From assembly GCA_027325485.1 (NCBI GenBank), contig DAIEFN010000002.1:1-64000 (forward strand): DNA of 64,000 nt, read 5' to 3'. Positions within the stretch are counted from its first letter, which is position 1. Each line of letters begins with the position of its first letter. Below are positions 1-64,000 of the stretch, piece after piece. Origin of the DNA: Candidatus Saccharimonadota bacterium. GTDB taxonomy: Bacteria; Patescibacteriota; Saccharimonadia; Saccharimonadales; UBA4665. A program made the position numbers and the translations under genes. Under the pieces are notes generated by a model. That model saw only the letters and a list, made by a program, of their open reading frames with translations, was not told the origin of the DNA and did no database searches.

Positions 1-26
1 CACTCCTGTCAACTCGCCTCAAAGGC

Positions 27-52
27 GACTATCCCATGAAAGCAAGTAAACG
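27..52 (+). repeat. Left copy of 26-bp inverted repeat
   Basis: It begins GACTATCCCATGAAAG and is the exact reverse complement of 2257-2282. It lies two bases from the stop codon of the minus-strand small ORF at 55-225. The match stops abruptly at both edges, as expected for an element end. Confidence 0.85.
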
Positions 53-54
53 AC

Positions 55-225
55 TTATCTAACCATAAACTGAACAATATCGTTGGCAATTACCACAGGT
101 GCACCTAATGGTTGCCACCCAAGCTCTAGCAAGGTTTCTACTTGTTTAGATAACAAGTCACCATTTTGCTGCCATTCCTTAACGGTTACTTGTGTCGAAC
201 CATATTGAGAAATCTTATCACTCAT
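55..225 (-). CDS. Small DUF1737-like protein
   Basis: This is a 56-residue ORF beginning MSDKISQY. Its C-terminal half carries LLELGWQPLGAPVV, which resembles the DUF1737 signature (a helix, then GWxPLG, then a strand). Function is unknown. On the minus strand TACAAT (positions 232-237) lies six bases before the ATG, with no Shine-Dalgarno site, so the transcript is probably leaderless. The genes at 11336 and 12004 have the same TACAAT-N6-ATG arrangement. It is the leftmost gene inside the inverted-repeat element. Confidence 0.6.
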   Translation of the reverse strand: MSDKISQYGSTQVTVKEWQQNGDLLSKQVETLLELGWQPLGAPVVIANDIVQFMVR

Positions 226-241
226 AGCTTAATTGTAGCAC

Positions 242-526
242 TTGTTGCAACAGAGAGAGCAACAGAGTAGAATGATACTGGTTGTAAATACGTTACAACC
301 AAAAAAGAGATGTGTGGTGTTGAGGAACTGGGTAGGAGTTTATCAATCGACATGTCTTTTTTTATATGTCGATTACGGTTGGCGGGTGAGTCCTAATATC
401 AACGGTATAGATATTGGGGTGGCTTATCCGCCTGGCCATAAACTCTAAAAATAAATAAAACCCCTTCGGTATTGAGGGGTCTATTCACTGTTATTTTAGC
501 AGTCTCTTTAAAAATGGTCAAAAATA
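242..526. other. Non-coding stretch left of the transposase, with a hairpin
   Basis: A weak 68-codon open frame crosses this stretch but has no family resemblance and no convincing start, so I do not call it. The stretch holds a perfect 9-bp inverted repeat (AATCGACAT at 345-353, ATGTCGATT at 366-374) with a T-rich 12-nt loop, and the terminator-like hairpin at 460-480. I see no clear IS1595-type terminal repeat here. Confidence 0.5.
446..480 (-). terminator. Intrinsic terminator reading on the minus strand
   Basis: ACCCCT (460-465) pairs with AGGGGT (475-480). On the minus strand the hairpin is followed by a U-rich run, TTTTATTTATTTTT. It would stop antisense transcription coming from the transposase region toward the small ORF at 55-225. 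On the plus strand the tail is poor in T. Confidence 0.5.
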
Positions 527-601
527 ATGAACATTAGTACACTAACTACACCTTACATAATTCCCTTGACAGCAAGTATTCTATTTGCTAATATTGAGGG
601 T

Positions 602-1444
602 ATGAGATACACGTTCAAGGACTTCAAAGAGGAATATCCAGACGACGACGCTTGCCTAAAAGCAGTCCTTGAAAATAGATACGGCACTACTTGCCCTAAG
701 TGTGGGGTAGTAGATACTAAGTTCTATAAAATCACTGGTCGCAAAGCCTATGCTTGCCTTAACTGCCGAAAGCATATCTATCCCCTAGCTGACACTATAT
801 TTAGAAAGTCTGAAACAAGCCTTTGGAACTGGTTTTATGCTATCTATCAATTTTCGGTATCTAAGAATGGAGTGAGCGCTAAAGAGCTCGAGCGTTCACT
901 TGGCGTTACCTACAAGACCGCTTGGCGTATGTGCAAGCAGATAAGACTTCTAATGGAGCAGGAAAATGAAAAGTTATCTGACATAGTGGAAATTGATGAA
1001 ACTTATATAGGTGGTCGTAAAAGAGGCGGGAAAAGCGTTCAGGATAAACAACCTGTCTTTGGCATAGTTGAGCGAAGTGGTCGTGTTAAAGCAGAACACG
1101 TAAAGTCTACAGGCGCTAGGGTGTTAATTCCGATAATAGAAGCGCACGTTGAGCCAAGCAGTTTAATAAATAGTGATGAGTACGGTGCTTATAGGACTTT
1201 AACTAGGCGCGGATACAACCACACTACAGTTAATCACTCAACCCTAGAGTACGTTCGTGGCACATCATATACGAACACTATAGAGGGCTTTTGGAGTCAG
1301 CTAAAACGAAGTTTAGACGGCACATATCATGCAGTTAGCCCAAAGTACCTACAATCCTACGTTAATCAGTTTTGTTTTTACTATAACTACAGAGCCGTGC
1401 CTATTGCGCCGATTCTTTTGGAACAGGCCGGGAAGCACGTCTGA
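602..1444 (+). CDS. IS1595-family (ISXO2-like) transposase
   Basis: This DDE transposase of about 280 residues has an N-terminal zinc ribbon (CPKC, then CLNC about 20 residues later) and a helix-turn-helix region. The catalytic domain shows DETYIGG, NSDEYGAY and NTIEGFWSQLKR, the DDE/N-type core of the IS1595/ISXO2 family. The open frame reaches back to 527, but the ATG at 602 (MRYTFKDFKEEYPDDD) matches usual family N-termini, so I chose it. All core residues look intact, so the enzyme may be active. Confidence 0.9.
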   Translation: MRYTFKDFKEEYPDDDACLKAVLENRYGTTCPKCGVVDTKFYKITGRKAYACLNCRKHIYPLADTIFRKSETSLWNWFYAIYQFSVSKNGVSAKELERSLGVTYKTAWRMCKQIRLLMEQENEKLSDIVEIDETYIGGRKRGGKSVQDKQPVFGIVERSGRVKAEHVKSTGARVLIPIIEAHVEPSSLINSDEYGAYRTLTRRGYNHTTVNHSTLEYVRGTSYTNTIEGFWSQLKRSLDGTYHAVSPKYLQSYVNQFCFYYNYRAVPIAPILLEQAGKHV

Positions 1445-1524
1445 TTAGTCTTTTGAATAGTTTCTTGCTCATGTAATTATTATAACATTACATCTATAAT
1501 TGAATAAAAACTTGACAAAGCCTC

Positions 1525-1552
1525 TTGACTTATGGTCTAACTAGCTTTAAGA
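1525..1552 (+). promoter_or_regulatory. Possible promoter for the structured RNA locus
   Basis: TTGACT at 1525-1530 lies 16 bp before TAAGAT at 1547-1552, which would start transcription near 1559. An alternative -35 (TTGACA, 1512-1517) lies just upstream. It points into the two RNA hairpins rather than any plus-strand ORF. Confidence 0.4.
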
Positions 1553-1600
1553 TTAAGGGGTAAGTGCTTTGTCTGAATAGACAAAACGCTTACACCTTAA
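1553..1600 (+). ncRNA. Long hairpin, first of two structured RNA segments
   Basis: TTAAGG (1553-1558) pairs with CCTTAA (1595-1600), GTAAG (1560-1564) with CTTAC (1589-1593), and TTTGTCT (1568-1574) with AGACAAA (1579-1585), closed by a GAAT loop. That is about 20 base pairs with few interruptions and no coding frame. It does not end in a U-run, so it looks like part of a longer RNA rather than a terminator. Confidence 0.55.
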
Positions 1601-1616
1601 AAACCAATTGAATCAG

Positions 1617-1744
1617 AAATGTAAGTTTGTTTGGAGTTGAAAGTCAGAAAGGCTCTACTGCGGAATGCACTTAGGTTGCAAAACCGAATGCATTACGATG
1701 AAGGTCTGCCGCCCTTCCGACTCCAGACAAGCCTACATTTTTTT
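1617..1744 (+). ncRNA. Structured non-coding RNA ending in a U-run
   Basis: Outer helices pair AAATGTA (1617-1623) with TACATTT (1734-1740), TTGT (1627-1630) with ACAA (1727-1730), and TGGAGT (1632-1637) with ACTCCA (1720-1725). An inner arm pairs AATGCA (1664-1669) with TGCATT (1689-1694) and GGTT with AACC around a GCAA tetraloop (1678-1681). Seven Ts (1738-1744) follow the last helix, as in intrinsic termination. The 3' arm overlaps the stop codon of the convergent nuclease gene. I do not recognise the family. Confidence 0.6.
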
Positions 1745-2209
1745 AATTAGTTCGGTTTGTCTAGCCCACAAAAGTTCACGTTTCTTGAGATAATTTTCTC
1801 GGCCATTTCTAAATACAGTAGTAATAAATAGCGCCGGCTGATTGGCTTGCGCCACTTCAGTTATTTCAACGACGCAAACAAACCGCTTATTATTATCCAT
1901 AACTCTAACGAATAATCTGTGCCCGGTTTTGCCGTCAACATTCTTATATACCTGTGCTGGATGCTTGAGCGCAGACCATATATTATTAGTTACGAAACTA
2001 AAATCATCCTCATGCCTCTCATATATATGCTTCAAAGCACGAGCCTTGATGTACACTCGATGGCTAGGTAGATTACACGCCGCTACAACGGCGGGTTGAA
2101 GCCTGACAACTAAAACAGTTGCATCTGGAACATGACCACCATTCGGTATATTCTTTAGGTGGGTTTCGTGGAATCTCTCCAGTACACTTTGCCCTTTTGG
2201 TACTCCCAT
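1733..2209 (-). CDS. BECR-type (phage Barnase-EndoU-ColicinE5/RelE-like) nuclease domain protein
   Basis: The 158-residue protein has a central block RVYIKARALKHIYERH followed by a strand-rich C-terminus (HRLFVRVMDNNKRF, VVEITEV). That arrangement is typical of PBECR-type nucleases found in phage and toxin cassettes: an early helix with K/H/R residues, then a beta-sheet. It would act on RNA in the cytoplasm, or in a target cell if delivered. No signal peptide is visible and no protein antitoxin gene lies beside it. Its 3' end overlaps the structured RNA on the other strand. The fold assignment is inference from motif pattern. Confidence 0.55.
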   Translation of the reverse strand: MGVPKGQSVLERFHETHLKNIPNGGHVPDATVLVVRLQPAVVAACNLPSHRVYIKARALKHIYERHEDDFSFVTNNIWSALKHPAQVYKNVDGKTGHRLFVRVMDNNKRFVCVVEITEVAQANQPALFITTVFRNGRENYLKKRELLWARQTELIKKM

Positions 2210-2256
2210 GACTTAAAACTCGCACAGCTTTTGATATTCGTCAACAACTCTGTGGC

Positions 2257-2282
2257 CGTTTACTTGCTTTCATGGGATAGTC
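2257..2282 (-). repeat. Right copy of 26-bp inverted repeat
   Basis: This is the exact reverse complement of 27-52. It ends 50 bases before the start codon of the mTERF-like gene at 2332, just upstream of that gene's promoter. Confidence 0.85.
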
Positions 2283-2331
2283 ACCAGTACAAGGTATTGC
2301 TTTTATTACTCTTTTGTTATATTGTTAGTTT

Positions 2332-3336
2332 ATGACAGCGCTTAATCCTGAGGTGGTTTTATGTCCCGAATCACAAGATAATCAAGATCTACTTGTTTTA
2401 ACACCGAAAGATCAAGATTGGCTGGATTCTTACGGTGTAGATTCTGCGTGGCAAAGCGACACTGCACTTCGACAATCATTGAATGAATTGATTGAACTCG
2501 GTTCATTACGACTCTATAAATCGGTCAACCAAGACAGATGGCTAGATGTTGTTTCAGCACGTATTAGTTTTTTAAACTTCGTTGGGATAGCAGATGACTT
2601 TATTAAAGAATTTCAGACAAATTACCCGACTATTACCCCGTTAGACACATTTATAAGTACGCAGCGAGTTATGCATTCTCTTGGCCTGAACGCTGCTCGG
2701 GTGGTTAACGCTTCACAGGCAGCTATTGGATTAGCTCCAGAATCAGTGCGCGAAAAGATGGCTAACTTAACTGCTCTAGGTCTGGACGCTGCTCAGGTAG
2801 TTAACGCATTCCCAACAGCTATTGGTTATGCTCCAGAATCAGTGCGCGGAAAAATGGCTAACTTAACGGCTCTTGGTCTGGACGCTGCCCGTGTGGTTAA
2901 CGCTACACCGGCAGATATTAGCTTAGCCCCAGAATCAGTACGCGAAAAAATGTTATTCTTGCGTAGTAGCGCTAGACTGCTTCGATGGCAAAACCCTGCA
3001 GAAGAACTGGTTAATGCTTTTCCAGCTTTACTGGGCTATAGTACTAAAAAGCTAGCCATTTTACGTCATATAGCAGCTCGGCATGTAGATTCTACTGAGA
3101 GAACTTCTAGCCCCTTTATGCTACGAAGCAAGCTTATAACTCCTCTTGAGAAATACATTATTGCTATTAGCCGGCTAGAAGATGATCAAGTCCTATCACT
3201 CAGCGAGTTATCAAGAGAAGCTCGTAATATAAAGCTGGACTCATTAGAGAGAAAAGAACTAGCATCTGAAATTGCACCTTCTATGGGTCGTATCGGCACA
3301 ATGTATTTAGATTATCAGGACAGAGCAGCTAGATAG
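2332..3336 (+). CDS. mTERF-like helical repeat protein (copy 1)
   Basis: 334 residues. After an N-terminal domain (LTPKDQDWLDSYGV) come at least three near-identical repeats of about 34 residues: LTALGLDAARVVNA, a short proline-bearing turn, then APESVREKM. A diverged repeat follows (ELVNAFPALLGYS). The pattern helix-GL-helix-x-P-xx-L-helix is that of mitochondrial transcription termination factor (mTERF) repeats, which bind nucleic acid. The larger paralogue at 30922 shares the N-terminal domain, the repeats and the NAFPALLGYS-type cap. TATATT (2318-2323) lies eight bases before the ATG, with no Shine-Dalgarno site. Function in bacteria is unknown. Confidence 0.65.
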   Translation: MTALNPEVVLCPESQDNQDLLVLTPKDQDWLDSYGVDSAWQSDTALRQSLNELIELGSLRLYKSVNQDRWLDVVSARISFLNFVGIADDFIKEFQTNYPTITPLDTFISTQRVMHSLGLNAARVVNASQAAIGLAPESVREKMANLTALGLDAAQVVNAFPTAIGYAPESVRGKMANLTALGLDAARVVNATPADISLAPESVREKMLFLRSSARLLRWQNPAEELVNAFPALLGYSTKKLAILRHIAARHVDSTERTSSPFMLRSKLITPLEKYIIAISRLEDDQVLSLSELSREARNIKLDSLERKELASEIAPSMGRIGTMYLDYQDRAAR

Positions 3337-3625
3337 TACTGTTCTAAAGCTTAATCGTAAGTTCATCGGGCTAATGCATCCGCTACACATTTTGTAGGTT
3401 CAGCATTAGAGAAAGATCTTACTAGCAACCGCCTAGAATAAGTTAGCATAGGATAATCGATCTAACCTAAATATTAGCTTATTAGTGTCGGTTTCATTAG
3501 CTAGAATTTCATTCTGCAGTTTTTTTTATAGAGATCGCCTTATTTGTCTCATTTGTGACTACTGAAGGGCTTCAAGCCGTGATGCGTAGGCAAGCATAAG
3601 CAATACTATATGATAGTATATTTTT

Positions 3626-3907
3626 GTGAACTACCTCAAAAGGTTTTGGAAATTATTAATAACTTTTTTGATTGGTTTACTCTTCCTGGGTTTCTTTATA
3701 TCCTACTTTTATCAGCTGCAAACCATTAATATTTATATTGATACAAATAATAGATGTGATTGGTCAAACGGTAAGATTACGTTAGAGACTGCAGCTGTTG
3801 AACGGATAAAAACGTTAAAAATACATAGGTATCAACTTGCATCGCATATAAGGACTGCGGCACAGAACCATGAATGTCTTAGCACTACGCAAGGCAACAA
3901 CTATTAG
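3626..3907 (+). CDS. Small single-span membrane protein
   Basis: 93 residues starting at GTG. Residues about 9-30 (LLITFLIGLLFLGFFISYFY) form one membrane helix preceded by basic residues. The rest is a short extracytoplasmic part with two cysteines (NRCDWS and HECLS) that could form a disulfide. No family is recognised. TATGAT (3609-3614) lies 11 bases upstream. The 289 bases before this gene hold nothing I can identify. Confidence 0.45.
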   Translation: MNYLKRFWKLLITFLIGLLFLGFFISYFYQLQTINIYIDTNNRCDWSNGKITLETAAVERIKTLKIHRYQLASHIRTAAQNHECLSTTQGNNY

Positions 3908-4335
3908 TTTAAATAACACGGCCGATCGTTTAAAAGTTGCTTAACCCTAATAATAAAGTCAGTCACCAATATATTTCAGTACCTTAACTAATAATTCCCC
4001 ATCATCTTTTCTATGAGGGATAGATTTACAATATTATTTCCATCAATATCGAAAAAACGCTTTAATTACCTACCCTAATTTATACTGAGCATATCGGTCT
4101 GTAACCCCTAAGCAGTCGCATAGTCGAAGGACTTATAGGTATCTGACGAAAACCAATACCGATTCTTCACCAATTACCGCACTACATATTATGCTAGGCG
4201 TTGGAGCTAATGCGGCCAGTTCTAGTTTGTAACCCGTTTAGGCATTATTTTTTCTTAGTCTATCTGGCCGTAACCGGCACCGTTTCCTGGGTGATGTTCG
4301 TACGACACGAGAAGCCAACTAACAAGAAAAGTTAT
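3908..4335. other. Intergenic stretch with no recognisable gene
   Basis: About 430 bases, AT-rich in its left half. The only open frame is a 71-codon plus-strand frame overlapping the end of the signal peptidase gene, and its composition looks random. No tRNA, repeat or strong hairpin was seen. Confidence 0.5.
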
Positions 4336-5082
4336 CTAGTTATCATTGTCCACGTCATATGTACCAGAACTAATAGTGACATTAGTCAAACTAACGCTAC
4401 TAGACATAAGCGATGACGTGAAGTGAACCGTCATAAGACTGATGCCGATCAACAAGAAGAGAATTATTATTTTTCGGCTTGCAAGCCATTTAGATTTAAT
4501 TTTAGTAATAAAACCTGCTAGTCGCTTCTCTTCTTCCTCTACGGCTTCTTCCGCTTCTTTGGCAACAACCACAGCCAACTTTCTAGCCGCGTAAATCTTG
4601 GCAATCTCTTTTTTGATATTGGATAATTCCTGATACACGATGATGGCTGCCGGAATCAGGACTAAAATAATCAAGCCGGGCAAAGTCTTAACCCAACTAA
4701 TCACATAGCCAATGTAAGGAATAACATGATTAACCTTCCCGATTATCATGGACTTTGGTACCGGGAAGGCATCGGGTGAATTGTTAGCATCTCCCTTAAG
4801 AGTATATTCAGTAACGCCATTAATATTAACGGCCTTGATAATTCTGTGAGTGACAGAACTCTGACTTTTCGGCAGTTGATAAGTCACGATATTGCCGACT
4901 GCATAATTGGAGTTCTTATGAACTAAGACTACACTTCCGGTTTGGATTTTTGGCTGCATAGAACCCGATTCGTCAACATACAGTCGATACCCAAACAGAT
5001 TCAAGCTTAGGCTCATAAACAGCAACGACCCAAGTACCACGATACTAATCGGCACAATCTTGATAATCTTACTGTTTTTCAC
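4336..5082 (-). CDS. SipW-type signal peptidase (S26B) with substrate-like C-terminus
   Basis: 248 residues with an N-terminal membrane helix. ESGSMQP carries the catalytic Ser41. The general base is His79 in VTHRII, which marks the archaeal/SipW class rather than the Lys-using bacterial class. A second membrane helix (about 133-150) and a Glu-rich cytoplasmic coil follow. The last 45 residues (basic KWLASRK, hydrophobic stretch, then SVSLTNVTISSGTYD) look like a SipW-cognate signal peptide of the kind borne by the neighbouring substrate. It starts at GTG with GGAG upstream and lies 79 bases after the substrate gene. Confidence 0.85.
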   Translation of the reverse strand: MKNSKIIKIVPISIVVLGSLLFMSLSLNLFGYRLYVDESGSMQPKIQTGSVVLVHKNSNYAVGNIVTYQLPKSQSSVTHRIIKAVNINGVTEYTLKGDANNSPDAFPVPKSMIIGKVNHVIPYIGYVISWVKTLPGLIILVLIPAAIIVYQELSNIKKEIAKIYAARKLAVVVAKEAEEAVEEEEKRLAGFITKIKSKWLASRKIIILFLLIGISLMTVHFTSSLMSSSVSLTNVTISSGTYDVDNDN

Positions 5083-5161
5083 TCAAAGGCTCCTTCTTAT
5101 CAACCTTTGTTAGGCGGGCCGGACGTATTTTGCATCCGACCCTCCATACAAAGAAACCCAA

Positions 5162-5743
5162 CTAAGGCAGTGGCACCTGCTGCGTACCGTCAAAGTATAG
5201 GTCAAAGCTGACATTGCCATTTTCATAGCTGTTGCCAGCATTGTTAACCATCTTCATATCAAAAGTGAAGTATGGTGCTTGTCCCTGAGCTATATTAACT
5301 AGCTCCACGGGATTACTCGCGTAGTAACTGAGAGGATGCCATCCGGTGCCGGTCGCATCACCGTTCCACCAAATATGCAATTCCATGGCGTTACCTAGCC
5401 CATTAACCTGCGAATAGTTCGCAAGTTGAACGGTTGTGTTTAACGATACGTTGTCAGTTGATGTGTTCTTTAAGTACAAAGTCTGCGAAGACTCTTCGCC
5501 CGGGTACCAGCCCGATCCGAAGTTGAACTTACAACCGTCGTAAACATTATTAAATGTCGCCGCCGTAACCGTATTATCGAACCATTGGTTAGTACAAACT
5601 TGGGTTATCTGTAAATCCACGCTACCGCTGGAAAAAGTTATCCCCGTTAAACTAACACTTTTGTTAAAATAAGAGTGCGTTGCTCCAAACGAAACCGTCG
5701 AAACAAAGGCAATGAGTAGCACGCTCATGAGTATGCTTTTCAT
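5162..5743 (-). CDS. TasA/camelysin-like SipW-dependent surface protein
   Basis: 193 residues. The N-terminal signal peptide is followed at once by ATHSYFNKSVSLTGITF and SSGSVDL, the SipW-cognate signal motif. The rest is a beta-rich domain with NTSTDNVSLNTTV and FDLYFDGTQQV, like camelysin and the TasA fibre subunit. Two cysteines (VCTNQ, DGCKF) could form a disulfide. AGGAGA precedes the ATG. Co-transcribed with the SipW-type peptidase, it probably forms an exported surface or fibre protein. Confidence 0.75.
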   Translation of the reverse strand: MKSILMSVLLIAFVSTVSFGATHSYFNKSVSLTGITFSSGSVDLQITQVCTNQWFDNTVTAATFNNVYDGCKFNFGSGWYPGEESSQTLYLKNTSTDNVSLNTTVQLANYSQVNGLGNAMELHIWWNGDATGTGWHPLSYYASNPVELVNIAQGQAPYFTFDMKMVNNAGNSYENGNVSFDLYFDGTQQVPLP

Positions 5744-5966
5744 AGCTTTCTCCTTTCAAAACCCTAAACTGTGGCGGATCGACCCTTTTTCCACACCACT
5801 TTCTCCACACCTTATCCCGTAAAACAGGATTAAGTTCATCATTACTCCGATTTTCACCCAAATGCAATAACATATAACGCCTAAACCCAATTATTACAAC
5901 ATTATTCGAATTCTAGACGGCTTCGCTATATTCTTAGCAAAATGATTATGTTTATATAATTTTTTC

Positions 5967-6167
5967 ATGATCAAAATTTGGTAGTTTATATGCTTTAGCG
6001 CTTTAGTAGCTGGATTTGCAGTACTAGCATTTGTAGCGTCGACTAATGGAACAACGAATATCAGTGCGTGCTATAGTCAGGCTAGATTAGCTATCGCACA
6101 AGGTGGACCAAATAGTATCTCTATCACACACATAGGGCTATTGCATGTCAGAAAGGTAAGGAAATAA
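5967..6167 (+). pseudogene. Small exported-protein gene broken by an amber stop at codon 6
   Basis: TATAAT (5955-5960) lies six bases before ATG 5967. The frame reads MIKIW, then TAG (5982-5984). It then stays open for 60 codons with a classic membrane or signal segment (ALVAGFAVLAFVASTN) and a short tail. Promoter, start and downstream hydrophobic segment fit together, so this looks like a recently inactivated leaderless gene. A restart downstream would be needed for any product. The 259 bases to the next gene hold nothing I can assign. Confidence 0.5.
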
Positions 6168-6426
6168 CTCTTATATGAATATAGGATTTAGGAATAGTCG
6201 TGCTCAGCAATAGAAAAAGGTCATTAAAAATACTTTAAGAGTTTAGATTGACTGGGCTCTTTTTGTTTTTTGTGGTGAATATTAGCTCTAAGCAAATGAT
6301 AGTGTACTTGATCTATCTGAACCTGGACAGTAAGCACGCGACTACTAACGGCGTCTATGATGGCCGGTCGTTGACGCAACATTGTTTTTATTGTACTGTC
6401 TATTAGCTAATAACTAAGGGGTTCTT

Positions 6427-7173
6427 GTGCAAAATAGTCCAGAGTACAGAGAGATTGATAGATTCAGTGAACAAAATGACCAGCCGAAGATTGCTGATTT
6501 AGGCTTAACTACAGATTTGACCTCTAGTGATATAAACAAACAGCAAATTGAACAAAGTCGTCAACAAGAGGTCACTGAATTAGGACTAGCATCTGACGCA
6601 ACTTGGAGAGCTATTAATGACCGTTATATTGAACAGGATCGTCAACTAAACGCAGCACAATTAAGGTTACCTAATGATGCAACTTGGGATGAAATAAATC
6701 GTCTACGACACGCCAAGCAAATGAAGCTTCCTGTTGAAAGGATTAGAGATGAGATACGTCTTCAACGAAGGATTGCTGAACTAGGACTACCTGCAGACGC
6801 AACTTGGCACGATATAATTGATTATCGTAATGAGCAGGATCGTCAGCGCACGGTTGCTGAACTTGGGTTGCCATCTGACGCAACCATAAGCGATATTAAC
6901 CGCCATAAAAGTGAACTAGAACGTCAACGAGTAGTTGCTGAGCTTGGGTTAGCATCTGACGCAACCTGGGTTGACATTAAAAGATACGAGAGCGAGCAGA
7001 ATCGTCAACGTACGGTTGCTGAACTAGGGTTGCCATCTGACGCAACCTGGGATGATATTAGCAAACACTATAGCGAGCAGAATCGTCAACGTACGGTAGC
7101 TGAACTAGGACTACCTCATGATGCAACTTGGCACGATATAAGTGACCATTACAAGAAAATACAGGGTAAGTAA
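6427..7173 (+). CDS. Tandem repeat protein with half-J-domain-like units
   Basis: 248 residues starting at GTG after AAGGGG. The protein is made of about seven repeats of roughly 33-35 residues: VAELGLPSDATWDDI, then a short charged helix such as HYSEQNRQR. Each unit resembles the first half of a J domain (LGLPxDATxxDIxxxYR), but the HPD motif and the second half are missing. The last two units are nearly identical in DNA, pointing to recent tandem duplication. No signal peptide or catalytic motif is seen. It may be a helical scaffold. Confidence 0.6.
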   Translation: MQNSPEYREIDRFSEQNDQPKIADLGLTTDLTSSDINKQQIEQSRQQEVTELGLASDATWRAINDRYIEQDRQLNAAQLRLPNDATWDEINRLRHAKQMKLPVERIRDEIRLQRRIAELGLPADATWHDIIDYRNEQDRQRTVAELGLPSDATISDINRHKSELERQRVVAELGLASDATWVDIKRYESEQNRQRTVAELGLPSDATWDDISKHYSEQNRQRTVAELGLPHDATWHDISDHYKKIQGK

Positions 7174-7518
7174 AGTTCTCAATTGTAGCTGGTTTAATTC
7201 CCCTGCCTAGGAAAATTAAAACCTGTTCTGTATTTCGGTTTCAAACAGATAAGTCGAAGCATCTGTTGGCAATTCAGCTAATGTTTTGATGTCAAGGTCA
7301 AACAACAATTGACCGTCTTAGCACGTTATTATTGGCAATTGCTAACCTTGTCTTAGGGCAATTGCTCTAACCTCTGACTAATTACGCTCACTGCTTTAGC
7401 ACGGGTGGTTAAACTTAAGTAGTTACTTATAGTTTTCTAAAGCGAAATTGAGGATTAGGCACGGCTTAATATGAGAGTATAATCGAACTGATATTTAGCA
7501 AAAGCTACTGGAGGCTAT
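7174..7518. other. Intergenic stretch with short direct repeats and a promoter
   Basis: GGCAATTGCT occurs at 7334-7343 and again at 7357-7366, each holding the palindrome GCAATTGC. TATAAT at 7478-7483 is a likely -10 box for the small membrane protein gene at 7519. No other gene or RNA was recognised. Confidence 0.45.
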
Positions 7519-7692
7519 ATGAGACATTTATCTTTAGGTAGCATCATTTACCTTATTATTGGGTTCTATATTGCACATGCCCACGGCTACCTTTCGTCTT
7601 TAGGGTCTTTGCCTCATTTTCTTTCGGCCGTACTAGCAGTTATACTTTGGCCACTGCTCCTGCTGGGTGTAAACCTTCACATTGCTCTTTAG
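7519..7692 (+). CDS. Small two-span membrane protein
   Basis: 57 residues, MRHLSLGSIIYLIIGF and onward. Two hydrophobic segments surround a short polar stretch (HAHGYLSSLGSLPH), with WPLLLLGVNLHI at the end. Strong GGAGG (7510-7514) precedes the ATG. I know this general pattern (GSIIYLIIG, WPLxLLG) from small conserved membrane proteins in CPR genomes, but no function is known. It is convergent with the aldo/keto reductase. Confidence 0.65.
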   Translation: MRHLSLGSIIYLIIGFYIAHAHGYLSSLGSLPHFLSAVLAVILWPLLLLGVNLHIAL

Positions 7693-7702
7693 GAAGCCAG
7701 AC

Positions 7703-8560
7703 TTAATTTTTGCGATCGCGGGCGTAGAGGTACTTAACAAACTCGGGGTCTTCGTGATTAACGAACAGCGCCTTGCTCTCATCTAGCTTAGAAATTTCAG
7801 CCATCTCTTCTAGCGTTAACTTAAAGTCAAACACATTAAAGTTCTCAAGGATACGCTCCTTGTGGGTAGATTTTGGTATGACAATGATCTCGCGTTGAAT
7901 ATTCCAACGTATCACTATCTGACCGACGGTTTTATGGTGAGCATCGGCAATCTTTTTAAGTGTTTTATTGGTGAATAAGTCTTGTCGTCCTTCAGCGAAT
8001 GGCGCCCAGCCTTCATGCACGATAGAGTATTCTTGCATAATTTGATGCGCCTTGGTTTGTTGATTAAAGGGATGGGTTTCAATTTGGTTCACCATCGGTT
8101 TGATCTTATTGTTGAGGACAAAATCCACTAGCTTGGCGCTTGTGAAATTAGATACTCCAATAGCTTTAATTTTGCCGGCTTCATACAATTCCTCCATTGC
8201 CCGCCAGGCGCCATACACGTCATTGTACGGTTGGTGAATAAGGTAAAGGTCAAGATAGTCTAGGCCAAGTTTATCAAGGGATAGCTTGTAGGCTTTCTTG
8301 GCTGAGGCGTAGTTTACGTCTGCCACCCAGAGCTTACTAGTCACAAAGATTTCTTCCCTTGGAACGCCACTTCTTTTTATGCCCCGCCCGACTGCTTCTT
8401 CGTTTCGATATGAAGCTGCAGTGTCAATTAGGCGATAACCAGCTTGCAATGCGTCATAGACACTCTGCTCGGCTTCATCATTACTCATCTGGAATACACC
8501 AAAACCTAGTACTGGGATACTAACGCCGTTATTTAAGTCAATTGTTGGCATATTTGACAT
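7703..8560 (-). CDS. Aldo/keto reductase
   Basis: 285 residues, full length for the family. The NADPH-dependent carbonyl reductase tetrad is present: Asp and Tyr in RLIDTAASYRNEE, Lys in FVTSKLW and His in LYLIHQP. The nucleotide-site block VIPKSTHKERILEN is near the C-terminus. It probably reduces small aldehydes or 2,5-diketo-type substrates in the cytoplasm. AGGAGA lies before the ATG. It stands alone. Confidence 0.93.
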   Translation of the reverse strand: MSNMPTIDLNNGVSIPVLGFGVFQMSNDEAEQSVYDALQAGYRLIDTAASYRNEEAVGRGIKRSGVPREEIFVTSKLWVADVNYASAKKAYKLSLDKLGLDYLDLYLIHQPYNDVYGAWRAMEELYEAGKIKAIGVSNFTSAKLVDFVLNNKIKPMVNQIETHPFNQQTKAHQIMQEYSIVHEGWAPFAEGRQDLFTNKTLKKIADAHHKTVGQIVIRWNIQREIIVIPKSTHKERILENFNVFDFKLTLEEMAEISKLDESKALFVNHEDPEFVKYLYARDRKN

Positions 8561-8683
8561 ATCTTTCTCCTATGGTCTATCTACTATTATATCTCAAGCT
8601 GACAGGTAAGTAGTTAACCCCAGGCTAAAACCTTGTGCCTTTTTAGGTTCGTAGCTAGACTAAACTTTTTCAATATCGAGGGG

Positions 8684-9373
8684 TTATTCTTTTACGCCAA
8701 AGGTTACTTCTTTAGATATGTTTGTGTTTCGGCTAAGAGTATTAAGAGCCATCAGATTGGTCATTTTATACTGGCTTTTAAATTGATGCATCGCTTGACG
8801 CTTAAGTTCTTGCTCTGCTGGTTTAAGATTTGTAATTTCACCTCTAAGTGGAGTCTTTAGAAGCTTACTGGTTCTTTGGTTCATACGCCTAAGATATCCT
8901 TTATTTAAGTCTACCGGCATCTGCATGTATGGTATGTCTGCATAAAATGACACCTTTCTACCTTTATCTAAAAGCAGCTTCCCCACTTCTCTTAGCACCA
9001 GATGATCATGATGCCGCCAAAAGATACCTGCCGCTAAGGGTGCATAAAATTCAAAATTGCGGTCAAAACTTTCGAGAAGGCTATTTGAGAGTTCACCTAG
9101 ATCTATGTCATTTGAACGGTATTGTTGATCCAGATAATCAAGGTTTAAGAAAGCAATTGAGCGACTTCTTAAAACAAGTTCGTTTTCATGCAAGCGTTTT
9201 TGCATCATAAGGGCGCTATCTGGCTCACCGCAGAATCTATCCCATATAGTTTTAGTGCCTTTTGGAGGGATGCCTGCGAACACGTTGACCACGGTTGCAT
9301 CGGGTTGAGTTATTAAATGCCAACAGCTAAAGACGGCGTCATCAATATGTGGCGATAAAATTACCAAAGACAT
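8684..9373 (-). CDS. PIG-L/LmbE-type deacetylase
   Basis: 229 residues. LSPHIDDAVFSC is the family zinc-binding motif near the N-terminus (usual form PHxDD), and FWRHHDHLVLRE supplies the third ligand (HxxH). Relatives remove N-acetyl groups from GlcNAc in glycolipids, mycothiol precursors or similar glycans. TATAAG lies about eight bases before the ATG, so the mRNA is likely leaderless. It is divergent from the glycosyltransferase at 9440 and both may work on one glycan. A myo-inositol-1-phosphate synthase lies at 25043, which makes an inositol-linked sugar a possible substrate. Confidence 0.85.
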   Translation of the reverse strand: MSLVILSPHIDDAVFSCWHLITQPDATVVNVFAGIPPKGTKTIWDRFCGEPDSALMMQKRLHENELVLRSRSIAFLNLDYLDQQYRSNDIDLGELSNSLLESFDRNFEFYAPLAAGIFWRHHDHLVLREVGKLLLDKGRKVSFYADIPYMQMPVDLNKGYLRRMNQRTSKLLKTPLRGEITNLKPAEQELKRQAMHQFKSQYKMTNLMALNTLSRNTNISKEVTFGVKE

Positions 9374-9439
9374 GCTCCAATCTTATACCAACTGACTCTA
9401 TTAGGTTATGGAATCTCGGACCTAGTATGTCATAATACA

Positions 9440-10330
9440 GTGGTGAAACGCTCCGCCCCACGCTTCAGCATAGTAATCCCGTGTTTTAACGAAGAGCGCT
9501 ATATTGAGCCGACGCTTCAATCTCTTAAGGATCAACTATTTAAAGGTAGTTTTGAGATTATTGTTGTTGACAATAACTGCACCGACAATACTGTTGCGAT
9601 TGCTCGTAAATACGGCGCCAAAATCGTGACTGAAAACCAGCGCGGTGTTTGTTGGGCGCGACAGGCGGGTACAGAGGCAGCTAGTGGCGAGATTGTAATC
9701 TCGACCGACGCTGACACCCTACTCTCACGAGAATGGCTCCAGAATATTGATCAATCATTCAAAAAAGATAAGAACTGCGTAGCGGTTGCCGGCCCTTGCA
9801 CATATATCGATGGCCCATGGTGGGGTCAAAAGTACTCTAAGCTACTGTTTGCATTTGTGAGTATGGCGTATCCGCTGTTTGGTGCGCCGTTTTATGTAAC
9901 TGCCACGAATATCGCTTTTAAAAAATCTGCCTGGAATGGCTACCACACAGCGATGACTCAAGGTGGTGATGAATTAGCACTCTTACATGACCTTAAACAT
10001 AAGGGTAAGGTGGTGTTTGATAATAATAACCCGGTATTTACTTCTGGACGCCGTTTAAACGAAGGTTTATTCCATAGCTTGTTTGTTAGTCTGCTAGTCT
10101 ACTATCTACTGGCCTATCACTTAAATCGACTATTTAAACGGACCATCATTGGTATGGCCCCAGCCTATCGTGCACCGGTAGTCAAACGTAGTCGCAAAGT
10201 TTGGGCTTATAGTACCTCTTTATTAATCATCCTTGCTGCCTTCATCCATCTGCCAGGCCGGGATACATTAGTTAAACAATCTTATGAGTCGCTGAGCCAA
10301 GTCATACGTGTAGCGAAACATGTATTATAA
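9440..10330 (+). CDS. Family 2 glycosyltransferase, membrane-associated
   Basis: 296 residues. The GT2 start (FSIVIPCFNEERYIEPTL), VDNNCTDNT and STDADT (metal-binding DxD-like) are all present. A C-terminal hydrophobic segment (TSLLIILAAFIHL) would tether it to the membrane. Two GTG codons in tandem (9440, 9443) follow CATAAT at 9431-9436. The second GTG is spaced as in the other leaderless genes here. It is probably involved in glycolipid or cell-surface glycan synthesis. Confidence 0.9.
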   Translation: MVKRSAPRFSIVIPCFNEERYIEPTLQSLKDQLFKGSFEIIVVDNNCTDNTVAIARKYGAKIVTENQRGVCWARQAGTEAASGEIVISTDADTLLSREWLQNIDQSFKKDKNCVAVAGPCTYIDGPWWGQKYSKLLFAFVSMAYPLFGAPFYVTATNIAFKKSAWNGYHTAMTQGGDELALLHDLKHKGKVVFDNNNPVFTSGRRLNEGLFHSLFVSLLVYYLLAYHLNRLFKRTIIGMAPAYRAPVVKRSRKVWAYSTSLLIILAAFIHLPGRDTLVKQSYESLSQVIRVAKHVL

Positions 10331-10359
10331 GCTAGCTAACTAAACAGCCTTAGAACGAT

Positions 10360-11286
10360 ATGTACATAGCAATCATTGCATCCTTAATTGCCGGGCTCTT
10401 AAACGCTGTCTCCGGTCTGTTTCAAAGAAAAGGCACCGGTATGCCCGCTGCCGAGAAGCTTTATAGTAAATTGCTGATTGTCGAAACTAGTAAGAATAGG
10501 CTCTGGCGAATCGGTGTAATCGCCGAGGGGATTGCTGCGCTCTTAGAGCTAGTAGCCCTCTATTTTGGTAGTTTGCTTTTAGTTGAGCCACTACTCATGA
10601 CTAACCTCGTTTTCTTGTTGGCTATCGTTCATTTCCGGATGAAGAAACCAGTCTTACTGCGAGAATGGGTGGGTATAATCTTCATTTGTATTGGCATTAG
10701 TGTCTTTGTTGCCGTTGCCAAACCCCACGGCGGTAGAGGGACATTTGGGCTAATCTGGTTGGTGCCAATTATAACAATCAGCTTACTTATGGCTCTAGGT
10801 GCATTGATAGCCAGGCGACTTACAAATAATCCAAAGCGAAGAGGTTTAGTTGGCGCAGTTGTGGCCGGCTTAAGTCTAGGCATGACTGCAGCTTTAACGA
10901 GATTAACGATGATTCAGCTACACACAGGAATAGTTTCGACTCTTTCGAGATGGCCTCTTTATGCGCTAATAATTAGTGCGGTTGTATCGATTATTACGGT
11001 CCAGGTGGGGTACGGTTCAGGACCATTAACTATTACGCAATCAATGCTCGAAATCTCTTCTTTAATTGTTAGTACCCTGCTTGGCCTACAAATTTTTGGC
11101 GATACGATTAGCACCTCATTAACGGCAATCATAATTGAAACAATTAGTTTTGCAATTGTCGTTGGTGGCGTAATTATAATCAGTACTTCAAAGCCGATTG
11201 TTAGTTTAGAGGCCAGTGTGATTAAGTCTTTTATGTCGAAAACTAGCTTTGCCAGCTTAAAACATAAGGCTCAGTCTAAGAGCTAG
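10360..11286 (+). CDS. DMT-superfamily (NIPA/EamA-like) membrane transporter
   Basis: 308 residues with nine or ten hydrophobic helices. The opening (IASLIAGLLNAVSGLFQRKG) and the helix-pair layout with GPLTITQSMLEISSLIVSTLLG resemble the drug/metabolite transporter superfamily, including NIPA-type Mg transporters. It follows the glycosyltransferase by 29 bases on the same strand and may move a lipid-linked or small substrate for it. Substrate unknown. Confidence 0.8.
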   Translation: MYIAIIASLIAGLLNAVSGLFQRKGTGMPAAEKLYSKLLIVETSKNRLWRIGVIAEGIAALLELVALYFGSLLLVEPLLMTNLVFLLAIVHFRMKKPVLLREWVGIIFICIGISVFVAVAKPHGGRGTFGLIWLVPIITISLLMALGALIARRLTNNPKRRGLVGAVVAGLSLGMTAALTRLTMIQLHTGIVSTLSRWPLYALIISAVVSIITVQVGYGSGPLTITQSMLEISSLIVSTLLGLQIFGDTISTSLTAIIIETISFAIVVGGVIIISTSKPIVSLEASVIKSFMSKTSFASLKHKAQSKS

Positions 11287-11335
11287 TATCAGCACGACTA
11301 ATATTAAGACAAGTTGATTACTTAGGTGTAACGCT

Positions 11336-11521
11336 TCACTTGTTAATTAATAGAAATTTTATGGTTGTGGTTAGCCAGCCGATAACGAACCCGTAAAAGA
11401 CATAGAGTACAATTTTAAAATCTTTTGGTTTCTTAATTTTCCATCTATTTACTAGTACGATTGCCCAGACTAAAAAAAGTGCAATGCTCCAGACGGCCCA
11501 TTCTCTATTAACGCTACTCAT
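11336..11521 (-). CDS. Small two-span membrane protein, paralogue of 12004-12225
   Basis: 61 residues. Two hydrophobic helices are separated by a basic loop (NRWKIKKPKDFK), and the end GWLTTTIKFLLINK is nearly the same as in the paralogue at 12004. TACAAT (11528-11533, minus strand) lies six bases before the ATG with no Shine-Dalgarno site, so it is leaderless. Function unknown. Confidence 0.6.
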   Translation of the reverse strand: MSSVNREWAVWSIALFLVWAIVLVNRWKIKKPKDFKIVLYVFYGFVIGWLTTTIKFLLINK

Positions 11522-11628
11522 AGCTTCATTGTACGCTTCGCTTTAACGTTTACCTAAGTCTGTGGAACTAGGCTTTTTAGAATATAAAATTAGCTAGGAA
11601 AATATAATTTCAGTTTAGAATTATAGCT

Positions 11629-11928
11629 ATGGCTCTAGAACAGATATCTGCAGGTGTGGTGCATAAACTACCCCCTGATCTTAAGAAAGCTCTACTGTCA
11701 GATAAAAAGGCCCTTTTGCTCTGGGAAGATATTACCCCACTAGCACGTAATGAATGGATTTGTTGGACGATTGCCCCAAAGACATTAGAAACTCGGGCTA
11801 AGCATGTGCAACGCGTTATATCCGAGCTAAAGGATGGTATGCGTCGTCCTTGCTGTTGGATTGGTTGTATCCACCGTAAAGACAAGCCAATAAGCCCATC
11901 CGTGCGCTGGGTTCTGAGTCGAAAGTAA
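11629..11928 (+). CDS. YdeI/OmpD-associated family protein
   Basis: 99 residues. LPPDLKKALLSDKKALLLWEDI followed by ARNEWICWTIAPK and TRAKHVQRVISELKDGMRRP is the bacteriocin-protection (YdeI/OmpD-associated) helical motif. There the W-I-AKxxETRxxR segment is characteristic. The biochemical role is not firmly known in any species. TAGAAT (11616-11621) lies seven bases before the ATG, so the mRNA is probably leaderless. Confidence 0.8.
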   Translation: MALEQISAGVVHKLPPDLKKALLSDKKALLLWEDITPLARNEWICWTIAPKTLETRAKHVQRVISELKDGMRRPCCWIGCIHRKDKPISPSVRWVLSRK

Positions 11929-12003
11929 AGAGCCGTTTGCTATAGATAGATGGCTGTTCTTTGGCCGTTAGAATTCTGCCAGCATGAACAAAGTAGCCAA
12001 AGC

Positions 12004-12225
12004 CTATTTCTCCGTCTTAGGAAAAGTTGGTCCGTAGATTTTCTTATTCACAAGGATGAATTTTATGGTTGCCGATAGCCAGCCAATAAAGTAACCAAAA
12101 AAGACGAGGGCTAAGTCTATTAGGCTCGGACTGCTTTTAATTTTCCACCTGACTAGAAAGATAAGGGCCCAGACTATAAAAATGCCACTGCTATATATGA
12201 TCCAGGATTGATTTGCTTTACTCAT
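12004..12225 (-). CDS. Small two-span membrane protein, paralogue of 11336-11521
   Basis: 73 residues. It shares VRWKIK after the first helix and GWLSATIKFILVNK at the second helix with its neighbour, then adds a short polar tail. The promoter has the same TACAAT-N6-ATG form (TACAAT at 12232-12237 on the minus strand). The pair arose by duplication, with the YdeI-like gene now between them. Confidence 0.6.
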   Translation of the reverse strand: MSKANQSWIIYSSGIFIVWALIFLVRWKIKSSPSLIDLALVFFGYFIGWLSATIKFILVNKKIYGPTFPKTEK

Positions 12226-12301
12226 AAGCTCATTGTACGCCTCATAGCTACGCCAAATTTGCTCAGAATTACGTCGATTCGTTCTAATCAGTTAGAGCGA
12301 C

Positions 12302-12409
12302 TTAGAAAATAATGCCAAGAATAACGCCAACGATAAAACCAGTGAAGAGGATCGCCATTAAACGCACTGTAGCGATATGAATGATTATGGTAGAAAACAG
12401 TTCGTGCAT
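12302..12409 (-). CDS. Tiny membrane protein
   Basis: A 35-residue ORF, MHELFSTIIIHIATVRLMAI and onward, with one long hydrophobic helix ending GFIVGVILGIIF. It has the same size and style as the ORF at 12467. Coding status rests on hydrophobic pattern and on similarity between the two ORFs (both begin Met-His and have xSTIxxxIATxxxM-like stretches). Confidence 0.4.
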   Translation of the reverse strand: MHELFSTIIIHIATVRLMAILFTGFIVGVILGIIF

Positions 12410-12466
12410 CCTAGATTGAACACTCTTTCTGGCTAAACTTATTGATGCGTTTGATACACTTCATAG

Positions 12467-12592
12467 CTAAACAGATGCAATTAAAAACCCTAGAATAATG
12501 CTAATACCAAAGTATAGGAACAAATGAGACAGTGTAATTTTCATCACTGCTGTAGCGACTACGATTGTTGAATATAATGATAGTAAATGCAT
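12467..12592 (-). CDS. Tiny membrane protein, related to 12302-12409
   Basis: A 41-residue ORF, MHLLSLYSTIVVATAVMKIT and onward, with two hydrophobic stretches and end ISIILGFLIASV. Its sequence pattern follows the neighbouring 35-residue ORF. The start overlaps the region just downstream of the methyltransferase stop. Function unknown. Confidence 0.4.
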   Translation of the reverse strand: MHLLSLYSTIVVATAVMKITLSHLFLYFGISIILGFLIASV

Positions 12593-12605
12593 GTCTTAAT
12601 AGTCT

Positions 12606-13172
12606 TTAAAAGACAAAGGGCACGATAGCTTTAACGCGCTTCTTATATATTTTATAATCTTTGGCGAAATGTTTGAGCATCAGCTCCTCTTCAAGACGGC
12701 ATCTGGCGTTAAAGCCGACAAAATAGACGGCGAGCAAAACGAAAGCGAAGACCTGACCGACATTGATTGCCGTGCCAATTAGCATGACTATCATGCCAGT
12801 ATAGATGGGGTGACGCACAATGGAGTATGGCCCGTGTTTAATGAGTTTATGGCCTTTTTTATAACTTATGTTGGAGCTCCAGTTTTTACCAAGAATATTC
12901 CTGGACCAAACAGCAAAAATTAAACCAATGCCGACAATTATATCTGTTGCTACGCCCAGGCGTACTGTAGTTTGCCATAAGCTGTGCTGCAGAAATGTCT
13001 TTGTATAAAACATCGTAGCAAATAAGGCGATGACTGCCACGCTAAGTAGAAAGATGTACTTATAACTAATGTGTTTTTCAAGATTTCTCTTAACGTTGGC
13101 TGCTTTTATCATCCAGTAAATAAATAACACTGACCAACAGCCAAAGATAAATATTCCAGTCCAGTTATTCAT
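12606..13172 (-). CDS. ICMT/PEMT-like membrane methyltransferase
   Basis: 188 residues with five hydrophobic helices. The C-terminal part has GPYSIVRHPIYTGM and RCRLEEELMLKHF, then DYKIYKKRV, the SAM-binding signature of isoprenylcysteine carboxyl methyltransferase and phospholipid methyltransferase relatives. It would methylate a lipid or prenyl-type substrate at the membrane. It stands in a group of small membrane protein genes. Confidence 0.85.
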   Translation of the reverse strand: MNNWTGIFIFGCWSVLFIYWMIKAANVKRNLEKHISYKYIFLLSVAVIALFATMFYTKTFLQHSLWQTTVRLGVATDIIVGIGLIFAVWSRNILGKNWSSNISYKKGHKLIKHGPYSIVRHPIYTGMIVMLIGTAINVGQVFAFVLLAVYFVGFNARCRLEEELMLKHFAKDYKIYKKRVKAIVPFVF

Positions 13173-13335
13173 GTATTTGTGTTCTTTTTTTATAGGTTAG
13201 TTTGTTGGCTTGGAGCATAAGCAGTAATCTATTCATGTTTATTTTACTCTCTCTCGCCCAGACCACCAATATATATGCCTAGCCAAAAAAAGGCTTAAAT
13301 AACGCTTAAAGGAGTGACCTATAATAGCTGTTTAG

Positions 13336-14595
13336 CTATAATGGCTGGCTGTTAGCATTAAAGTAGCGCTTAATTAGGCTGCCTACACCTTCACCGTAGT
13401 GGTTGTTGCATTGATAGTTCTTAGAGAAACTGCTCGGTGTCTTAAGCTGGTATGGGTGTATTGGGTCGCCAGGAGAGTTGTTGTTAGCTGGGGTAATACT
13501 TATCCTACCTTTAAGTAATGATCCAGCCTGCAAAGACCAGGCAATCAGTCCAACGTTGTGTAACTTTAGATAATTTAAGTACTTGGGTGCATTGCGTGGG
13601 GCACTTGAATAGCATTCCTCCCAAGGGGACTGGTACTGCGACCATTCGCCGTCAACTACCGGCCTAATCGCTGCCAGATTGCCTATAAAGCGCCAGTATG
13701 ATTGGCGATTTAAATTAACGTGATGGAAGGAATAAACAATGTTGGTACCGTTTAGTAGATATTGCCCTACGGGTAAACTCTGGCCCCAGCTTAACCCCTC
13801 AACCCAGACCAGGTTGTTATAACCGGCACTTCTAATTTGGTTAACTAGATTTTGCATACCAATATAGCTGATGCCCCCGAGTTTGCCACCATCTTTCCAA
13901 TAGTTCCACATGCTAATTGGATTCGCGTGCTGCGTCTTATGCCTATGATGGGGGATATTTAACTGGTTAATGTGCATTAGCAACCTAATACCCTTTTTCT
14001 GCAGATTAACATGATTAACATTTGCGGTTGTTAGTCTCGGTTCATTAAATAGATCGAAAATAACATAGGGCCAATTGCCAAACGTCTCGCCCATCACCTG
14101 CCAGAATTTTGCTGTTACCTTGGTTGGCGCTGGCAGGTTGCTTGTGAATTCTGTTTGGTCATTAATAACCACTGCGAGGTTGTAGCTGCGTGCAAGTTTG
14201 ACCTCACGAATAAGTTCGGCCAAAAACTGATTGTTATATGTTTGCCCGCGCTTAAGATGATTGAATAAATTAGTTTCAGATACCTGAAGACGAACTGTGT
14301 TGGCGTGCCAATAAAGAGCCGAGGCGATAATTTGGGCATCAAGGTTCGCGGTATTTTCCATGTAGTCGGTATCTTCTAGGCCACCGTAAATAGAGATTCC
14401 TTCAGGCACGAATATTCTGCCGTCCGGTAGCAACACTTGGTTGCCTTTAACCGAGAAGGAAGCCGCAGTGGTACTTAAACTAGTAGTTGTTAGAGCTGCG
14501 CTTACTGCGGCTGGAACAATAGGACTAATAACTAAAAGCGATACAATTGTGCTCGCTAAACTTAGTTTAAATAGTCTAATAACTTTAACTCTCAT
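13336..14595 (-). CDS. Secreted glycoside hydrolase family 5-like enzyme
   Basis: 419 residues. The N-terminal signal peptide (LASTIVSLLVISPIVPAAVSAA) is followed by a TIM-barrel glycosidase. Visible features are a strand with NTVRLQV, the acid/base Glu185 in DLFNEPR, WVEGLSWG, the active-site HH in YSFHHVN and the nucleophile Glu317 in VVDGEWSQY. This is the GH5 cellulase/mannanase layout. It probably degrades external beta-glucans or mannans. The substrate cannot be read from the sequence. Confidence 0.88.
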   Translation of the reverse strand: MRVKVIRLFKLSLASTIVSLLVISPIVPAAVSAALTTTSLSTTAASFSVKGNQVLLPDGRIFVPEGISIYGGLEDTDYMENTANLDAQIIASALYWHANTVRLQVSETNLFNHLKRGQTYNNQFLAELIREVKLARSYNLAVVINDQTEFTSNLPAPTKVTAKFWQVMGETFGNWPYVIFDLFNEPRLTTANVNHVNLQKKGIRLLMHINQLNIPHHRHKTQHANPISMWNYWKDGGKLGGISYIGMQNLVNQIRSAGYNNLVWVEGLSWGQSLPVGQYLLNGTNIVYSFHHVNLNRQSYWRFIGNLAAIRPVVDGEWSQYQSPWEECYSSAPRNAPKYLNYLKLHNVGLIAWSLQAGSLLKGRISITPANNNSPGDPIHPYQLKTPSSFSKNYQCNNHYGEGVGSLIKRYFNANSQPL

Positions 14596-14695
14596 ATCAT
14601 TCTCAACCAGACAAATATTTTAACTTTTTAATTACTGATTCCAAACTATCATAAATAACTAAAGTGAATAAAGCCACCTCTTTTAAGTAAAAAAA

Positions 14696-14722
14696 TTGGC
14701 ACTCTTGACATGAGAGTGCTAG
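14696..14722 (+). promoter_or_regulatory. CIRCE operator (HrcA site) with -35 box in its spacer
   Basis: Arms TTGGCACTC (14696-14704) and GAGTGCTAG (14714-14722) are separated by exactly nine bases, as in the CIRCE consensus TTAGCACTC-N9-GAGTGCTAA. The spacer contains TTGACA (14705-14710), a -35 box matched by TAAACT at 14728-14733 after 17 bp. HrcA bound here would cover the promoter of the Hsp20 gene. The hrcA gene is not in the window. Confidence 0.88.
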
Positions 14723-14790
14723 TTTTCTAAACTATTAGTAGAAGCTTTTTATGCTTCTCTTAAGTAATTTAATTACGAAAGGAGAACTAT

Positions 14791-15216
14791 ATGAGTAATC
14801 TAGTCAGATGGGATCCATTTGCGGAACTGAGCGCCTTACAAAAGCAATTCTTTGGCGATGACTGGTTGTCGCCGCTTAAGGGAGTTAACGTTCCGACAAC
14901 GGACGTCTATTCGCAAGATAATTCCCTTTTAGTAGAGGCGCATTTACCAAACTTCGATCAAAAAGATATTAATATCCAAGTTGAGGATGGCGCCTTGGTA
15001 ATTAGTGCTGAACGACATGAAAAAGCTGAAGATAAAAGTAAGAAATACGTCGTAAGGGAAAGCTCAAGTAGCTTCTATCGGCGCATAGTACTGCCTAAGC
15101 AAGCGGACGCAGAGCGGATTGATGCCCATTTAGAAGATGGAGTATTAAAAGTAAAAGTGCCTCTAACGCCTCTACCTGAGCCAAAAAAGATCACTATTGC
15201 AGCAAAGAAGAAGTAA
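14791..15216 (+). CDS. Hsp20/alpha-crystallin small heat-shock protein
   Basis: 141 residues. WDPFAELSALQKQF is the typical N-terminus. The alpha-crystallin domain runs from about residue 35 (VPTTDVYSQDNSLLVEAHLP) to the A-x-x-x-x-G-V-L-x-V-x-V-P motif (AHLEDGVLKVKVPL), with a short basic tail. It is an ATP-independent holdase. GGAG lies at 14781-14784. The leader contains a small hairpin (AGAAGC 14740-14745 with GCTTCT 14753-14758) below the CIRCE element, and a strong terminator follows. Confidence 0.95.
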   Translation: MSNLVRWDPFAELSALQKQFFGDDWLSPLKGVNVPTTDVYSQDNSLLVEAHLPNFDQKDINIQVEDGALVISAERHEKAEDKSKKYVVRESSSSFYRRIVLPKQADAERIDAHLEDGVLKVKVPLTPLPEPKKITIAAKKK

Positions 15217-15231
15217 CGTTTTAAGTCTATT

Positions 15232-15258
15232 AAAGAGAGGTCAATAAGACCTCTCTTT
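15232..15258 (+). terminator. Intrinsic terminator after hsp20
   Basis: AAAGAGAGGTC (15232-15242) and GACCTCTCTTT (15248-15258) form a perfect 11-bp stem with an AATAA loop. The last Ts of the stem plus TTGGTT make a modest U-tract. Confidence 0.8.
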
Positions 15259-15336
15259 GGTTATCGTGGCTATTTATGTGTAGTGACTTTGAGCTAAGTA
15301 GCTCTTAAATGCGAGGCTTAAGTTAATATCTATTTA

Positions 15337-17508
15337 CTACTGTAGTTTTAGCTTGCGTAAAAATTGAGCGTTGATCGCTACGACAATAGTCGAGACTGAC
15401 ATGAGCACCGCACCAAAAGCCGGCGACAAGACAAAGCCCATTGCTGCAGTGACGCCTGCGGCGAGTGGAATTGCCAAAGCGTTGTAGCCTGTTGCCCAGG
15501 CCAAGTTTTGTAGCATTTTGCGGTAGGTAGCCTTGGACAACTTGACGACCTTCGCTACTCCGCGGGGGTCACTAGAAGCGAGGACAATACCAGCCGACTC
15601 TATTGCTACATCTGTACCTGCGCCAATCGCTATGCCAATATCTGCCTGCGTCAGGGCGGGTGCATCGTTTACGCCATCGCCCACCATCGCGACTTTACTG
15701 CCGTCAGCCTGGAGTTTTTTGACCGTTTCAGCCTTTTTATCTGGTAAGACTTCAGCAAAGTATTCACTAATGGATAGCTCTTTAGCGACCCAGGCGGCCA
15801 CGCCTTGGCTGTCTCCAGTTAACATTGCCACACGCTTGCCCATCGCTTGTAAAATGGCTACGGCTTCTTTAGATTCTTCGCGGATAACGTCAGCTAGCAT
15901 AATCGCGCCTTGAACTTTATTGCTCAAGATAACATAGATCACCGTTTTGCCTTCTGCGGAGGCTTGAGCCGCGGCTAGAGCAATGGCTTCAGGTAGCGTT
16001 GCACCAAGCTCTTCAACTAGACGTGGGCCACCAACATATATGATTTCTCCATTTACACTAGCCTGCGCGCCACGGCCAGCTAGTGACGTAAAATTAGTTG
16101 CTTGCTTGGTCTGCAGCTTAAGCTCTTGCGCGGCATTTACAATTGCTCGAGCAATAGGATGCTCAGATTCATTCTCAACTTGAGCGGCGAGCGCTAGCAG
16201 TTCGTTCTTGTCGCCGTCCGCCACAATATCTACGACACCTTGTTCGCCCTTAGTAAGAGTGCCAGTCTTGTCAAAAAGAACGACGTCGATGTTGCGTGCG
16301 TTCTCTAAAGCCATACGTTGTCGGATAAGCAGGCCGTTTTTGGCTCCCAGAGTCGTTGAGATTGCTGTGACTAGCGGAATTGCCAGGCCAAGCGCGTGGG
16401 GGCAAGCGATTACTAACACTGTCACAATACGTTGCAGAATAAAGCCAACTGATTTACCGTCAATGCCCCAAGCGATACCTGTAATAACCGCTGCACCAAT
16501 TGCGACAAAGGTAAGATAGAAAGCTGCTTTGTCGGCCAGTATCTGTGTCTTGGATTTGCTATTTTGAGCATCGGCAACAAGCTTCATAATGCCAGCAAGC
16601 GTAGTGTCAGCACCAATCCGAGTTACTCTGACACTTAATGCACCGCTACCATTAATAGTGCCGCCAATCACTTGCGCGCTAAGCATCTTTTTAACAGGTT
16701 TTGACTCGCCAGTGAGCATTGCTTCGTTGACATCAGATTCGCCCTTAACTACTTCACCGTCGGTTGGAATCCGGGCACCAGGACGAACAAGCACGATGTC
16801 ACCGACACTTAATTTTGCGACTGAAACTTTAATTAGATCCTTACCACGCATTAATTCCGCCTCATCAGGCAGTAGTTTGGCAAGTTCGTTTAAGGCGCCT
16901 TGGGCGTTTTGGACTGAGGCCATTTCTAACCAGTGGCCAAGAAGCATGATTGTCACTAGCGTGGCGAGCTCCCACCAGAAGTCCATGCCATTAACGAGTT
17001 TAAAAGTGACGGCAATACTGTAGCCAAAAGCGACCGTGATCGCCATTGAGATTAAAGTCATCATGCCGGGCAAACGATTCTCGAGCTCGACTTTTGCGCT
17101 CTTGAGGAAAACCAAGCCACCATACAAGAAGATAATCATACCTAGGATTGCTGGAATATATTGGCTACCACTAAAAGTCAGATGATAACCAAACCAGTGC
17201 TGGACCGTATTTGAAAAAACCAGCGTCGGAACAGTTAATAGCAAACTGAGCCAGAATTTATTTTTAAACATATTGACGCTGTGGCCGTCGTGTTGGTCGT
17301 GGTTCATATGCTCGTGATGGTCCGAAGCCGTAGCCGGCATTTGCATTTGAGTTTTTTTCTTTACTGGCAGTAGTTGCATTCTGCACTCTGGGCAGAGACC
17401 AGGGTTTGCTTGCTGGACGGTTGGATGCATGGGGCAGGTGTAGATTGGAATCTGATCACCGCTCATAGCTTTATTCTGAGTCTGATGAATGCGGTGGTGT
17501 TTGCTCAT
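15337..17508 (-). CDS. copB: P1B-type metal-exporting ATPase of the CPH (CopB) class
   Basis: 723 residues. N-terminal heavy-metal domain (YTCPMHP, then CPECRMQL) and a His-rich stretch ([14 protein letters not shown]). These are followed by eight expected membrane helices, the CPH motif in [18 protein letters not shown] phosphorylation site, MLTGDS and [15 protein letters not shown] rather than CPC places it in the P1B-3 (CopB, Cu or Ag) class, though it is often annotated simply as a copper ATPase. It pumps metal ions out of the cytoplasm. It is the last gene of a run starting with the CsoR-type regulator and overlaps the preceding small gene by 38 bases. Confidence 0.92.
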
Positions 17509-17677
17509 CGCCTTGTCCCCCTTCCCACTTTAAGCTTTGACGCTCGAGCGACAACTGCGTAATCTCTAGACTGCAGCTTTGACGCTCCCGGCACCATTTC
17601 TCGCAACTCTGCGCAATTGTTTGATCGCTATAATGCAAGCCACACTCTGGGCACTGATAGTAGACGACTTTGGCCAT
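17471..17677 (-). CDS. Small cysteine-rich protein ahead of the metal ATPase
   Basis: 68 residues. YQCPECGLHYSDQTIAQSCE and KWCRERQSC give five cysteines and one His in the first 35 residues, a zinc-ribbon-like layout. The tail is polar. The 3' end overlaps copB in another frame, suggesting translational coupling. It could bind metal in the cytoplasm and hand it to the ATPase, but this is inference from position. Confidence 0.65.
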   Translation of the reverse strand: MAKVVYYQCPECGLHYSDQTIAQSCEKWCRERQSCSLEITQLSLERQSLKWEGGQGDEQTPPHSSDSE

Positions 17678-17767
17678 TCTAGCTTTTGCCCTCGCGCCAA
17701 TAAAGAACTAAGGCATCGCATTGCGCGAGTGGAGCAATAGCTGTAACTAGTTTCTGGCGTTTGGTGT

Positions 17768-18361
17768 TTATGATTTTTTCCTACTTATGCCGGCGGTTTG
17801 CTTAGTTTTCGCTTGTCCTTGCCACATAATAATATTCCAGGTAACAGATATTATAAGCAGTAAAGCTAGCGCCATACTGGTCCACGACCAGGCGCTGTCA
17901 TTAAAGTCATTCATCATGCCACCCCAGCCATTGTCGTTCATCATACTCATGCCATTCATCCAAGAGAGCGATGAATAGTTATTAATTGAACTTGGGTAAC
18001 TAGCATTGACGTCACAGCCACTTAGGCGTTTGCCAATCGTAATGTGGACTTGGGTCTCACCATTAATGCCTAACTTGTCTGCCATGAAGCGGTCCATTGC
18101 AGCATGATTAGTGCTCATCATCCGACCCATGTAAAAGTCGCCAAGAACGTCGAAGTCACTATTGGTCAGCTTGCTACAAGTAGTTTGTTTATTCTGCAGT
18201 TGATTATATATAGCCCAACCTTTCTGCTCGTCATAAGTCGTACTGTTCGAGCTATATGTATTTTGCTGGGTCATCATTGTTTGCGCCGATGCAATACTGG
18301 GAGCGAACAAAATTATAGTCGACGTTAATAGCAGCGCTATATAATACTTGGTTTGTTTCAT
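17768..18361 (-). CDS. Exported Met/Asn-rich protein with C-terminal membrane anchor
   Basis: 197 residues. N-terminal signal peptide (YIALLLTSTIILFAPSIASA), then an extracytoplasmic domain with two cysteines (TTCSKL, SGCDV), FYMGRMMSTNHAAMDRFM and a Met/Asn/Gly-rich segment (NGMSMMNDNGWGGMM). A membrane helix near the end (MALALLLIISVTWNIIMW) and a basic tail follow. Methionine clusters are typical of extracytoplasmic Cu(I) binding. It sits between the CsoR-type gene and copB, which supports a metal-binding role. Confidence 0.7.
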   Translation of the reverse strand: MKQTKYYIALLLTSTIILFAPSIASAQTMMTQQNTYSSNSTTYDEQKGWAIYNQLQNKQTTCSKLTNSDFDVLGDFYMGRMMSTNHAAMDRFMADKLGINGETQVHITIGKRLSGCDVNASYPSSINNYSSLSWMNGMSMMNDNGWGGMMNDFNDSAWSWTSMALALLLIISVTWNIIMWQGQAKTKQTAGISRKKS

Positions 18362-18402
18362 TAAAAAATCTCCCGCTTTAGTTTTAAAGTATTATTTGCG
18401 TA

Positions 18403-18687
18403 CTACTGCCCAGATTTTTGGGTCAACTCGTACAGTTTAAGCAGCTCCTCAATTGCCTGCTCTTGCTGGGCTTCATCATTAGATGAAAACATTGCCCGAA
18501 TGTGTGTCTTTAAATGGTTCTCTAGGACAAGTTTATCAAGCGAACTAAGTGATTTTTGGATAGCCAAACTTTGGATTAATATATCCATACAGTAGGCTTC
18601 ACTGTCGATCATTTTCTGAACGCCTTTTATCTGGCCTTCAATGATCTTAATGCGGTGTGCAGCACGTTTCTTAATATCTGGTATCAT
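18403..18687 (-). CDS. CsoR/RcnR-family metal-responsive repressor with Cys-His-His ligands
   Basis: 94 residues, all-helical DUF156 fold. KRAAHRIKIIEGQIKGVQKM is the first helix. Metal-ligand positions read Cys33 (AYCMDI), His58 (ENHLK) and His62 (THIRAM). Copper sensors of the CsoR type have Cys-His-Cys; here the third ligand is His, as in RcnR (Ni/Co). RcnR's N-terminal His is absent. It should repress its own operon through the dyad at 18698-18715. TATATA lies eight bases before the ATG, so the mRNA is probably leaderless. Confidence 0.9.
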   Translation of the reverse strand: MIPDIKKRAAHRIKIIEGQIKGVQKMIDSEAYCMDILIQSLAIQKSLSSLDKLVLENHLKTHIRAMFSSNDEAQQEQAIEELLKLYELTQKSGQ

Positions 18688-18697
18688 AGCTCGAATA

Positions 18698-18732
18698 TAT
18701 ACCCCCTAGGGGTACTATGTCAACCAGGTGTT
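18698..18732 (-). promoter_or_regulatory. CsoR-type operator inside the promoter of the metal-efflux operon
   Basis: On the minus strand TTGACA lies 16 bp before TATATA, and the spacer is filled by the near-palindrome TACCCCTAGGGGGTA (18700-18714). TACCC/GGGTA arms around a G/C-rich centre are the known form of CsoR-family operators. The same dyad recurs at 19322-19338. The expected start of transcription coincides with the csoR-like ATG. Confidence 0.8.
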
Positions 18733-18735
18733 TAT

Positions 18736-19254
18736 TTATGGGTTGGCAACAACGGCCCACCACGGGAAGTGCTGGATGATATAGTTGTCGAGCGACCATT
18801 TCGAGGTAACAGCGAGCCGATCTAAACCATAGAGCGCAAAGAAAACTACAGCGTAGATAATTGCAGCCCCAATATCAGTTGAGCTACTAGAGTAAGGGCC
18901 ACCAAAGCCTTCGGCTATCGCCCAAACCAGTATGCTAAAGATTGCAGCCGATATATACGTCGCACGTCTAGCAAAACCAAGCAGTAACGCGGCGGCAATG
19001 AGACTTTCAATGATTGCTGTTAGGGCCGCAAAAAAATGAGGGTTATGACTTAGAAGCTGTACCCAAAAATGGAACCAAGGATTGAGCCAGTTCGGTTGAC
19101 CTTGGCTGACTGCTTTAATTTGATCAAGAAAGCCATTGCGGAACGATGGTTGAAACTTAAAGGCTGCATCAATTGCCCACATGAGACCAAAGATAATGCG
19201 CAAGGTCGCAACATGCATTGATAACTTTTTGGCTTTTGTAGTTTCAGTACGCAT
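18736..19254 (-). CDS. DoxX-family membrane protein
   Basis: 172 residues with four hydrophobic helices. HVATLRIIFGLMWAIDAAFKF at the start, NPWFHFWVQLL, and IESLIAAALLLGFARRATYISA fit the DoxX/DoxD superfamily. Relatives act in thiosulfate oxidation, or with SseA and SodA in mycobacterial redox control. It lies between the two CsoR-type dyads, upstream of and on the same strand as the regulator, so it probably belongs to this metal/redox island. Confidence 0.8.
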   Translation of the reverse strand: MRTETTKAKKLSMHVATLRIIFGLMWAIDAAFKFQPSFRNGFLDQIKAVSQGQPNWLNPWFHFWVQLLSHNPHFFAALTAIIESLIAAALLLGFARRATYISAAIFSILVWAIAEGFGGPYSSSSTDIGAAIIYAVVFFALYGLDRLAVTSKWSLDNYIIQHFPWWAVVANP

Positions 19255-19313
19255 TGTCTAAAAGCATAAGTGCTACTTAGCTTGCGGTCAAGATTTACGA
19301 TAGCTAAAGGTAA

Positions 19314-19341
19314 TTGACAGGATACCCCGAGGGGGTATAGA
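19314..19341 (+). promoter_or_regulatory. Second CsoR-type operator/promoter, reading into the redox operon
   Basis: TTGACA (19314-19319), 16-bp spacer, TATAGA (19336-19341). The spacer and -10 edge are occupied by the dyad ATACCCCGAGGGGGTAT (19322-19338), matching the operator in front of the csoR-like gene. Transcription would start at about 19348-19350, at the ATG of the next gene, so the message is leaderless. Confidence 0.8.
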
Positions 19342-19349
19342 GTGAGCTT

Positions 19350-19739
19350 ATGTTTCATTTCGTGAGGCCACACCTGTCACGGCACCGTTTACGCGTGCTA
19401 ATTGCTAGCGGCCTAATGCTTACTTTACCTTTTGTTGGCGTGATGCGTGTTGCAGCCGCTCCTTCAATGAGCTCAATTGACCATGGCTCGAACTCCAGCT
19501 GTGCTACTTACTGCGCAAAATTCAACGGCCCAGCGTTTACGACTCAACAAAACGTTATTAAACAGGATGAGACTGAGGCGCCTGACCCACTTTTGCCACG
19601 CCCTAATCTAACACAACCTTACTTTACGCAATTCATGACTTTCATAGTCCCAAAAACGATTCGTCCAGCTAGCCAATTTAATTGCTCTCAATCACATCCA
19701 CCGGACACTATCGCGTCCTTGGCTGTTTTTAGATTTTAG
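19350..19739 (+). CDS. Exported small protein with CxxxC motif
   Basis: 129 residues. The basic N-terminus (VRPHLSRHRLR) precedes a signal segment (IASGLMLTLPFVGVMRVAAA), then SSCATYCAKF and a proline-rich tail with another Cys (FNCSQ). The CATYC pair could bind metal or form a disulfide outside the membrane. It is the first gene after the second CsoR-type operator, so it should be induced with the efflux operon. No family recognised. Confidence 0.6.
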   Translation: MFHFVRPHLSRHRLRVLIASGLMLTLPFVGVMRVAAAPSMSSIDHGSNSSCATYCAKFNGPAFTTQQNVIKQDETEAPDPLLPRPNLTQPYFTQFMTFIVPKTIRPASQFNCSQSHPPDTIASLAVFRF

Positions 19740-19795
19740 AATACTCTCCTTGTCTTTTTACGTGTCATCTAACGAATAGATAAAGGAGTGTTCTA

Positions 19796-19852
19796 GTGAA
19801 GGCGCTACTACACACTACAGTGCGTCCGGTGTGGCAACAACCAGGTTTATGA
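19796..19852 (+). CDS. Possible 18-codon leader peptide
   Basis: AAGGAG (19783-19788) precedes GTG 19796 at good spacing, and the frame runs VKALLHTTVRPVWQQPGL to TGA. It occupies part of the 228-base gap between the exported CxxxC protein and the next membrane protein. The ribosome binding site is better than most here, but with 18 codons coding status is uncertain. Confidence 0.25.
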   Translation: MKALLHTTVRPVWQQPGL

Positions 19853-19967
19853 TTCTGACTTCAATAACCCACCCCATCAGCCTAAGTTGAGCAATCCCAA
19901 ATCATCAACCGTCTAGATAACGACGCGTTGCAATTACTTACATCTACTTAACAATTGGAGAATTACG

Positions 19968-20165
19968 ATGCTTCGCAACCCTAAAGCAATTTGGTTAATG
20001 GTGGCTGGGGCGGTCATTGTCGGCGTCAGCGCTGCTAATATTTCGCATTTAAGCTTATTTATTAACCTTCTTTTACTGTGCTTTATAAGCATGATTCTTT
20101 TGATGGTACTTATTAGCAAAGTATTTAGAGCCATGCGTAAGCCACTCACCAATAATAAAAATTAA
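19968..20165 (+). CDS. Small two-span membrane protein
   Basis: 65 residues. Two hydrophobic helices (AIWLMVAGAVIVGVSAANI and FINLLLLCFISMILLMVLI) with a basic tail. GGAG precedes the ATG. It starts a closely spaced run of membrane and thiol-redox genes. Function unknown. Confidence 0.6.
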   Translation: MLRNPKAIWLMVAGAVIVGVSAANISHLSLFINLLLLCFISMILLMVLISKVFRAMRKPLTNNKN

Positions 20166-20189
20166 GACTATTTCTTGAAGGAGAAAATC

Positions 20190-20624
20190 ATGTTAACCCC
20201 CACATTACTTGTTATTGCCGGGCTCTTCGTGCTGGCCTTGGGGATCAAAAGAAGTTTGTCGCTCAAGGTCTGCGCTTTATGCGTGAGCATATTCGTAACC
20301 TGGACGGTACTGCTATTTTTGTATCGCACCAACCACTTCCATGACAGTGTGCTACTTAGCCTGCTGATAGGTCAGAGCATAACCGGCTTGTTTTACTTGC
20401 TTAAAAAACGCGTTGCACCACTTCTACGTATTTTTACTTTGCCATTCTTCTTGACACTGACTAGCGTTTTTTACTTTACAATCACTCTGACTAAAGATGT
20501 GCTGGCGCCTTTACTGGTTCTACTTAGTCTTTGGGTTGGGGCCTATATCATTTTTGCCTGGCGTAATGATCCGGGCAAGAAGCAACTGAGTGACGCAGTC
20601 ATGAACTGCTGCGAGGAGAAATAA
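20190..20624 (+). CDS. Four- to five-span membrane protein with intramembrane CxxC
   Basis: 144 residues. The start is taken at ATG 20190 because GAAGGAG (20177-20183) precedes it at good spacing, although the frame is open further up. Helix 2 begins LKVCALCVSIFVTW, giving a CxxC at the membrane face, and the C-terminus carries another Cys pair (VMNCCEEK). The layout suggests a thiol/disulfide or metal relay partner of CcdA, whose start overlaps its stop codon by one base. No family recognised with certainty. Confidence 0.6.
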   Translation: MLTPTLLVIAGLFVLALGIKRSLSLKVCALCVSIFVTWTVLLFLYRTNHFHDSVLLSLLIGQSITGLFYLLKKRVAPLLRIFTLPFFLTLTSVFYFTITLTKDVLAPLLVLLSLWVGAYIIFAWRNDPGKKQLSDAVMNCCEEK

Positions 20625-21517
20625 TGGGTATCGTCGCAACCGCTTCACTCATTACTGCATTTCTAGCCGGCAGTGCAGCGCTCTTTGCGCCCTGCTGCAT
20701 TGGAGTGTTGTTGCCATCCTATCTGGCATCAATTTTTCGTACGCGCACCAAGATATTCCTAATGACCTTTGTTTTCTACCTCGGACTACTAACCGTATTT
20801 CTGCCTCTGGGCCTTGGCATTGCCAGCCTAGGCGGCTTGTTCCGTGACTATCATGGCATCTTCTTTACGCTTGGTGGACTATTTATGGTCGTACTTGGTT
20901 TATCGCTTGTATTAGGTAGATCTTTAATGCTGCCCTTGCATATACACCCTAAGCTTGGTAAGCAACATAACTTCAGCTCACTCTATGTACTTGGCATATT
21001 CTCAGGCATTGCAACCAGTTGTTGTGCGCCAGTTTTAGCCGGCGTGTTAGCGCTGTCAGCGATGCCTGGATCGTGGCTGCTGGGCTCGGTCTATTCCCTA
21101 GCATTTGTTACCGGTATGGTTGTACCCCTGTTTGGCTTTGCCCTGATATATGACCGCACGAAAGCCCTTAAACGCTTTACAGCGCTCAAGCGTCAGGTGC
21201 ACTATTCGCTTTTTGGCCAAAAGGTTTCAGTCTACCTATCGCATTTGGTTTCGGGCATTTTGTATCTCCTGATTGGCGTGTTCATTCTTCTGTTTGAGAG
21301 GAAGGGGCCTGAAGTTTTTGGTGGGAACTACCAGATTGACATCAACATCTGGACAGCACAGATTACGCAATTTGCTAACCGTGCAACAAGAAACGTTCCT
21401 GAATGGGTGTGGGCGATCGGCTTTGTTCTCGTCTTTACACTCATTGCGTGGTCGGCCTATCGACAGGCCCATAAAAATGAAGAAAAAGTAATCCAAGAAA
21501 AGGAGCATAAATCATGA
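20624..21517 (+). CDS. CcdA/DsbD-like transmembrane thiol reductant carrier
   Basis: 297 residues with about seven helices. The two conserved redox positions are APCCIGVLLP (Cys24-Cys25) and TSCCAPVL (Cys133-Cys134). Family members have one Cys at each place; here both are doubled. The protein would carry electrons from cytoplasmic thioredoxin across the membrane to the TlpA-like protein, whose start overlaps its end by four bases. The C-terminal helix and basic tail are extra. Confidence 0.85.
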   Translation: MGIVATASLITAFLAGSAALFAPCCIGVLLPSYLASIFRTRTKIFLMTFVFYLGLLTVFLPLGLGIASLGGLFRDYHGIFFTLGGLFMVVLGLSLVLGRSLMLPLHIHPKLGKQHNFSSLYVLGIFSGIATSCCAPVLAGVLALSAMPGSWLLGSVYSLAFVTGMVVPLFGFALIYDRTKALKRFTALKRQVHYSLFGQKVSVYLSHLVSGILYLLIGVFILLFERKGPEVFGGNYQIDINIWTAQITQFANRATRNVPEWVWAIGFVLVFTLIAWSAYRQAHKNEEKVIQEKEHKS

Positions 21518-22092
21518 AATTCTGGGTAACTATTACATTAATTATTGGTACGTTTATGGTCTTTGCGATCTTCGCTGGCCGCAAGACCACAACTGATGGC
21601 ACAATCGCACAACCAACAAGTAGTCTAGCCGCCATGGTTGGTAAGCCCGCCCCTGACTTTACGTTGCAAAGTTTGAAGGGGCAGACGTTTAGCTTGAGCA
21701 GCTTAAGGGGTAAAAAGGTAGTTCTCTTCTTTAACGAAGGGATTATGTGCTATCCGGCCTGCTGGAACCAGATGGCTGCACTGGGCACTGACTCAAAGCT
21801 CAACAACGCTAACGTTGTCAGCGCCAGCATCGTAGTCGACAGCAAGGATGAGTGGACTTCAGCAATCCGCAAAATGCCAGCCCTTGGCAAAGGCACAATC
21901 TTACTTGATTCTGATGCGAGCGTATCGAATCTGTACAATATGCTCTCTTTGCCTTCCTCTATGCATCGGGGCATAAAGCCTGGGCATACCTACGTCATAA
22001 TCGACCAAAACGGCATCGTGCGCTTCACTAAAGATGATCCGTCAATGGGCATTAATAACAACATACTTGAGAGCGAGGTGGCGAAGATATAA
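21514..22092 (+). CDS. Membrane-anchored TlpA/redoxin-like thioredoxin-fold protein
   Basis: 192 residues. N-terminal membrane anchor (TLIIGTFMVFAIFAG), then GKPAPDFTLQSL, LRGKKVVLFFNEGIMCYPAC with a CxxxC pair, and DQNGIVRFTKDDPS. This is the AhpC/TSA-redoxin fold outside the membrane. The CYPAC spacing is unlike the CxxC of most TlpA proteins and may suit metal or peroxide chemistry. It is the expected partner of the upstream CcdA. Confidence 0.85.
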   Translation: MKFWVTITLIIGTFMVFAIFAGRKTTTDGTIAQPTSSLAAMVGKPAPDFTLQSLKGQTFSLSSLRGKKVVLFFNEGIMCYPACWNQMAALGTDSKLNNANVVSASIVVDSKDEWTSAIRKMPALGKGTILLDSDASVSNLYNMLSLPSSMHRGIKPGHTYVIIDQNGIVRFTKDDPSMGINNNILESEVAKI

Positions 22093-22140
22093 GGTCAAGC
22101 ATCTCAATGGAAAAGTTAAGTTAGATAAGGAGTTAAATTT

Positions 22141-22773
22141 GTGAATAAGCAATTCTTTAAATTCATTAACACCAGGTGGTTTATTGGCATAAGTGGCCTA
22201 GTACTTGGTGCAGCAATCATTCTGGGCATTCGTTTCTATACTTACCAACCAGTCACAGTTCACTACCATGCTAACTTTGCCTTATATATCAACGGGCAGA
22301 GAGAACAGTTCAGGGGCATTCAGTACTACACCGATGCTGAGATGTGCACTCTAAATAACACTATGACACCAGTCGGGCGGGCGCATATGCACGATAATGT
22401 TAATAATGTAGTCCACGTTGAAGATCATGCGGTGACCTGGGGCCAGTTCTTTGCTAACTTAGATTGGTATATGGGGCCAGACTTCATTGAATCGCCTGAC
22501 GGCACAATGTATAAGGAGACTGGAAATTCTAAATTGAATATCTTAATTGACGGTCAGAACTACACTGACTTAGGCGGAGTAGCCAATACCGTTATAAAAG
22601 ATCAGGATAAGCTACTGGTGAGTTACGGCGATGAAAGTGACGTTACTCTAGAGCAAGAATATAACGCCATACCAAGTACCGCTCATCACTATGACGTCAC
22701 TAAAGACCCTGCAAGTTGTAGCGGTAGCGTTAGTAACGTTTCGATACGCGATCGCTTAGTCCATATGCTTTAG
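22141..22773 (+). CDS. Exported His-rich protein of the redox operon
   Basis: 210 residues starting at GTG after AAGGAG. An N-terminal membrane anchor is followed by an extracytoplasmic domain rich in ordered His: HYHANFALYINGQ, GRAHMHDNVNNVVHVEDHA, and a late HHYDV. Cys pairs (EMCTL, ASCSG) are also present. The clustered His suggest metal binding. I have seen such domains near CcdA/TlpA genes in CPR genomes, but no function is established. The 187 bases after it hold no gene I can see. Confidence 0.6.
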   Translation: MNKQFFKFINTRWFIGISGLVLGAAIILGIRFYTYQPVTVHYHANFALYINGQREQFRGIQYYTDAEMCTLNNTMTPVGRAHMHDNVNNVVHVEDHAVTWGQFFANLDWYMGPDFIESPDGTMYKETGNSKLNILIDGQNYTDLGGVANTVIKDQDKLLVSYGDESDVTLEQEYNAIPSTAHHYDVTKDPASCSGSVSNVSIRDRLVHML

Positions 22774-22960
22774 GAAGATCTACTAGTAAATAGAGCCCCC
22801 GTCTTAGATTAATAGAAATCGTATGCTAATTGGGGCATAGAAGAGGGAGTGAGCGTTGCGACACCCGAACTATTAGCAGTTCTACGCAATCTAACATTTT
22901 AATAACTAACGTATGCCCTTGCTATACGTTCCTCTCTGCTGTTAGATAGTATGAATTGAT

Positions 22961-23641
22961 ATGATTATAGCGCTCTACGGCTCTGGCGAGTTTACAGACT
23001 CAGTTAATGAAATTGACCGTTATTTAATCGAGAAATATAAGCTAAAAACTGTAGCCGTTATCCCTACAGCAGCCGGCAAAGAACGTGACTATTATAAGTG
23101 GATAGATATGGCGCAGTTACACTACGCCAACTTTAAGCTTAACGTTGTTCCGGTACCAGTAATTAATGCTCAAGATGCCAATGACGCTGAACTAGTTAAG
23201 CTTCTAGATCAAGCTGACTGGATATTTTTCTCTGGGGGTAGCCCTAAGTATCTGCTTGATACCCTTAAAGGCTCAAAACTATGGGATAAGGTCATTCAAA
23301 GATTGAATGAAGGCGCGTTGCTAGCTGGAAGCTCGGCTGGAGCCATGATAATGGGCAACTACCTACTTGAAAGTCCCTTTAAGGCAGTATTTAGTAGCCT
23401 GCCCGCCAATTGGGATAAAGCTTTCAAGCTAGTTGATTTTACGGTCTTCCCACACTTTAACAAGCTAAAAAGATATAACAAATTAATCAGTAAGGTTATT
23501 AAAAAAGCACCCCTTGAAGTCCGCAACTCGTGGATTGGCATTGAGGAGAACACCGCCTTAATTATCGATAGTGACGGCAGTAGAATAAAAGGAGTTGGAA
23601 CGGTAGATATTCAAAGTCAGGAAGTTAGTTTAATAGAATAA
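22961..23641 (+). CDS. Peptidase S51 (peptidase E-like)
   Basis: 226 residues. IIALYGSGEFTDS at the start, FFSGGSPKYLLDTL, and the nucleophile elbow LLAGSSAGAMIMG with the catalytic Ser, then VFPHFNK. This is the class-I glutamine amidotransferase-like fold of peptidase E and cyanophycinase, which cleaves Asp-X dipeptides or related substrates. It is cytoplasmic. The next gene starts five bases after its stop. Confidence 0.88.
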   Translation: MIIALYGSGEFTDSVNEIDRYLIEKYKLKTVAVIPTAAGKERDYYKWIDMAQLHYANFKLNVVPVPVINAQDANDAELVKLLDQADWIFFSGGSPKYLLDTLKGSKLWDKVIQRLNEGALLAGSSAGAMIMGNYLLESPFKAVFSSLPANWDKAFKLVDFTVFPHFNKLKRYNKLISKVIKKAPLEVRNSWIGIEENTALIIDSDGSRIKGVGTVDIQSQEVSLIE

Positions 23642-23646
23642 GCGCC

Positions 23647-24111
23647 ATGTCATACCTTGTCGATTTTAATAAAGTTTCTACTATTGGGCTCGAATCGTCG
23701 CCTTACGCCAAAGCCCTGGCTGGCTTAAGAGCTAATGAAGCCAGATACTTTCACAATAAGTACAACCATAACTTTAGCGTTGTGCCAGCTAGCGAGAGTC
23801 AGGCCACGCTTGATTACGTTAACCAGGTATTACAATCCGAGCGCGAGCTTGTCTTCTCGGCACGACCGCTCGAAACGTCTATTTTCCAGGTTGAGAACAT
23901 TAAGTGGGCTTATGTGTTTTATGAAGATGGGCTAGAAGTAAACGTAATGTATACAATTGATGATCCAAAAAGGCGTGCCGTCGGCTTTAAACTCTCAGAA
24001 GGAATGCCAATTCCGCAAGAGCTCGAGACTAAGTTTAAGTTTGCACGCCAGAAATCGAAACTAGCTGGAACGATTAGAGGATCCTTTTTTATAATTAAAA
24101 ATGAATATTAG
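23647..24111 (+). CDS. Conserved-looking protein of unknown function
   Basis: 154 residues, no signal peptide or membrane segment. The C-terminal half is strand-rich (ENIKWAYVFYEDGLEVNVMYTI) and ends basic. It follows the peptidase E-like gene within a few bases, so it is probably co-transcribed. The end overlaps the convergent LysR gene by 17 bases. Not recognised. Confidence 0.6.
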   Translation: MSYLVDFNKVSTIGLESSPYAKALAGLRANEARYFHNKYNHNFSVVPASESQATLDYVNQVLQSERELVFSARPLETSIFQVENIKWAYVFYEDGLEVNVMYTIDDPKRRAVGFKLSEGMPIPQELETKFKFARQKSKLAGTIRGSFFIIKNEY

Positions 24112-24961
24112 GCGCAATCCCAGCAAGTAGTCGATTAACGTGCCTAGCTATGTCTTCTTGGGCTGACGCCTTGTCGCTCTTTCTCGTAACTACCCATATT
24201 GGACGGGCTAGGGTTGGTGTTTTTACTTTTAGTAATTTACCATCTGCAATATCTTCTCGAACCATGTGATAAGGCAGTAATGCCGTACCTCTGCCATCAA
24301 TCGCCATATCCTTAAGTAGATCTAAGCTGGTAGAGAAAAAGATTGGGTGTATATCTAAATAGAGCCGTTTAAATTGCTTAACGAAGTGAGTATACGTTGT
24401 TGAGTCAGCGTTAAATGCCAACCAGTCGACAATTGAATCTTCCCTTCTCTTAACTTTAAGCTTAGGAGAACGCACAAATACAAATTTTTCGTTATGCAGT
24501 CTTTTGATACGGATCTCTTTAGTAAGCAGCCCGGGCTGGCCAGTAATTAGGCCAATGTCAATCTTCTCCGCTGTTAAGGCATTAATTATTTTTTTAGAAT
24601 TATCTACCATAATCTTGAGCCCGCTGAGCAGTTCGATTGATTGAGAGGAGGAATATAGCAAATGCGCAATGCTGTCTATAATCCCGACGTGTCGTGTTGG
24701 GTCATGAGCTACGCTAGCCAATTTTTGCTGCAGTAGTTTATCTTCTTTTAAGATCTTCTTAGCGCTCTCAAGGACGACCTTTCCTTCAGTAGTTAGAGCA
24801 ACGTCATAACGATTGCGTTTAAACAGCTTAACTCCTAAAGAGCGCTCCAGTGAGCCAATTGCTAAGGTGATCGCCGGTTGCGATTTGCCGAGAGATTTAG
24901 CGGCTGCTGAAAAGCTTTTCAGCCGTGCGACCTCATAGAATTTGCGGTATCTGTGATCCAT
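24095..24961 (-). CDS. LysR-family transcription regulator
   Basis: 288 residues. N-terminal winged helix (YRKFYEVARLKSFSAAAKSL, GKSQPAITLAIGSLERSLG) and a C-terminal effector domain (DIGLITGQPG, DGRGTALLPYHM). I placed the start at ATG 24961, because TATAAT (24969-24974 on the minus strand) lies seven bases before it; the upstream ATG at 24970 overlaps the -10 box. It is divergent from inositol-phosphate synthase and a perfect dyad lies between them, so it probably controls that gene. Confidence 0.9.
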   Translation of the reverse strand: MDHRYRKFYEVARLKSFSAAAKSLGKSQPAITLAIGSLERSLGVKLFKRNRYDVALTTEGKVVLESAKKILKEDKLLQQKLASVAHDPTRHVGIIDSIAHLLYSSSQSIELLSGLKIMVDNSKKIINALTAEKIDIGLITGQPGLLTKEIRIKRLHNEKFVFVRSPKLKVKRREDSIVDWLAFNADSTTYTHFVKQFKRLYLDIHPIFFSTSLDLLKDMAIDGRGTALLPYHMVREDIADGKLLKVKTPTLARPIWVVTRKSDKASAQEDIARHVNRLLAGIAPNIHF

Positions 24962-24988
24962 GAAGTTCATTATATAGCATAGTCTTTA

Positions 24989-25005
24989 CTTATATCAGGT
25001 ATAAG
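24989..25005. promoter_or_regulatory. LysR-type operator dyad
   Basis: CTTATA-TCAGG-TATAAG is a perfect 17-bp inverted repeat containing the T-N11-A core of LysR sites. It lies just upstream of the -35 box of the inositol-phosphate synthase gene and covers the -35 region of the LysR gene, the usual place for autorepression plus activation of the divergent gene. Confidence 0.75.
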
Positions 25006-25006
25006 C

Positions 25007-25035
25007 TTGTCTTATTTTAGAAGCTTGTATAGAAT
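25007..25035 (+). promoter_or_regulatory. Leaderless promoter of the inositol-phosphate synthase gene
   Basis: TTGTCT (25007-25012), 17-bp spacer, TAGAAT (25030-25035), then seven bases to ATG 25043. The start of transcription should be at the A of the ATG. This settles the start codon: the open frame reaches back to a TTG at 25007 that is really the -35 box. Confidence 0.8.
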
Positions 25036-25042
25036 ACTTCTT

Positions 25043-26194
25043 ATGTCACACACAACCAACTCTAACTCAGAAATAAAAATAGCCGTCATAGGAGCAGGAA
25101 ACTGTTTCTCAGCGCTTTACCAAGGTTTTACTTATTACAAAGATTCAACCGAGTCAGATAATATTCCAGGGGTTATGTTTGCCGACATTGGTGGCTACCG
25201 CCCGAGCGATATTAAAGTTGTAGCTGTTTATGATGTTGATGAGCGTAAAGTTGGCAAACCAACTGGGGAAGCAATCTTTGCCAAGCCTAACTGTGCGCGC
25301 GTTTTTGCACCTGATGTTCCAGCTGGTCCAATCGTTCAGATGGGTCACGTTTTAGATGGTGTATCTAGTTACATGCAAGAACAACCGGCTGACTTTGGTT
25401 TTCGAGTTTCAGACGCCAAACCAGTAGATATGGTTCAATCTCTCAAAGATAGTGGCGCTGACTTACTGGTTAATTACCTGCCAGTTGGTTCGCAACAAGC
25501 CAGTGAGTTCTATGCTCAGGCGGCAATTGACGCCAACATTGCCTTCCTAAACTGTATTCCAGTATTTATTGCTAGTAACCCAAAGTGGGAACAGAAATTC
25601 ATAGATGCCAAACTACCTCTTATTGGCGACGATATGCGCTCCCAGCTAGGAGCAAGTGTGTTAAGTCAGGTGCTACAAGAACTGGCATTTGATCGCGGGA
25701 TGGTCGTAGATTTTCACCAGCAACTTAATATTGGTGGCAACACTGACTTTAACAACATGATGGTTCAATCTAGACTTGCCAGCAAAAAAGAGAGTAAAGA
25801 GAACGTCATCCGTGCCCAGAACGATTTAAGGGGCATAGCAGTGCCAGAGCACAGCTTATTCGCTGGTCCAAGCACCTTCCTGCCCTACCTTAAAGACAAT
25901 AAGGTTGCTTACTTTAATATCCGCTTGCGTGGCTTTGGTGATGCTTCTGTAACAATAGATGCTAAATTATCGGTTCAAGATAGTGAGAACAGTGCTGGTG
26001 TGGTGATTGATGCGATTAGATACTTAAAAGTCGCTAAGGAATTAGGGGTTGTAGGCGCACTAAGAGGTCCAAGCGCATGGACTCAAAAGACTCCGCCAGA
26101 ACAAATGATGTACGCTGATGCTAAGCTTGAGTGCGAAGCACTCGCTAAAAGACGATTAACGCCGTCAGTCAAACGACAACTTACTAAGGCTTAA
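25043..26194 (+). CDS. ino1: myo-Inositol-1-phosphate synthase
   Basis: 383 residues. IKIAVIGAGNCFSALYQGF is the NAD-binding loop, followed by LLVNYLPVGSQQASEFYAQA, NCIPVFIAS, GDDMRSQLGAS and NIGGNTDFNN, all hallmarks of the actinobacterial/archaeal INO1 type. It makes inositol-1-phosphate from glucose-6-phosphate using NAD. Inositol could feed phosphatidylinositol-type lipids or mycothiol-like compounds. Regulated by the divergent LysR protein by position and operator. The family is uncommon in reduced genomes. Confidence 0.93.
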   Translation: MSHTTNSNSEIKIAVIGAGNCFSALYQGFTYYKDSTESDNIPGVMFADIGGYRPSDIKVVAVYDVDERKVGKPTGEAIFAKPNCARVFAPDVPAGPIVQMGHVLDGVSSYMQEQPADFGFRVSDAKPVDMVQSLKDSGADLLVNYLPVGSQQASEFYAQAAIDANIAFLNCIPVFIASNPKWEQKFIDAKLPLIGDDMRSQLGASVLSQVLQELAFDRGMVVDFHQQLNIGGNTDFNNMMVQSRLASKKESKENVIRAQNDLRGIAVPEHSLFAGPSTFLPYLKDNKVAYFNIRLRGFGDASVTIDAKLSVQDSENSAGVVIDAIRYLKVAKELGVVGALRGPSAWTQKTPPEQMMYADAKLECEALAKRRLTPSVKRQLTKA

Positions 26195-26262
26195 TTACTT
26201 CTTCGAACTAGCCTCTAGGATATATGACTAGGTGACAACTAGTTACTTAAAAGTCGTAGGGT

Positions 26263-26688
26263 TTATTTAGTTCGTTTCTTCAACAGCGGACTTCGATCAG
26301 TTCGAGAAATATTTATAAGGTATACAACAATTAAGGCAGCAATTACTACTGCCGTCATCTCCCATGCTTTCGTTGTTTGTGTTTGACTAAGAGGAGCCCT
26401 GTTTATACCTAGAGCGCTACCCAAGCTATCCTAAGAAATCTTCTTTGAAGATTCGCCTGAAGCATTAATTTAACCGCTACCCATACTAGTATCAGAGGTT
26501 ATGGAACCTAGCGCCTGGACACGACTTGTACTACCTGGCGTAGACGTATTTTGGATGCTAGAGATTGTTATTACTGGAGCTGCAATTACACTAGGATCAG
26601 CAACTAGTGTCAAGCCGTAACCGACAGTGTCAAAGGTAGTAGCACAGTTACAAAAGCACCCTACCTCCAGACAGTATCTGGGCTGCAA
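26263..26688 (-). pseudogene. Remnant of a surface protein with C-terminal membrane anchor
   Basis: One minus-strand frame continues from a Thr/Ser-rich region (PVITISSIQNTSTPGSTSRV) through in-frame stops at 26470-26472 and 26431-26433 to a C-terminal membrane helix (MTAVVIAALIVVYLINI) and basic tail (SPLLKKRTK). The layout is that of a cell-surface protein anchored by its C-terminus. Two point nonsense codons and no good start codon suggest decay. Confidence 0.45.
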
Positions 26689-26715
26689 ATCTTAACTACA
26701 GGCCAAGCCTCATAG

Positions 26716-26907
26716 TTAAAGCTCGCACTTACCACCCAGTCCGGCGTCGCAATCGCAACCTTTATTATTCGTCACGGTATCTATCTAAAGCACTTACTCA
26801 CCAAAGGTGAAACTTTTGCGTTGCACTACCCAATGCTAGATATCACAATTGTCTTTACTGCCATTTGCGGCACCGTCTTAATCCGTATGGTGGGCTTGAT
26901 TGACTAG
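26716..26907 (+). pseudogene. Remnant of a membrane protein
   Basis: A 63-codon open stretch reads SGVAIATFIIRHGIYLKHLL, then TFALHYPMLDITIVFTAICG and IRMVGLID to TAG. It lacks any ATG/GTG/TTG start and is preceded in frame by TAG at 26713. The composition (two hydrophobic helices with ordered charge) looks like coding sequence that has lost its 5' end. Family not recognised. Confidence 0.35.
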
Positions 26908-26968
26908 ATTAAGTAAGTTTACGACTTCGTATATCTTTAGTAACTTAGGGGAAACTGTATTACTTCTT

Positions 26969-27092
26969 TTGTTAATCTGAGATTTATGTGCTATTATAAA
27001 TGTAATTGTATTTGATGAATCCGGGTTTGTAGGTTATTACTCGACTTCAACAAGCGCAGTATATAACTAACCAAAAGAAGGATTCATTTTTT
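26969..27092 (+). promoter_or_regulatory. Promoter and structured 5' leader of the DEAD-box helicase gene
   Basis: TTGTTA (26969-26974), 17-bp spacer, TATTAT (26992-26997) start a leader of about 90 nt. Near its 5' end ATGAATCC (27015-27022) can pair perfectly with GGATTCAT (27080-27087), which takes in part of the GAAGGA ribosome site just before ATG 27093. Such a switch would lower translation until the helix opens. Bacterial DEAD-box helicase genes are often cold-regulated through their leaders. Confidence 0.55.
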
Positions 27093-28265
27093 ATGTCTTA
27101 TCATTATTCATCGTCTAAACATTCTAGTAGCCGTAGGAGCTCAGCGCCCCGCGGTATGAAGAAAGACTATATCGACCCCAATAAGTTTATTAACCAGGCT
27201 CGCCCAGCAGAGGAAGAAGTTTACGTTGCTGAAAATAAGTTTGAGCAATTCAACGTTCATCCCCTCTTAAAGGCAAATCTATTGCACAAGGGCTATATTA
27301 CACCTACGCCAATTCAAGATAAGACTATCCTCCCAGCCCTAGCCGGACGTGACGTGATTGGCCTTGCAGATACGGGCACTGGCAAAACAGCAGCCTTTGC
27401 GATTCCCTTGCTTAATAGAGTCATGAGCTCTAATGCTAAAGCTTTAGTTATTGCGCCAACGCGTGAGCTAGCTCAGCAAATTGATGCCGATTTTGGCTCA
27501 ATTGCAAAAGGTAGTAACTTACGTAGCGCCGTACTAATTGGTGGCGCCAGCATGGGTCAACAACTTAGAGATCTTCGCCAAGCACCCCAAATCGTAGTTG
27601 GCACACCAGGACGTATTAAAGATCACTTAACCCGACGCACGATTAAGTTAAACAGTTTCAATATTGTCGTTCTTGATGAAGTTGACCGTATGTTAGATAT
27701 GGGCTTTTTAGGTAGTGTGAAGGAAATCTTAGAGCAACTTAGCCCCACGCGGCAGTCCTACTTTTTCTCAGCGACTCTCGATACGCGCGTTAAGACGCTA
27801 ATTGAAACTTTTGCTAAAGATCCCCTAACCATATCTGTTAAAACTAGCGATCGCAGTGCTAATATTCACCAAAACATTGTGCGCATTTCTCATCCCAGCG
27901 AAAAGCTTACTAAACTGCATGATCTCTTAATTAGTGGCGACATTAATAAAGCGATCATCTTTGATGATACACAGCGCAGTGTGGAACGACTATCTAATGA
28001 GCTAGTGGCGCGCGGTTTCCGAGCGGACTCAATTCATGGTGGCAAAAGCCAAGGTCAAAGACAAAGATCCCTCGCGAAGTTTAAACAAGACGAGGTTAAG
28101 ATCCTAGTTGCGACTGACGTCGCCGCGCGTGGGATTGACGTACCGGATGTAACGCACGTTATTAACTACTCTCAGCCTAATACCTACTCAGACTACATTC
28201 ACCGAATTGGGCGCGCTGGAAGAGCTGGTAAGGTCGGCTACGCTTTAACGTTCATAAGCAACTAA
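27093..28265 (+). CDS. DEAD-box RNA helicase (DEVD variant)
   Basis: 390 residues. A Ser/Arg-rich N-terminal tail precedes the Q motif (TPTPIQDKTI), Walker A (ADTGTGKTAA), APTRELAQQ, VGTPGRI, motif II as DEVD (VLDEVDRML), FFSATL, and the helicase C domain ending YIHRIGRAGRAG. Motif II differs from DEAD at the third residue. It lacks the long C-terminal RNA-binding tail of DeaD/CsdA, so is closer to RhlE size. It unwinds RNA during cold or ribosome assembly. Confidence 0.93.
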   Translation: MSYHYSSSKHSSSRRSSAPRGMKKDYIDPNKFINQARPAEEEVYVAENKFEQFNVHPLLKANLLHKGYITPTPIQDKTILPALAGRDVIGLADTGTGKTAAFAIPLLNRVMSSNAKALVIAPTRELAQQIDADFGSIAKGSNLRSAVLIGGASMGQQLRDLRQAPQIVVGTPGRIKDHLTRRTIKLNSFNIVVLDEVDRMLDMGFLGSVKEILEQLSPTRQSYFFSATLDTRVKTLIETFAKDPLTISVKTSDRSANIHQNIVRISHPSEKLTKLHDLLISGDINKAIIFDDTQRSVERLSNELVARGFRADSIHGGKSQGQRQRSLAKFKQDEVKILVATDVAARGIDVPDVTHVINYSQPNTYSDYIHRIGRAGRAGKVGYALTFISN

Positions 28266-28271
28266 ACTACT

Positions 28272-28526
28272 ATGGCAAGTCATTACATTAACGAAGCCGT
28301 AGCCAAACGGCTACTAGATGGTAAAGTACGCGAGAAGCTCGAGGCGCTTGAAAAGAACCCGCAGCTTAATACGCGTGCGACTAGCTATAGTGCGAACTCA
28401 AGCGTTTACCCAGATGGTCAAATGCCCTTTGTCGATAAACACATGGCCTATCTAAGGGCGCATCCAAAACTAGATCACGATCAATACATCGCAAACTTAC
28501 GCTTAATGCTTAAGAACCGTAACTAG
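28272..28526 (+). CDS. Small protein downstream of the helicase
   Basis: 84 residues, starting six bases after the helicase stop. N-terminal helix (EAVAKRLLDGKVREKLEALE), a polar middle, then YLRAHPKLDHDQYIANLRLM. It is charged and soluble, with no recognised family. Co-transcription with the helicase suggests an accessory or RNA-binding role, but that is inference. Confidence 0.55.
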   Translation: MASHYINEAVAKRLLDGKVREKLEALEKNPQLNTRATSYSANSSVYPDGQMPFVDKHMAYLRAHPKLDHDQYIANLRLMLKNRN

Positions 28527-28532
28527 CTCCTT

Positions 28533-29591
28533 TTATTGGGCTGGGGCCGGAATAATATTTAAGATCGTTTGGTGGATTGGCTCTGCTATAGCAAGTAAGT
28601 TATGGGCTAAGCCAAGCTTTACAATTCTAAGCATCATGGCTTCGTAGTTCATGCCAATATTAAGCACGCAAGCTTTAGGGAACGAGCCGTAGCCACTAAT
28701 TAAACTTGGGATTAAGTTAACTTCTAGAAAATGTGCCACGTTAAAACGGTCTAAACGAATATCGATGCGGCCGTAGTCGCTGGCACCTAGAGCTTGAAAT
28801 ACATTAAGCGCTAGTTCACTAACGTGAGCTTTGAGCACTTCATCATCAACTGCAATGGCAGCTTCGGTATTAGCTGATTTGACTGCGCTACTTAAGATCC
28901 GGGAGCCATGCGCATTCAGTGGCGCAATGAGTTCAATTGGCATGACTGAGTAGTGATTATTATCATCAATAGGATCATCTTTAAGGATTGCAACGCTAAA
29001 TTCACGTCCAGGTAGGTACTCTTCAATTAAAGAGTCTGAATGATGTACGTTTGCAATTGATTTAGTCTTGCTTAAGAGTTGGTTAAAGTCAGTAACAACT
29101 GAATTGGCGTCGATGCCAAGTCCACCGCCACGATTCAGCGGTTTAATAAATAAGGGGAAGTTTAGGCTTAGTTCGTTTTTAGTTATGACCTGGTCTCGTT
29201 TGATCACCATGAATGGCGCGGTCTTTAGTCCGCTTGAGAGGACGCGCTGTTTTGCGAGGTGCTTATCGCGTCCCAGCTCATACGCTAGATAACTTGATCC
29301 GGTATGGGCAATATTATTACTTTCAAGATAATCTGCGAGCCAAATTTTATCTAAATCATCAATGCCAAGCTCTGGGTTAGTTGGTATAAACTCCATACCT
29401 AGTAAGACTAGGTCGGGACGTGAGCTTACGAGAGCAGAGAGATCAGCCCTTTGGTTGATTATTACAATGTCGACTCGCTTGTAGTGCTTCGATAATACGT
29501 CTTTAATGGCCAGAGCCGAAAACTGACCCATTGAACTAAGCTCACTAATAGAAGAGCGTACGATCGCAATCGCAAGATTACTTTTTAACAT
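28533..29591 (-). CDS. D-alanine-D-alanine ligase-like ATP-grasp enzyme
   Basis: 352 residues from ATG 29591 (MLKSNLAIAIVRSS). The frame is open 13 codons further, but only to a TTG. ATP-grasp features: GSSYLAYELGRDKHLAKQ, PLFIKPLNRGGGLGI, LIEEYLPGREFSVAIL, and RIDIRLD with EVNLIPSL near the end. These match D-Ala-D-Ala ligases that make the peptidoglycan dipeptide. The N-terminal substrate region is diverged, so another carboxylate-amine product is possible. Confidence 0.8.
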   Translation of the reverse strand: MLKSNLAIAIVRSSISELSSMGQFSALAIKDVLSKHYKRVDIVIINQRADLSALVSSRPDLVLLGMEFIPTNPELGIDDLDKIWLADYLESNNIAHTGSSYLAYELGRDKHLAKQRVLSSGLKTAPFMVIKRDQVITKNELSLNFPLFIKPLNRGGGLGIDANSVVTDFNQLLSKTKSIANVHHSDSLIEEYLPGREFSVAILKDDPIDDNNHYSVMPIELIAPLNAHGSRILSSAVKSANTEAAIAVDDEVLKAHVSELALNVFQALGASDYGRIDIRLDRFNVAHFLEVNLIPSLISGYGSFPKACVLNIGMNYEAMMLRIVKLGLAHNLLAIAEPIHQTILNIIPAPAQ

Positions 29592-29687
29592 AACTACATA
29601 ACCGATCAGCGGACCCGAAAAATAATTCAAGTCCGCTTAAGTTAGCTGTTTAATAGAGCTAGATACTAGCTAATGAGCTATCAATAT

Positions 29688-29987
29688 CTAGTAAGAGCGA
29701 CGGAAGCCACCGCCACCACCGCCACCGGAGCGTCGGTCTTCTTGTGGACGAGCTTCGTTAACTGTAACAGCTCGGCCGCTGACTTCTTTGCCGTTTAAGC
29801 TAGCGATTGCAGCTTTAGCTTCGCTGTCATCAGCCATTTCCACAAAGCCGAAGCCTTTGGATTGACCACTGTCGCGGTCCTTAATTACGGTTGCTGAAGT
29901 TACTTTACCCTGTTCTTGGAATAGGGCTTCTAGTTCTTGTTCGGTAACGCTATATGCTAGGCCACCAACGTAAAGTTTCATTGCCAT
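29688..29987 (-). CDS. Glycine-rich RRM RNA-binding protein
   Basis: 99 residues. One RNA recognition motif with RNP2 (LYVGGLAY) and RNP1 (KGFGFVEM), then a short Arg/Gly tail (RRSGGGGGGGFRRSY). Such single-RRM proteins are cold-linked RNA chaperones in cyanobacteria and others. It lies near the DEAD-box helicase gene, which fits a shared role in RNA folding. Confidence 0.93.
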   Translation of the reverse strand: MAMKLYVGGLAYSVTEQELEALFQEQGKVTSATVIKDRDSGQSKGFGFVEMADDSEAKAAIASLNGKEVSGRAVTVNEARPQEDRRSGGGGGGGFRRSY

Positions 29988-30150
29988 GATCTTTTGTCCT
30001 TCTTATTATCTAATATCACCAGCGTTTAATATCTTCTGACCGCGATGATAGTTAGATCTTATGAGGACTAATTTAATCAAACGGAGAGGTTCTAGTAACC
30101 ACTTGCTTAAGCTAACTATAGCATGATCTGTTTATTTTACCTATTTAGTT

Positions 30151-30807
30151 TTACTTGATGACTTGAGGCGGGGTCTCTACGCTATGCTGAAGCGCAAAGA
30201 GTGGCAAGGCAATCAGTGCCAGGCCACAGGCTAATAAAAAGATGATTTGTGACAACAGGGTTACTTTATCAACTACGACGCTTAAGATGAGAAAAATACC
30301 ACTTAGACTCCAGATCCAAAACAGCGCTCGGGCCCACTTATAGCTGGCTTCCCTTTGCTTAGTGCTACGAGCTTGGCGCATGCTAGCATAAAGCGCGCCA
30401 AGCAGCCCAAGAGCGGCGACAATTGAAGCGGTGTCGTGCAGCGAGAGAATCTGGACTGGCGCTATGCCACAAGCTGAAATGCTTTCACTGCAACGATTTG
30501 AGATTGGCGTAATGGCTTCGAGTAAGGTTGCTGCACCAAAGACGATATAGCCGAAGAGGATCTTCCTACTTGATGGGTTAAGCTTGGCTAGTCTAGCGCC
30601 AATGGCAATCACAATTGCGGCAGTTAACGCATCACCCAGCGCAAAAAGCCAGGCGTAAGGACGGCCAGAGACTTCAAGGGCACTTAAGTATTTATTATTT
30701 AGCGAGATCGGATCTAACCAAAAAGCCAATGGCCAACTATTGTAGAGCACTGCCGTAAGCAGGCTTAACCCAAAGGCAGTACGGTTGACCTCTAACCTAT
30801 CAAACAT
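30151..30807 (-). CDS. Six-span membrane protein, DUF998-like
   Basis: 218 residues with six hydrophobic helices. A loop has NRCSESISACGIAP with two cysteines, and LSLHDTASIVAALGLL carries the buried His-Asp pair typical of DUF998/frag1-like membrane proteins. The substrate or role is unknown. It starts 115 bases from the divergent mTERF-like gene. Confidence 0.65.
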   Translation of the reverse strand: MFDRLEVNRTAFGLSLLTAVLYNSWPLAFWLDPISLNNKYLSALEVSGRPYAWLFALGDALTAAIVIAIGARLAKLNPSSRKILFGYIVFGAATLLEAITPISNRCSESISACGIAPVQILSLHDTASIVAALGLLGALYASMRQARSTKQREASYKWARALFWIWSLSGIFLILSVVVDKVTLLSQIIFLLACGLALIALPLFALQHSVETPPQVIK

Positions 30808-30886
30808 GCCTCTATCATATTAGGCTTATTAACCATGCTTTTGAAATAGCGCAGGCTAAGTGCGAAAAATTCATAAGAGTAGTTAT

Positions 30887-30915
30887 TTTACAGAGTACTC
30901 GTTTGATGGTATAAT
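30887..30915 (+). promoter_or_regulatory. Leaderless promoter of the large mTERF-like gene
   Basis: TTTACA (30887-30892), 17-bp spacer, TATAAT (30910-30915), then six bases to ATG 30922. There is no ribosome binding site, and transcription should begin at the start codon. Confidence 0.8.
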
Positions 30916-30921
30916 AATAGT

Positions 30922-32436
30922 ATGTACTCGCCTGAGGTGGTTGGCTCTAAAGAAATTAAACCTGACTTTCATTTCGTTTTAGCGGATACGGAATGGCTGG
31001 CGAGGCTTGGCTATAGTTGGCCGGAAGAAGATACGCAAGCTGGCTTAAACTACCTAGAAAATGTGCTGAGCATCGCCTCAACACCACCTAACCCATATAG
31101 CTCTACACAATCTGATAATCTTCAGTCCATAATTGCTCGGAATGAATTCATTAATGGTCTAACTAACCTCGAAGATTACCATAAACACAAACTGATTGAA
31201 CGACCGGATTTAGTTATCTCGCTCGGTTCAGTTATTGGCACCCAGCGCATCCTGCATGATTTAGATATCGATAATCAGCGCGTGATGCGCGCTTTCCCGG
31301 CCATCTTAAGTCTCAAGCCGGAAGTTTTGAAAGCTCAATTAGATAACCTAACGACAATCGGGATTAAGCCACGCCGAGTAATTAATCTCTACGCTCCAGT
31401 TCTTGATTTGGCACCAGAAGAGATTAACTTTAGGATTGAGACAATCAATAGCCTGGGGCTAAATGCCTTAAAAGTAATTAACATCTTCCCACAGATACTT
31501 GGCATGCAGCGCGACACGATTAAAGCCCGGATGGCTAACCTAAGTAAACAAGGGTTAGATGATCATAAACTAGTCCATAGCGACAGCTTTATCCTGCGTT
31601 ATCCAACTGAAGCCATTAATGCCAAGCTGAAATTTATTAAGAACATGGGGCTAGATATGCCTCGAGTCGTTAATGTCTTCCCAACTACTTTAAGCTACGC
31701 CTTCTCAACCCTTAAACTAAAGTTTGATAACCTGACCGAACTAGGCTTAGACGCCGTTAACTGCATCGATAATAACCCCGCCATTTTTAGTTTAGCTCCT
31801 GAAACCGTAAAGAGTCGCTTTGAGCATTTAACGCGGCTGGGTCTAAATGCCGTCGTGGTTGCAAACCACAATCCTAGCATCTTTAGCAAAAGTGAAGATT
31901 TAATTGAGTCTAAAATTAATAATCTCACGGCCTTAGGTCTGAATGCCGTAAAGATAGTTAATACGCGTCCAGTCATTTTAAATCCACCACCCGAGACGAT
32001 CAAAGCTAAGCTTAGAGTGCTCTACGGTGCAAGCCGGGCCTGGGGCTTGAGAAATTACAAGAGCCCAGTTAACCATTTCGTTGAAAGTTATCCGGCGTTA
32101 TTAGGCTATAGCTCAGATCGCAACCGGGTTTTAATTCGGATTTTAAATAATAGTCTCGATCCGCACACCCACATCACACTCCATCAGATACGCTCACTAA
32201 CTAGTAATAATCTTGAGGCAACTCTTGCGGCCTATTTGAAACAAGATAAAGAGTCTAGCTCGATAGAGCAAATATCTGAGCAGAGCCGAGTTTTGTATGA
32301 ACTTGGCTATCAGGCACTACAAAATTTAATCCTTGCTCCAGAGCATGCTAATGATTCGGCCGTAAACGTCTACCAGCGCAGTTTAGCGCGCAGGGCTAGC
32401 ATTGCTAAGCACCACCAAAGTTATCACACTCACTAG
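30922..32436 (+). CDS. mTERF-like helical repeat protein (copy 2)
   Basis: 504 residues. After an N-terminal helical region (LADTEWLARLGYSW), about eight repeats of 34-36 residues follow. Each has the form LTxLGLNAVKIVNxxPxIxxxxPETIKAKL, with the conserved Gly-Leu, a Pro in the middle and a final basic helix. A cap (VESYPALLGYS) and C-terminal helices follow. This is the mTERF repeat pattern: tandem three-helix units forming a nucleic-acid-binding solenoid. It is a paralogue of 2332-3336. The PafA/Dop-like gene follows after 48 bases on the same strand. Confidence 0.7.
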   Translation: MYSPEVVGSKEIKPDFHFVLADTEWLARLGYSWPEEDTQAGLNYLENVLSIASTPPNPYSSTQSDNLQSIIARNEFINGLTNLEDYHKHKLIERPDLVISLGSVIGTQRILHDLDIDNQRVMRAFPAILSLKPEVLKAQLDNLTTIGIKPRRVINLYAPVLDLAPEEINFRIETINSLGLNALKVINIFPQILGMQRDTIKARMANLSKQGLDDHKLVHSDSFILRYPTEAINAKLKFIKNMGLDMPRVVNVFPTTLSYAFSTLKLKFDNLTELGLDAVNCIDNNPAIFSLAPETVKSRFEHLTRLGLNAVVVANHNPSIFSKSEDLIESKINNLTALGLNAVKIVNTRPVILNPPPETIKAKLRVLYGASRAWGLRNYKSPVNHFVESYPALLGYSSDRNRVLIRILNNSLDPHTHITLHQIRSLTSNNLEATLAAYLKQDKESSSIEQISEQSRVLYELGYQALQNLILAPEHANDSAVNVYQRSLARRASIAKHHQSYHTH

Positions 32437-32484
32437 CGATTATTTGTGCGTTAGATCACTAGATAATGCAGCTGTTTTGATGTA

Positions 32485-33864
32485 ATGTTGAACCTTATGG
32501 AATCTGTCTACCCCTTTCCAGAAATGTCTGGCAGTGAAGAGGAAATTAGGCTCACGATCAGTGAACTCAATAATCGCAATAGTAAGAATGACCTCCCTAG
32601 ACTACTTAGTGGCATGGATTCAATCTGTCCGCCATTGCCTGGTAGTAAAGATTTTAGAGCTAATGGGTCACGCACCTATATTGATTCGAAAGGTATCGAG
32701 CTTGCCACGCCAGAAGTTAAAACGCCGATTGATCAATTAGTCTATACCGAAGCTGGAGTGCGCATTCTTTCAGATAGCCTAACAAACTTTCTGCTTTCTG
32801 AGAGTAAGCGCACTAAAACTGAGCAATATGGCATCTTGCAGCGTCGGGTGATCGATAACAAAGGTAATACGTGGGGAGTCCATGATAATTTTTCGGTTTG
32901 GGATCCAGATTATTTCTCAAGTCTTAATCAGGAAAAGACCACTTTAGGGCAAATCTGGAGCGGGTTTTTAAGCAGCCGCGGTTTTATAACTGGAGCAATG
33001 CGAGTAGAAGAAACCCCAACCTTCTCACAAAAATTAAGTGTGAAACATGCCTACAGTAGCAAAAATTATTCTAACTCCTTACTCTACGCCGATGCTTCTA
33101 ACGGTCCCCGCTTAGAGATCCGCTGCAGTGACGTTAATCTGCAGGAATGGGCTTTCGTTAGCCGGATTGGTGGGGCAGCATTAGTCTTAGCAGCCACACA
33201 GACACAGTTAATTGGTGAGCTCTCTAAAAATTACCAAACTCTAATGAGCCAAAACATTTCAGCCTGGAATACTATTCCTCTAGATAAAGACTTGGGGCTG
33301 AAGGCTGATACGGCCTTGCTGAGCGCCATCGACATTCAACACTTTACTATGAGTACAATCCTCGATCGGCTTGAAGACCGTATGAATCTGCCGATACCAA
33401 AAGTCTACCGCCGAATTGGCGAAGAAATCTTAAAATTTTGCGAAGACGTCGAGGGAGTCGCGTTTGGCAACAAGGAACTATCGACTTTAGTGGGACGTGC
33501 CGATTGGGCCGGTAAGTTGGTGGTACTGCGTGAGCATCTGCACCGTAACCCGAGTGGTCGACGCATTGGAGATGCTAAAAGTAAGCTGCTTGACCTTTGG
33601 TATGATCAAATCTTTATTGATATTCAATCAGACGGTAGCCCATCTACTACTTACGGTTATGGCTACGATCAAGCTAGCGCCAGCTACAGCCAGCCCCACG
33701 CTTTGGCAATTGAGCATGCCATTAAAAACCCTCCGTCCAATACTCGGGCTGCACAACGCGTCAAGAATGCTCAAAAATTAGGTGATCGCGTTAAAGATTG
33801 CGACTGGCAAAATCTCGTCTATGATGACCAAGGCAAGAGCAAAGAAATGTACTTTGATATTTAG
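32485..33864 (+). CDS. PafA/Dop-family carboxylate-amine ligase homologue
   Basis: 459 residues. Family landmarks in order: a G-x-E-x-E metal/ATP motif (GSEEE, residues 16-20, usual form GIETE), NGSRTYID then ELATPEV (60-78), DNKGNTWGVHDNFSV (124-138, usual form NNTDxxGxSYGCHEN), a central RIGGAALVLA helix, and DWAGKLVVLREHL with LLDLWYDQ near the C-terminus. PafA joins the small protein Pup to lysines and Dop deamidates or removes Pup. No Pup-like ORF ending in GGQ or GGE is in the window. An alternative start is ATG 32497. Confidence 0.8.
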   Translation: MLNLMESVYPFPEMSGSEEEIRLTISELNNRNSKNDLPRLLSGMDSICPPLPGSKDFRANGSRTYIDSKGIELATPEVKTPIDQLVYTEAGVRILSDSLTNFLLSESKRTKTEQYGILQRRVIDNKGNTWGVHDNFSVWDPDYFSSLNQEKTTLGQIWSGFLSSRGFITGAMRVEETPTFSQKLSVKHAYSSKNYSNSLLYADASNGPRLEIRCSDVNLQEWAFVSRIGGAALVLAATQTQLIGELSKNYQTLMSQNISAWNTIPLDKDLGLKADTALLSAIDIQHFTMSTILDRLEDRMNLPIPKVYRRIGEEILKFCEDVEGVAFGNKELSTLVGRADWAGKLVVLREHLHRNPSGRRIGDAKSKLLDLWYDQIFIDIQSDGSPSTTYGYGYDQASASYSQPHALAIEHAIKNPPSNTRAAQRVKNAQKLGDRVKDCDWQNLVYDDQGKSKEMYFDI

Positions 33865-33874
33865 AGTTGTTGTT

Positions 33875-35632
33875 TTAGTTTTTCTTGGAACGCCAGATTA
33901 GGCGATGCACTGGAACGAGCTTAGGAACATCTCTAATTCCGGGAATAAACGGCACCGCGAGTAAGAGCGCCGTAGCAAGCGTCGTTAAGTAAATTGCAAT
34001 TAAGTCGACATTGGGCGAGTGTGAGAATGCCGGTATCTGATACCAGAGGGTGTACAGCCAGAGCCACGGTTGACCTGGATATGAGCCAGTTTCGTTCATT
34101 ACGCCCCACTGGTTGCCTTTTAGATGCTGTGCTCCAGCAAGCGAAGAGAAGTAGCTACCATCTTCAATAAAGAGGAGCGGTTTAGTGTAGTTTGTGCCAT
34201 AAAAAGGTTGCTGTGAAAGAAGGCTGGTATCGATTGCCCCGCTTTGTGCAAAGGCTAACTCATTAGCGGCTAAAATCGGTACTGGACCATCATTAGCTTT
34301 AGGCACAATTGGTTGTTGGGACTTAAAGCTAACGTTGGTAACAGCTCTCAAGTAGGCCTGATCCCAAGCTTTCTGCTGGGTAGCTGACGCATTGTTATAT
34401 TGCGCGAGGGCATTTATTAATTTCGTGTTGCCTGGAGCTAGGGAAGTAAGTGGCGCAAGGACGAAAGTTTGAGCGGCATTTATCTTCTGGTGTACACCAC
34501 CGAGCATTTGCCAGGATACGCCCAGCTTCTGTAAGTTCGAGGAGCCATTATTATACGGTGGTCCGTAATTAGCAGTTTCGCTAGTTCCGGCTAGTTCACT
34601 GACAGTGGTTGCGAGGAAGTCTGCCGGGGCAGTTTTAGACCAACTTGCAACAGTGACTGGCGGGTCGTCAGGAGAAGACAAGGTTGCAGATAAGCCAATA
34701 ACGAGCAGGAAAACAATCAGGCTCGCAATGGTGCCTTCTTTTATAATGTCATACTCACGCGTTGTGCCACGCCAATGGGCGGCCTCTGCTTCTTTTAGAG
34801 CTTTACGTTCAGCCCGTCCATGCGCCTTTTGAATTGGGTGCGATACGCCACGCACTCTAACTAGTGCAATATGAATCAGTACGAATGAAGCTAGACCAAT
34901 TGGCAGCAGTATGACGTGCCAGGAAATCATCTGTCCGAAGTTAGTTAGATTAAAGAAAGAGCCCAGTCCGGTAGCATTAATGGCGTCCTTGCCATTAGTG
35001 GCAATCCACTGTGAGTCAAAATTCTGCTGCGATAAATAACCAGTAAACGATTCAAGTATCGATAGCCCAAAAGCGAGACCACCAGTGATCCATGTTAGAG
35101 CGCGCTTTCCTCTCCAGGCGGCCATCCAAAACTTACCCCATAAATGAATCACCATAAAGGCCATAAAGAGTTCGACGCTCCAAAGATGCATACTGTTTAC
35201 GAAGTGTCCAAGTGAACTTTCGTGCCACCAAGAAAGGCCGCCAATAGCTAGCACAATACCTGATAGAACTACCATACCGAGAGCTGCTAGAGTGGCGACG
35301 CCAAAAACATAGATCCATGAAGCAACATAGGCTGGCTGTCGATCAGGGAGGAGTTTATGCGGCGGCAAAACTTTAAGCATAAAGTTGCGCACCCGCGCAG
35401 TCCACATATTCTTAAATCGGGGATCAGTCGGATAGTGATCAGTAGCGTCTTCTTCTTCTGGTGGTAAGGTGCCCTTGGCTTTTGGGAATGGCAGCAGTAG
35501 TGCCAGTCCGAAAATAACAACCATCGTCGCAATAACGACCAGGTTTGCAATTGAGATACTGATGAAAGACCAGTTGAGGTAAGTTTGGCTGTGGTTAAGA
35601 TTCACAAGCGCGCCGAAGATACCGTTGCTCAT
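33875..35632 (-). CDS. Cytochrome b (b6-type N-terminal domain) with large extra C-terminal domain
   Basis: 585 residues. The four-helix haem domain keeps all ligands: His149 and His163 (NSMHLW to VIHLW, 14 apart) and His239 and His254 (SWHVIL to LIHIAL, 15 apart), the spacing of cytochrome b6. FTGYLSQQNFDSQW lies before the last pair. A long extracytoplasmic region (about 320-540) of unknown fold follows, then a final membrane helix. No Rieske, cytochrome c or oxidase gene lies nearby. TAAACT six bases before the ATG suggests a leaderless mRNA. Confidence 0.85.
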   Translation of the reverse strand: MSNGIFGALVNLNHSQTYLNWSFISISIANLVVIATMVVIFGLALLLPFPKAKGTLPPEEEDATDHYPTDPRFKNMWTARVRNFMLKVLPPHKLLPDRQPAYVASWIYVFGVATLAALGMVVLSGIVLAIGGLSWWHESSLGHFVNSMHLWSVELFMAFMVIHLWGKFWMAAWRGKRALTWITGGLAFGLSILESFTGYLSQQNFDSQWIATNGKDAINATGLGSFFNLTNFGQMISWHVILLPIGLASFVLIHIALVRVRGVSHPIQKAHGRAERKALKEAEAAHWRGTTREYDIIKEGTIASLIVFLLVIGLSATLSSPDDPPVTVASWSKTAPADFLATTVSELAGTSETANYGPPYNNGSSNLQKLGVSWQMLGGVHQKINAAQTFVLAPLTSLAPGNTKLINALAQYNNASATQQKAWDQAYLRAVTNVSFKSQQPIVPKANDGPVPILAANELAFAQSGAIDTSLLSQQPFYGTNYTKPLLFIEDGSYFSSLAGAQHLKGNQWGVMNETGSYPGQPWLWLYTLWYQIPAFSHSPNVDLIAIYLTTLATALLLAVPFIPGIRDVPKLVPVHRLIWRSKKN

Positions 35633-35670
35633 AATTTCAGTTTAGCACAAGCGCTTTATTATGCTATAGC

Positions 35671-36015
35671 TTAGCTCGCGTAATCGCCGACTTCTGGTAT
35701 TTCAGCAGTTTTAAGACGGCGCATCCGTCTTAGCGTGCTCTGGCTTAAACCGCCCCAAACTCCATAATCTACTTGGTTTTCTAGCGCATAGCGCAGGCAG
35801 TGCATGGTGACAAGACAATTCGCGCAGTGCTGTTGAACTTGCTCGGTAGATGCTCTATCTTCTCGGAAAAATAGATTTGCATCGACGTTACTGCAAGCCT
35901 TAAACTTCAGCCATTCGTAATCTGGCACCCTATGAAGAGTCATTGCTTCATACTTAAGTTCGACCAAACTCGCTTGGTCCATATCTTCCTGTTGATAAGG
36001 TATATTTTCACTCAT
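35671..36015 (-). CDS. WhiB-family iron-sulfur transcription factor
   Basis: 114 residues. The four cluster cysteines are Cys41, Cys64, Cys67 and Cys73 (CSN, then HCANCLVTMHC), followed by the GVWGG turn (85-89) and a basic helix (RRMRRLK). That is a complete WhiB protein, a [4Fe-4S] regulator that senses redox state and works with the main sigma factor. The family is otherwise a mark of Actinobacteria and their phages. It lies 38 bases upstream of the cytochrome b gene on the same strand. Confidence 0.93.
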   Translation of the reverse strand: MSENIPYQQEDMDQASLVELKYEAMTLHRVPDYEWLKFKACSNVDANLFFREDRASTEQVQQHCANCLVTMHCLRYALENQVDYGVWGGLSQSTLRRMRRLKTAEIPEVGDYAS

Positions 36016-36039
36016 TCTTGCTAATATTGCCCAATTCTG

Positions 36040-37308
36040 TTAATAAATCTCCCCAGGCAGTATAACAAAACTTCGTAAAAGTACCAGCATGCCAATAATT
36101 TGACTCATTCGTGACATAGCCCAGCCTGAATCATCGCCCCGGCTCATGAAGTGTTTTCGTTTCGCTTCTTTAGTGCCGTCGTGCTCTAAATCTGCGCTAT
36201 TTAGCATTATTTCTAACTCTGGAAGGACTTGAATTAATAGTTTAAGGAAACGACGCGGCTCTATTTCTTCTTCATCTAGATCAAGGAGTTTTATTAATGC
36301 TTCAGTAATCTCAATTAATTCGGCTTCTTCTAAGCTTTCTAGCGCATTAGCTAGATTTAACTCTTGCGCTTCAGGTTCTTTCTCGCTTAAGGACACCAGC
36401 GTTTCAAGTATAGTCAGTAGTTCCCTAACTTCGGTCTGCTTAATTGGCTCAAGCTCAGTAATAATAGTTGCCAGGGTTTGGGCAGCTTCGCTAATGGGCG
36501 ACTCAACTTCTTGAGTAACCGTTGCTAGGGGCTGTTCTAATTCGCTTTGCGTGAGTGGCATTGTTTCATCAGGCATTATTAAGTCATCAATATCGAGACT
36601 GATAATTTCAGCTATCTCGCTAGAGGGCAGCTCTAATTCAGAACTAAGCTCAACAAACTCTACTTCTTCAGTAGTTGTAGCTATAAAGTCTGTCTCAATA
36701 GCAACTTTAGGTGGTAAGTCGACTTGTGCTAGATCTAGCGAGGGCTCAGCTTTAATTGCTTCAAGCTTTGTGGGCTCAACTACTAAAGTCGGCTTTTGCT
36801 CTGTCTTAAGTTGAGGAGTGGGTGGTATCTCGCGCGCAATAATGACTTCTACTTCCTGAACTAGAGGAATAGTTTCTTTAGGGGGCGGGTCAGTATGGGG
36901 CACTTCAGCTCGCGCTACAACTAATTTCTCTACTGGCGGCTCGACACTTAGCTTTAATGGTGCTTCTTGCCTAAGCAACTCAACTGGTTGGATTTTAACT
37001 GGCTCTATGACACTTGTGGCACTCTCAAGAGTAGGTAGTACTACCTCAGACAGGCGCTCACTTTTTGGCTCACTTAGTTTAGTGTCGTTAACAATATCTT
37101 TAACGCTCGCCTCCGGCGCTGAGGTTTGAACTACAGACTCTACCTCTTCATTTTGTTTAAGGATTGAGTCATCACGCTCATAAATCTCAACGAAAACTGC
37201 AGCTTGCTCGAGCGTCATTCGACCTAAAAAAGGACAGCGCTGATAAGCGTCTAGTAACGACGTCGCCTGCTCGACCGTGCCATCGCTTAGGGTATGTTCA
37301 AGCGACAT
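36040..37308 (-). CDS. Large acidic, Glu/Pro/Val-rich protein
   Basis: 422 residues. A short N-terminal domain (LLDAYQRCPFLGRMTLEQAAVFVEIY) is followed by about 230 residues of low complexity rich in Glu, Pro, Val and Thr. Two helical, Leu/Glu-rich blocks follow (TEVRELLTILETLVSL, EAELIEITEALIKLLDL), and a hydrophobic end (IIGMLVLLRSFVILPG). No catalytic motif. It may be a scaffold held at the membrane by its C-terminus. It lies 24 bases upstream of whiB on the same strand. Family not recognised. Confidence 0.55.
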   Translation of the reverse strand: MSLEHTLSDGTVEQATSLLDAYQRCPFLGRMTLEQAAVFVEIYERDDSILKQNEEVESVVQTSAPEASVKDIVNDTKLSEPKSERLSEVVLPTLESATSVIEPVKIQPVELLRQEAPLKLSVEPPVEKLVVARAEVPHTDPPPKETIPLVQEVEVIIAREIPPTPQLKTEQKPTLVVEPTKLEAIKAEPSLDLAQVDLPPKVAIETDFIATTTEEVEFVELSSELELPSSEIAEIISLDIDDLIMPDETMPLTQSELEQPLATVTQEVESPISEAAQTLATIITELEPIKQTEVRELLTILETLVSLSEKEPEAQELNLANALESLEEAELIEITEALIKLLDLDEEEIEPRRFLKLLIQVLPELEIMLNSADLEHDGTKEAKRKHFMSRGDDSGWAMSRMSQIIGMLVLLRSFVILPGEIY

Positions 37309-37327
37309 AAATCAGATATCGAGGCAC

Positions 37328-37618
37328 TTAAGCCTGGTCAGTTGGTTTATTGTGTCCCTCAATATGCTCTTTGACGAAGCCCCGTGTGTATTGCATCATA
37401 ACTTCATACTCATGACTTGTTGGATCGGTATGCTCCAGTTTTTCTAAGAAGGTAATTGTCTCGGGACCGCATAAGCCTAGGAAACCTTCCCAGGGCAGAT
37501 CGCGATTTGGAATTGGTTTGCCAATTAAGTCTTCAAAGCCTAAGAACTTTAAGTAATGTGCGCCGTCAGCAAATTCTGGTGCTACCACTTTTTCGCCCAC
37601 TTTTTCGATATCTGACAT
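37328..37618 (-). CDS. Small protein of unknown function
   Basis: 96 residues, soluble, acidic. HYLKFLGFEDLIGKPIPNRD and ETITFLEKLEHTDPTSHEYE are its recognisable blocks. It precedes the acidic protein by 19 bases on the same strand, so the response regulator, this gene, the acidic protein and whiB may form one unit. Not recognised. Confidence 0.6.
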   Translation of the reverse strand: MSDIEKVGEKVVAPEFADGAHYLKFLGFEDLIGKPIPNRDLPWEGFLGLCGPETITFLEKLEHTDPTSHEYEVMMQYTRGFVKEHIEGHNKPTDQA

Positions 37619-37660
37619 AGTGCTTTTATCTTAGCATATTTTAAGGGATTATTTAGGCGG

Positions 37661-38134
37661 CTAGGCACTATGATTGCCCAGAGGTATAGTCCCCTCATCT
37701 TGCTTTGTTTCAAGCACTACATCCTCTTTTTGGTCGGCTGGTTTTAGTATACTATCGACTAACTCATCAAGCTGGTTATTAGATAAATTGGCTTTGACAG
37801 CATAACCTTCAATGCCCATCTCGCGTAGTCCAGCGGGGGCATCAGATTCGTTCAGGTTCGAGATAATGTATACCGGAATATTACGACCCCAGTCAGTCTT
37901 GCGCATTGTCTCTAGGATTTGGTCTCCGGCAATTTTAGGCACCATTAAGTCAAGTAGCACAAGATCGGGCATTTCTTTCTGGATTAAGTTAAGCGCTGCG
38001 ACCCCGTCATAGGCGGTTGTACATTGGTAGCCCAGCAACTCAAGGCGGGTCTTATAGATGTCAGCTAGGCTAACGTTATCTTCAACAATAACGATTTTTT
38101 GAGAACGACCAAACTGGTTGCTTTGCGGGTCCAT
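37661..38134 (-). CDS. Single-domain response regulator
   Basis: 157 residues. A receiver domain with the acidic pair (IVEDN), phosphoacceptor Asp in LVLLDLMVP, Ser/Thr switch (IISNLNESD) and Lys (AVKANL). No DNA-binding domain follows, only a polar tail of about 30 residues. It would be controlled by a histidine kinase not present in the window and may act through protein contact. It is the first gene of the run leading to whiB. Confidence 0.9.
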   Translation of the reverse strand: MDPQSNQFGRSQKIVIVEDNVSLADIYKTRLELLGYQCTTAYDGVAALNLIQKEMPDLVLLDLMVPKIAGDQILETMRKTDWGRNIPVYIISNLNESDAPAGLREMGIEGYAVKANLSNNQLDELVDSILKPADQKEDVVLETKQDEGTIPLGNHSA

Positions 38135-38186
38135 AAAATCTACCCTCTATTCTAAACATAACCTCTTTATCGCGCAAAGCTAATAT

Positions 38187-38828
38187 TTATGATAAATGGG
38201 CTTTATCTTTAAGCCGCGGTTTAATTACCCTGCGGTAGACCATACGTCCAATGATTAGTAGAACGACACCTAACGAGAAGTAAAGTTCGGCTTTTAGGAA
38301 GGCACTGATGTGACTGCCGCCATAATAGCCAATTAGTGACCAGAAACCGACCCAAAGGGCCGCACCAATCATATTAAAGGTTATAAACTTCGGCCAGCGC
38401 ATCTCGCTGATGCCAGCAATGATGCCGTTTAACTGTCTTAGGCCGTCAATGAAGCGGGCCGCCGCTACGATTTTGCCACCGTGACGGTTGAAATAGTGCT
38501 CTGCTTTGTCAAGGCGCTCTTTACTTAGACGCACGTAACGTCCCCAGCGTTCAACCAGTGGACGACCACCGTAATCGCCTATTAAGAAACCGACGTTATC
38601 CCCTAGCACGGCTGCAGCAAAACCAACAATAATTACCAGGAAGATATTAAGCTGCCCAAGGCCGGCATAAAAGGCTGAGGCAATTAACACCGTTTCGCCC
38701 GGCACGAGGATGCCGAAGTCTTCAAGGAACAATAGGCCAGCCAGGGCGAAATAGCCGTAATGGTCAATGGTTGGGGCCAAAGACTGAATAATGGTTGGGA
38801 TTTGCTGGGCGTGGTGAGCTTGAATCAT
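38187..38828 (-). CDS. DedA-family membrane protein
   Basis: 213 residues. FEDFGILVPGETVLIASAF, GAALWVGFWSLIGYYGG and FIDGLRQLNGIIAG (with RQLNGIIAG in place of the usual RxxxPxxAG) fit the DedA/SNARE-associated family. Bacterial DedA proteins flip phospholipids or undecaprenyl phosphate across the membrane. The basic C-terminus lies in the cytoplasm. Confidence 0.92.
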   Translation of the reverse strand: MIQAHHAQQIPTIIQSLAPTIDHYGYFALAGLLFLEDFGILVPGETVLIASAFYAGLGQLNIFLVIIVGFAAAVLGDNVGFLIGDYGGRPLVERWGRYVRLSKERLDKAEHYFNRHGGKIVAAARFIDGLRQLNGIIAGISEMRWPKFITFNMIGAALWVGFWSLIGYYGGSHISAFLKAELYFSLGVVLLIIGRMVYRRVIKPRLKDKAHLS

Positions 38829-38858
38829 ACTTCTCTACCTATTTTAGCAGGGGCCTTA

Positions 38859-39899
38859 TTAGGGAACATTGACTAAATCGGTCATGGCGGTTGCGTTTTG
38901 ATCATTCGCCGTCAGCGGTTTTAAACCCCAGAGAGTTTCAATGGTTTTTAGCAGTGAGTAGTGGTTATAGCTGACACTTGAGCGCGCCCCGGCCCTAGCA
39001 TCAGAGCCAGCAAAGATTGCTCCCACGATATTATTTGACAGATTGCCCTCATCCCAGGTAATCATGAGCAACGAGTTGGTCGTTTTAAAAGCTGGGGAAT
39101 TAAGAATCAGGGGTACGTTAGTAGCAAGCCAGCTGTCGCCGGAACTAATCGGACAGCTATGCATGTCATTACAAAGATTGGGCGTAATGAAAGCGAAATT
39201 TGGGGTGGTGGCGTTTGAGCTTAGATCGGTTGCGAGATTGCTATAGGGTACAACATGAGCCTGGCAACGGGCTGGGTTATTAATGATGTCACTGTAGTAG
39301 AGGAAGGGCACGTGCTTCGTAGCGTAAAGCGAACCATAATTTAAGCTATAGCAAGGAGAAGGCATGCTCTCAGCATACTGTTTCCAACTCCTGCCGCTTG
39401 CTTCAATCTCATCGGCAATGTTTGGTACCGAGACAATACAGCCGGCACTTGGCGGGTTACAGTCAGTAGTAATGCCGTCAGTCGAAGCGCTAGTTAGTGC
39501 TATATAGTTTGGTAGGCTAGGATGCGTTACGGCACTGTAATTCGTCGCCAGTGCTGCAGTATTCATTAGACTGTTCAAATACGGCGCACTCGTTGATCCA
39601 ATGATGTAGGACAATGGTTGGTTCTCTAAGATAATCAGGAAAATGTGACTTGGTTGCTTGAAGCTTAGACTGGGCGTCGGCTTCGATTTAACCTGATTTA
39701 ACTGTTGGCTTGCGGCGCTATTTTTAGGGGCGCTCACTTTAGGGCTTAACACATTTGCTGGTGAATAAATTGAGGCAACTTCATAGCTCAGTGCGACAAT
39801 TAATGCGATTAGAATTAAAGCCATGCCAAAATGCCTTTTCTTGAACCTTCGATAAGGAGTACCTGGCTGGCTATGATTGTTTAAAACTGTTTGGGACAT
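38859..39899 (-). CDS. Secreted phosphoesterase (acid phosphatase/phospholipase C-like)
   Basis: 346 residues. N-terminal membrane anchor (MALILIALIVALSYEVASIY), then IFLIILENQPLSYIIGS, THPSLPNYIALTSAST, FITPNLCNDMHSCP, MITWDEGN and IVGAIFAGSDARAG with SYNHYSLLKTIE. These are the metal- and phosphate-site motifs of the phosphoesterase family (alkaline phosphatase fold). It probably releases phosphate from external esters or phospholipids. Confidence 0.9.
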   Translation of the reverse strand: MSQTVLNNHSQPGTPYRRFKKRHFGMALILIALIVALSYEVASIYSPANVLSPKVSAPKNSAASQQLNQVKSKPTPSLSFKQPSHIFLIILENQPLSYIIGSTSAPYLNSLMNTAALATNYSAVTHPSLPNYIALTSASTDGITTDCNPPSAGCIVSVPNIADEIEASGRSWKQYAESMPSPCYSLNYGSLYATKHVPFLYYSDIINNPARCQAHVVPYSNLATDLSSNATTPNFAFITPNLCNDMHSCPISSGDSWLATNVPLILNSPAFKTTNSLLMITWDEGNLSNNIVGAIFAGSDARAGARSSVSYNHYSLLKTIETLWGLKPLTANDQNATAMTDLVNVP

Positions 39900-39928
39900 A
39901 AGCGCTTTTTATCTCCCCCGCTTTAAGC

Positions 39929-40690
39929 TTAGCTTTTCTTTACTAATAAAAAGATACTTGGCCCAAAATTAAGATGACTTAGTGGACGCTGGGCAGCGCG
40001 TTCAAATGCAATCATCGCACTTTGAGGCAAATGATCCTTAAATACTTTGTGGCGCAGATTAGAAACTGACAACTTATCAATCACGTTTAAGTTGACTTGT
40101 TTTAGTTGGCGCTCGATAGTCTTTGGGTTGTGGTTAACGAAAGGGGTATCGTCTTCCTTGCCGTTAGCGTGCACGCCAACTGGCACTGGCTCTTTAGGTA
40201 CAGCTTTAAGCTGCTTTAAGTAGCGCAGTCGGTTAATAAAGTGGGCTTCGCTGGCAATTTCAATGATCGCTTCACCGCCTGGCTTAAGAGAACGGGCGAT
40301 TTCTGTAAATACCGGGTTTGGATCGGGCAAATGGTGCGATACCCGAATCATTACCAATAAGTCGAGCGAGTTATCTGCGGCTGGGACATTATCTTTCTTG
40401 TCTTGACGGAGGAATTCGACTCGCTTCGAGTCTAACTTTTCTTTCGCAATCTCAAGCTGCTTAATGGATGGGTCAACTAGGATAACTTTGTCGGCGTGAT
40501 CAAGTAAGATTGGCGTAATCCGACCGTAGCCACCGCCGTAGTCCATCGCTACTTTATAGTTTCGCTTATTAAGTAGTTTATTGAAGGCGACTACCTCTGC
40601 GTTATGTTCATAGTCACGACCAACCCAGAAATCACGGTAGTCATGATTAGCGTCGTCATAAAAATCAATCTTGTTCGTATTTTTACTCAT
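39929..40690 (-). CDS. Class I SAM-dependent methyltransferase
   Basis: 253 residues. VAMDYGGGYGRITPILLDHA is the SAM-binding loop, VILVDPS the acidic end of strand 2, and LDLLVMIRVSHHLPDPNPVF the Methyltransf_11 motif IV region. It resembles UbiE/type-11 enzymes. TATAAA lies eight bases before the ATG, so the message is probably leaderless. The substrate is unknown. A quinone or lipid is possible given the neighbouring redox genes. Confidence 0.85.
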   Translation of the reverse strand: MSKNTNKIDFYDDANHDYRDFWVGRDYEHNAEVVAFNKLLNKRNYKVAMDYGGGYGRITPILLDHADKVILVDPSIKQLEIAKEKLDSKRVEFLRQDKKDNVPAADNSLDLLVMIRVSHHLPDPNPVFTEIARSLKPGGEAIIEIASEAHFINRLRYLKQLKAVPKEPVPVGVHANGKEDDTPFVNHNPKTIERQLKQVNLNVIDKLSVSNLRHKVFKDHLPQSAMIAFERAAQRPLSHLNFGPSIFLLVKKS

Positions 40691-40778
40691 AATGTCGTTT
40701 TATAACTTTGTAATTTAAAACCGACTACCCTTGGAAGCGCCGGTTATTTTAGTTAGTATTTTTAGCTGATACGACTAA

Positions 40779-42302
40779 TCAGGCGTAGCCGGAGAAGAAG
40801 TCAACTTTTATGTTAGCATGACTTAGACCAATCTTCTCAAAGGAGCCGCGCAAGTCTTCAATTAAATTGGGTGGACCAGACACATAGACCATACGCTCAT
40901 TTAGATCTGGCACAAGGTGAGCAATGGTATGGGCATTGAGCCGACTGTTAATAACGTTCTTGAGCCCGCCACTGGCGGCCTTACTCGATATGACGTAGTA
41001 AATGCGGACATTGAGCACTGCCGCTGCTTTGTCTAGAACATCACGGTAAGCAATATATTCAACTGATGAAACGGCATAAAACAAAACAATATTGCGCGCT
41101 TCGTGCTTATCAATTAAATACTTCAGCATGCTTCTAAAGGGGGTGATGCCAATACCGCCGGCAATAAAGACTAGTTTACGTTTTGGGTCACGTGGCAAAG
41201 TGAAATCACCACTTAGTTGGGCGGCGACAATTGTGTCGCCTCGCTCGCTATCGGCCATTGCTTCCTTATAGCTACTGCCCTCCTTGTAAAAACGCACGCC
41301 GACACTTAAATCCGGCTCAGTTGGGGAAGACGCAAGCGTAAAGTAACGCCGTGAGCCACGGCTATCCGTTTTTGTGTGCGGCAAGGTAAATTCCATGTAT
41401 TGTCCTGGCAGGTATTTCAGTGGCTTTTCGGGCGCATAGACGAATTCAGCAATGTCTTTGGCAATTAAGCGTTTTTTAACTAGGACTGGGAATAGTTTGA
41501 CCTTACTGCTGACGATGAACGCAAAGATGTTACCAATTAGCAACGCTGCTTCCGGAGTTGAGTAAATATGGCCAATGTGGAACTGAGGCGCTAAGACGAC
41601 ACCGACAATCGCTGCATAGATAAAACTTTTGCTTTTCCCGTCCGGCGAACTATATGGTTCCGTTAGCATCACAAAGCCAAGGAATAAGACGGCAGAATTA
41701 AGCAACATGTTCTTAAGATCAGTTCCGAGATGCGATCCTAGGTAGAGTGAAAAGGCAGCCGTTGTTACGGTGGTGGCAGCAAGATAGGTCGTAAACATTG
41801 CACCTCGACTTAGCTTGCGAATTAGCATCAAGCCGCCAATGAGCACAAAAGGCATCATTGGAGCAGTCGCCACCCACCAACTAGCTGTCTGGTGCGGGCC
41901 GAATGCCGTTAAGAAGACGGCGACGGCTGCAGGGTTGAAAATATGTTTGTTCTTGTAACTTAGTAGATACTTTGAGCCCATAGCCAGGCCAGAAGCGGCG
42001 AGCAAGAATAACAGGCCAGTACCGGTTGGATCCGGTGGAATGATTAAGGCTAAGATTAGTCCGGTAATGATTGATGACTCAGGATTAATTGGCGCATTAA
42101 AGATTGAGGCCAGCAATTTATTGATCAGGTAGTTAGCTGCGACTAAAATGACGGCCGAAATGGCAATATTAATCGCCGAGAGATGCATGACACCACTGGC
42201 ACTTAAGACAATGGCGGCAATCAGTAAACCAACCAGGTAATACAGAATTAGACGGTACATTGTTACTCGATTCACGAGCCGGTCAAGCATTTTAAGCCAC
42301 AT
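40779..42302 (-). CDS. NqrB/RnfD-like membrane domain fused to ferredoxin-NAD(P)H reductase
   Basis: 507 residues from ATG 42302, overlapping apbE by 11 bases; ATG 42290, one base after the apbE stop, is equally possible. About ten membrane helices carry NqrB/RnfD marks (NKHIFNPAAVAVFL, MLTEPYSSPDGKSK). A flavin reductase follows: FAD site RRYFTLASSP, NAD site GGIGITPFRSML, and YVSGPPNL. I find no SGAT/DGAT flavinylation motif in the membrane part. The fusion could pass electrons from NAD(P)H across the membrane to the adjacent flavoprotein. Confidence 0.85.
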   Translation of the reverse strand: MWLKMLDRLVNRVTMYRLILYYLVGLLIAAIVLSASGVMHLSAINIAISAVILVAANYLINKLLASIFNAPINPESSIITGLILALIIPPDPTGTGLLFLLAASGLAMGSKYLLSYKNKHIFNPAAVAVFLTAFGPHQTASWWVATAPMMPFVLIGGLMLIRKLSRGAMFTTYLAATTVTTAAFSLYLGSHLGTDLKNMLLNSAVLFLGFVMLTEPYSSPDGKSKSFIYAAIVGVVLAPQFHIGHIYSTPEAALLIGNIFAFIVSSKVKLFPVLVKKRLIAKDIAEFVYAPEKPLKYLPGQYMEFTLPHTKTDSRGSRRYFTLASSPTEPDLSVGVRFYKEGSSYKEAMADSERGDTIVAAQLSGDFTLPRDPKRKLVFIAGGIGITPFRSMLKYLIDKHEARNIVLFYAVSSVEYIAYRDVLDKAAAVLNVRIYYVISSKAASGGLKNVINSRLNAHTIAHLVPDLNERMVYVSGPPNLIEDLRGSFEKIGLSHANIKVDFFSGYA

Positions 42303-43029
42303 AACGATTAAACCCTTTCGTAAAAGTTGCTTGCCCTGCCTGATTAATCTGGTAGGCCTCAAAACCAGGCAAGCTAGCGATAAAGTTAATGCCACGTTCT
42401 CCCATGGCGTAGGCGGCGGTTGCAAAGCGGTCGGCTTCAAAGATGTTCGGTCCAATAACACTTAAGCTCACCAGTTGCGCGGGGGCAGCAAAATTATTAA
42501 CTGGGTCATAGATGTGCTCTCCGCGAATGTAGGTACCACTAGTCGCAATGGCCTGTCCATTTAGTTTAATGGTCTTAACGATTTGATTAAGCTCAAACGG
42601 GCTCCGGATACCAACGGCCCACGCTTCATGGTGTTCATTTAAGCCAGCGGTTTGGATGTCGCCGCCAGCCTCGATATAGAAATCGCTGTAGCCAGCACTT
42701 TTTAATAACTTTGCGGCGTTATCGATGGCCCAACCCTTAACTAAGCCTGAGGGATCGAGCGTACCATCCGCTCGTTTAATGTCAAAGAAGCCGCCACTTA
42801 GCTGCTTGGTTTGCTCGCAAAGCTTCATCACTTCGTGCATTGGCTCAGACCAGAGCGTTTTAGCAAGGCCATCATTAACCTTAGCTAGTTCACTTGTTGG
42901 CTTATACGGACTAAAACGCTCGTCTACTTCTTTAAAGTAATTAAAGACTGGCGACAGTGCACTTCTGTCTTGCTTACCGACTAGCTCTACCGTAATCGGC
43001 ATTCCCATGATAATTTTGGTTTGTTTCAC
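42292..43029 (-). CDS. apbE: FAD:protein FMN transferase
   Basis: 245 residues. FSPYKPTSELAKVND, DPSGLVKGWAIDNAAKLL, IEAGGDIQTAG and the Mg-binding end (ADRFATAAYAMGERGINF) are ApbE signatures. ApbE attaches FMN by a phosphoester bond to Thr in an SGATxT-type motif. It lacks an evident signal peptide, though many ApbE proteins act outside the membrane. Its target is almost certainly the SGATFTS protein encoded 13 bases upstream. Confidence 0.93.
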   Translation of the reverse strand: MKQTKIIMGMPITVELVGKQDRSALSPVFNYFKEVDERFSPYKPTSELAKVNDGLAKTLWSEPMHEVMKLCEQTKQLSGGFFDIKRADGTLDPSGLVKGWAIDNAAKLLKSAGYSDFYIEAGGDIQTAGLNEHHEAWAVGIRSPFELNQIVKTIKLNGQAIATSGTYIRGEHIYDPVNNFAAPAQLVSLSVIGPNIFEADRFATAAYAMGERGINFIASLPGFEAYQINQAGQATFTKGFNRYVA

Positions 43030-43042
43030 TTTTAGTTTAGCT

Positions 43043-43561
43043 TTAAGCCTTGTTTAAAGCGGTTTGTAAAGACTGAATGAAGGCTTGAGAGGTGAAGGTA
43101 GCACCGGATATAATTTGAACGTTTGCGTTCTGGGATTGAACTGTTTCCTGTTGCAGGTATGGCATTGCCTGTTGGTTGATATACACCGATGTCGAGTGAG
43201 AGTTTGGGTACTGCAGAAACTTAACGTTTGTAATCTTGCCACTACTAACCGTAACCGCAACTTGAACGTTGCCATAGTAAGCGTCTTCACTATTACCAGT
43301 GTAGGTGCCGTCGCGGTAGCCAGAAGTGGTGCTTGCGGAAGGGCTGCTTGTAGCAGCGTTGCTGCTGCTTGAGGTATTACTCGTAGATGCGGACGTATTC
43401 GCAGCAGAGCTTAAGCTAGCCCCGTTTGAATTAGAACTACTGCCCTGATTCCCGCTAACGAGGGAAGATGGCTTTGCTAATTGCGGCTGTTGATGTCTAA
43501 TGCCGAGCGAGTAAAGTACGTAGATACCTAATACGCCCAGTCCAATGTATGCTTTCTTCAT
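43043..43561 (-). CDS. FMN-carrier protein with membrane anchor and Ser-rich linker
   Basis: 172 residues. An N-terminal membrane helix (KKAYIGLGVLGIYVLYSLG), a linker of about 60 residues very rich in Ser, Ala, Asn and Thr, then an FMN-binding domain (YRDGTYTGNSEDAYYGNVQV) ending in IISGATFTSQAF. SGATFTS (152-158) is the ApbE flavinylation motif, so FMN should be linked to Thr157. It is the first gene of the three-gene flavin locus and the likely outer electron carrier. The linker would let the domain reach away from the membrane. Confidence 0.92.
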   Translation of the reverse strand: MKKAYIGLGVLGIYVLYSLGIRHQQPQLAKPSSLVSGNQGSSSNSNGASLSSAANTSASTSNTSSSSNAATSSPSASTTSGYRDGTYTGNSEDAYYGNVQVAVTVSSGKITNVKFLQYPNSHSTSVYINQQAMPYLQQETVQSQNANVQIISGATFTSQAFIQSLQTALNKA

Positions 43562-43654
43562 ATGTGTCCAATAGATAATGCCAGTAGTGGCTGTAGTTTA
43601 GCTGATACGCATCGCCCTAAGTTGTGATAGTATCGAATACGTAATTAGGAACAT

Positions 43655-44542
43655 ATGCCTAGAATCACAAAAGCCGTTATTGCAGCGGCCGGATATGGTA
43701 CCCGTTTCTTGCCTCAAACAAAGGCAATGCCTAAAGAGATGCTACCCCTTGTCGATAAGCCGATTATTCAATATGTAGTTGAGGAATTAGTCAGTGTCGG
43801 GATTGAAGATATTGTTATTGTCACTGGACAAAATAAACGTAGCATTGAGGATCACTTCGACAAACCAAGTGAAGACTTAATCCAGAACATTAAAAACGGT
43901 GGCCCGAGCAAGAGTAAGTTGCTTGATATGGTGACGGATATAGGCAATCTCGCAAACTTCATTTACGTGCGTCAGAAAGGACCTTACGGCAACGGCACGC
44001 CTCTGCTTAACAGCGAACACTTAATTGCTGATGAGCCGTTCATCTTTACCTGGAGTGATGATTTTATCCGCGCTAACCCACCCCGTTTTCAACAAATGAT
44101 TGATGTCTACGAACGCTATAAATGCCCCGTTTTAAGTGTTGTACCAGTCAGTAGTGACGCGGATTATGACAAATACGGTTTTGCGGGCGGTAGCCAAATT
44201 GCTGAAGGCATTATTGATGTCAAAAGTATTATAGAAAAGCCAGGACGTGCGGCTGCCCCGAGTAATCTGGCAACTGTCAGCGGTTTTGTTTTAACACCGG
44301 ATATTTTCAAGTACTTAAGGAAGGCTCAGGCTAATCTTAAGCCTGGCGCTGAACTATATAGTAACGAGGCCCTCAAGCTAATGCTAGCCGATCATTTAAG
44401 AATTGTGGCCTGCGAAATTAAAAACGGCCGTTACTTTGATGCCGGTAATAAATTAGACTACATCAAAGCAGTAATTGAATTTGCGCTCGATCAAGAAGAT
44501 TTGCACGAACCGCTGCTAAGTTTTATTAAATCAATTAGCTAG
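43655..44542 (+). CDS. galU: UTP-glucose-1-phosphate uridylyltransferase
   Basis: 295 residues, full length. AVIAAAGYGTRFLPQTKAMPKEMLPLVDK is represented by the nucleotide-binding start AAAGYGTRFLP and by KEMLPLVDKP. FIFTWSDDF (metal site), VSSIIEKP-type block as VKSIIEKPG, and GRYFDAGNKLDYIKA complete the pattern. It makes UDP-glucose for cell-surface glycans. It is divergent from the FMN-carrier gene. Confidence 0.95.
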   Translation: MPRITKAVIAAAGYGTRFLPQTKAMPKEMLPLVDKPIIQYVVEELVSVGIEDIVIVTGQNKRSIEDHFDKPSEDLIQNIKNGGPSKSKLLDMVTDIGNLANFIYVRQKGPYGNGTPLLNSEHLIADEPFIFTWSDDFIRANPPRFQQMIDVYERYKCPVLSVVPVSSDADYDKYGFAGGSQIAEGIIDVKSIIEKPGRAAAPSNLATVSGFVLTPDIFKYLRKAQANLKPGAELYSNEALKLMLADHLRIVACEIKNGRYFDAGNKLDYIKAVIEFALDQEDLHEPLLSFIKSIS

Positions 44543-44547
44543 GATAC

Positions 44548-46140
44548 TTAAGAGCTCAGGAAATGCTCTTTGAGCCAATGAGTTGGCGCTAATTTTCGAC
44601 TTTGACTAGTTCTGAGATAGATTGCAAGGGTCACAACACTAATTAAGAGCAGTAGTAACCCTGCAATGTAAAGCGCAATATGTAAGCCTTGACCAAAAGC
44701 GTCATAAGCCGCTTGCGTGACACTTCCAACTAATGCTGCATGCTGCGCCAGTTCGGCAACTGATACGTGCAGGTTTTGGGGTGTATGTCCTCCGTGTGTA
44801 ATTGCGTAAATAACAAAGGACTGAAAGTTAGTCGGTAGCTGTAATGTTCTTAAGCGACTCACCATACCAGATGTCAACTGGGCATTAACGACTGCCCCTA
44901 AGGCCGCCACGCCAAAGACGCCACCCAGCTCACGAAAGGTGTTAACAGTTGATGCAGCCATGCCGGAGCGCTTTGAAGACACGGTATTTAGTACTGAGGA
45001 GGTCATTGTTACGAGCAAGATGCCAAAGCCAAAACCAGTTAACGCAAGGACCCAAGTTAGTTCAAAAACTGTGACATTGGGTCGAATAATCTGACGCAAG
45101 GCAAGGGTTCCACCACCAGAGAGTAGTGATCCTAGGATGAACATTTGAAGAGTGCGTTCGCTGGAATAAGCTCTACCTGCAATCAGTGCAGCTAAGACAA
45201 TTGCCACAGTCATAGAAATAAAGGCCAGCGCTATTTTATAACCACTAAAACCAGCAATAAACTGCAAATAAAGCGCTACAAAGAAGAAGACTGAAAAGAT
45301 ACCGAAGTTAGCGCAAAAGGCGACGACATTAGCGATTACAAAATCCAGTTTCTTAAAGAGTGCGAGTGGCAGTACCGGATCTGGCCGTTTACGCTCAATT
45401 AAAATAAAGGCGATCATCGCAAGGATGGAAAATATAAAGAGGCCAATAATATGCGGACTAGCGTAGCCATCATTCTCGCCCAGTATGACCGCAACTGAAG
45501 CGGCGCAGATTGATAACCCACCACTAGCTAGCCCTAATAAATCTAACTTCCGCCCTTCACGGTCAGAGCTTTCCGGCAAGTAAATCCAGCCGGCGATTAA
45601 AGCAATAACGCCGAATATGACGCCGAAGCTAAAGACCCCCCGCCAACTAGAAAAGCCAATGATAATTCCACCAATGATTGGGCCAAAAGCGAGCGCAATG
45701 CCGCTTACAGCCGCCCAGATGCCAAGCGCCTTCGCGCGCGCATGATTATCCGGGTATAACTGACGAATCATCGATAACGTTCCTGGCTCACTGGCCGCTG
45801 CCCCAAGACCCATGATGATACGTCCAATAATTAGCTCGTTAACTGATCCGGCGAGCATTGCAATTAATGAGCCGACGACAAAGAGTCCAACGCCGCTCAA
45901 CATTACTTTCTTGCGGCCCAGTAGGTCACCAAGTGTACCCCCGCTTAGCATAAAGACCGCAAAAGCCAGCATGTAAGCATCAACAATCCACTGTAAGTCT
46001 TGGACACCTGCCGCTAGAGAGCTCTGCACGTTAGCGAGTACCACACTAACCACCGTGTTATCTAAGAACGTCAAGAATAGGATGACACACAGCACGGCGA
46101 GAGATTGACCGGCAACTTTGCGTGCTGTCCAGCCGAACAT
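44548..46140 (-). CDS. MFS exporter, DHA2 (EmrB/QacA-like) family
   Basis: 530 residues, about 14 helices. FLDNTVVSVVLANVQ is the DHA2 motif D1 region, GGTLGDLLGRKKVML motif A, and GPIIGGIIIGFSSWRGVF motif C with the proline-glycine bend. Proton-driven drug or metabolite export is the usual role. It is convergent with galU, and the secreted MTB12-like gene lies just upstream on the same strand. Confidence 0.92.
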   Translation of the reverse strand: MFGWTARKVAGQSLAVLCVILFLTFLDNTVVSVVLANVQSSLAAGVQDLQWIVDAYMLAFAVFMLSGGTLGDLLGRKKVMLSGVGLFVVGSLIAMLAGSVNELIIGRIIMGLGAAASEPGTLSMIRQLYPDNHARAKALGIWAAVSGIALAFGPIIGGIIIGFSSWRGVFSFGVIFGVIALIAGWIYLPESSDREGRKLDLLGLASGGLSICAASVAVILGENDGYASPHIIGLFIFSILAMIAFILIERKRPDPVLPLALFKKLDFVIANVVAFCANFGIFSVFFFVALYLQFIAGFSGYKIALAFISMTVAIVLAALIAGRAYSSERTLQMFILGSLLSGGGTLALRQIIRPNVTVFELTWVLALTGFGFGILLVTMTSSVLNTVSSKRSGMAASTVNTFRELGGVFGVAALGAVVNAQLTSGMVSRLRTLQLPTNFQSFVIYAITHGGHTPQNLHVSVAELAQHAALVGSVTQAAYDAFGQGLHIALYIAGLLLLLISVVTLAIYLRTSQSRKLAPTHWLKEHFLSS

Positions 46141-46157
46141 ATTGTCGCTATGCCACT

Positions 46158-46664
46158 TTAGTGCACATTAGAGCAGACCGCAGGAGGCGTGCCGGCTAAG
46201 CTGAGTAGCTGACAGAAAGTAGCGTCACTGACCTGCCAGACGCCACCAATCTTAAGGGCTTCGCCATTTTGGTTTGGTAGGACTGGTTGAGCATTGAGTT
46301 CAACGGTGTAATTAAGCTTTAAGGTGGTGGCGTTCGTTAAGCTGGCGCTGTTAATAATAACGCTCGGTGCTTCATTGCTTAACTGAGCAAACTCACCACT
46401 CATGGGTTGAGCAAACTGGCTACCGTTTTGGAGCAGTTTTTGGCGTTCGGTCATGGTCGTATTTGCACTAAAGAAGCTCTTAAAATTAACTTCTGCGGCT
46501 TGAATGGCAGCCGTCTGTGCAGCGTTAGAAAGTGTTCTACTAGTGCTCTTTGAACTAGTAGTTGTTTTGCTGTTTGGCATTAAGATCGCCACTAATATGA
46601 CTGCGACAATAACTAGAATCAGAGCGATGGTGCTAGTTAATGTGGTTTTAGACATTTTCATCAC
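46158..46664 (-). CDS. Exported small protein, MTB12-like
   Basis: 168 residues. A membrane anchor (TSTIALILVIVAVILVAILM) and a Ser/Thr-rich linker precede a domain of about 110 residues ending GGVWQVSDATFCQLLSLAGTP. The pattern NGSQF, APSVIINSASL and a final GxWxVxxxTFCxLL resembles the mycobacterial low-molecular-weight antigen MTB12 fold (NTF2-like). Two cysteines near the end could pair. It is 17 bases upstream of the MFS gene. The family link is by pattern only. Confidence 0.55.
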   Translation of the reverse strand: MMKMSKTTLTSTIALILVIVAVILVAILMPNSKTTTSSKSTSRTLSNAAQTAAIQAAEVNFKSFFSANTTMTERQKLLQNGSQFAQPMSGEFAQLSNEAPSVIINSASLTNATTLKLNYTVELNAQPVLPNQNGEALKIGGVWQVSDATFCQLLSLAGTPPAVCSNVH

Positions 46665-46724
46665 CGTAAACTCCTTTACTTGGCGTAATAACCAAGTCTT
46701 TATTAAGACACTATAGCACCAAAT

Positions 46725-47303
46725 TTAGTCGGATTTAATTTGCTCCTGTTTGGCCTGTCTGAGTAGTTCACTGCCATCAATCAGGAGGCAGTTGTTAGCA
46801 CGCGCTAGGCTTTGGGCCTGAGTAGTAAAAGTAGCGTTAGTTAAAACCATCGCCTGGTCACAGCCGTAGCTGTTTAACCCGGCTACGGCGGCCCGCACCG
46901 CATTAACCCCGACGCGGCGGGCTGAACGCTTAACCTGGATGCCGTAACTTATTGCGTCCTTTGTAGCTAAAATATCGATGCCCCAGTCATAGTATTGCGT
47001 CTTCACTACTGGGTTATAGCCACAGCTCTTTAGCCAGATAACCATCTGGTCTTCAAAGCGCGTGCCACTCATGCTGTCCCACTGCTGCGGCTTTAGTTGG
47101 GCTTGGTTAAGTTTATGGCGCCTTAGAAGCATGGTAGTGAAAGCGAAAAGTAATAATGCCGTGAGTGCAAGGCTCGCAATTAAAATTAGTTTGAAAGAAT
47201 CAAATTGAGCCTTGGAACGTGAGTAGCGCCACAGTAGCCCAAAGAGCAATGCCCCAGACAGAAATAAAGCGCCGCTATCGCTGGCCGATGCGTGGTTTTG
47301 CAT
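46725..47303 (-). CDS. Membrane-anchored Mrr-like restriction endonuclease domain protein
   Basis: 192 residues. Two N-terminal membrane helices, then GTRFEDQMVIWLKSCGYNPV, DWGIDILATKD and GIQVKRS. This is the Mrr-type PD-(D/E)xK core (E, D, QxK). Such membrane-bound Mrr_cat proteins are common in Gram-positives, with an unclear role in DNA uptake control or defence. It stands alone between the MTB12-like gene and a divergent glycosyltransferase. Confidence 0.85.
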   Translation of the reverse strand: MQNHASASDSGALFLSGALLFGLLWRYSRSKAQFDSFKLILIASLALTALLLFAFTTMLLRRHKLNQAQLKPQQWDSMSGTRFEDQMVIWLKSCGYNPVVKTQYYDWGIDILATKDAISYGIQVKRSARRVGVNAVRAAVAGLNSYGCDQAMVLTNATFTTQAQSLARANNCLLIDGSELLRQAKQEQIKSD

Positions 47304-47436
47304 AACAATAATTGAACCAAATTATATCTTTAGGTGATTAGGCAATCTAGCAAGGCATAAGACAAATTTAAGAAATGGTATATGCCCTGGCTTTTAAGCG
47401 CACTTTCATATAACTTGATATAATCTAGAGGATATT

Positions 47437-48414
47437 ATGAAATTAGTAATAATGATCCCCTGCCTCAATGAAGAGGCTACTCTACCCTTAGTCCTTAAAT
47501 CGATTCCCAAACAGATTAAAGGTATCGATAAGATTGAAACCTTAATTATCGATGATGGATCAAGTGATAAAACAAGGGCCGTTGCAAAAGCGTTAGGGGT
47601 TAAACATTTCTTAATCCATACCACGAACCAAGGCCTGAGCCGCTCGTTCCGACACGGACTAAATCGTGCGCTTGAGATGGGGGCCGACATCATTGTACTC
47701 ACTGAGGGAGATAATCAGTATCCACAGTCTAAGATCCCAGATTTAATTAAGCCGATTCTAAATGGTACGGCTGATACAGTCATCGCCGATCGCCAAACGC
47801 AAACCATTGCGCACTTCTCACGCCGTAAAAAGTTCTTTCAAAAGTTAGGAACTGGAGTCTTAAACCTGGCGGCTGGGACAAATGTGCCGGATGCAATTAG
47901 CGGATTTAGAGCTTACTCACGGACCGCCGCCATGCAGATTAACCCAATTGCCGATTACAGCTGGGCAACTGAAACCACTATTCAAGCAGCTCATAAGGGC
48001 CATAAGATTGCTATTTTACCAATTAAAACTAACCCGATGTTGCGTGAATCGCGTCAGTTCAAAAATTCCTGGCAACACATTCGGCGCAGTAGCGTAACAA
48101 TTGTGCGCGCCTTTATTATGTATCGCCCTTACGCACTCTTCTTTTCAGTTAGCGCCTTGCTGCTCGTTGTTGGTCTAATACCTTTAATTAATTTTTTGGT
48201 TACGGATCTTACGGCTACGCATCCGCTGGGGCCACATCACCTGCAAAGCTTAATTATTGGTTCAATGCTAATTGTTGGTGCCTTTGTTAGCTTTACCCTA
48301 GGAGTGATTGCCGACTTAATCCGCATTAATCGGATGCTCCTAGAAGATCTACTCGAGATTAGCAAAAAACAAAGTTACACCTCAAAACTAGCTCGCTTAG
48401 TTAAAAAACCATAG
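47437..48414 (+). CDS. DPM1/DolP-mannose synthase-like GT2 with two C-terminal helices
   Basis: 325 residues. VIMIPCLNEEATLPLVL, IIDDGSSDKT, TEGDNQYP (DxD-like) and SGFRAYSRTAAM form the GT2 core of polyprenyl-phosphate sugar transferases. Two membrane helices close the protein. It would load a sugar on a polyprenyl carrier. TATAAT near 47418 and AGAGGA precede the ATG. The end overlaps by 18 bases the convergent membrane glycosyltransferase, a likely user of the carrier sugar. Confidence 0.9.
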   Translation: MKLVIMIPCLNEEATLPLVLKSIPKQIKGIDKIETLIIDDGSSDKTRAVAKALGVKHFLIHTTNQGLSRSFRHGLNRALEMGADIIVLTEGDNQYPQSKIPDLIKPILNGTADTVIADRQTQTIAHFSRRKKFFQKLGTGVLNLAAGTNVPDAISGFRAYSRTAAMQINPIADYSWATETTIQAAHKGHKIAILPIKTNPMLRESRQFKNSWQHIRRSSVTIVRAFIMYRPYALFFSVSALLLVVGLIPLINFLVTDLTATHPLGPHHLQSLIIGSMLIVGAFVSFTLGVIADLIRINRMLLEDLLEISKKQSYTSKLARLVKKP

Positions 48415-49929
48415 GTGCGTCGTGTAGCTTGAGCGCCCGTGCACGATAACTTTTTTAACGACTTTACGGGCGGCATTATTCACTTTTACGATTGCTTTGT
48501 TGTTGACGTCCCATGATGGATTACTGCGGGCAATAAAGGTAATAACACCACCACCCTCTAAGAAAAACAAAAGAGCGACGGCTGCTAAAACTACTTTACG
48601 CCGATTGGCTTTAAATAACGCGAGGCTTAAGGCTTGACCAAAGATGACTGCGGCCAGCAAAAGGATTGGGATTAAATAGCGCCCGTTCATATTTTCAAGC
48701 ACTTTAGTGTAGTGGTAGGTGTAGAATCCCTGACCCATCAGCACAACGCTGTAGGTGGCAGCAATAACAAAAATTAACAGTAGTCTTAGGTTATTGTGAA
48801 ACAGTTTGCGCCACCACTTAACTAAGGCAGCGACACCAGCAATAAACAGGATTAGGGCAGCAGCGCTAGGGAGTGGCAGGGGTGGATAATTTGAAAAGTG
48901 GGTGTTTGGTCCATTAACGGCGAAAAAGAGGCGGTACCACATCCAATAGAGCCACTGGAAGGGATAGGTCAGTACGCTCGTAAAGCTAATTGGTTTGCCT
49001 GATGCAATCAGTTTCGCATGGTTTTTATAGTTATAAGCCCAGGGTGCATAATTTAAACATTCCTTAACCGACAATGCCTTGGCACAGTCTGGCTCAATTG
49101 CATGATAACTAACTAGATTAACTAGGTCTCTTTGGGCGAACATGCCAAGCGCTAAAACAACTAAAACTGTAGTAAATAACTTAATGTGTACTCTGGCGGC
49201 CTGCCAGCTATGACCTAGTTGACTTAGGAAGGCCTTGTATTGATGGCGGTTGGTGCGGAACGCGAGCACCGCTAGAAAGAGCAGCATGGCGGCGAAGATT
49301 GGCAGGAAAGCATACTTTACTAAACTAGTTAAGAGCCCCAGACCAATAAATAGGCACAAATCGATTAGCGAGGCAGCACGCGTCCGAATGGCGTCAGTTA
49401 GCTTAAAGGCAAAGAGAATCATCAGAGCGGTTAGTGGAAACAATAGGTTATCGTAATTAACTTGTGCTGCTAGTTGTGGCACAACCGGTATTAAGATAAA
49501 CAGCATTAAGATTAAGTTAACTAGGGCCTTTGAGGACCCCACCTTCTGCATCACTTTCCGAAACAGTATTAAACCCCAGCTAAAGAGCGCAACGTTAATG
49601 AGTCTTAGGATAATAACTTGTGTCATCTGACTTTTAGCAAACAGTTCAATCAGACGATACGGAAAGCTCATTAAGTAGTGATACAGATAAGAGGGATCAT
49701 GCGCGACTGCACCAAAGGCGGCTGCGTGCGGTGGCTGGTGTGAGAGAAACGGTAAATAGTAGTGTGAGTAAAGCTTAATTAAGCCAAAGTGGAAATTCTC
49801 GTCAAAGGCTTGAGGATAGGCGGCCGAGATTGCAATCCAGAGCGCTTCAAGTACGAATACTATTAAAACTAAGCGGTAAAATTTTTGTGAACGCAGAAAG
49901 TTCAGGAAGCGGCTTAGTGGTTTGGGCAT
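48397..49929 (-). CDS. Polytopic membrane glycosyltransferase-like protein
   Basis: 510 residues, about 11 helices. A large first outer loop begins AAYPQAFDENFHFGLIKLYS, with Asp/Glu placed as in GT-C enzymes. Near the end GQGFYTYHYTKVLENMNGRY and LIPILLL resemble the DUF2142 family of predicted membrane transferases. It probably takes a polyprenyl-linked sugar, perhaps from the DPM1-like enzyme encoded convergently, and attaches it outside the membrane. Confidence 0.7.
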   Translation of the reverse strand: MPKPLSRFLNFLRSQKFYRLVLIVFVLEALWIAISAAYPQAFDENFHFGLIKLYSHYYLPFLSHQPPHAAAFGAVAHDPSYLYHYLMSFPYRLIELFAKSQMTQVIILRLINVALFSWGLILFRKVMQKVGSSKALVNLILMLFILIPVVPQLAAQVNYDNLLFPLTALMILFAFKLTDAIRTRAASLIDLCLFIGLGLLTSLVKYAFLPIFAAMLLFLAVLAFRTNRHQYKAFLSQLGHSWQAARVHIKLFTTVLVVLALGMFAQRDLVNLVSYHAIEPDCAKALSVKECLNYAPWAYNYKNHAKLIASGKPISFTSVLTYPFQWLYWMWYRLFFAVNGPNTHFSNYPPLPLPSAAALILFIAGVAALVKWWRKLFHNNLRLLLIFVIAATYSVVLMGQGFYTYHYTKVLENMNGRYLIPILLLAAVIFGQALSLALFKANRRKVVLAAVALLFFLEGGGVITFIARSNPSWDVNNKAIVKVNNAARKVVKKVIVHGRSSYTTHLWFFN

Positions 49930-49989
49930 AACTAAAAGGCTATTATACAGTTCACCCTGATTATCTCCTTAATGGGTAGTCAAACCATC

Positions 49990-51468
49990 TTAGGCCGATG
50001 GGGCTTTGTCTAATTCGGCCGGAGCTGCTCCAGCTTTGTTGCTCCGGATAATAAATACTGCTAGGAGTGAAGCTAAAATTGCAAATAAGGAACCGAGTAA
50101 ATAGCCATTGTGGAAACCATGCACGGTAGCCTTGGCAATTTGCAAGGCGCTTGGTTGGGCGTGCAAATGCAGTGCGTGCAAATAGTTAGTGATGCTGCTC
50201 GATAGAACGCCAGCAAGCAAGGCTAGACCCAGTGCTCCGCCAATTTGCTGAGAGGTGTTTAAGAGCCCTGATGCCAAGCCAGCTTCATGGTGGCGCACGC
50301 CTGAGGTTGCAGCAATTGTAACGGCTACGAATAAGGCGCCCATGCCAATACCCATTAAGACTAGGCCAGGTGCAATGTTGCCCCAGAATGTACCGTTCAC
50401 CGGGATATGCGAGATCCAGAACAAACCGCCACCGACAAATAACGGCGCCACAACTAGGATTGGCTTATAGCCAATGCGCTTGACTAGTCTTGGTATATTA
50501 GTTGCAACAGCAGCAATCACAAACGGCATGACGAGGAAGTCTAAGCCAGTACGAATCGGGGTATAGTGCAACACGTTTTGAAGGTAAAGCGTGGTGAAGA
50601 AAAAGACTGAGAATAGTGCTGCTGCCATTAACAGCATTAGCGAGTTAGCGCCAGCAATGTTACGAATTTTGAAAATGGTTAACGGCATTAGGGGGTGCTT
50701 GGCGCGCTTTTCGTTAAAGACGAAGAAAATGACTAAGGCTAGGCCACCGAGCAAGGTGGCTAAGATTCGGGTGCTGCCCCAGCCAAAGGTCGGTGCTTCG
50801 GTTAAAGCATAAACAATTGCCATTAGACCGCCGGTAATTGATGCGGCACCAATTAGATCAAGGCTGACCCTTTCAGTTTCGGTTTTATGGTGGTGAAGCA
50901 CCTTAAGCGAGGCTATGATTACGAAAATACCAACTGGTAAGTTAATAAAGAAGTTCCAGCGCCAGCTAAGATACTGCGTGATGATACCACCAAGCAATAC
51001 GCCCACCGCTGCGCCACCAGAAGCAACTGCTCCCCAGACACTTAGTGCGGTATTACGTTCATTCCCCTCTTTATACGTCACTAAGATAATCGACAGGGCT
51101 GCTGGAGACATATAGGCAGCAGCCAAACCCTGTAAGGCCCGGAAGATAATCAGCATCGTGCCGTTTTGACTTAGCCCGGTGCCGAGCGAAGCAAGCGTAA
51201 AGACAGCGATACCCCATAGAAAAGTCACTCTCCGTCCAAAATAATCCGCGTTACGGCCACCAAGGAGTAAGAAGCCGCCAAAGGCTAGCGTGTAAGCTGT
51301 AATGATCCACTGGAGATCGGCCGTGTTTAGTGAGAAAGCTCGCTGTATTGTCGGTAGGGCCACATTTACGATTGAAATATCGAGCACTACCATAAACTGG
51401 GCCAGGGCAAGCAAAATCAAGATAAACCAATGGCTGGTGTGCTTAGAGGGTGCGTTGACTTTACTCAC
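49990..51468 (-). CDS. MFS exporter, DHA2 (EmrB/QacA-like) family
   Basis: 492 residues, 14 helices predicted. LDISIVNVALPTIQRAF (motif D1), GGRNADYFGRRVTFLWG (motif A) and WNFFINLPVG are diagnostic. It starts at GTG. A divergent MarR-type gene at 51575 with a perfect dyad in the shared region probably controls it. It exports drugs or toxic metabolites with proton exchange. Confidence 0.93.
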   Translation of the reverse strand: MSKVNAPSKHTSHWFILILLALAQFMVVLDISIVNVALPTIQRAFSLNTADLQWIITAYTLAFGGFLLLGGRNADYFGRRVTFLWGIAVFTLASLGTGLSQNGTMLIIFRALQGLAAAYMSPAALSIILVTYKEGNERNTALSVWGAVASGGAAVGVLLGGIITQYLSWRWNFFINLPVGIFVIIASLKVLHHHKTETERVSLDLIGAASITGGLMAIVYALTEAPTFGWGSTRILATLLGGLALVIFFVFNEKRAKHPLMPLTIFKIRNIAGANSLMLLMAAALFSVFFFTTLYLQNVLHYTPIRTGLDFLVMPFVIAAVATNIPRLVKRIGYKPILVVAPLFVGGGLFWISHIPVNGTFWGNIAPGLVLMGIGMGALFVAVTIAATSGVRHHEAGLASGLLNTSQQIGGALGLALLAGVLSSSITNYLHALHLHAQPSALQIAKATVHGFHNGYLLGSLFAILASLLAVFIIRSNKAGAAPAELDKAPSA

Positions 51469-51537
51469 TGTTGCTATAGCCCTCGTTTTACGTTATTTAT
51501 AAAATCTTCTTTGGTTTTAAGAGTCACTTATTATATA

Positions 51538-51567
51538 TGGACAATGTTTGACAATGTCAAATAAAAT
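51538..51567 (+). promoter_or_regulatory. MarR-type operator within a leaderless promoter
   Basis: TGGACA (51538-51543), 18-bp spacer, TAAAAT (51562-51567), then seven bases to ATG 51575. The spacer contains the perfect 15-bp dyad TTTGACA-A-TGTCAAA (51547-51561). Binding there would block the promoter and probably the divergent exporter promoter. This also shows that an upstream TTG (51548) and ATG (51554) in the frame are operator, not start codons. Confidence 0.75.
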
Positions 51568-51574
51568 CATAACT

Positions 51575-51994
51575 ATGCCCTCAGATTTTGCTCCCATTGA
51601 AAACCCAGACATTAGGTTGATTGAATTTCTGATGCTGTCCAAGCATCGCATCTACGATCTAGCCAGCCAGCATGGCCTAACTGGCATGCAGGCGGTAACA
51701 CTCTGCTTGCTTGATCAACCTAAGCCAATGAACAGTTTCGGCAAGATCTATAACTGCGATCCAGCGAACGTTACTGGCATCATTGACGGGCTAGAGATTA
51801 AGCAATTAGTGACCCGTTTCGAAAGCCCAACCGACCATCGGCTGAAGATGGTGCGACTTGAGGCAGCCGGCCAATTGATTCGGACGCAACTACGGCATGA
51901 GCTCTGTGGCTCGCACGGTTCAATTTTAGGTAAATTAACTGCTTTGGAAGCTGAACAATTTAGTAAGCTAGTCGCCAAACTCTTAGCGGAATAG
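51575..51994 (+). CDS. MarR-family regulator (exporter-linked)
   Basis: 139 residues from ATG 51575 (MPSDFAPIENPD). A winged helix with LTGMQAVTLCLLD, YNCDPANVTGIIDGLE and VTRFESPTDHRLKMVRLEAAG is the MarR core. It would bind the dyad at 51547-51561 and release in the presence of a small ligand, switching on the divergent DHA2 exporter. The ATG is placed seven bases after the -10 box. Confidence 0.88.
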   Translation: MPSDFAPIENPDIRLIEFLMLSKHRIYDLASQHGLTGMQAVTLCLLDQPKPMNSFGKIYNCDPANVTGIIDGLEIKQLVTRFESPTDHRLKMVRLEAAGQLIRTQLRHELCGSHGSILGKLTALEAEQFSKLVAKLLAE

Positions 51995-52003
51995 ACAATC
52001 TTT

Positions 52004-53077
52004 TTAGTTAATTGGTGAGAGGTAGTAAATTAGTTGCCCGGCGCTGCCATCATTTACAATCTGGTTTTCAGCCATATCGCCGTTGCCAGTAAGTGGATCA
52101 ACCGTACCGGAATCACCGTAAATAAAGACTGGGTGGGCGCCACCGCTGACTACAATCTCGACATGACCGCCCTGATAGTTATAGTAAGCAACATCTCCAG
52201 GCTTAGGTAGATAACCGCTGTCCGCTGCATGGTAGCTAAAGTTCTCATTAATGACGTTATTGGCGTTGTACTCGTCCCAATTGTTAAGTCCCCGCTCGCC
52301 ATTATTAAACGGCGCCCCAGCTTGCTGATAGATGTAGCTCACGAAGTCGGCACACCATTCTTCGCTTGGGTTGCCGTCGGTGTAGTCATAAAGTAGCGCC
52401 GAGTGTAGTTTTGGTTCCGCCTGCCAGGCTAACCATTGGCGCTCAGCCATACAAGCAACTCTCTGGCCTACCTGCTGCTGCGTACATTGCGGGTCTGAGC
52501 TATTGGCAATGCTTTGGCCGGGCCACTGGGCTTGCGTCCAGGTTTCGCTTAAGGAGTTTAAGTTGTTACAGCTAGCGGTAATTAGATTAAGCCCCACTTT
52601 TCCCTTTGGCAGGCTGAGACATTGATTGTTGCCGGCATTCTGGTAACCGACGCCATCGGCACTCCAGTCTTGGTTGGTGGCACTTAAGCTACAGCTTTCT
52701 AATAAAAGGGTGTTATTAACGGCGGTGAGGCATAGTTGATTATCTGTTAGCAGGTGATTGCCATTAAGACTAAAGTCTTGGGCGGTTGTACCGTTACAAA
52801 GGGCGGTAGTCACTGCTGTGCCCTTAGTTGGTTTGGCGCCGTTTGCGCTGAGGCAATAACCCGCCTGTCCAGAGCGCATCTCTGGGATTGGTGCCGCCGC
52901 ACTAGCCGGTTTCAAACTAGCAATTGCAACAGAGGCCCAAATGAGAAAACCAGACACAGCCAGCATTAGAGCCAGATGAGCGAACCCTCTTTGGTTATGT
53001 TTCGGGTGCGTTTTGGTTCTTGCGGGCGTTCGGGGTGAATAGCCTAGCTGGCGTTGTGGTGCAATGTGAGGACGCAT
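52004..53077 (-). CDS. Secreted ricin-B lectin plus CHAP-domain hydrolase
   Basis: 357 residues. A basic start and membrane segment (LALMLAVSGFLIWASVAIASL) lead to a beta-trefoil lectin (about 70-185; GYCLSANG, QLCLTAVN, QCLSLPKG). A CHAP domain follows, with catalytic Cys in EEWCADFVSYIY, His in GGHVEIVVS, and a following acidic/Asn site (FIYGDSGTV). CHAP enzymes cut peptidoglycan peptides. The lectin would hold the enzyme on a glycan surface, its own or that of a host cell. Confidence 0.88.
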   Translation of the reverse strand: MRPHIAPQRQLGYSPRTPARTKTHPKHNQRGFAHLALMLAVSGFLIWASVAIASLKPASAAAPIPEMRSGQAGYCLSANGAKPTKGTAVTTALCNGTTAQDFSLNGNHLLTDNQLCLTAVNNTLLLESCSLSATNQDWSADGVGYQNAGNNQCLSLPKGKVGLNLITASCNNLNSLSETWTQAQWPGQSIANSSDPQCTQQQVGQRVACMAERQWLAWQAEPKLHSALLYDYTDGNPSEEWCADFVSYIYQQAGAPFNNGERGLNNWDEYNANNVINENFSYHAADSGYLPKPGDVAYYNYQGGHVEIVVSGGAHPVFIYGDSGTVDPLTGNGDMAENQIVNDGSAGQLIYYLSPIN

Positions 53078-53181
53078 ATTTATTTTTTTGAGCCAAGCTA
53101 TATTATATAACAGTGTGCTTATAGACGACTAGACCAACATCAGCTAAACTAGTAATTGAATTAAAAGGTTAAGCTTAAGCC

Positions 53182-53595
53182 GTGATAAAAACCGAAGTTG
53201 AATCAGACAACACCAATTCAGTAACCAGTCCAAATGAGACTGCTCAGGAAGATTTTATACCTACCCTAGATAGCCCAAGTCGCTCGCTAGCGATTGGCTC
53301 TATACTTATCGTCTTAGTACTTGCCGTAGCTTCTTACCTAGTGCTAGCGAATAAAAGTTCAAAACCAAACCTGCCCATCGCGAGAAATCTCGGTTACGTA
53401 ACCGCCTTGCCTCTGGGTTCTAACAAAGCCAGCAGCAGTCAAAGTGCTTCTACCCTAAACAGCTTGAGCGCCAGTGGCATCAACCTGCAAGATAATTTAC
53501 CCGCAGGGCAGGGTAGCCCAAAAACAAATTACTTGCAGTCGGCTGGAAATTCCTTATCGACCGGTCAATCGATTAATACGTCTGTCCCTTTTTAG
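53182..53595 (+). CDS. Single-span membrane protein with Ser/Asn-rich outer tail
   Basis: 137 residues, GTG start. About 40 acidic/polar residues precede a membrane helix (LAIGSILIVLVLAVASYLVLA), followed by an outer tail rich in Ser, Asn, Leu and Gly. No motif is recognised. It is divergent from the CHAP hydrolase and precedes the MarR gene. Confidence 0.5.
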   Translation: MIKTEVESDNTNSVTSPNETAQEDFIPTLDSPSRSLAIGSILIVLVLAVASYLVLANKSSKPNLPIARNLGYVTALPLGSNKASSSQSASTLNSLSASGINLQDNLPAGQGSPKTNYLQSAGNSLSTGQSINTSVPF

Positions 53596-53598
53596 TAT

Positions 53599-53627
53599 TT
53601 ACTTAGCATAAGTAACTAATATATACT
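53599..53627 (+). promoter_or_regulatory. MarR-type operator at the exporter operon promoter
   Basis: TTACTTA-GCA-TAAGTAA (53599-53615) is a perfect 17-bp dyad. It overlaps the -35 position of a promoter whose -10 is TATACT (53622-53627), eight bases from ATG 53636. The regulator encoded next most likely represses itself and the three transport genes behind it. Confidence 0.7.
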
Positions 53628-53635
53628 AGGGGAGT

Positions 53636-54091
53636 ATGGCTAAAAGCGACTCCTTAGACAAGTTAGATTCTGCTCTATTTGGCGTGATGCGGATTGCTAA
53701 ACGACCATCTTACTGGGATGAGTTTCAACGTAAAGCCGAAGTCCAAATTGACCGCCCTGCCGCCGCGATTTTAATGCTACTTAGTAAACGTCCCCTCCAA
53801 TTTCAAGAAGTTGTTAATAAACTGGGGATTGAAGCCCCTTCCATTAGCCGAAAGGTGCATGAACTTGAACACTTAGGCTTAATTTACCGCGAGCCGACCG
53901 CCGACCGCCGGGTCCATATGCTAGCCCTAAGTAGTGAGGGCAGTCTCCTAGCAGAAAAAATTAAAAGTGTCCGGCGAGCGATGCTTGATGAAATTTTAAG
54001 TGATTGGAATGATGCTGACACTAAAGCTCTAAGTGAACTTTTATCCCGTTTGGCATTAGATTTAAGTACACGTTACGGTAGTAAGACATAA
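53636..54091 (+). CDS. MarR-family regulator heading the export operon
   Basis: 151 residues. RPAAAILMLLSKRPLQFQEV, IEAPSISRKVHELEHLGLI and REPTADRRVHMLALSSEG form a complete winged-helix MarR core. GGGGAG precedes the ATG, but the -10 box is so close that the leader is at most a few bases. It is followed 19 bases later by an MFS exporter and then an ABC exporter. Confidence 0.9.
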   Translation: MAKSDSLDKLDSALFGVMRIAKRPSYWDEFQRKAEVQIDRPAAAILMLLSKRPLQFQEVVNKLGIEAPSISRKVHELEHLGLIYREPTADRRVHMLALSSEGSLLAEKIKSVRRAMLDEILSDWNDADTKALSELLSRLALDLSTRYGSKT

Positions 54092-54110
54092 AAAGGGGAG
54101 CTAATTAATA

Positions 54111-55721
54111 ATGGAAGATACAGCTAGCGCCACAGTGGCTAATTCAAGAGATACGCAGCACGGTCCAATGGAACGCTCGCATGCTGAAATTATGGTCATT
54201 ATTTCGGCCTTAATGCTAGCAATGCTACTTGCGGCACTCGATCAGACGATTGTTGCGACCGCCCTGCCCCGCATCGCCAGTGATTTGCACGGACTGAATA
54301 AATTATCCTGGGTGGCAACTGCTTATCTCTTAACAAGTGCTATTACAACCCCCCTTTACGGCAAAATTGGTGACCTCTACGGGCGGAAGAAGATCTTTCA
54401 GATATCGATTATTATCTTTCTAGCTGGTTCAGCACTGTGTGGCTTATCTCAGGATATGAACCAATTGGTAATCTTTAGAGCCCTCCAAGGACTTGGTGCA
54501 GGCGGTTTAATGTCGTTGGTGTTAGCCATCATTGGTGATGTCGTACCGCCAAGGCAAAGAGGTCGCTATCAAGGGTACTTTGGGGCTGTATTTGGCGTAG
54601 CTAGTATTGCTGGGCCCTTGCTTGGTGGTTTCTTAGCCAACGCTCATACCCTTCTCGGCGTCTCCGGTTGGCGCTGGATTTTCTATATCAATGTTCCCTT
54701 AGGCGCTATTGCTTTGTTCGCAATCGCAAGACGCTTGCACCTGCCAAAGTTTGTTACAGAGCACCGCATTGACTATAGCGGTGCTGCCTTACTAGCTATT
54801 GCATCAGGCGCTTTAATCTTCGTATCAGTCTGGGCTGGAGTGACTTACACTTGGGGATCATGGCAAATACTTAGCTTGCTGATTGGTGGCTTATTTATGG
54901 GCCTACTCTTTGTATTGAACGAGCGTCGTGCTAAAGAGCCAATTATTCCACTTCATCTCTTCCGTAGCAGCATCTTCAGCGTAGCGGTTATTATGTCGCT
55001 TTTAGCTGGTGTCGTTATGTTTGCCGCAATTCTCTATGTGCCTGAATACCAGCAGATTATCCGCGGTTACAGCCCAATTAAGTCCGGTTTACTGCTCTTT
55101 CCGATGGTCTTTGGTATCTTTACGGCTTCGATTGGTTCCGGGCGTCTGATCACCCGCTACGGGCACTACCGGCCTTTTCCAATTATTGGCGGTCTAGTTT
55201 TAATCTTGGGTCTTTGGCTATTTTCAGGATTAGGACTCGCTACTTCCCAGATCACTCTGAGCATTTGGATGGTTATACTCGGACTGGGCATCGGCATGTT
55301 CATGCAGGTTCCAATCTTAGCAGTCCAAAACTCAGTACCTTTTAAGCAGATGGGTGCAGGCACTTCAACCGCTACTTTCGCCCGTAGCCTAGGTAGCAGT
55401 TTTGGTGGCGCCGTGTTTGGTACGATTTTAATTGCCCGCCTCGACTCCCACTTGCACACTCTACTGCCTCAGTTTAAGGGTCAGCTTAACGCCTCGGCCA
55501 TTTCCGGAGGCACGCAAGGACTAAGTCATGTTCCAGCTCCGATTCAGCATCAGATCCTCACTGCCTTCGTGATGTCCTTTCACGATATGTTCATCTATGC
55601 CATACCCATTGCTGTCGCTTCCTTAATCTTTGCTTTGATGCTTAAGGAAGTTCCCCTGCGGGATAGTGGTAAGGCCTATGCGGAGGGTGAGGGCTTCCAT
55701 TTGAAAGGTGAAGCGCTGTGA
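54111..55721 (+). CDS. MFS exporter, DHA2 family
   Basis: 536 residues, 14 helices. LDQTIVATALPRIASDL (motif D1), YGKIGDLYGRKKIF (motif A), GPLLGGFLA (motif C) and WRWIFYINVPLG are all clear. GGGGAG lies at good spacing. Its stop overlaps the GTG start of the ABC ATPase (GTGA), so the two exporters are translationally coupled under one MarR regulator. Confidence 0.94.
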   Translation: MEDTASATVANSRDTQHGPMERSHAEIMVIISALMLAMLLAALDQTIVATALPRIASDLHGLNKLSWVATAYLLTSAITTPLYGKIGDLYGRKKIFQISIIIFLAGSALCGLSQDMNQLVIFRALQGLGAGGLMSLVLAIIGDVVPPRQRGRYQGYFGAVFGVASIAGPLLGGFLANAHTLLGVSGWRWIFYINVPLGAIALFAIARRLHLPKFVTEHRIDYSGAALLAIASGALIFVSVWAGVTYTWGSWQILSLLIGGLFMGLLFVLNERRAKEPIIPLHLFRSSIFSVAVIMSLLAGVVMFAAILYVPEYQQIIRGYSPIKSGLLLFPMVFGIFTASIGSGRLITRYGHYRPFPIIGGLVLILGLWLFSGLGLATSQITLSIWMVILGLGIGMFMQVPILAVQNSVPFKQMGAGTSTATFARSLGSSFGGAVFGTILIARLDSHLHTLLPQFKGQLNASAISGGTQGLSHVPAPIQHQILTAFVMSFHDMFIYAIPIAVASLIFALMLKEVPLRDSGKAYAEGEGFHLKGEAL

Positions 55722-56506
55722 TTGAAGTTGAACATCTCAGTAAGAGTTTTAATAAGTTTAAGGCGGTTGATGACGTTAGTTTTAAGGTTGAAAAAGGTGA
55801 GCTCTTTGCGCTTTTAGGTCCCAACGGGGCTGGTAAATCTACTACTATTAAAATGCTAACCACCCTGCTTAAACCGTCCTCGGGCAAGCTGACCCTAAAC
55901 GGCCACGACGTTATGCGTAATCCTGATGCAGTGCGCAGTAGTTTCGGCATTGTCTTTCAGGATCCATCCTTAGACAGTGACTTAACAGCCTACGAAAATA
56001 TGGAGTTGCATGCCGTCTTGTATAACGTGGCAAAAGGTCAGGTTAAACCAAGAGTTAAAGAATTAATGAAGTTAGTGGGCCTCTGGGAGCGTAAGGATAG
56101 CCTAGTTAAAACCTACTCTGGTGGCATGAAGCGACGGCTTGAGATAGCGCGTGGACTCTTGCATCATCCTAAAGTGCTGTTCTTAGACGAGCCGACACTG
56201 GGACTCGATACCCAAACACGTAATTTACTCTGGCAATACGTCGATAATTTAGCTCGCCAGAATGACATGACTGTCCTCTTTACAACCCATTACCTAGAAG
56301 AAGCAGAGAATAACGCGGACCGGATTGCAATTATTGACCAGGGTAAATTACTGCGCATTGGTACACCTAAAGAGCTCTTAAAAGATACTCAGACGACTAA
56401 CTTAGAGCAGGCTTACTTAAAGTTAACCGGGCATGAGATTAGGGACGAGGAAGTTGATCCGCATGAGAGCTGGCGTGCGATTCGTCGTGCGAGGAGTATG
56501 CGATGA
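55718..56506 (+). CDS. ABC-2-type exporter ATPase (DrrA-like)
   Basis: 262 residues. Walker A LLGPNGAGKSTT, Q-loop GIVFQDPSLD, signature YSGGMKRRLEIARG, Walker B LFLDEPTLGLD and the His switch TTHYLEEAE. The C-terminal extension has NLEQAYLKLTGHEIRDEE, as in DrrA/daunorubicin-resistance ATPases. It pairs with the permease that follows with an ATGA overlap. Confidence 0.96.
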   Translation: MIEVEHLSKSFNKFKAVDDVSFKVEKGELFALLGPNGAGKSTTIKMLTTLLKPSSGKLTLNGHDVMRNPDAVRSSFGIVFQDPSLDSDLTAYENMELHAVLYNVAKGQVKPRVKELMKLVGLWERKDSLVKTYSGGMKRRLEIARGLLHHPKVLFLDEPTLGLDTQTRNLLWQYVDNLARQNDMTVLFTTHYLEEAENNADRIAIIDQGKLLRIGTPKELLKDTQTTNLEQAYLKLTGHEIRDEEVDPHESWRAIRRARSMR

Positions 56507-57249
56507 GAGTGATATACATTCTTTGGCTTAGGCAGCTTAAAAAGTACTTTAGGAGTCGTTCACGAATTGTTGGCGCCATTGGTCAACCATTGCTCTTTTT
56601 GCTAGCCCTGGGCTATGGTTTGGGCTCAATCTATAAGGAAGCTGGGCAAGGTAATTACCTGCAGTTTCTAGTTCCTGGCATTATGGCGCAGACAGTGCTG
56701 TTTTCGGCCATGTTCTTTGGTGCCATGATTATCTTTGACCGCCAGTTCGGTTTTTTAAAGGAAACATTAGTGGCGCCGGTTAGTCGTTTCAAAATTATGC
56801 TTGGTGGTGCACTTGGTGGCGCAACTACTGCAGTCATTCAGGGGTCACTAGTCTTCTTGGTTTCGCTACTACTCGGTTTCCGACCGATGCATTGGCTGGG
56901 GTCATTATTAGCGCTGGTTTTTATGAGCATCTTAGCGCTCGCTATTACTAGTTTTTCTTCAGGCATTGGCACGTTTGTTGAAGATATGCAGGGCTTTCAG
57001 GCCATCAACCAATTTATTGTCTTTCCGCTCTACTTTCTAAGCGGTGCTCTCTACCCTCTAACGCATGTGCCCAGCTGGCTGAGAATTATTGCCGAGTTTA
57101 ATCCCATCTCTTACACCGTTGATGCCCTGCGTTATGCGATGCTTGGCACTAGCCGTTTTTCAATTACGCATGACTTAATTGCCATGGGTATTACTCTAGC
57201 TGTAATGATGGTCTTTGCAGCCATCCGCTTCCGCCATATTGAAACTTAG
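56503..57249 (+). CDS. ABC-2-type exporter permease (DrrB-like)
   Basis: 248 residues, six helices. PLLFLLALGYGLGS, PGIMAQTVLFSAMFFGAMII, the conserved DRQFGFLKETLVAPVSR loop and FPLYFLSGALYPL mark the ABC2_membrane/DrrB family. It exports a lipophilic compound together with the ATPase. It ends four bases inside the convergent protease gene. Confidence 0.94.
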   Translation: MRVIYILWLRQLKKYFRSRSRIVGAIGQPLLFLLALGYGLGSIYKEAGQGNYLQFLVPGIMAQTVLFSAMFFGAMIIFDRQFGFLKETLVAPVSRFKIMLGGALGGATTAVIQGSLVFLVSLLLGFRPMHWLGSLLALVFMSILALAITSFSSGIGTFVEDMQGFQAINQFIVFPLYFLSGALYPLTHVPSWLRIIAEFNPISYTVDALRYAMLGTSRFSITHDLIAMGITLAVMMVFAAIRFRHIET

Positions 57250-57584
57250 TTATGTACTTTCGGCCAAATCACTTTGGCTAATACGGCTTCTCTTTTAATC
57301 CAGCCAAAGTGGCGACTATCGCTACTCCGATTTAAGTTGTCGCCAATGAAAAAGAGCTGGCCATTACTAATTCGTTCAACTCTTTTAATTTTCTCTTTAT
57401 GGTCTTGATGAAAGATACAGACTTCACCTGGCTTGATACTTCTAAACCAACCAGTTGCTAATACTACCCGTCCCGGTGGAAGTTTGGGGCTCATACTCGC
57501 ACCAACAATCCGCCTTAACAGTAGTGGTTTCTTATGCTTGTTTGCTTTGATGGAAGATTTCGGCGATGGCATTGATTTGCTCAA
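57246..57584 (-). CDS. sodX: Nickel-type superoxide dismutase maturation protease
   Basis: 112 residues. S26 signal-peptidase core: catalytic Ser30 in VGASMSPKLPPG, catalytic Lys67 in IKRVERI, and FFIGDNLNRSSDSRHFGW. There is no obvious membrane helix, as in the SodX/NiSOD protease group. It removes the short leader of NiSOD to free the His that binds nickel. It overlaps sodN by 41-53 bases depending on the start (second Met at 57572 also possible), so it is coupled to its substrate. Confidence 0.9.
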   Translation of the reverse strand: MSKSMPSPKSSIKANKHKKPLLLRRIVGASMSPKLPPGRVVLATGWFRSIKPGEVCIFHQDHKEKIKRVERISNGQLFFIGDNLNRSSDSRHFGWIKREAVLAKVIWPKVHN

Positions 57585-57915
57585 CTAGCTTATTGGCTTC
57601 GTTAACATCGAGCGTACGCTTAGTGGTTGAGGCTTGTTTAATGGCTAACCAAAATTGTTGATGCAAATCTGGAAAACGGCTGAGATGGTCTGGCTTAAAG
57701 TAGTCAGCCCATAACACCATCAGGTGATGCTTAACTAGTTCGGCGCGCTCTTCTTTAATAATAATCGCTCGGGTTTGATCGCTGGCTGAAAGATCAGGGT
57801 AACGCTTGAGGATCTCAACGATTGATTCGGCTTCAATTCTTGCCTGAGCCGGGTCATAAACGCCACAAGGTAAATCGCAGTGGGCATAGACCGGCTTAAT
57901 GCTAAATAGTTTCAT
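57532..57915 (-). CDS. sodN: Nickel superoxide dismutase
   Basis: 127 residues. An 11-residue leader (MKLFSIKPVYA) is followed by HCDLPCGVYDPAQARIEAES, the nickel hook: after cleavage His1, Cys2 and Cys6 bind Ni. The remaining four-helix bundle matches family length (116 mature residues). It converts superoxide to peroxide and oxygen. GGAGGGAAGAG lies before the ATG. The presence of its protease next door supports a working NiSOD and a need for nickel. Confidence 0.95.
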   Translation of the reverse strand: MKLFSIKPVYAHCDLPCGVYDPAQARIEAESIVEILKRYPDLSASDQTRAIIIKEERAELVKHHLMVLWADYFKPDHLSRFPDLHQQFWLAIKQASTTKRTLDVNEANKLVEQINAIAEIFHQSKQA

Positions 57916-57996
57916 AAATCTCTTCCCTCCTTAGACTTAGCCAAGCTTCAATTATAGCTTACTCCATCGATATTTAGCTGCTTTACTCTAGCACCT

Positions 57997-58641
57997 CTAG
58001 CGTTTGTGTTTGGCTCGCCACGCTGCAATTTGACGGTGGTTACCACTAAGTAGTATGGGCGGCACCGGAAGGCCACGGAACTCATCCGGACGGGTATACT
58101 GTGGGTATTCGGCTTCATCACTACCCTGGAAAGATTCGTCACTAGCGGAATTCGCACCACCTAAGACACCGGGCAGTAACCTAACAATTGCATCAATCAT
58201 TACCATGGCGGGCAATTCGCCACCAGTTAGAACGTAAGGACCAATGCAGTACTGATAATCCACCCAATTAGTAACCCGCTCATCATAACCTTCATAGCGT
58301 GGCGAGAGCAGGATTAGACCATGGTCCGCTTGCGCAAGGGCATTGGCGGCGGCTTGCTTAAAATCTTCACCTCTAGGAGTCGGTAGAATGACGACGGCCG
58401 ATGGATCGTTGGCTTTAGCAAGCTCAATTGCCTTAACTAGTGGCTCAACCATGAGTAACATGCCGTCCCCACCACCATAAGGAGTATCGTCAACCCGTTT
58501 ACGCAGTCCCTTACCAAATTTACGCAGGTTAATAATCTCATAACTCACGATCTCGTTTTTAGCTGCCTTAAAGAGCATTGACGACTCAAGCACGCCTTTA
58601 AACATCTCTGGAAAGAGAGTTACGATTTGAATTTTGCGCAT
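57997..58641 (-). CDS. trmD: tRNA (guanine-N1)-methyltransferase
   Basis: 214 residues. The trefoil-knot SPOUT core is intact: YGGGDGMLLMVEPL, LLSPRYEGYDERV, and IGPYVLTGGELPAMVMIDAI. TrmD methylates G37 of tRNAs to prevent frameshifting. The protein is slightly shorter than the usual 240-250 residues at its C-terminus. It follows the KH protein by 23 bases, as in the common rpsP-KH-trmD order. Confidence 0.95.
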   Translation of the reverse strand: MRKIQIVTLFPEMFKGVLESSMLFKAAKNEIVSYEIINLRKFGKGLRKRVDDTPYGGGDGMLLMVEPLVKAIELAKANDPSAVVILPTPRGEDFKQAAANALAQADHGLILLSPRYEGYDERVTNWVDYQYCIGPYVLTGGELPAMVMIDAIVRLLPGVLGGANSASDESFQGSDEAEYPQYTRPDEFRGLPVPPILLSGNHRQIAAWRAKHKR

Positions 58642-58664
58642 ATCTAAATTAGACGGGCTACGCC

Positions 58665-59129
58665 TTAAAGGTCGAGGTCGTCTAGCTCTTCAAGTTCACG
58701 GCGCGTTTTACTAAAGCGATCACTTTCGCTTGGACTCTCTTCAACTTCTTTGCTGTCTAATAAGGTAGTTTCTAGTTCCGGCTCAGCAGTTGGTTCCGCT
58801 TTAACGGCTTCAGGTTCAGTTTGATCGTTAGTTGCTGCTGGACGCTCTTCACTAACGCGTTCACGGCGCTCTTGAGGAAAGCCGTTGTCGACAATCTTCA
58901 AGTTGTAGCGGGCGTCGTTTTTCGTTCCGAGGGCTCTTAGTAGGGTTCTTAAGCTTTGTGCTGTCGCGCCACGCTTGCCAATTACCCGACCGAGATCTTC
59001 TGGGTCAACGGTTAGTTCAAGTAATACACCCTTTTCATCAATTCGACGCTCAATTGATACGGCATCTGGTTTAGCGACTAGTGATTTTACGACGTATTCA
59101 ACGAATTGTTGGTCAATGCTGCTGCTCAT
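58665..59129 (-). CDS. KhpA-like KH-domain RNA-binding protein with acidic tail
   Basis: 154 residues. Residues 1-80 form the KH domain (VEYVVKSLVAKPD, DPEDLGRVIGKRGATAQSLR, with the GxxG loop GKRG). About 70 residues of acidic, low-complexity tail follow, ending RRELEELDDLDL. KhpA proteins usually stop after the KH domain. It lies between rpsP and trmD, the standard place. Confidence 0.9.
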   Translation of the reverse strand: MSSSIDQQFVEYVVKSLVAKPDAVSIERRIDEKGVLLELTVDPEDLGRVIGKRGATAQSLRTLLRALGTKNDARYNLKIVDNGFPQERRERVSEERPAATNDQTEPEAVKAEPTAEPELETTLLDSKEVEESPSESDRFSKTRRELEELDDLDL

Positions 59130-59438
59130 GAGTAGTTGTGTCTCCCTCTAGGTTTAAAGATAATAACAGTATAGCATTATTGTTTTTAGGCACTGGCGTT
59201 AAGATTCTAGATTTTATAGATTCATTTTACATTTTTAGAGTAAATCATTTTACATATTTTAAGGATAAGCATATTTGATTAAATTCACTGCGAATAAAAA
59301 AATAAAACTAGAACATACTTAACTAGTAAATACTCTTAGAAACCTATGATTGACTTTCTTAGAGGCCTGCTAACAGCTCAACTCGAGCAGTTTGTATTTA
59401 GATTCTAGAATTTAGGACTTTAGTTGCGCGTGACTCTT
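59130..59438. other. AT-rich intergenic stretch between rpsP and the KH gene
   Basis: About 310 bases with low GC split the usual rpsP-KH block. The sequence AGATTCTAGA occurs near both ends (about 59204 and 59401), each containing the palindrome TCTAGA. No ORF, tRNA or clear terminator was found. It must contain the promoter for the KH-trmD-sodN side unless read-through occurs. Confidence 0.5.
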
Positions 59439-59894
59439 TTAGACAGATTCGGGTTCGACTTCAGTTGGCGTTTCCGCCTCACTGGCGGCTTCAGATTCAG
59501 CAACCACTGGCTCGTTTTCAACGACTACTGGCGTTTCGGTTGCATCAAGCTTAACTTCTTCGACTGGGGCAACTTCCTTAGCTGGCGCGCTGGAGCGACG
59601 TTTTTCGGGATTACGGACACTGCGTTTCATTTGCTTTGGTTCTTCAACCCACTTAGGCATTTTTACTTTTTCAGCTTTTAGGATTGAAGCGGCCCGGGGC
59701 GAAGGTTGAGCACCGTGCTCAAGGTAAAAACTAGCTTTGGTCTTATCTACGGTAGCGAGTTTGTTATGTGGGTCATATGAACCAAGATAGGTCACAATCT
59801 TACCACTGGTTGGTGTACGCCGGGCATCTTGAACTACCATGCGGTACATGGCGTGTCCTTTGCGACCGGTCCGTTGCATACGGATAGCTAACAT
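59439..59894 (-). CDS. rpsP: Ribosomal protein bS16 with long acidic tail
   Basis: 151 residues. The S16 domain covers residues 1-80 (MLAIRMQRTGRKGHAMYRMV, YLGSYDPHNK, YLEHGAQPSPRAASIL). A tail of about 60 residues rich in Glu, Val, Ala and Thr follows. The core is normal; the tail is longer than in most bacteria (usually 80-100 residues total). Confidence 0.96.
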   Translation of the reverse strand: MLAIRMQRTGRKGHAMYRMVVQDARRTPTSGKIVTYLGSYDPHNKLATVDKTKASFYLEHGAQPSPRAASILKAEKVKMPKWVEEPKQMKRSVRNPEKRRSSAPAKEVAPVEEVKLDATETPVVVENEPVVAESEAASEAETPTEVEPESV

Positions 59895-59980
59895 CTAAAT
59901 CCTTGTCTTTATAAAACGCGGGCAATGGCTTTCTATTTTACAGATTAGCTACGCTGTAGTCAACAGGAGCCTGTTTTAGT

Positions 59981-60688
59981 TTAGCTTTTTTGGTCTAAAT
60001 AGTGCTTTAGGGCTTCCTCGGCGGCCTGCTGTTGCCCAGCTTGTTTACTGGGTCCGCGACCTTGGCCCTTGAGCTGATTATCGACGTAGACTCCAACTGT
60101 AAATAGCTTGTCGTGATCCGGGCCTTCTTCAATAATCACTTTATAGACTGGGGTCAAACCAACTCGGCTTTGGACAACTTCTTGGAGTTGGGACTTTGGA
60201 TCAATCCAAGTGCCCTTACTTAGTATCTCTGAGAAGGTTGAGAGAATTGTCTTATCGATATAGGCTTTGGCCTGGTCATAGCCCTGATCGACGTAGATTG
60301 CGCCAATCACAGCCTCAAACGCATTCGCGAGGATTTGATCCCTAGCTCGCCTTGTACCGCGACGCTCACCACGACTTAGCCTTAGCAGGGTTTCTAAGCC
60401 ACCTTTTTGGGCCGCGGCGCCAATACTCTCGGTGCGCACTAAGGCACTACGCCAGTTAGTTAAAATGCCCTCTTGTTCATCATAGTTACTAAATAGATAC
60501 TCCGTGACTACTAATTCAAGGACGGCGTCACCGAGGAATTCAAGGCGCTCGTTATGCTCAAAAACTGTTTTACGGTGCTCGTTTAAGTAAGAGCGGTGGG
60601 TAAAAGCGGTAATTAAAAGGCCGATGTTATTAAAACTAAAACCGAGTTCAGTTTCAGAAAATTTCTGGTAGGCGTTTGAGTCGTTCAT
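59981..60688 (-). CDS. rnc: Ribonuclease III
   Basis: 235 residues. The signature NERLEFLGDAVLELVVTEYLF and the second acidic site (ANAFEAVIGAIYVDQG) are present. The C-terminal dsRNA-binding domain (DPKSQLQEVVQSRVG to KQAGQQQAAEEALKHY) is complete. It processes rRNA and cuts structured mRNAs. It starts 18 bases after the NUDIX gene. Confidence 0.97.
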   Translation of the reverse strand: MNDSNAYQKFSETELGFSFNNIGLLITAFTHRSYLNEHRKTVFEHNERLEFLGDAVLELVVTEYLFSNYDEQEGILTNWRSALVRTESIGAAAQKGGLETLLRLSRGERRGTRRARDQILANAFEAVIGAIYVDQGYDQAKAYIDKTILSTFSEILSKGTWIDPKSQLQEVVQSRVGLTPVYKVIIEEGPDHDKLFTVGVYVDNQLKGQGRGPSKQAGQQQAAEEALKHYLDQKS

Positions 60689-60706
60689 TAAAAGTCTTAA
60701 ATTTTA

Positions 60707-61204
60707 TTAATGCTTAGCTAGGCGGATTTTCTTTAAGCCAAGCAGGATTAGCTTGCCAATATCTTCATAAGCAATCTTGTCGATGGCCTCATTAGCGCTC
60801 ATCCACTTCAGATCCTTGAGCCAATCCTCACCTTTCAAATCATCAGTATTGCCTATTCCCTTAACTAAGTAAATATGCATTGTCATTAGCACCAAGGTAT
60901 GATTACGCCGATAGCGAAAGTTGACCTTACCCAACCAGGACATCACTTGCATTTGCTTTAGTCCGGTTTCTTCCCGGATTTCGCGTTCAGCGGTCAGTTT
61001 AGGGTCTTCACCTGGCTCAACGTGCCCTTTAGGAATAGTCCAGCGGTGCTTAGCATCCTGGATTAGTAACAGCTCAACACCATCGTTTTTAGGGTTACGG
61101 CGCCAGATTACACCACCGGCCGTAGTCTCATGTACCGCTTCGGCAATTTCCGGACGCCTAGTCACTAGCCGCTTAATGCCCCGAATCGGATTTGGGCGGT
61201 GCAT
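60707..61204 (-). CDS. NUDIX hydrolase
   Basis: 165 residues. The Nudix box is complete: GHVEPGEDPKLTAEREIREE then TGL. AGGVIWRRNP and KHRWTIPKGH precede it, similar to Ap4A- and MutT-like enzymes. It would hydrolyse a nucleoside diphosphate linked to another group. Its start overlaps the nusB stop by one base, and rnc follows 18 bases later. Confidence 0.93.
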   Translation of the reverse strand: MHRPNPIRGIKRLVTRRPEIAEAVHETTAGGVIWRRNPKNDGVELLLIQDAKHRWTIPKGHVEPGEDPKLTAEREIREETGLKQMQVMSWLGKVNFRYRRNHTLVLMTMHIYLVKGIGNTDDLKGEDWLKDLKWMSANEAIDKIAYEDIGKLILLGLKKIRLAKH

Positions 61205-61698
61205 TACTTCTTGTCTCCGCGCGGTTTCTTTTTACTGGCAGCCGCTTTCGGCTTGGCTGGTTTTAACTGCGGCGGCTCTTTCTGCCTTAAGAGCGTACCA
61301 AGCACGCCATTAACAAAACGTGACGAGTTTTCGCCACCAAAGGCTTTGGCTAACTCGACAGCTTCATTAATGACGACTTTAGGTGGCACATCAGCCTCAT
61401 GCTGAAGCTCCCACAGTCCAATCCTGAGCACAATGCGGTCCATACGGGCAATTTGATCAATTGGCCATTCTGGTGCAACTGGCTGTAGCTCGCTGTCTAA
61501 TTGCTGAGCTGATTTAACTACGCCATTAACCAAAGTTTTGATGAAAGCGGTGTCTTCAAGCGTTTTGTCGTAGCGCTCAATGTTGCGTGTTAGAACTTCA
61601 TCTAGATCAAAACGCTGATCACCGGCTTCAATACGGAAGTCGTATTCATATAGCGTCTGCAGAGCCACAATACGTCCTAAATGTCGGTTGGAGGCCAT
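61204..61698 (-). CDS. nusB: Transcription antitermination factor NusB
   Basis: 164 residues. ASNRHLGRIVALQTLYEYDF, the helix pair ending LRIGLWELQH, VVINEAVELAKAFGGENSSRFVNGVLG. The all-helical NusB fold is complete, with a basic tail (PAKPKAAASKKKPRGDKK). It binds boxA RNA with NusE during rRNA transcription. Confidence 0.96.
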   Translation of the reverse strand: MASNRHLGRIVALQTLYEYDFRIEAGDQRFDLDEVLTRNIERYDKTLEDTAFIKTLVNGVVKSAQQLDSELQPVAPEWPIDQIARMDRIVLRIGLWELQHEADVPPKVVINEAVELAKAFGGENSSRFVNGVLGTLLRQKEPPQLKPAKPKAAASKKKPRGDKK

Positions 61699-61792
61699 AT
61701 GTTCTATCTCTCAACGTTAGACTTACTGCTTTGTCTTAAATAAGGCTAGCTTAAGCCGCATAGCTTAGACAACGCTTGTAAGCTTTAATATT

Positions 61793-61945
61793 CTAAACTT
61801 TAGCGGCTTGCTTGCCACTCTCGCGCTTAGTTGTTCTAATCTTGACTGGCGATTTAGCGTTAACACTGCGGGCTAGTTTAAGGACCAGATGACTGCGTCT
61901 GGCTCCGGTTGCTCTAGGACTGGTGCGTTTTTTTGGTTTACCCAT
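61793..61945 (-). CDS. rpmF: Ribosomal protein bL32, zinc-free type
   Basis: A 50-residue ORF, MGKPKKRTSPRATGARRSHL and onward, with KLARSVNAKSPVKI and a basic end. KxxTSxxxxxxRRSH is the bL32 start. The four zinc-ribbon cysteines of the common form are absent. It lies between leuS and nusB, with AAGAGA upstream. Confidence 0.8.
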   Translation of the reverse strand: MGKPKKRTSPRATGARRSHLVLKLARSVNAKSPVKIRTTKRESGKQAAKV

Positions 61946-62030
61946 ATAAATGTATCTCTTTTCAACTCCCTCTACTGTGAGGCTTAATAATGTCGTCTTA
62001 CCCTACTTTAGCAGATGAAGTGAAGTCTTA

Positions 62031-64000
62031 TCAACGCTTTGGGTTCTCCAGCACTAGGCTAAGTAGCTTGTCGGCAACATATATGACACGCAAAATTGGC
62101 TGATCAGCAAGATATGTCTTGAGCTTGGGATCAGCTTTTACAGCTTGCTCAGCTGCTTCCTGAGTTGAACCGGCCGGTAGCGAAATTTCACCTTTAAGCT
62201 TACCGTTAATCTGGACAGCAAGCGTCACGCTCTCCTGCTTCAGCCATTTAGCTTCAAAGCCGGGCCATTTTTGTTGGTGAATTGATTCCTGATTGCCAAG
62301 CCTTGAGTAAAGCTCATCACTTAAGTGCGGAGCGAAGGGAGCAAGCAACATAACAATTGTTTCAAGTGCCCATTGCCAGTCAGAGGTTGCATAGTGATCC
62401 TTGGCTTTTTGTTTGTAGAGACTGTTTACGCACTCCATGAGAGATGCGATAGCTGTGTTAAAGCTCATGTGCTCTAAGTCTTCACTAACTTGTTTAACGG
62501 CCAGGTTGACGATCCGCTTGAGTACATCGCTCTGATCTTTGCCGCGCGCACTCGCTAAGTACTCATCAACCAGTGTCCAGAGTCTCTGTAAGAAGCGATA
62601 AGTTCCACCTAAGGCTTCTGGGCTCCAGGGCGTAGTTTGGTCATAGGGCGCCAGAAAAGTAATTGCCAGCCTAAGTGCATCTGCGCCATAGCCACTATCT
62701 ATAATCTCTTTGGGGTCAACTACGTTACCCTTACTCTTACTCATCTTGCTGTTGTCTGCGGCAAGGATAATCCCTTGTCCACGGCGCGCTAGGTATGGTT
62801 CAGGTGTTGGTACTAGTCCCTGGTCATACAAAAACTGGTGCCAAAAACGAGAATAAAGCAGATGCAAGGTGGTGTGCTCCATGCCACCTAAGTACAGATC
62901 GACACTACCCCAATAGTCTAATTTTTCTTGAGCCACAAAAGCTTCAGAGTTACTCGCGTCATAATAGCGCAAATAGTACCAGCAACTACCGGCCCAGTTC
63001 GGCATCGTGTCAGTTTCACGCTTGGCTGGTTCACCACACTTTGGACAGGTCGTATTAACCCAGTCACTAATGGCGGCTAGAGGACTATCGCCATTGGCGC
63101 TTGGTTCATAGTGCTCAACTGTTGGTAGAAGCACTGGTAAATCCGCCTCATTGACTGCTACAGCGCCGTGTTTGGCGCAGTGGATGAGAGGAATTGGCTC
63201 GCCCCAATAGCGTTGGCGGCTAAAGATCCAGTCACGCATGCGGTAATTAGTCCGCTCCGTGCCGAGGCCTTGATTCACTAAGTCAGCGCTGATTTGCTCC
63301 CGAACTGCAAAACTGTTTAGGCCGTCATACTTACCTGAGTTAATCACCTGACCTTCACCGCTATAGGGCACGTCTTTTAGCGTCTCCAGTTGCGGGGGCT
63401 CAATAACATACTTAATTGGCAAATTGTGCATCGAGGCAAAAGCAAAGTCACGCTCGTCATGCGCTGGAACGGCCATAATGGCACCGGTACCGTAGCCCAT
63501 TAAGATATACTCAGCAATCCAAATTGGCATTTGCTCTTTACTCATTGGATTAATGGCATAAGCCCCGCTAAAGACGCCACTTTTAGCTTTATCCTCAGAC
63601 TGACGCTCTAGCTCCGTCTTAGCGCCGGCGGCGGCAATATAGTTGTTAACTTCTGCTCTCTGCTCGGGCGTAGTGATGGCGCCTACTAAGGGATGCTCAG
63701 GTGCTAAGACTAGAAAAGTCGCACCATAAATCGTGTCGGCGCGCGTCGTAAAGACTTTGACACTTTTAGCTTGTTCGCTGCTCAGTGGGAAATCTATTTC
63801 CAGCCCCTGACTTTTGCCAATCCAGTTGATTTGCTGGTCAGCAATTCGGGACGGGAAGTCGATGCTATCTAATCCTTGAATCAGGCGATCGGCGTAATCC
63901 GTAATTCTCAGCACCCACTGCTTTAGTTGTTTCTTTGTAACTGGGGTGTCGCAACGTTCGTGGCGGCCATTAACTACTTCTTCATTTGATAAGCCGGTCT
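62031..64000 (-). CDS. leuS: Leucyl-tRNA synthetase, C-terminal part (runs off the window)
   Basis: About 655 residues are visible; the 5' end is beyond 64000. The reading frame continues past an internal GTG at 63914 through RCDTPVTKKQLKQW to the edge. Features: the editing domain (TTRADTIYGATFLVLAPEHP, GTGAIMAVPAHDERD), a zinc-binding CPKCGE-like segment, WYYLRY, the KMSKS motif (NSKMSKSKGNVVDP) and the anticodon-binding and C-terminal domains ending at the stop. It charges tRNA-Leu. Confidence 0.97.
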   Translation of the reverse strand, partial: TGLSNEEVVNGRHERCDTPVTKKQLKQWVLRITDYADRLIQGLDSIDFPSRIADQQINWIGKSQGLEIDFPLSSEQAKSVKVFTTRADTIYGATFLVLAPEHPLVGAITTPEQRAEVNNYIAAAGAKTELERQSEDKAKSGVFSGAYAINPMSKEQMPIWIAEYILMGYGTGAIMAVPAHDERDFAFASMHNLPIKYVIEPPQLETLKDVPYSGEGQVINSGKYDGLNSFAVREQISADLVNQGLGTERTNYRMRDWIFSRQRYWGEPIPLIHCAKHGAVAVNEADLPVLLPTVEHYEPSANGDSPLAAISDWVNTTCPKCGEPAKRETDTMPNWAGSCWYYLRYYDASNSEAFVAQEKLDYWGSVDLYLGGMEHTTLHLLYSRFWHQFLYDQGLVPTPEPYLARRGQGIILAADNSKMSKSKGNVVDPKEIIDSGYGADALRLAITFLAPYDQTTPWSPEALGGTYRFLQRLWTLVDEYLASARGKDQSDVLKRIVNLAVKQVSEDLEHMSFNTAIASLMECVNSLYKQKAKDHYATSDWQWALETIVMLLAPFAPHLSDELYSRLGNQESIHQQKWPGFEAKWLKQESVTLAVQINGKLKGEISLPAGSTQEAAEQAVKADPKLKTYLADQPILRVIYVADKLLSLVLENPKR

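Follow-up and report, generated by a model that had tools for sequence, protein, structure and literature searches.

The NQR/RNF-like class of flavinylated electron-transfer systems was defined by Méheust et al. in 2021 as PF03116 fused to PF00175, with FMN_bind and/or ApbE encoded within five genes, and its occurrence in CPR genomes was reported in the same study (PMC8238504). In the published model, electrons from NAD(P)H enter by the FNR domain, pass through a single membrane protein and end on an outward flavoprotein (PMC8238504; PMC10979944). That the membrane subunit lacks the flavinylated Thr was described in 2024 (PMC10979944), and a structural model is available for the complex of Ktedonobacter racemifer (PMC10979944 / PMC11334425). 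We found no biochemistry of this class in the literature searched.

The locus described here shares with the NQR/RNF-like systems the NqrB/RnfD-PF00175 fusion, the anchored FMN_bind carrier, ApbE, the lack of a Thr for covalent flavin and the occurrence in CPR genomes. With Na+-NQR and Rnf, it has homology in common in NqrB/RnfD, in an NqrC/RnfG-type FMN domain and in an NqrF-type reductase, but the reductase is fused to NqrB and gave no 2Fe-2S match, and no homologue of NqrA, NqrD/E or RnfA/E was found in the genome. The Listeria-type flavin EET system (Ndh2, DmkA/B, EetA/B, FmnA/B, PplA) also has an outer carrier flavinylated by ApbE, whereas in the system studied here the fused reductase would take the place of Ndh2 and demethylmenaquinone as the point of electron entry.

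Gene arrangement and occurrence in related genomes

The window, i.e., the whole stretch of 64,000 nucleotides that was analysed, belongs to a genome of 620,631 bases on 46 contigs, which is estimated to be 83% complete. Its minus strand carries the genes for an FMN_bind carrier, ApbE and an NqrB/RnfD-FNR fusion protein in this order (40779-43561):

43043..43561, minus strand: FMN carrier, 172 aa (FMN_bind PF04205, E 9e-12)
42292..43029, minus strand: ApbE (FAD:protein FMN transferase), 245 aa (PF02424, E 3e-40)
40779..42302, minus strand: NqrB/RnfD-FNR fusion, 507 aa (PF03116 + PF00175)

The earlier note had described three adjacent and overlapping genes, and this was confirmed, with Pfam matches on all three products. 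The carrier gene and apbE are separated by 13 nt, and the ATG of the fusion gene at 42302 overlaps the end of apbE by 11 nt, which fits a single operon. Scans for promoters and terminators gave signals no higher than those of shuffled sequence and within noise. A longer frame of 560 aa for the fusion protein, starting at 42461 and extending back into apbE, was rejected as an artefact of a mechanical start rule; the alignment with the homologues begins at the ATG at 42302, and this likely start yields 507 aa. The operon is flanked by genes for a GalU-type nucleotidyltransferase, a methyltransferase, a phosphoesterase and a DedA-type protein.

The same order of carrier, ApbE and fusion genes was present in 41 of 49 related loci fetched from Saccharibacteria, other Patescibacteria and Ktedonobacteria, and because of this recurrence the arrangement is not due to chance. 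The exceptions were three loci of Ktedonobacteria with carrier and fusion genes but no ApbE between them, three fragments at contig ends (L026, L066, L069) and two distant loci (L070, L071). Counting full-length or long matches, the fusion was detected in 57/93 genomes of the window's family, while PF03116 occurred in 65 of 380 genomes sampled from the phylum, mostly in reading frames of ~500 aa, the length to be expected of the fusion. The window's protein is 44-46% identical to the homologues from K. racemifer. In an unrooted tree of the fusion proteins, in which many inner branches are weak, Saccharibacteria and Ktedonobacteria each fell on one side of a branch and the Ktedonobacteria stood among the rows of other Patescibacteria; no direction of transfer was drawn from it. 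The genes next to the operon vary by lineage, and neither a dedicated acceptor gene nor a terminal reductase was found conserved beside it in the loci compared. The sole recurring neighbours, in some eight Saccharibacteria loci, were genes for a response regulator and a histidine kinase immediately upstream, suggesting that expression is induced.

Several other genes of the window were recorded. Two repeat proteins (2332-3336 and 30922-32436, plus strand), with units such as 'NLTALGLDAARVVNA', look like tandem helical repeats. A lone protein of the cytochrome b N-terminal type (33875-35632, minus strand; PF13631, E 3e-11) is encoded beside a WhiB gene, in a genome in which no haem-copper or bd oxidase was found. 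In another Patescibacteria genome, the FMN carrier gene is immediately preceded, on the same strand, by a similar cytochrome b gene (L049:5188-6735), possibly a partner of the flavin system there. The WhiB-family protein (35671-36015, minus strand, also G000:C9:67-246; PF02467, E 1e-17) comes from a Patescibacteria genome; WhiB was present in 47/93 genomes of the family and, among the control genomes, only in Corynebacterium. WhiB proteins are usually regarded as actinobacterial, so that these genes may have been acquired from actinobacterial hosts.

Fusion protein, carrier and class membership

The reading frame of the fusion protein is open without internal stops and codes for a membrane half (residues ~15-264) and a cytosolic FAD/NAD(P)H half (~273-500). 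Both Pfam matches were above the cut-off, NQR2_RnfD_RnfE (PF03116, E 2e-8) at residues 153-266 and NAD_binding_1 (PF00175, E 1e-14) at the C-terminus, and no profile match to a 2Fe-2S domain was obtained. The motifs RRYFTLASSPTE and GGIGITP are conserved in the homologues. In the AlphaFold2 model (pLDDT 82.6), the FNR half folds confidently, and it resembled the folds of NqrF and flavohaemoglobin reductase in a fold search against the PDB; this search was swamped by the FNR half, and the membrane half is identified by its Pfam and RnfD profile matches. The full flavinylation pattern [ST]GA[TS]x[ST] was absent from the membrane part in all 40 aligned fusions, in line with the previous statement that this part lacks a flavinylation motif of its own.

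The carrier consists of a single N-terminal membrane anchor, a Ser/Thr-rich tether of about 60 residues and a C-terminal FMN_bind domain. Its conserved hydrophobic segment is preceded by Lys-Lys, and anchor and tether are conserved among the homologues, with at least two Lys/Arg residues ahead of the anchor and a Ser/Thr/Pro-rich tether behind it. The nearest solved structure is the covalent-FMN domain 8p2a (E 4.5e-13), derived from the study on SaFMN3 and CbFMN4; for SaFMN3, a homologue of the carrier, a flavin potential of -184 mV and oxidation by O2 were reported (PMC10339131). The match to the PplA model was weak (E 2e-5, 23.8 bits vs. a cut-off of 325).

PF03116 and FMN_bind are each represented by a single protein in the genome, and ApbE by two genes. 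Searches of this 83%-complete genome with the PF03116, PF04205, PF02508 (Rnf-Nqr) and PF05896 (NqrA) profiles gave no second PF03116 or PF04205 protein and no match to the other two. A full Nqr or Rnf complex split across the genome was therefore rejected as far as tested. Such complete sets, which the earlier note had named as counting against its reading, were not found in the sequence available, from which 17% of the genome may be absent.

With an N-terminal PF03116 membrane domain and a C-terminal PF00175 domain in one protein, FMN_bind and ApbE genes both directly adjacent, and a membrane subunit without the NqrB/RnfD flavinylation Thr motif (a feature described in PMC10979944), the locus corresponds to the published class. 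Because of the domain matches on the three proteins, the gene order in the relatives, the fit with the published definition and taxonomy, the sole copies of PF03116 and FMN_bind in the genome, the topology of the carrier and the homologues in K. racemifer, we regard it as very probably a member of the NQR/RNF-like class which exports electrons from NAD(P)H to an outer FMN carrier. The suggestion of a route without the six-subunit Nqr or Rnf complex was essentially right and equals the published model, whereas the novelty claimed for such a compact set in a CPR-type genome did not hold, since it had already been reported in 2021 (PMC8238504).

Flavinylation motif and location of ApbE

The published target motif of ApbE is D-x-x-[S/T]-G-A-[S/T], in which FMN joins the last residue. 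SGATFTS occurs once in the carrier, and because of this position of FMN in the published motif, FMN is predicted to be carried by Thr155 (the Thr of SGAT) and not by Thr157 as proposed before. S/TGAT or S/TGAS was present in all carriers compared. The window's carrier keeps [S/T]GAT but contains Gln149 in place of the Asp; the same replacement was observed in 18/20 Saccharibacteria carriers (Ser and Asn in the remaining two), whereas 21/24 carriers from outside the Saccharibacteria retained the Asp. Despite this difference from other NQR/RNF-like systems, the Saccharibacteria clade still falls within the class. The residue following GAT is Phe or Leu in this clade. Two CPR carriers from outside it (L045, L064) contain SGAS instead of SGAT, which predicts FMN on Ser. 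In published work on the ApbE motif, replacing Asp by Ala changed little in one system tested, and flavinylation of carriers without the Asp is therefore still expected.

In ApbE itself, the catalytic His172 and the metal-site residues Asp200 and Thr204 are invariant among the homologues. The window's enzyme contains no signal peptide or lipobox, and a clear N-terminal hydrophobic segment was absent in 42/42 ApbE homologues. A hidden signal peptide upstream of the window's apbE was rejected, as only 8 in-frame codons precede a stop, and was made unlikely for 33 of 41 homologues with at most 25 in-frame codons upstream. Residues 2-7 form a beta strand which is part of the fold in the predicted model (mean pLDDT 92). 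The literature searched contained neither a discussion of signal-less cognate ApbE in NQR/RNF-like systems nor a mention of the Asp replacement in Saccharibacteria; either may be recorded in figures or supplementary tables to the 2021 and 2024 papers.

The sole evident target of ApbE here is the anchored carrier, which has the features of an outward protein. This leaves three explanations: flavinylation of the carrier precedes its export, ApbE gets out of the cell by a route not recognised here, or the two proteins have been wrongly paired. Given the missing signal peptide of the cognate ApbE, FMN may be attached to the carrier on the cytosolic side. We give this variant somewhat less than an even chance: the signal-less ApbE would act in the cytosol and the carrier would be exported with FMN attached, unlike the usual case of ApbE working outside on exported targets, and an Asp-free recognition motif would be used in the Saccharibacteria branch.

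Alternatively, the cognate ApbE may act on a cytosolic target, with the carrier left empty or flavinylated by another route. A signal-less ApbE of Klebsiella indeed modifies a cytosolic protein (PMC12052999), and the uniform lack of signal peptides, the loss of the motif Asp in the Saccharibacteria clade and the presence of a second ApbE in the genome agree with this. However, no other FMN_bind protein is encoded in the genome, the carrier gene adjoins apbE in 41 loci, the S/TGAT or S/TGAS core is kept throughout, and the second ApbE likewise has no evident signal peptide; we consider a cytosolic target improbable. The locus of this second ApbE, on contig C42 (L076:11363-14769), also codes for an FNR protein with a Pro/Thr-rich tail and for a multi-helix membrane protein that matched no Pfam family, and no FMN_bind target is encoded nearby.

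Proposed electron path, possible acceptors and physiological role

In the proposed path, the C-terminal FNR domain of the fusion protein would oxidise NAD(P)H in the cytosol, as its fold and motifs suggest, and the electrons would cross the membrane via non-covalent flavins in the NqrB/RnfD-like half (after PMC10979944). They would then arrive at FMN on Thr155 of the tethered outer carrier, attached by the co-encoded ApbE according to motif and operon structure, and the carrier would hand them over to an extracytosolic acceptor encoded outside the operon. Counted against this electron export are the missing signal peptide of ApbE, which leaves flavinylation of the exported carrier unexplained, the Gln in place of the motif Asp, and the lack of a terminal reductase conserved beside the operon.

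A reverse flow, from an external reductant via the carrier and the fusion protein to NAD(P)H inside, would also use these components. In Nqr, electrons pass from NqrC to NqrB inward and on to quinone, so the membrane part can conduct in this direction. At -184 mV, however, the potential of the related carrier lies far higher than that of NAD(P)H (about -320 mV), and the genome searches gave no ion-coupling subunit to power such an uphill transfer, which makes the reverse direction highly improbable.

For the outward direction, the potential of SaFMN3 and its reaction with O2 make O2, free flavins and ferric iron plausible sinks, and these are the likeliest acceptors in our analysis. The net effect would be reductant disposal or metal reduction at the cell surface. 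No ion-pumping subunit was found in the genome with the PF02508 and PF05896 profiles, nor haem-copper oxidase (COX1) or cytochrome bd subunit I in its 83%-complete sequence. Nothing found suggests ion pumping, and the "respiratory" role is not supported beyond electron export, as the searches made turned up neither an acceptor nor a link to quinone nor an ion pump.

The same parts may instead serve mainly for iron assimilation or redox protection, by reducing Fe(III), Cu or O2 at the surface, and not for growth-linked respiration. The iron transporter VIT1 is present in six NQR/RNF-like clusters (PMC8238504), and the two-component systems upstream of some Saccharibacteria loci, together with the missing ion-pumping subunit, point the same way. 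The relatives are labelled Candidatus Saccharibacteria, and several carry the site prefixes DBS, WY, TL and MAS, which match the acid-mine-drainage sediments of PMC12153355, a link that rests on names. On the other hand, no iron transporter was recognised among the neighbours of the window's operon. We give this role a chance only slightly short of even.

In CPR genomes from acid mines, FmnB was reported while PplA, EetA and EetB were missing (PMC12153355), and operons of the type found in the window may explain part of these "incomplete EET" calls. The signal-less ApbE raises the question of sidedness, i.e., which face of the membrane sees the flavinylation of the carrier. As a very probable electron exporter of the published type, the window provides a sole-copy example in a reduced genome in which neither COX1 nor a bd oxidase was found, and the module occurs widely within one CPR family.
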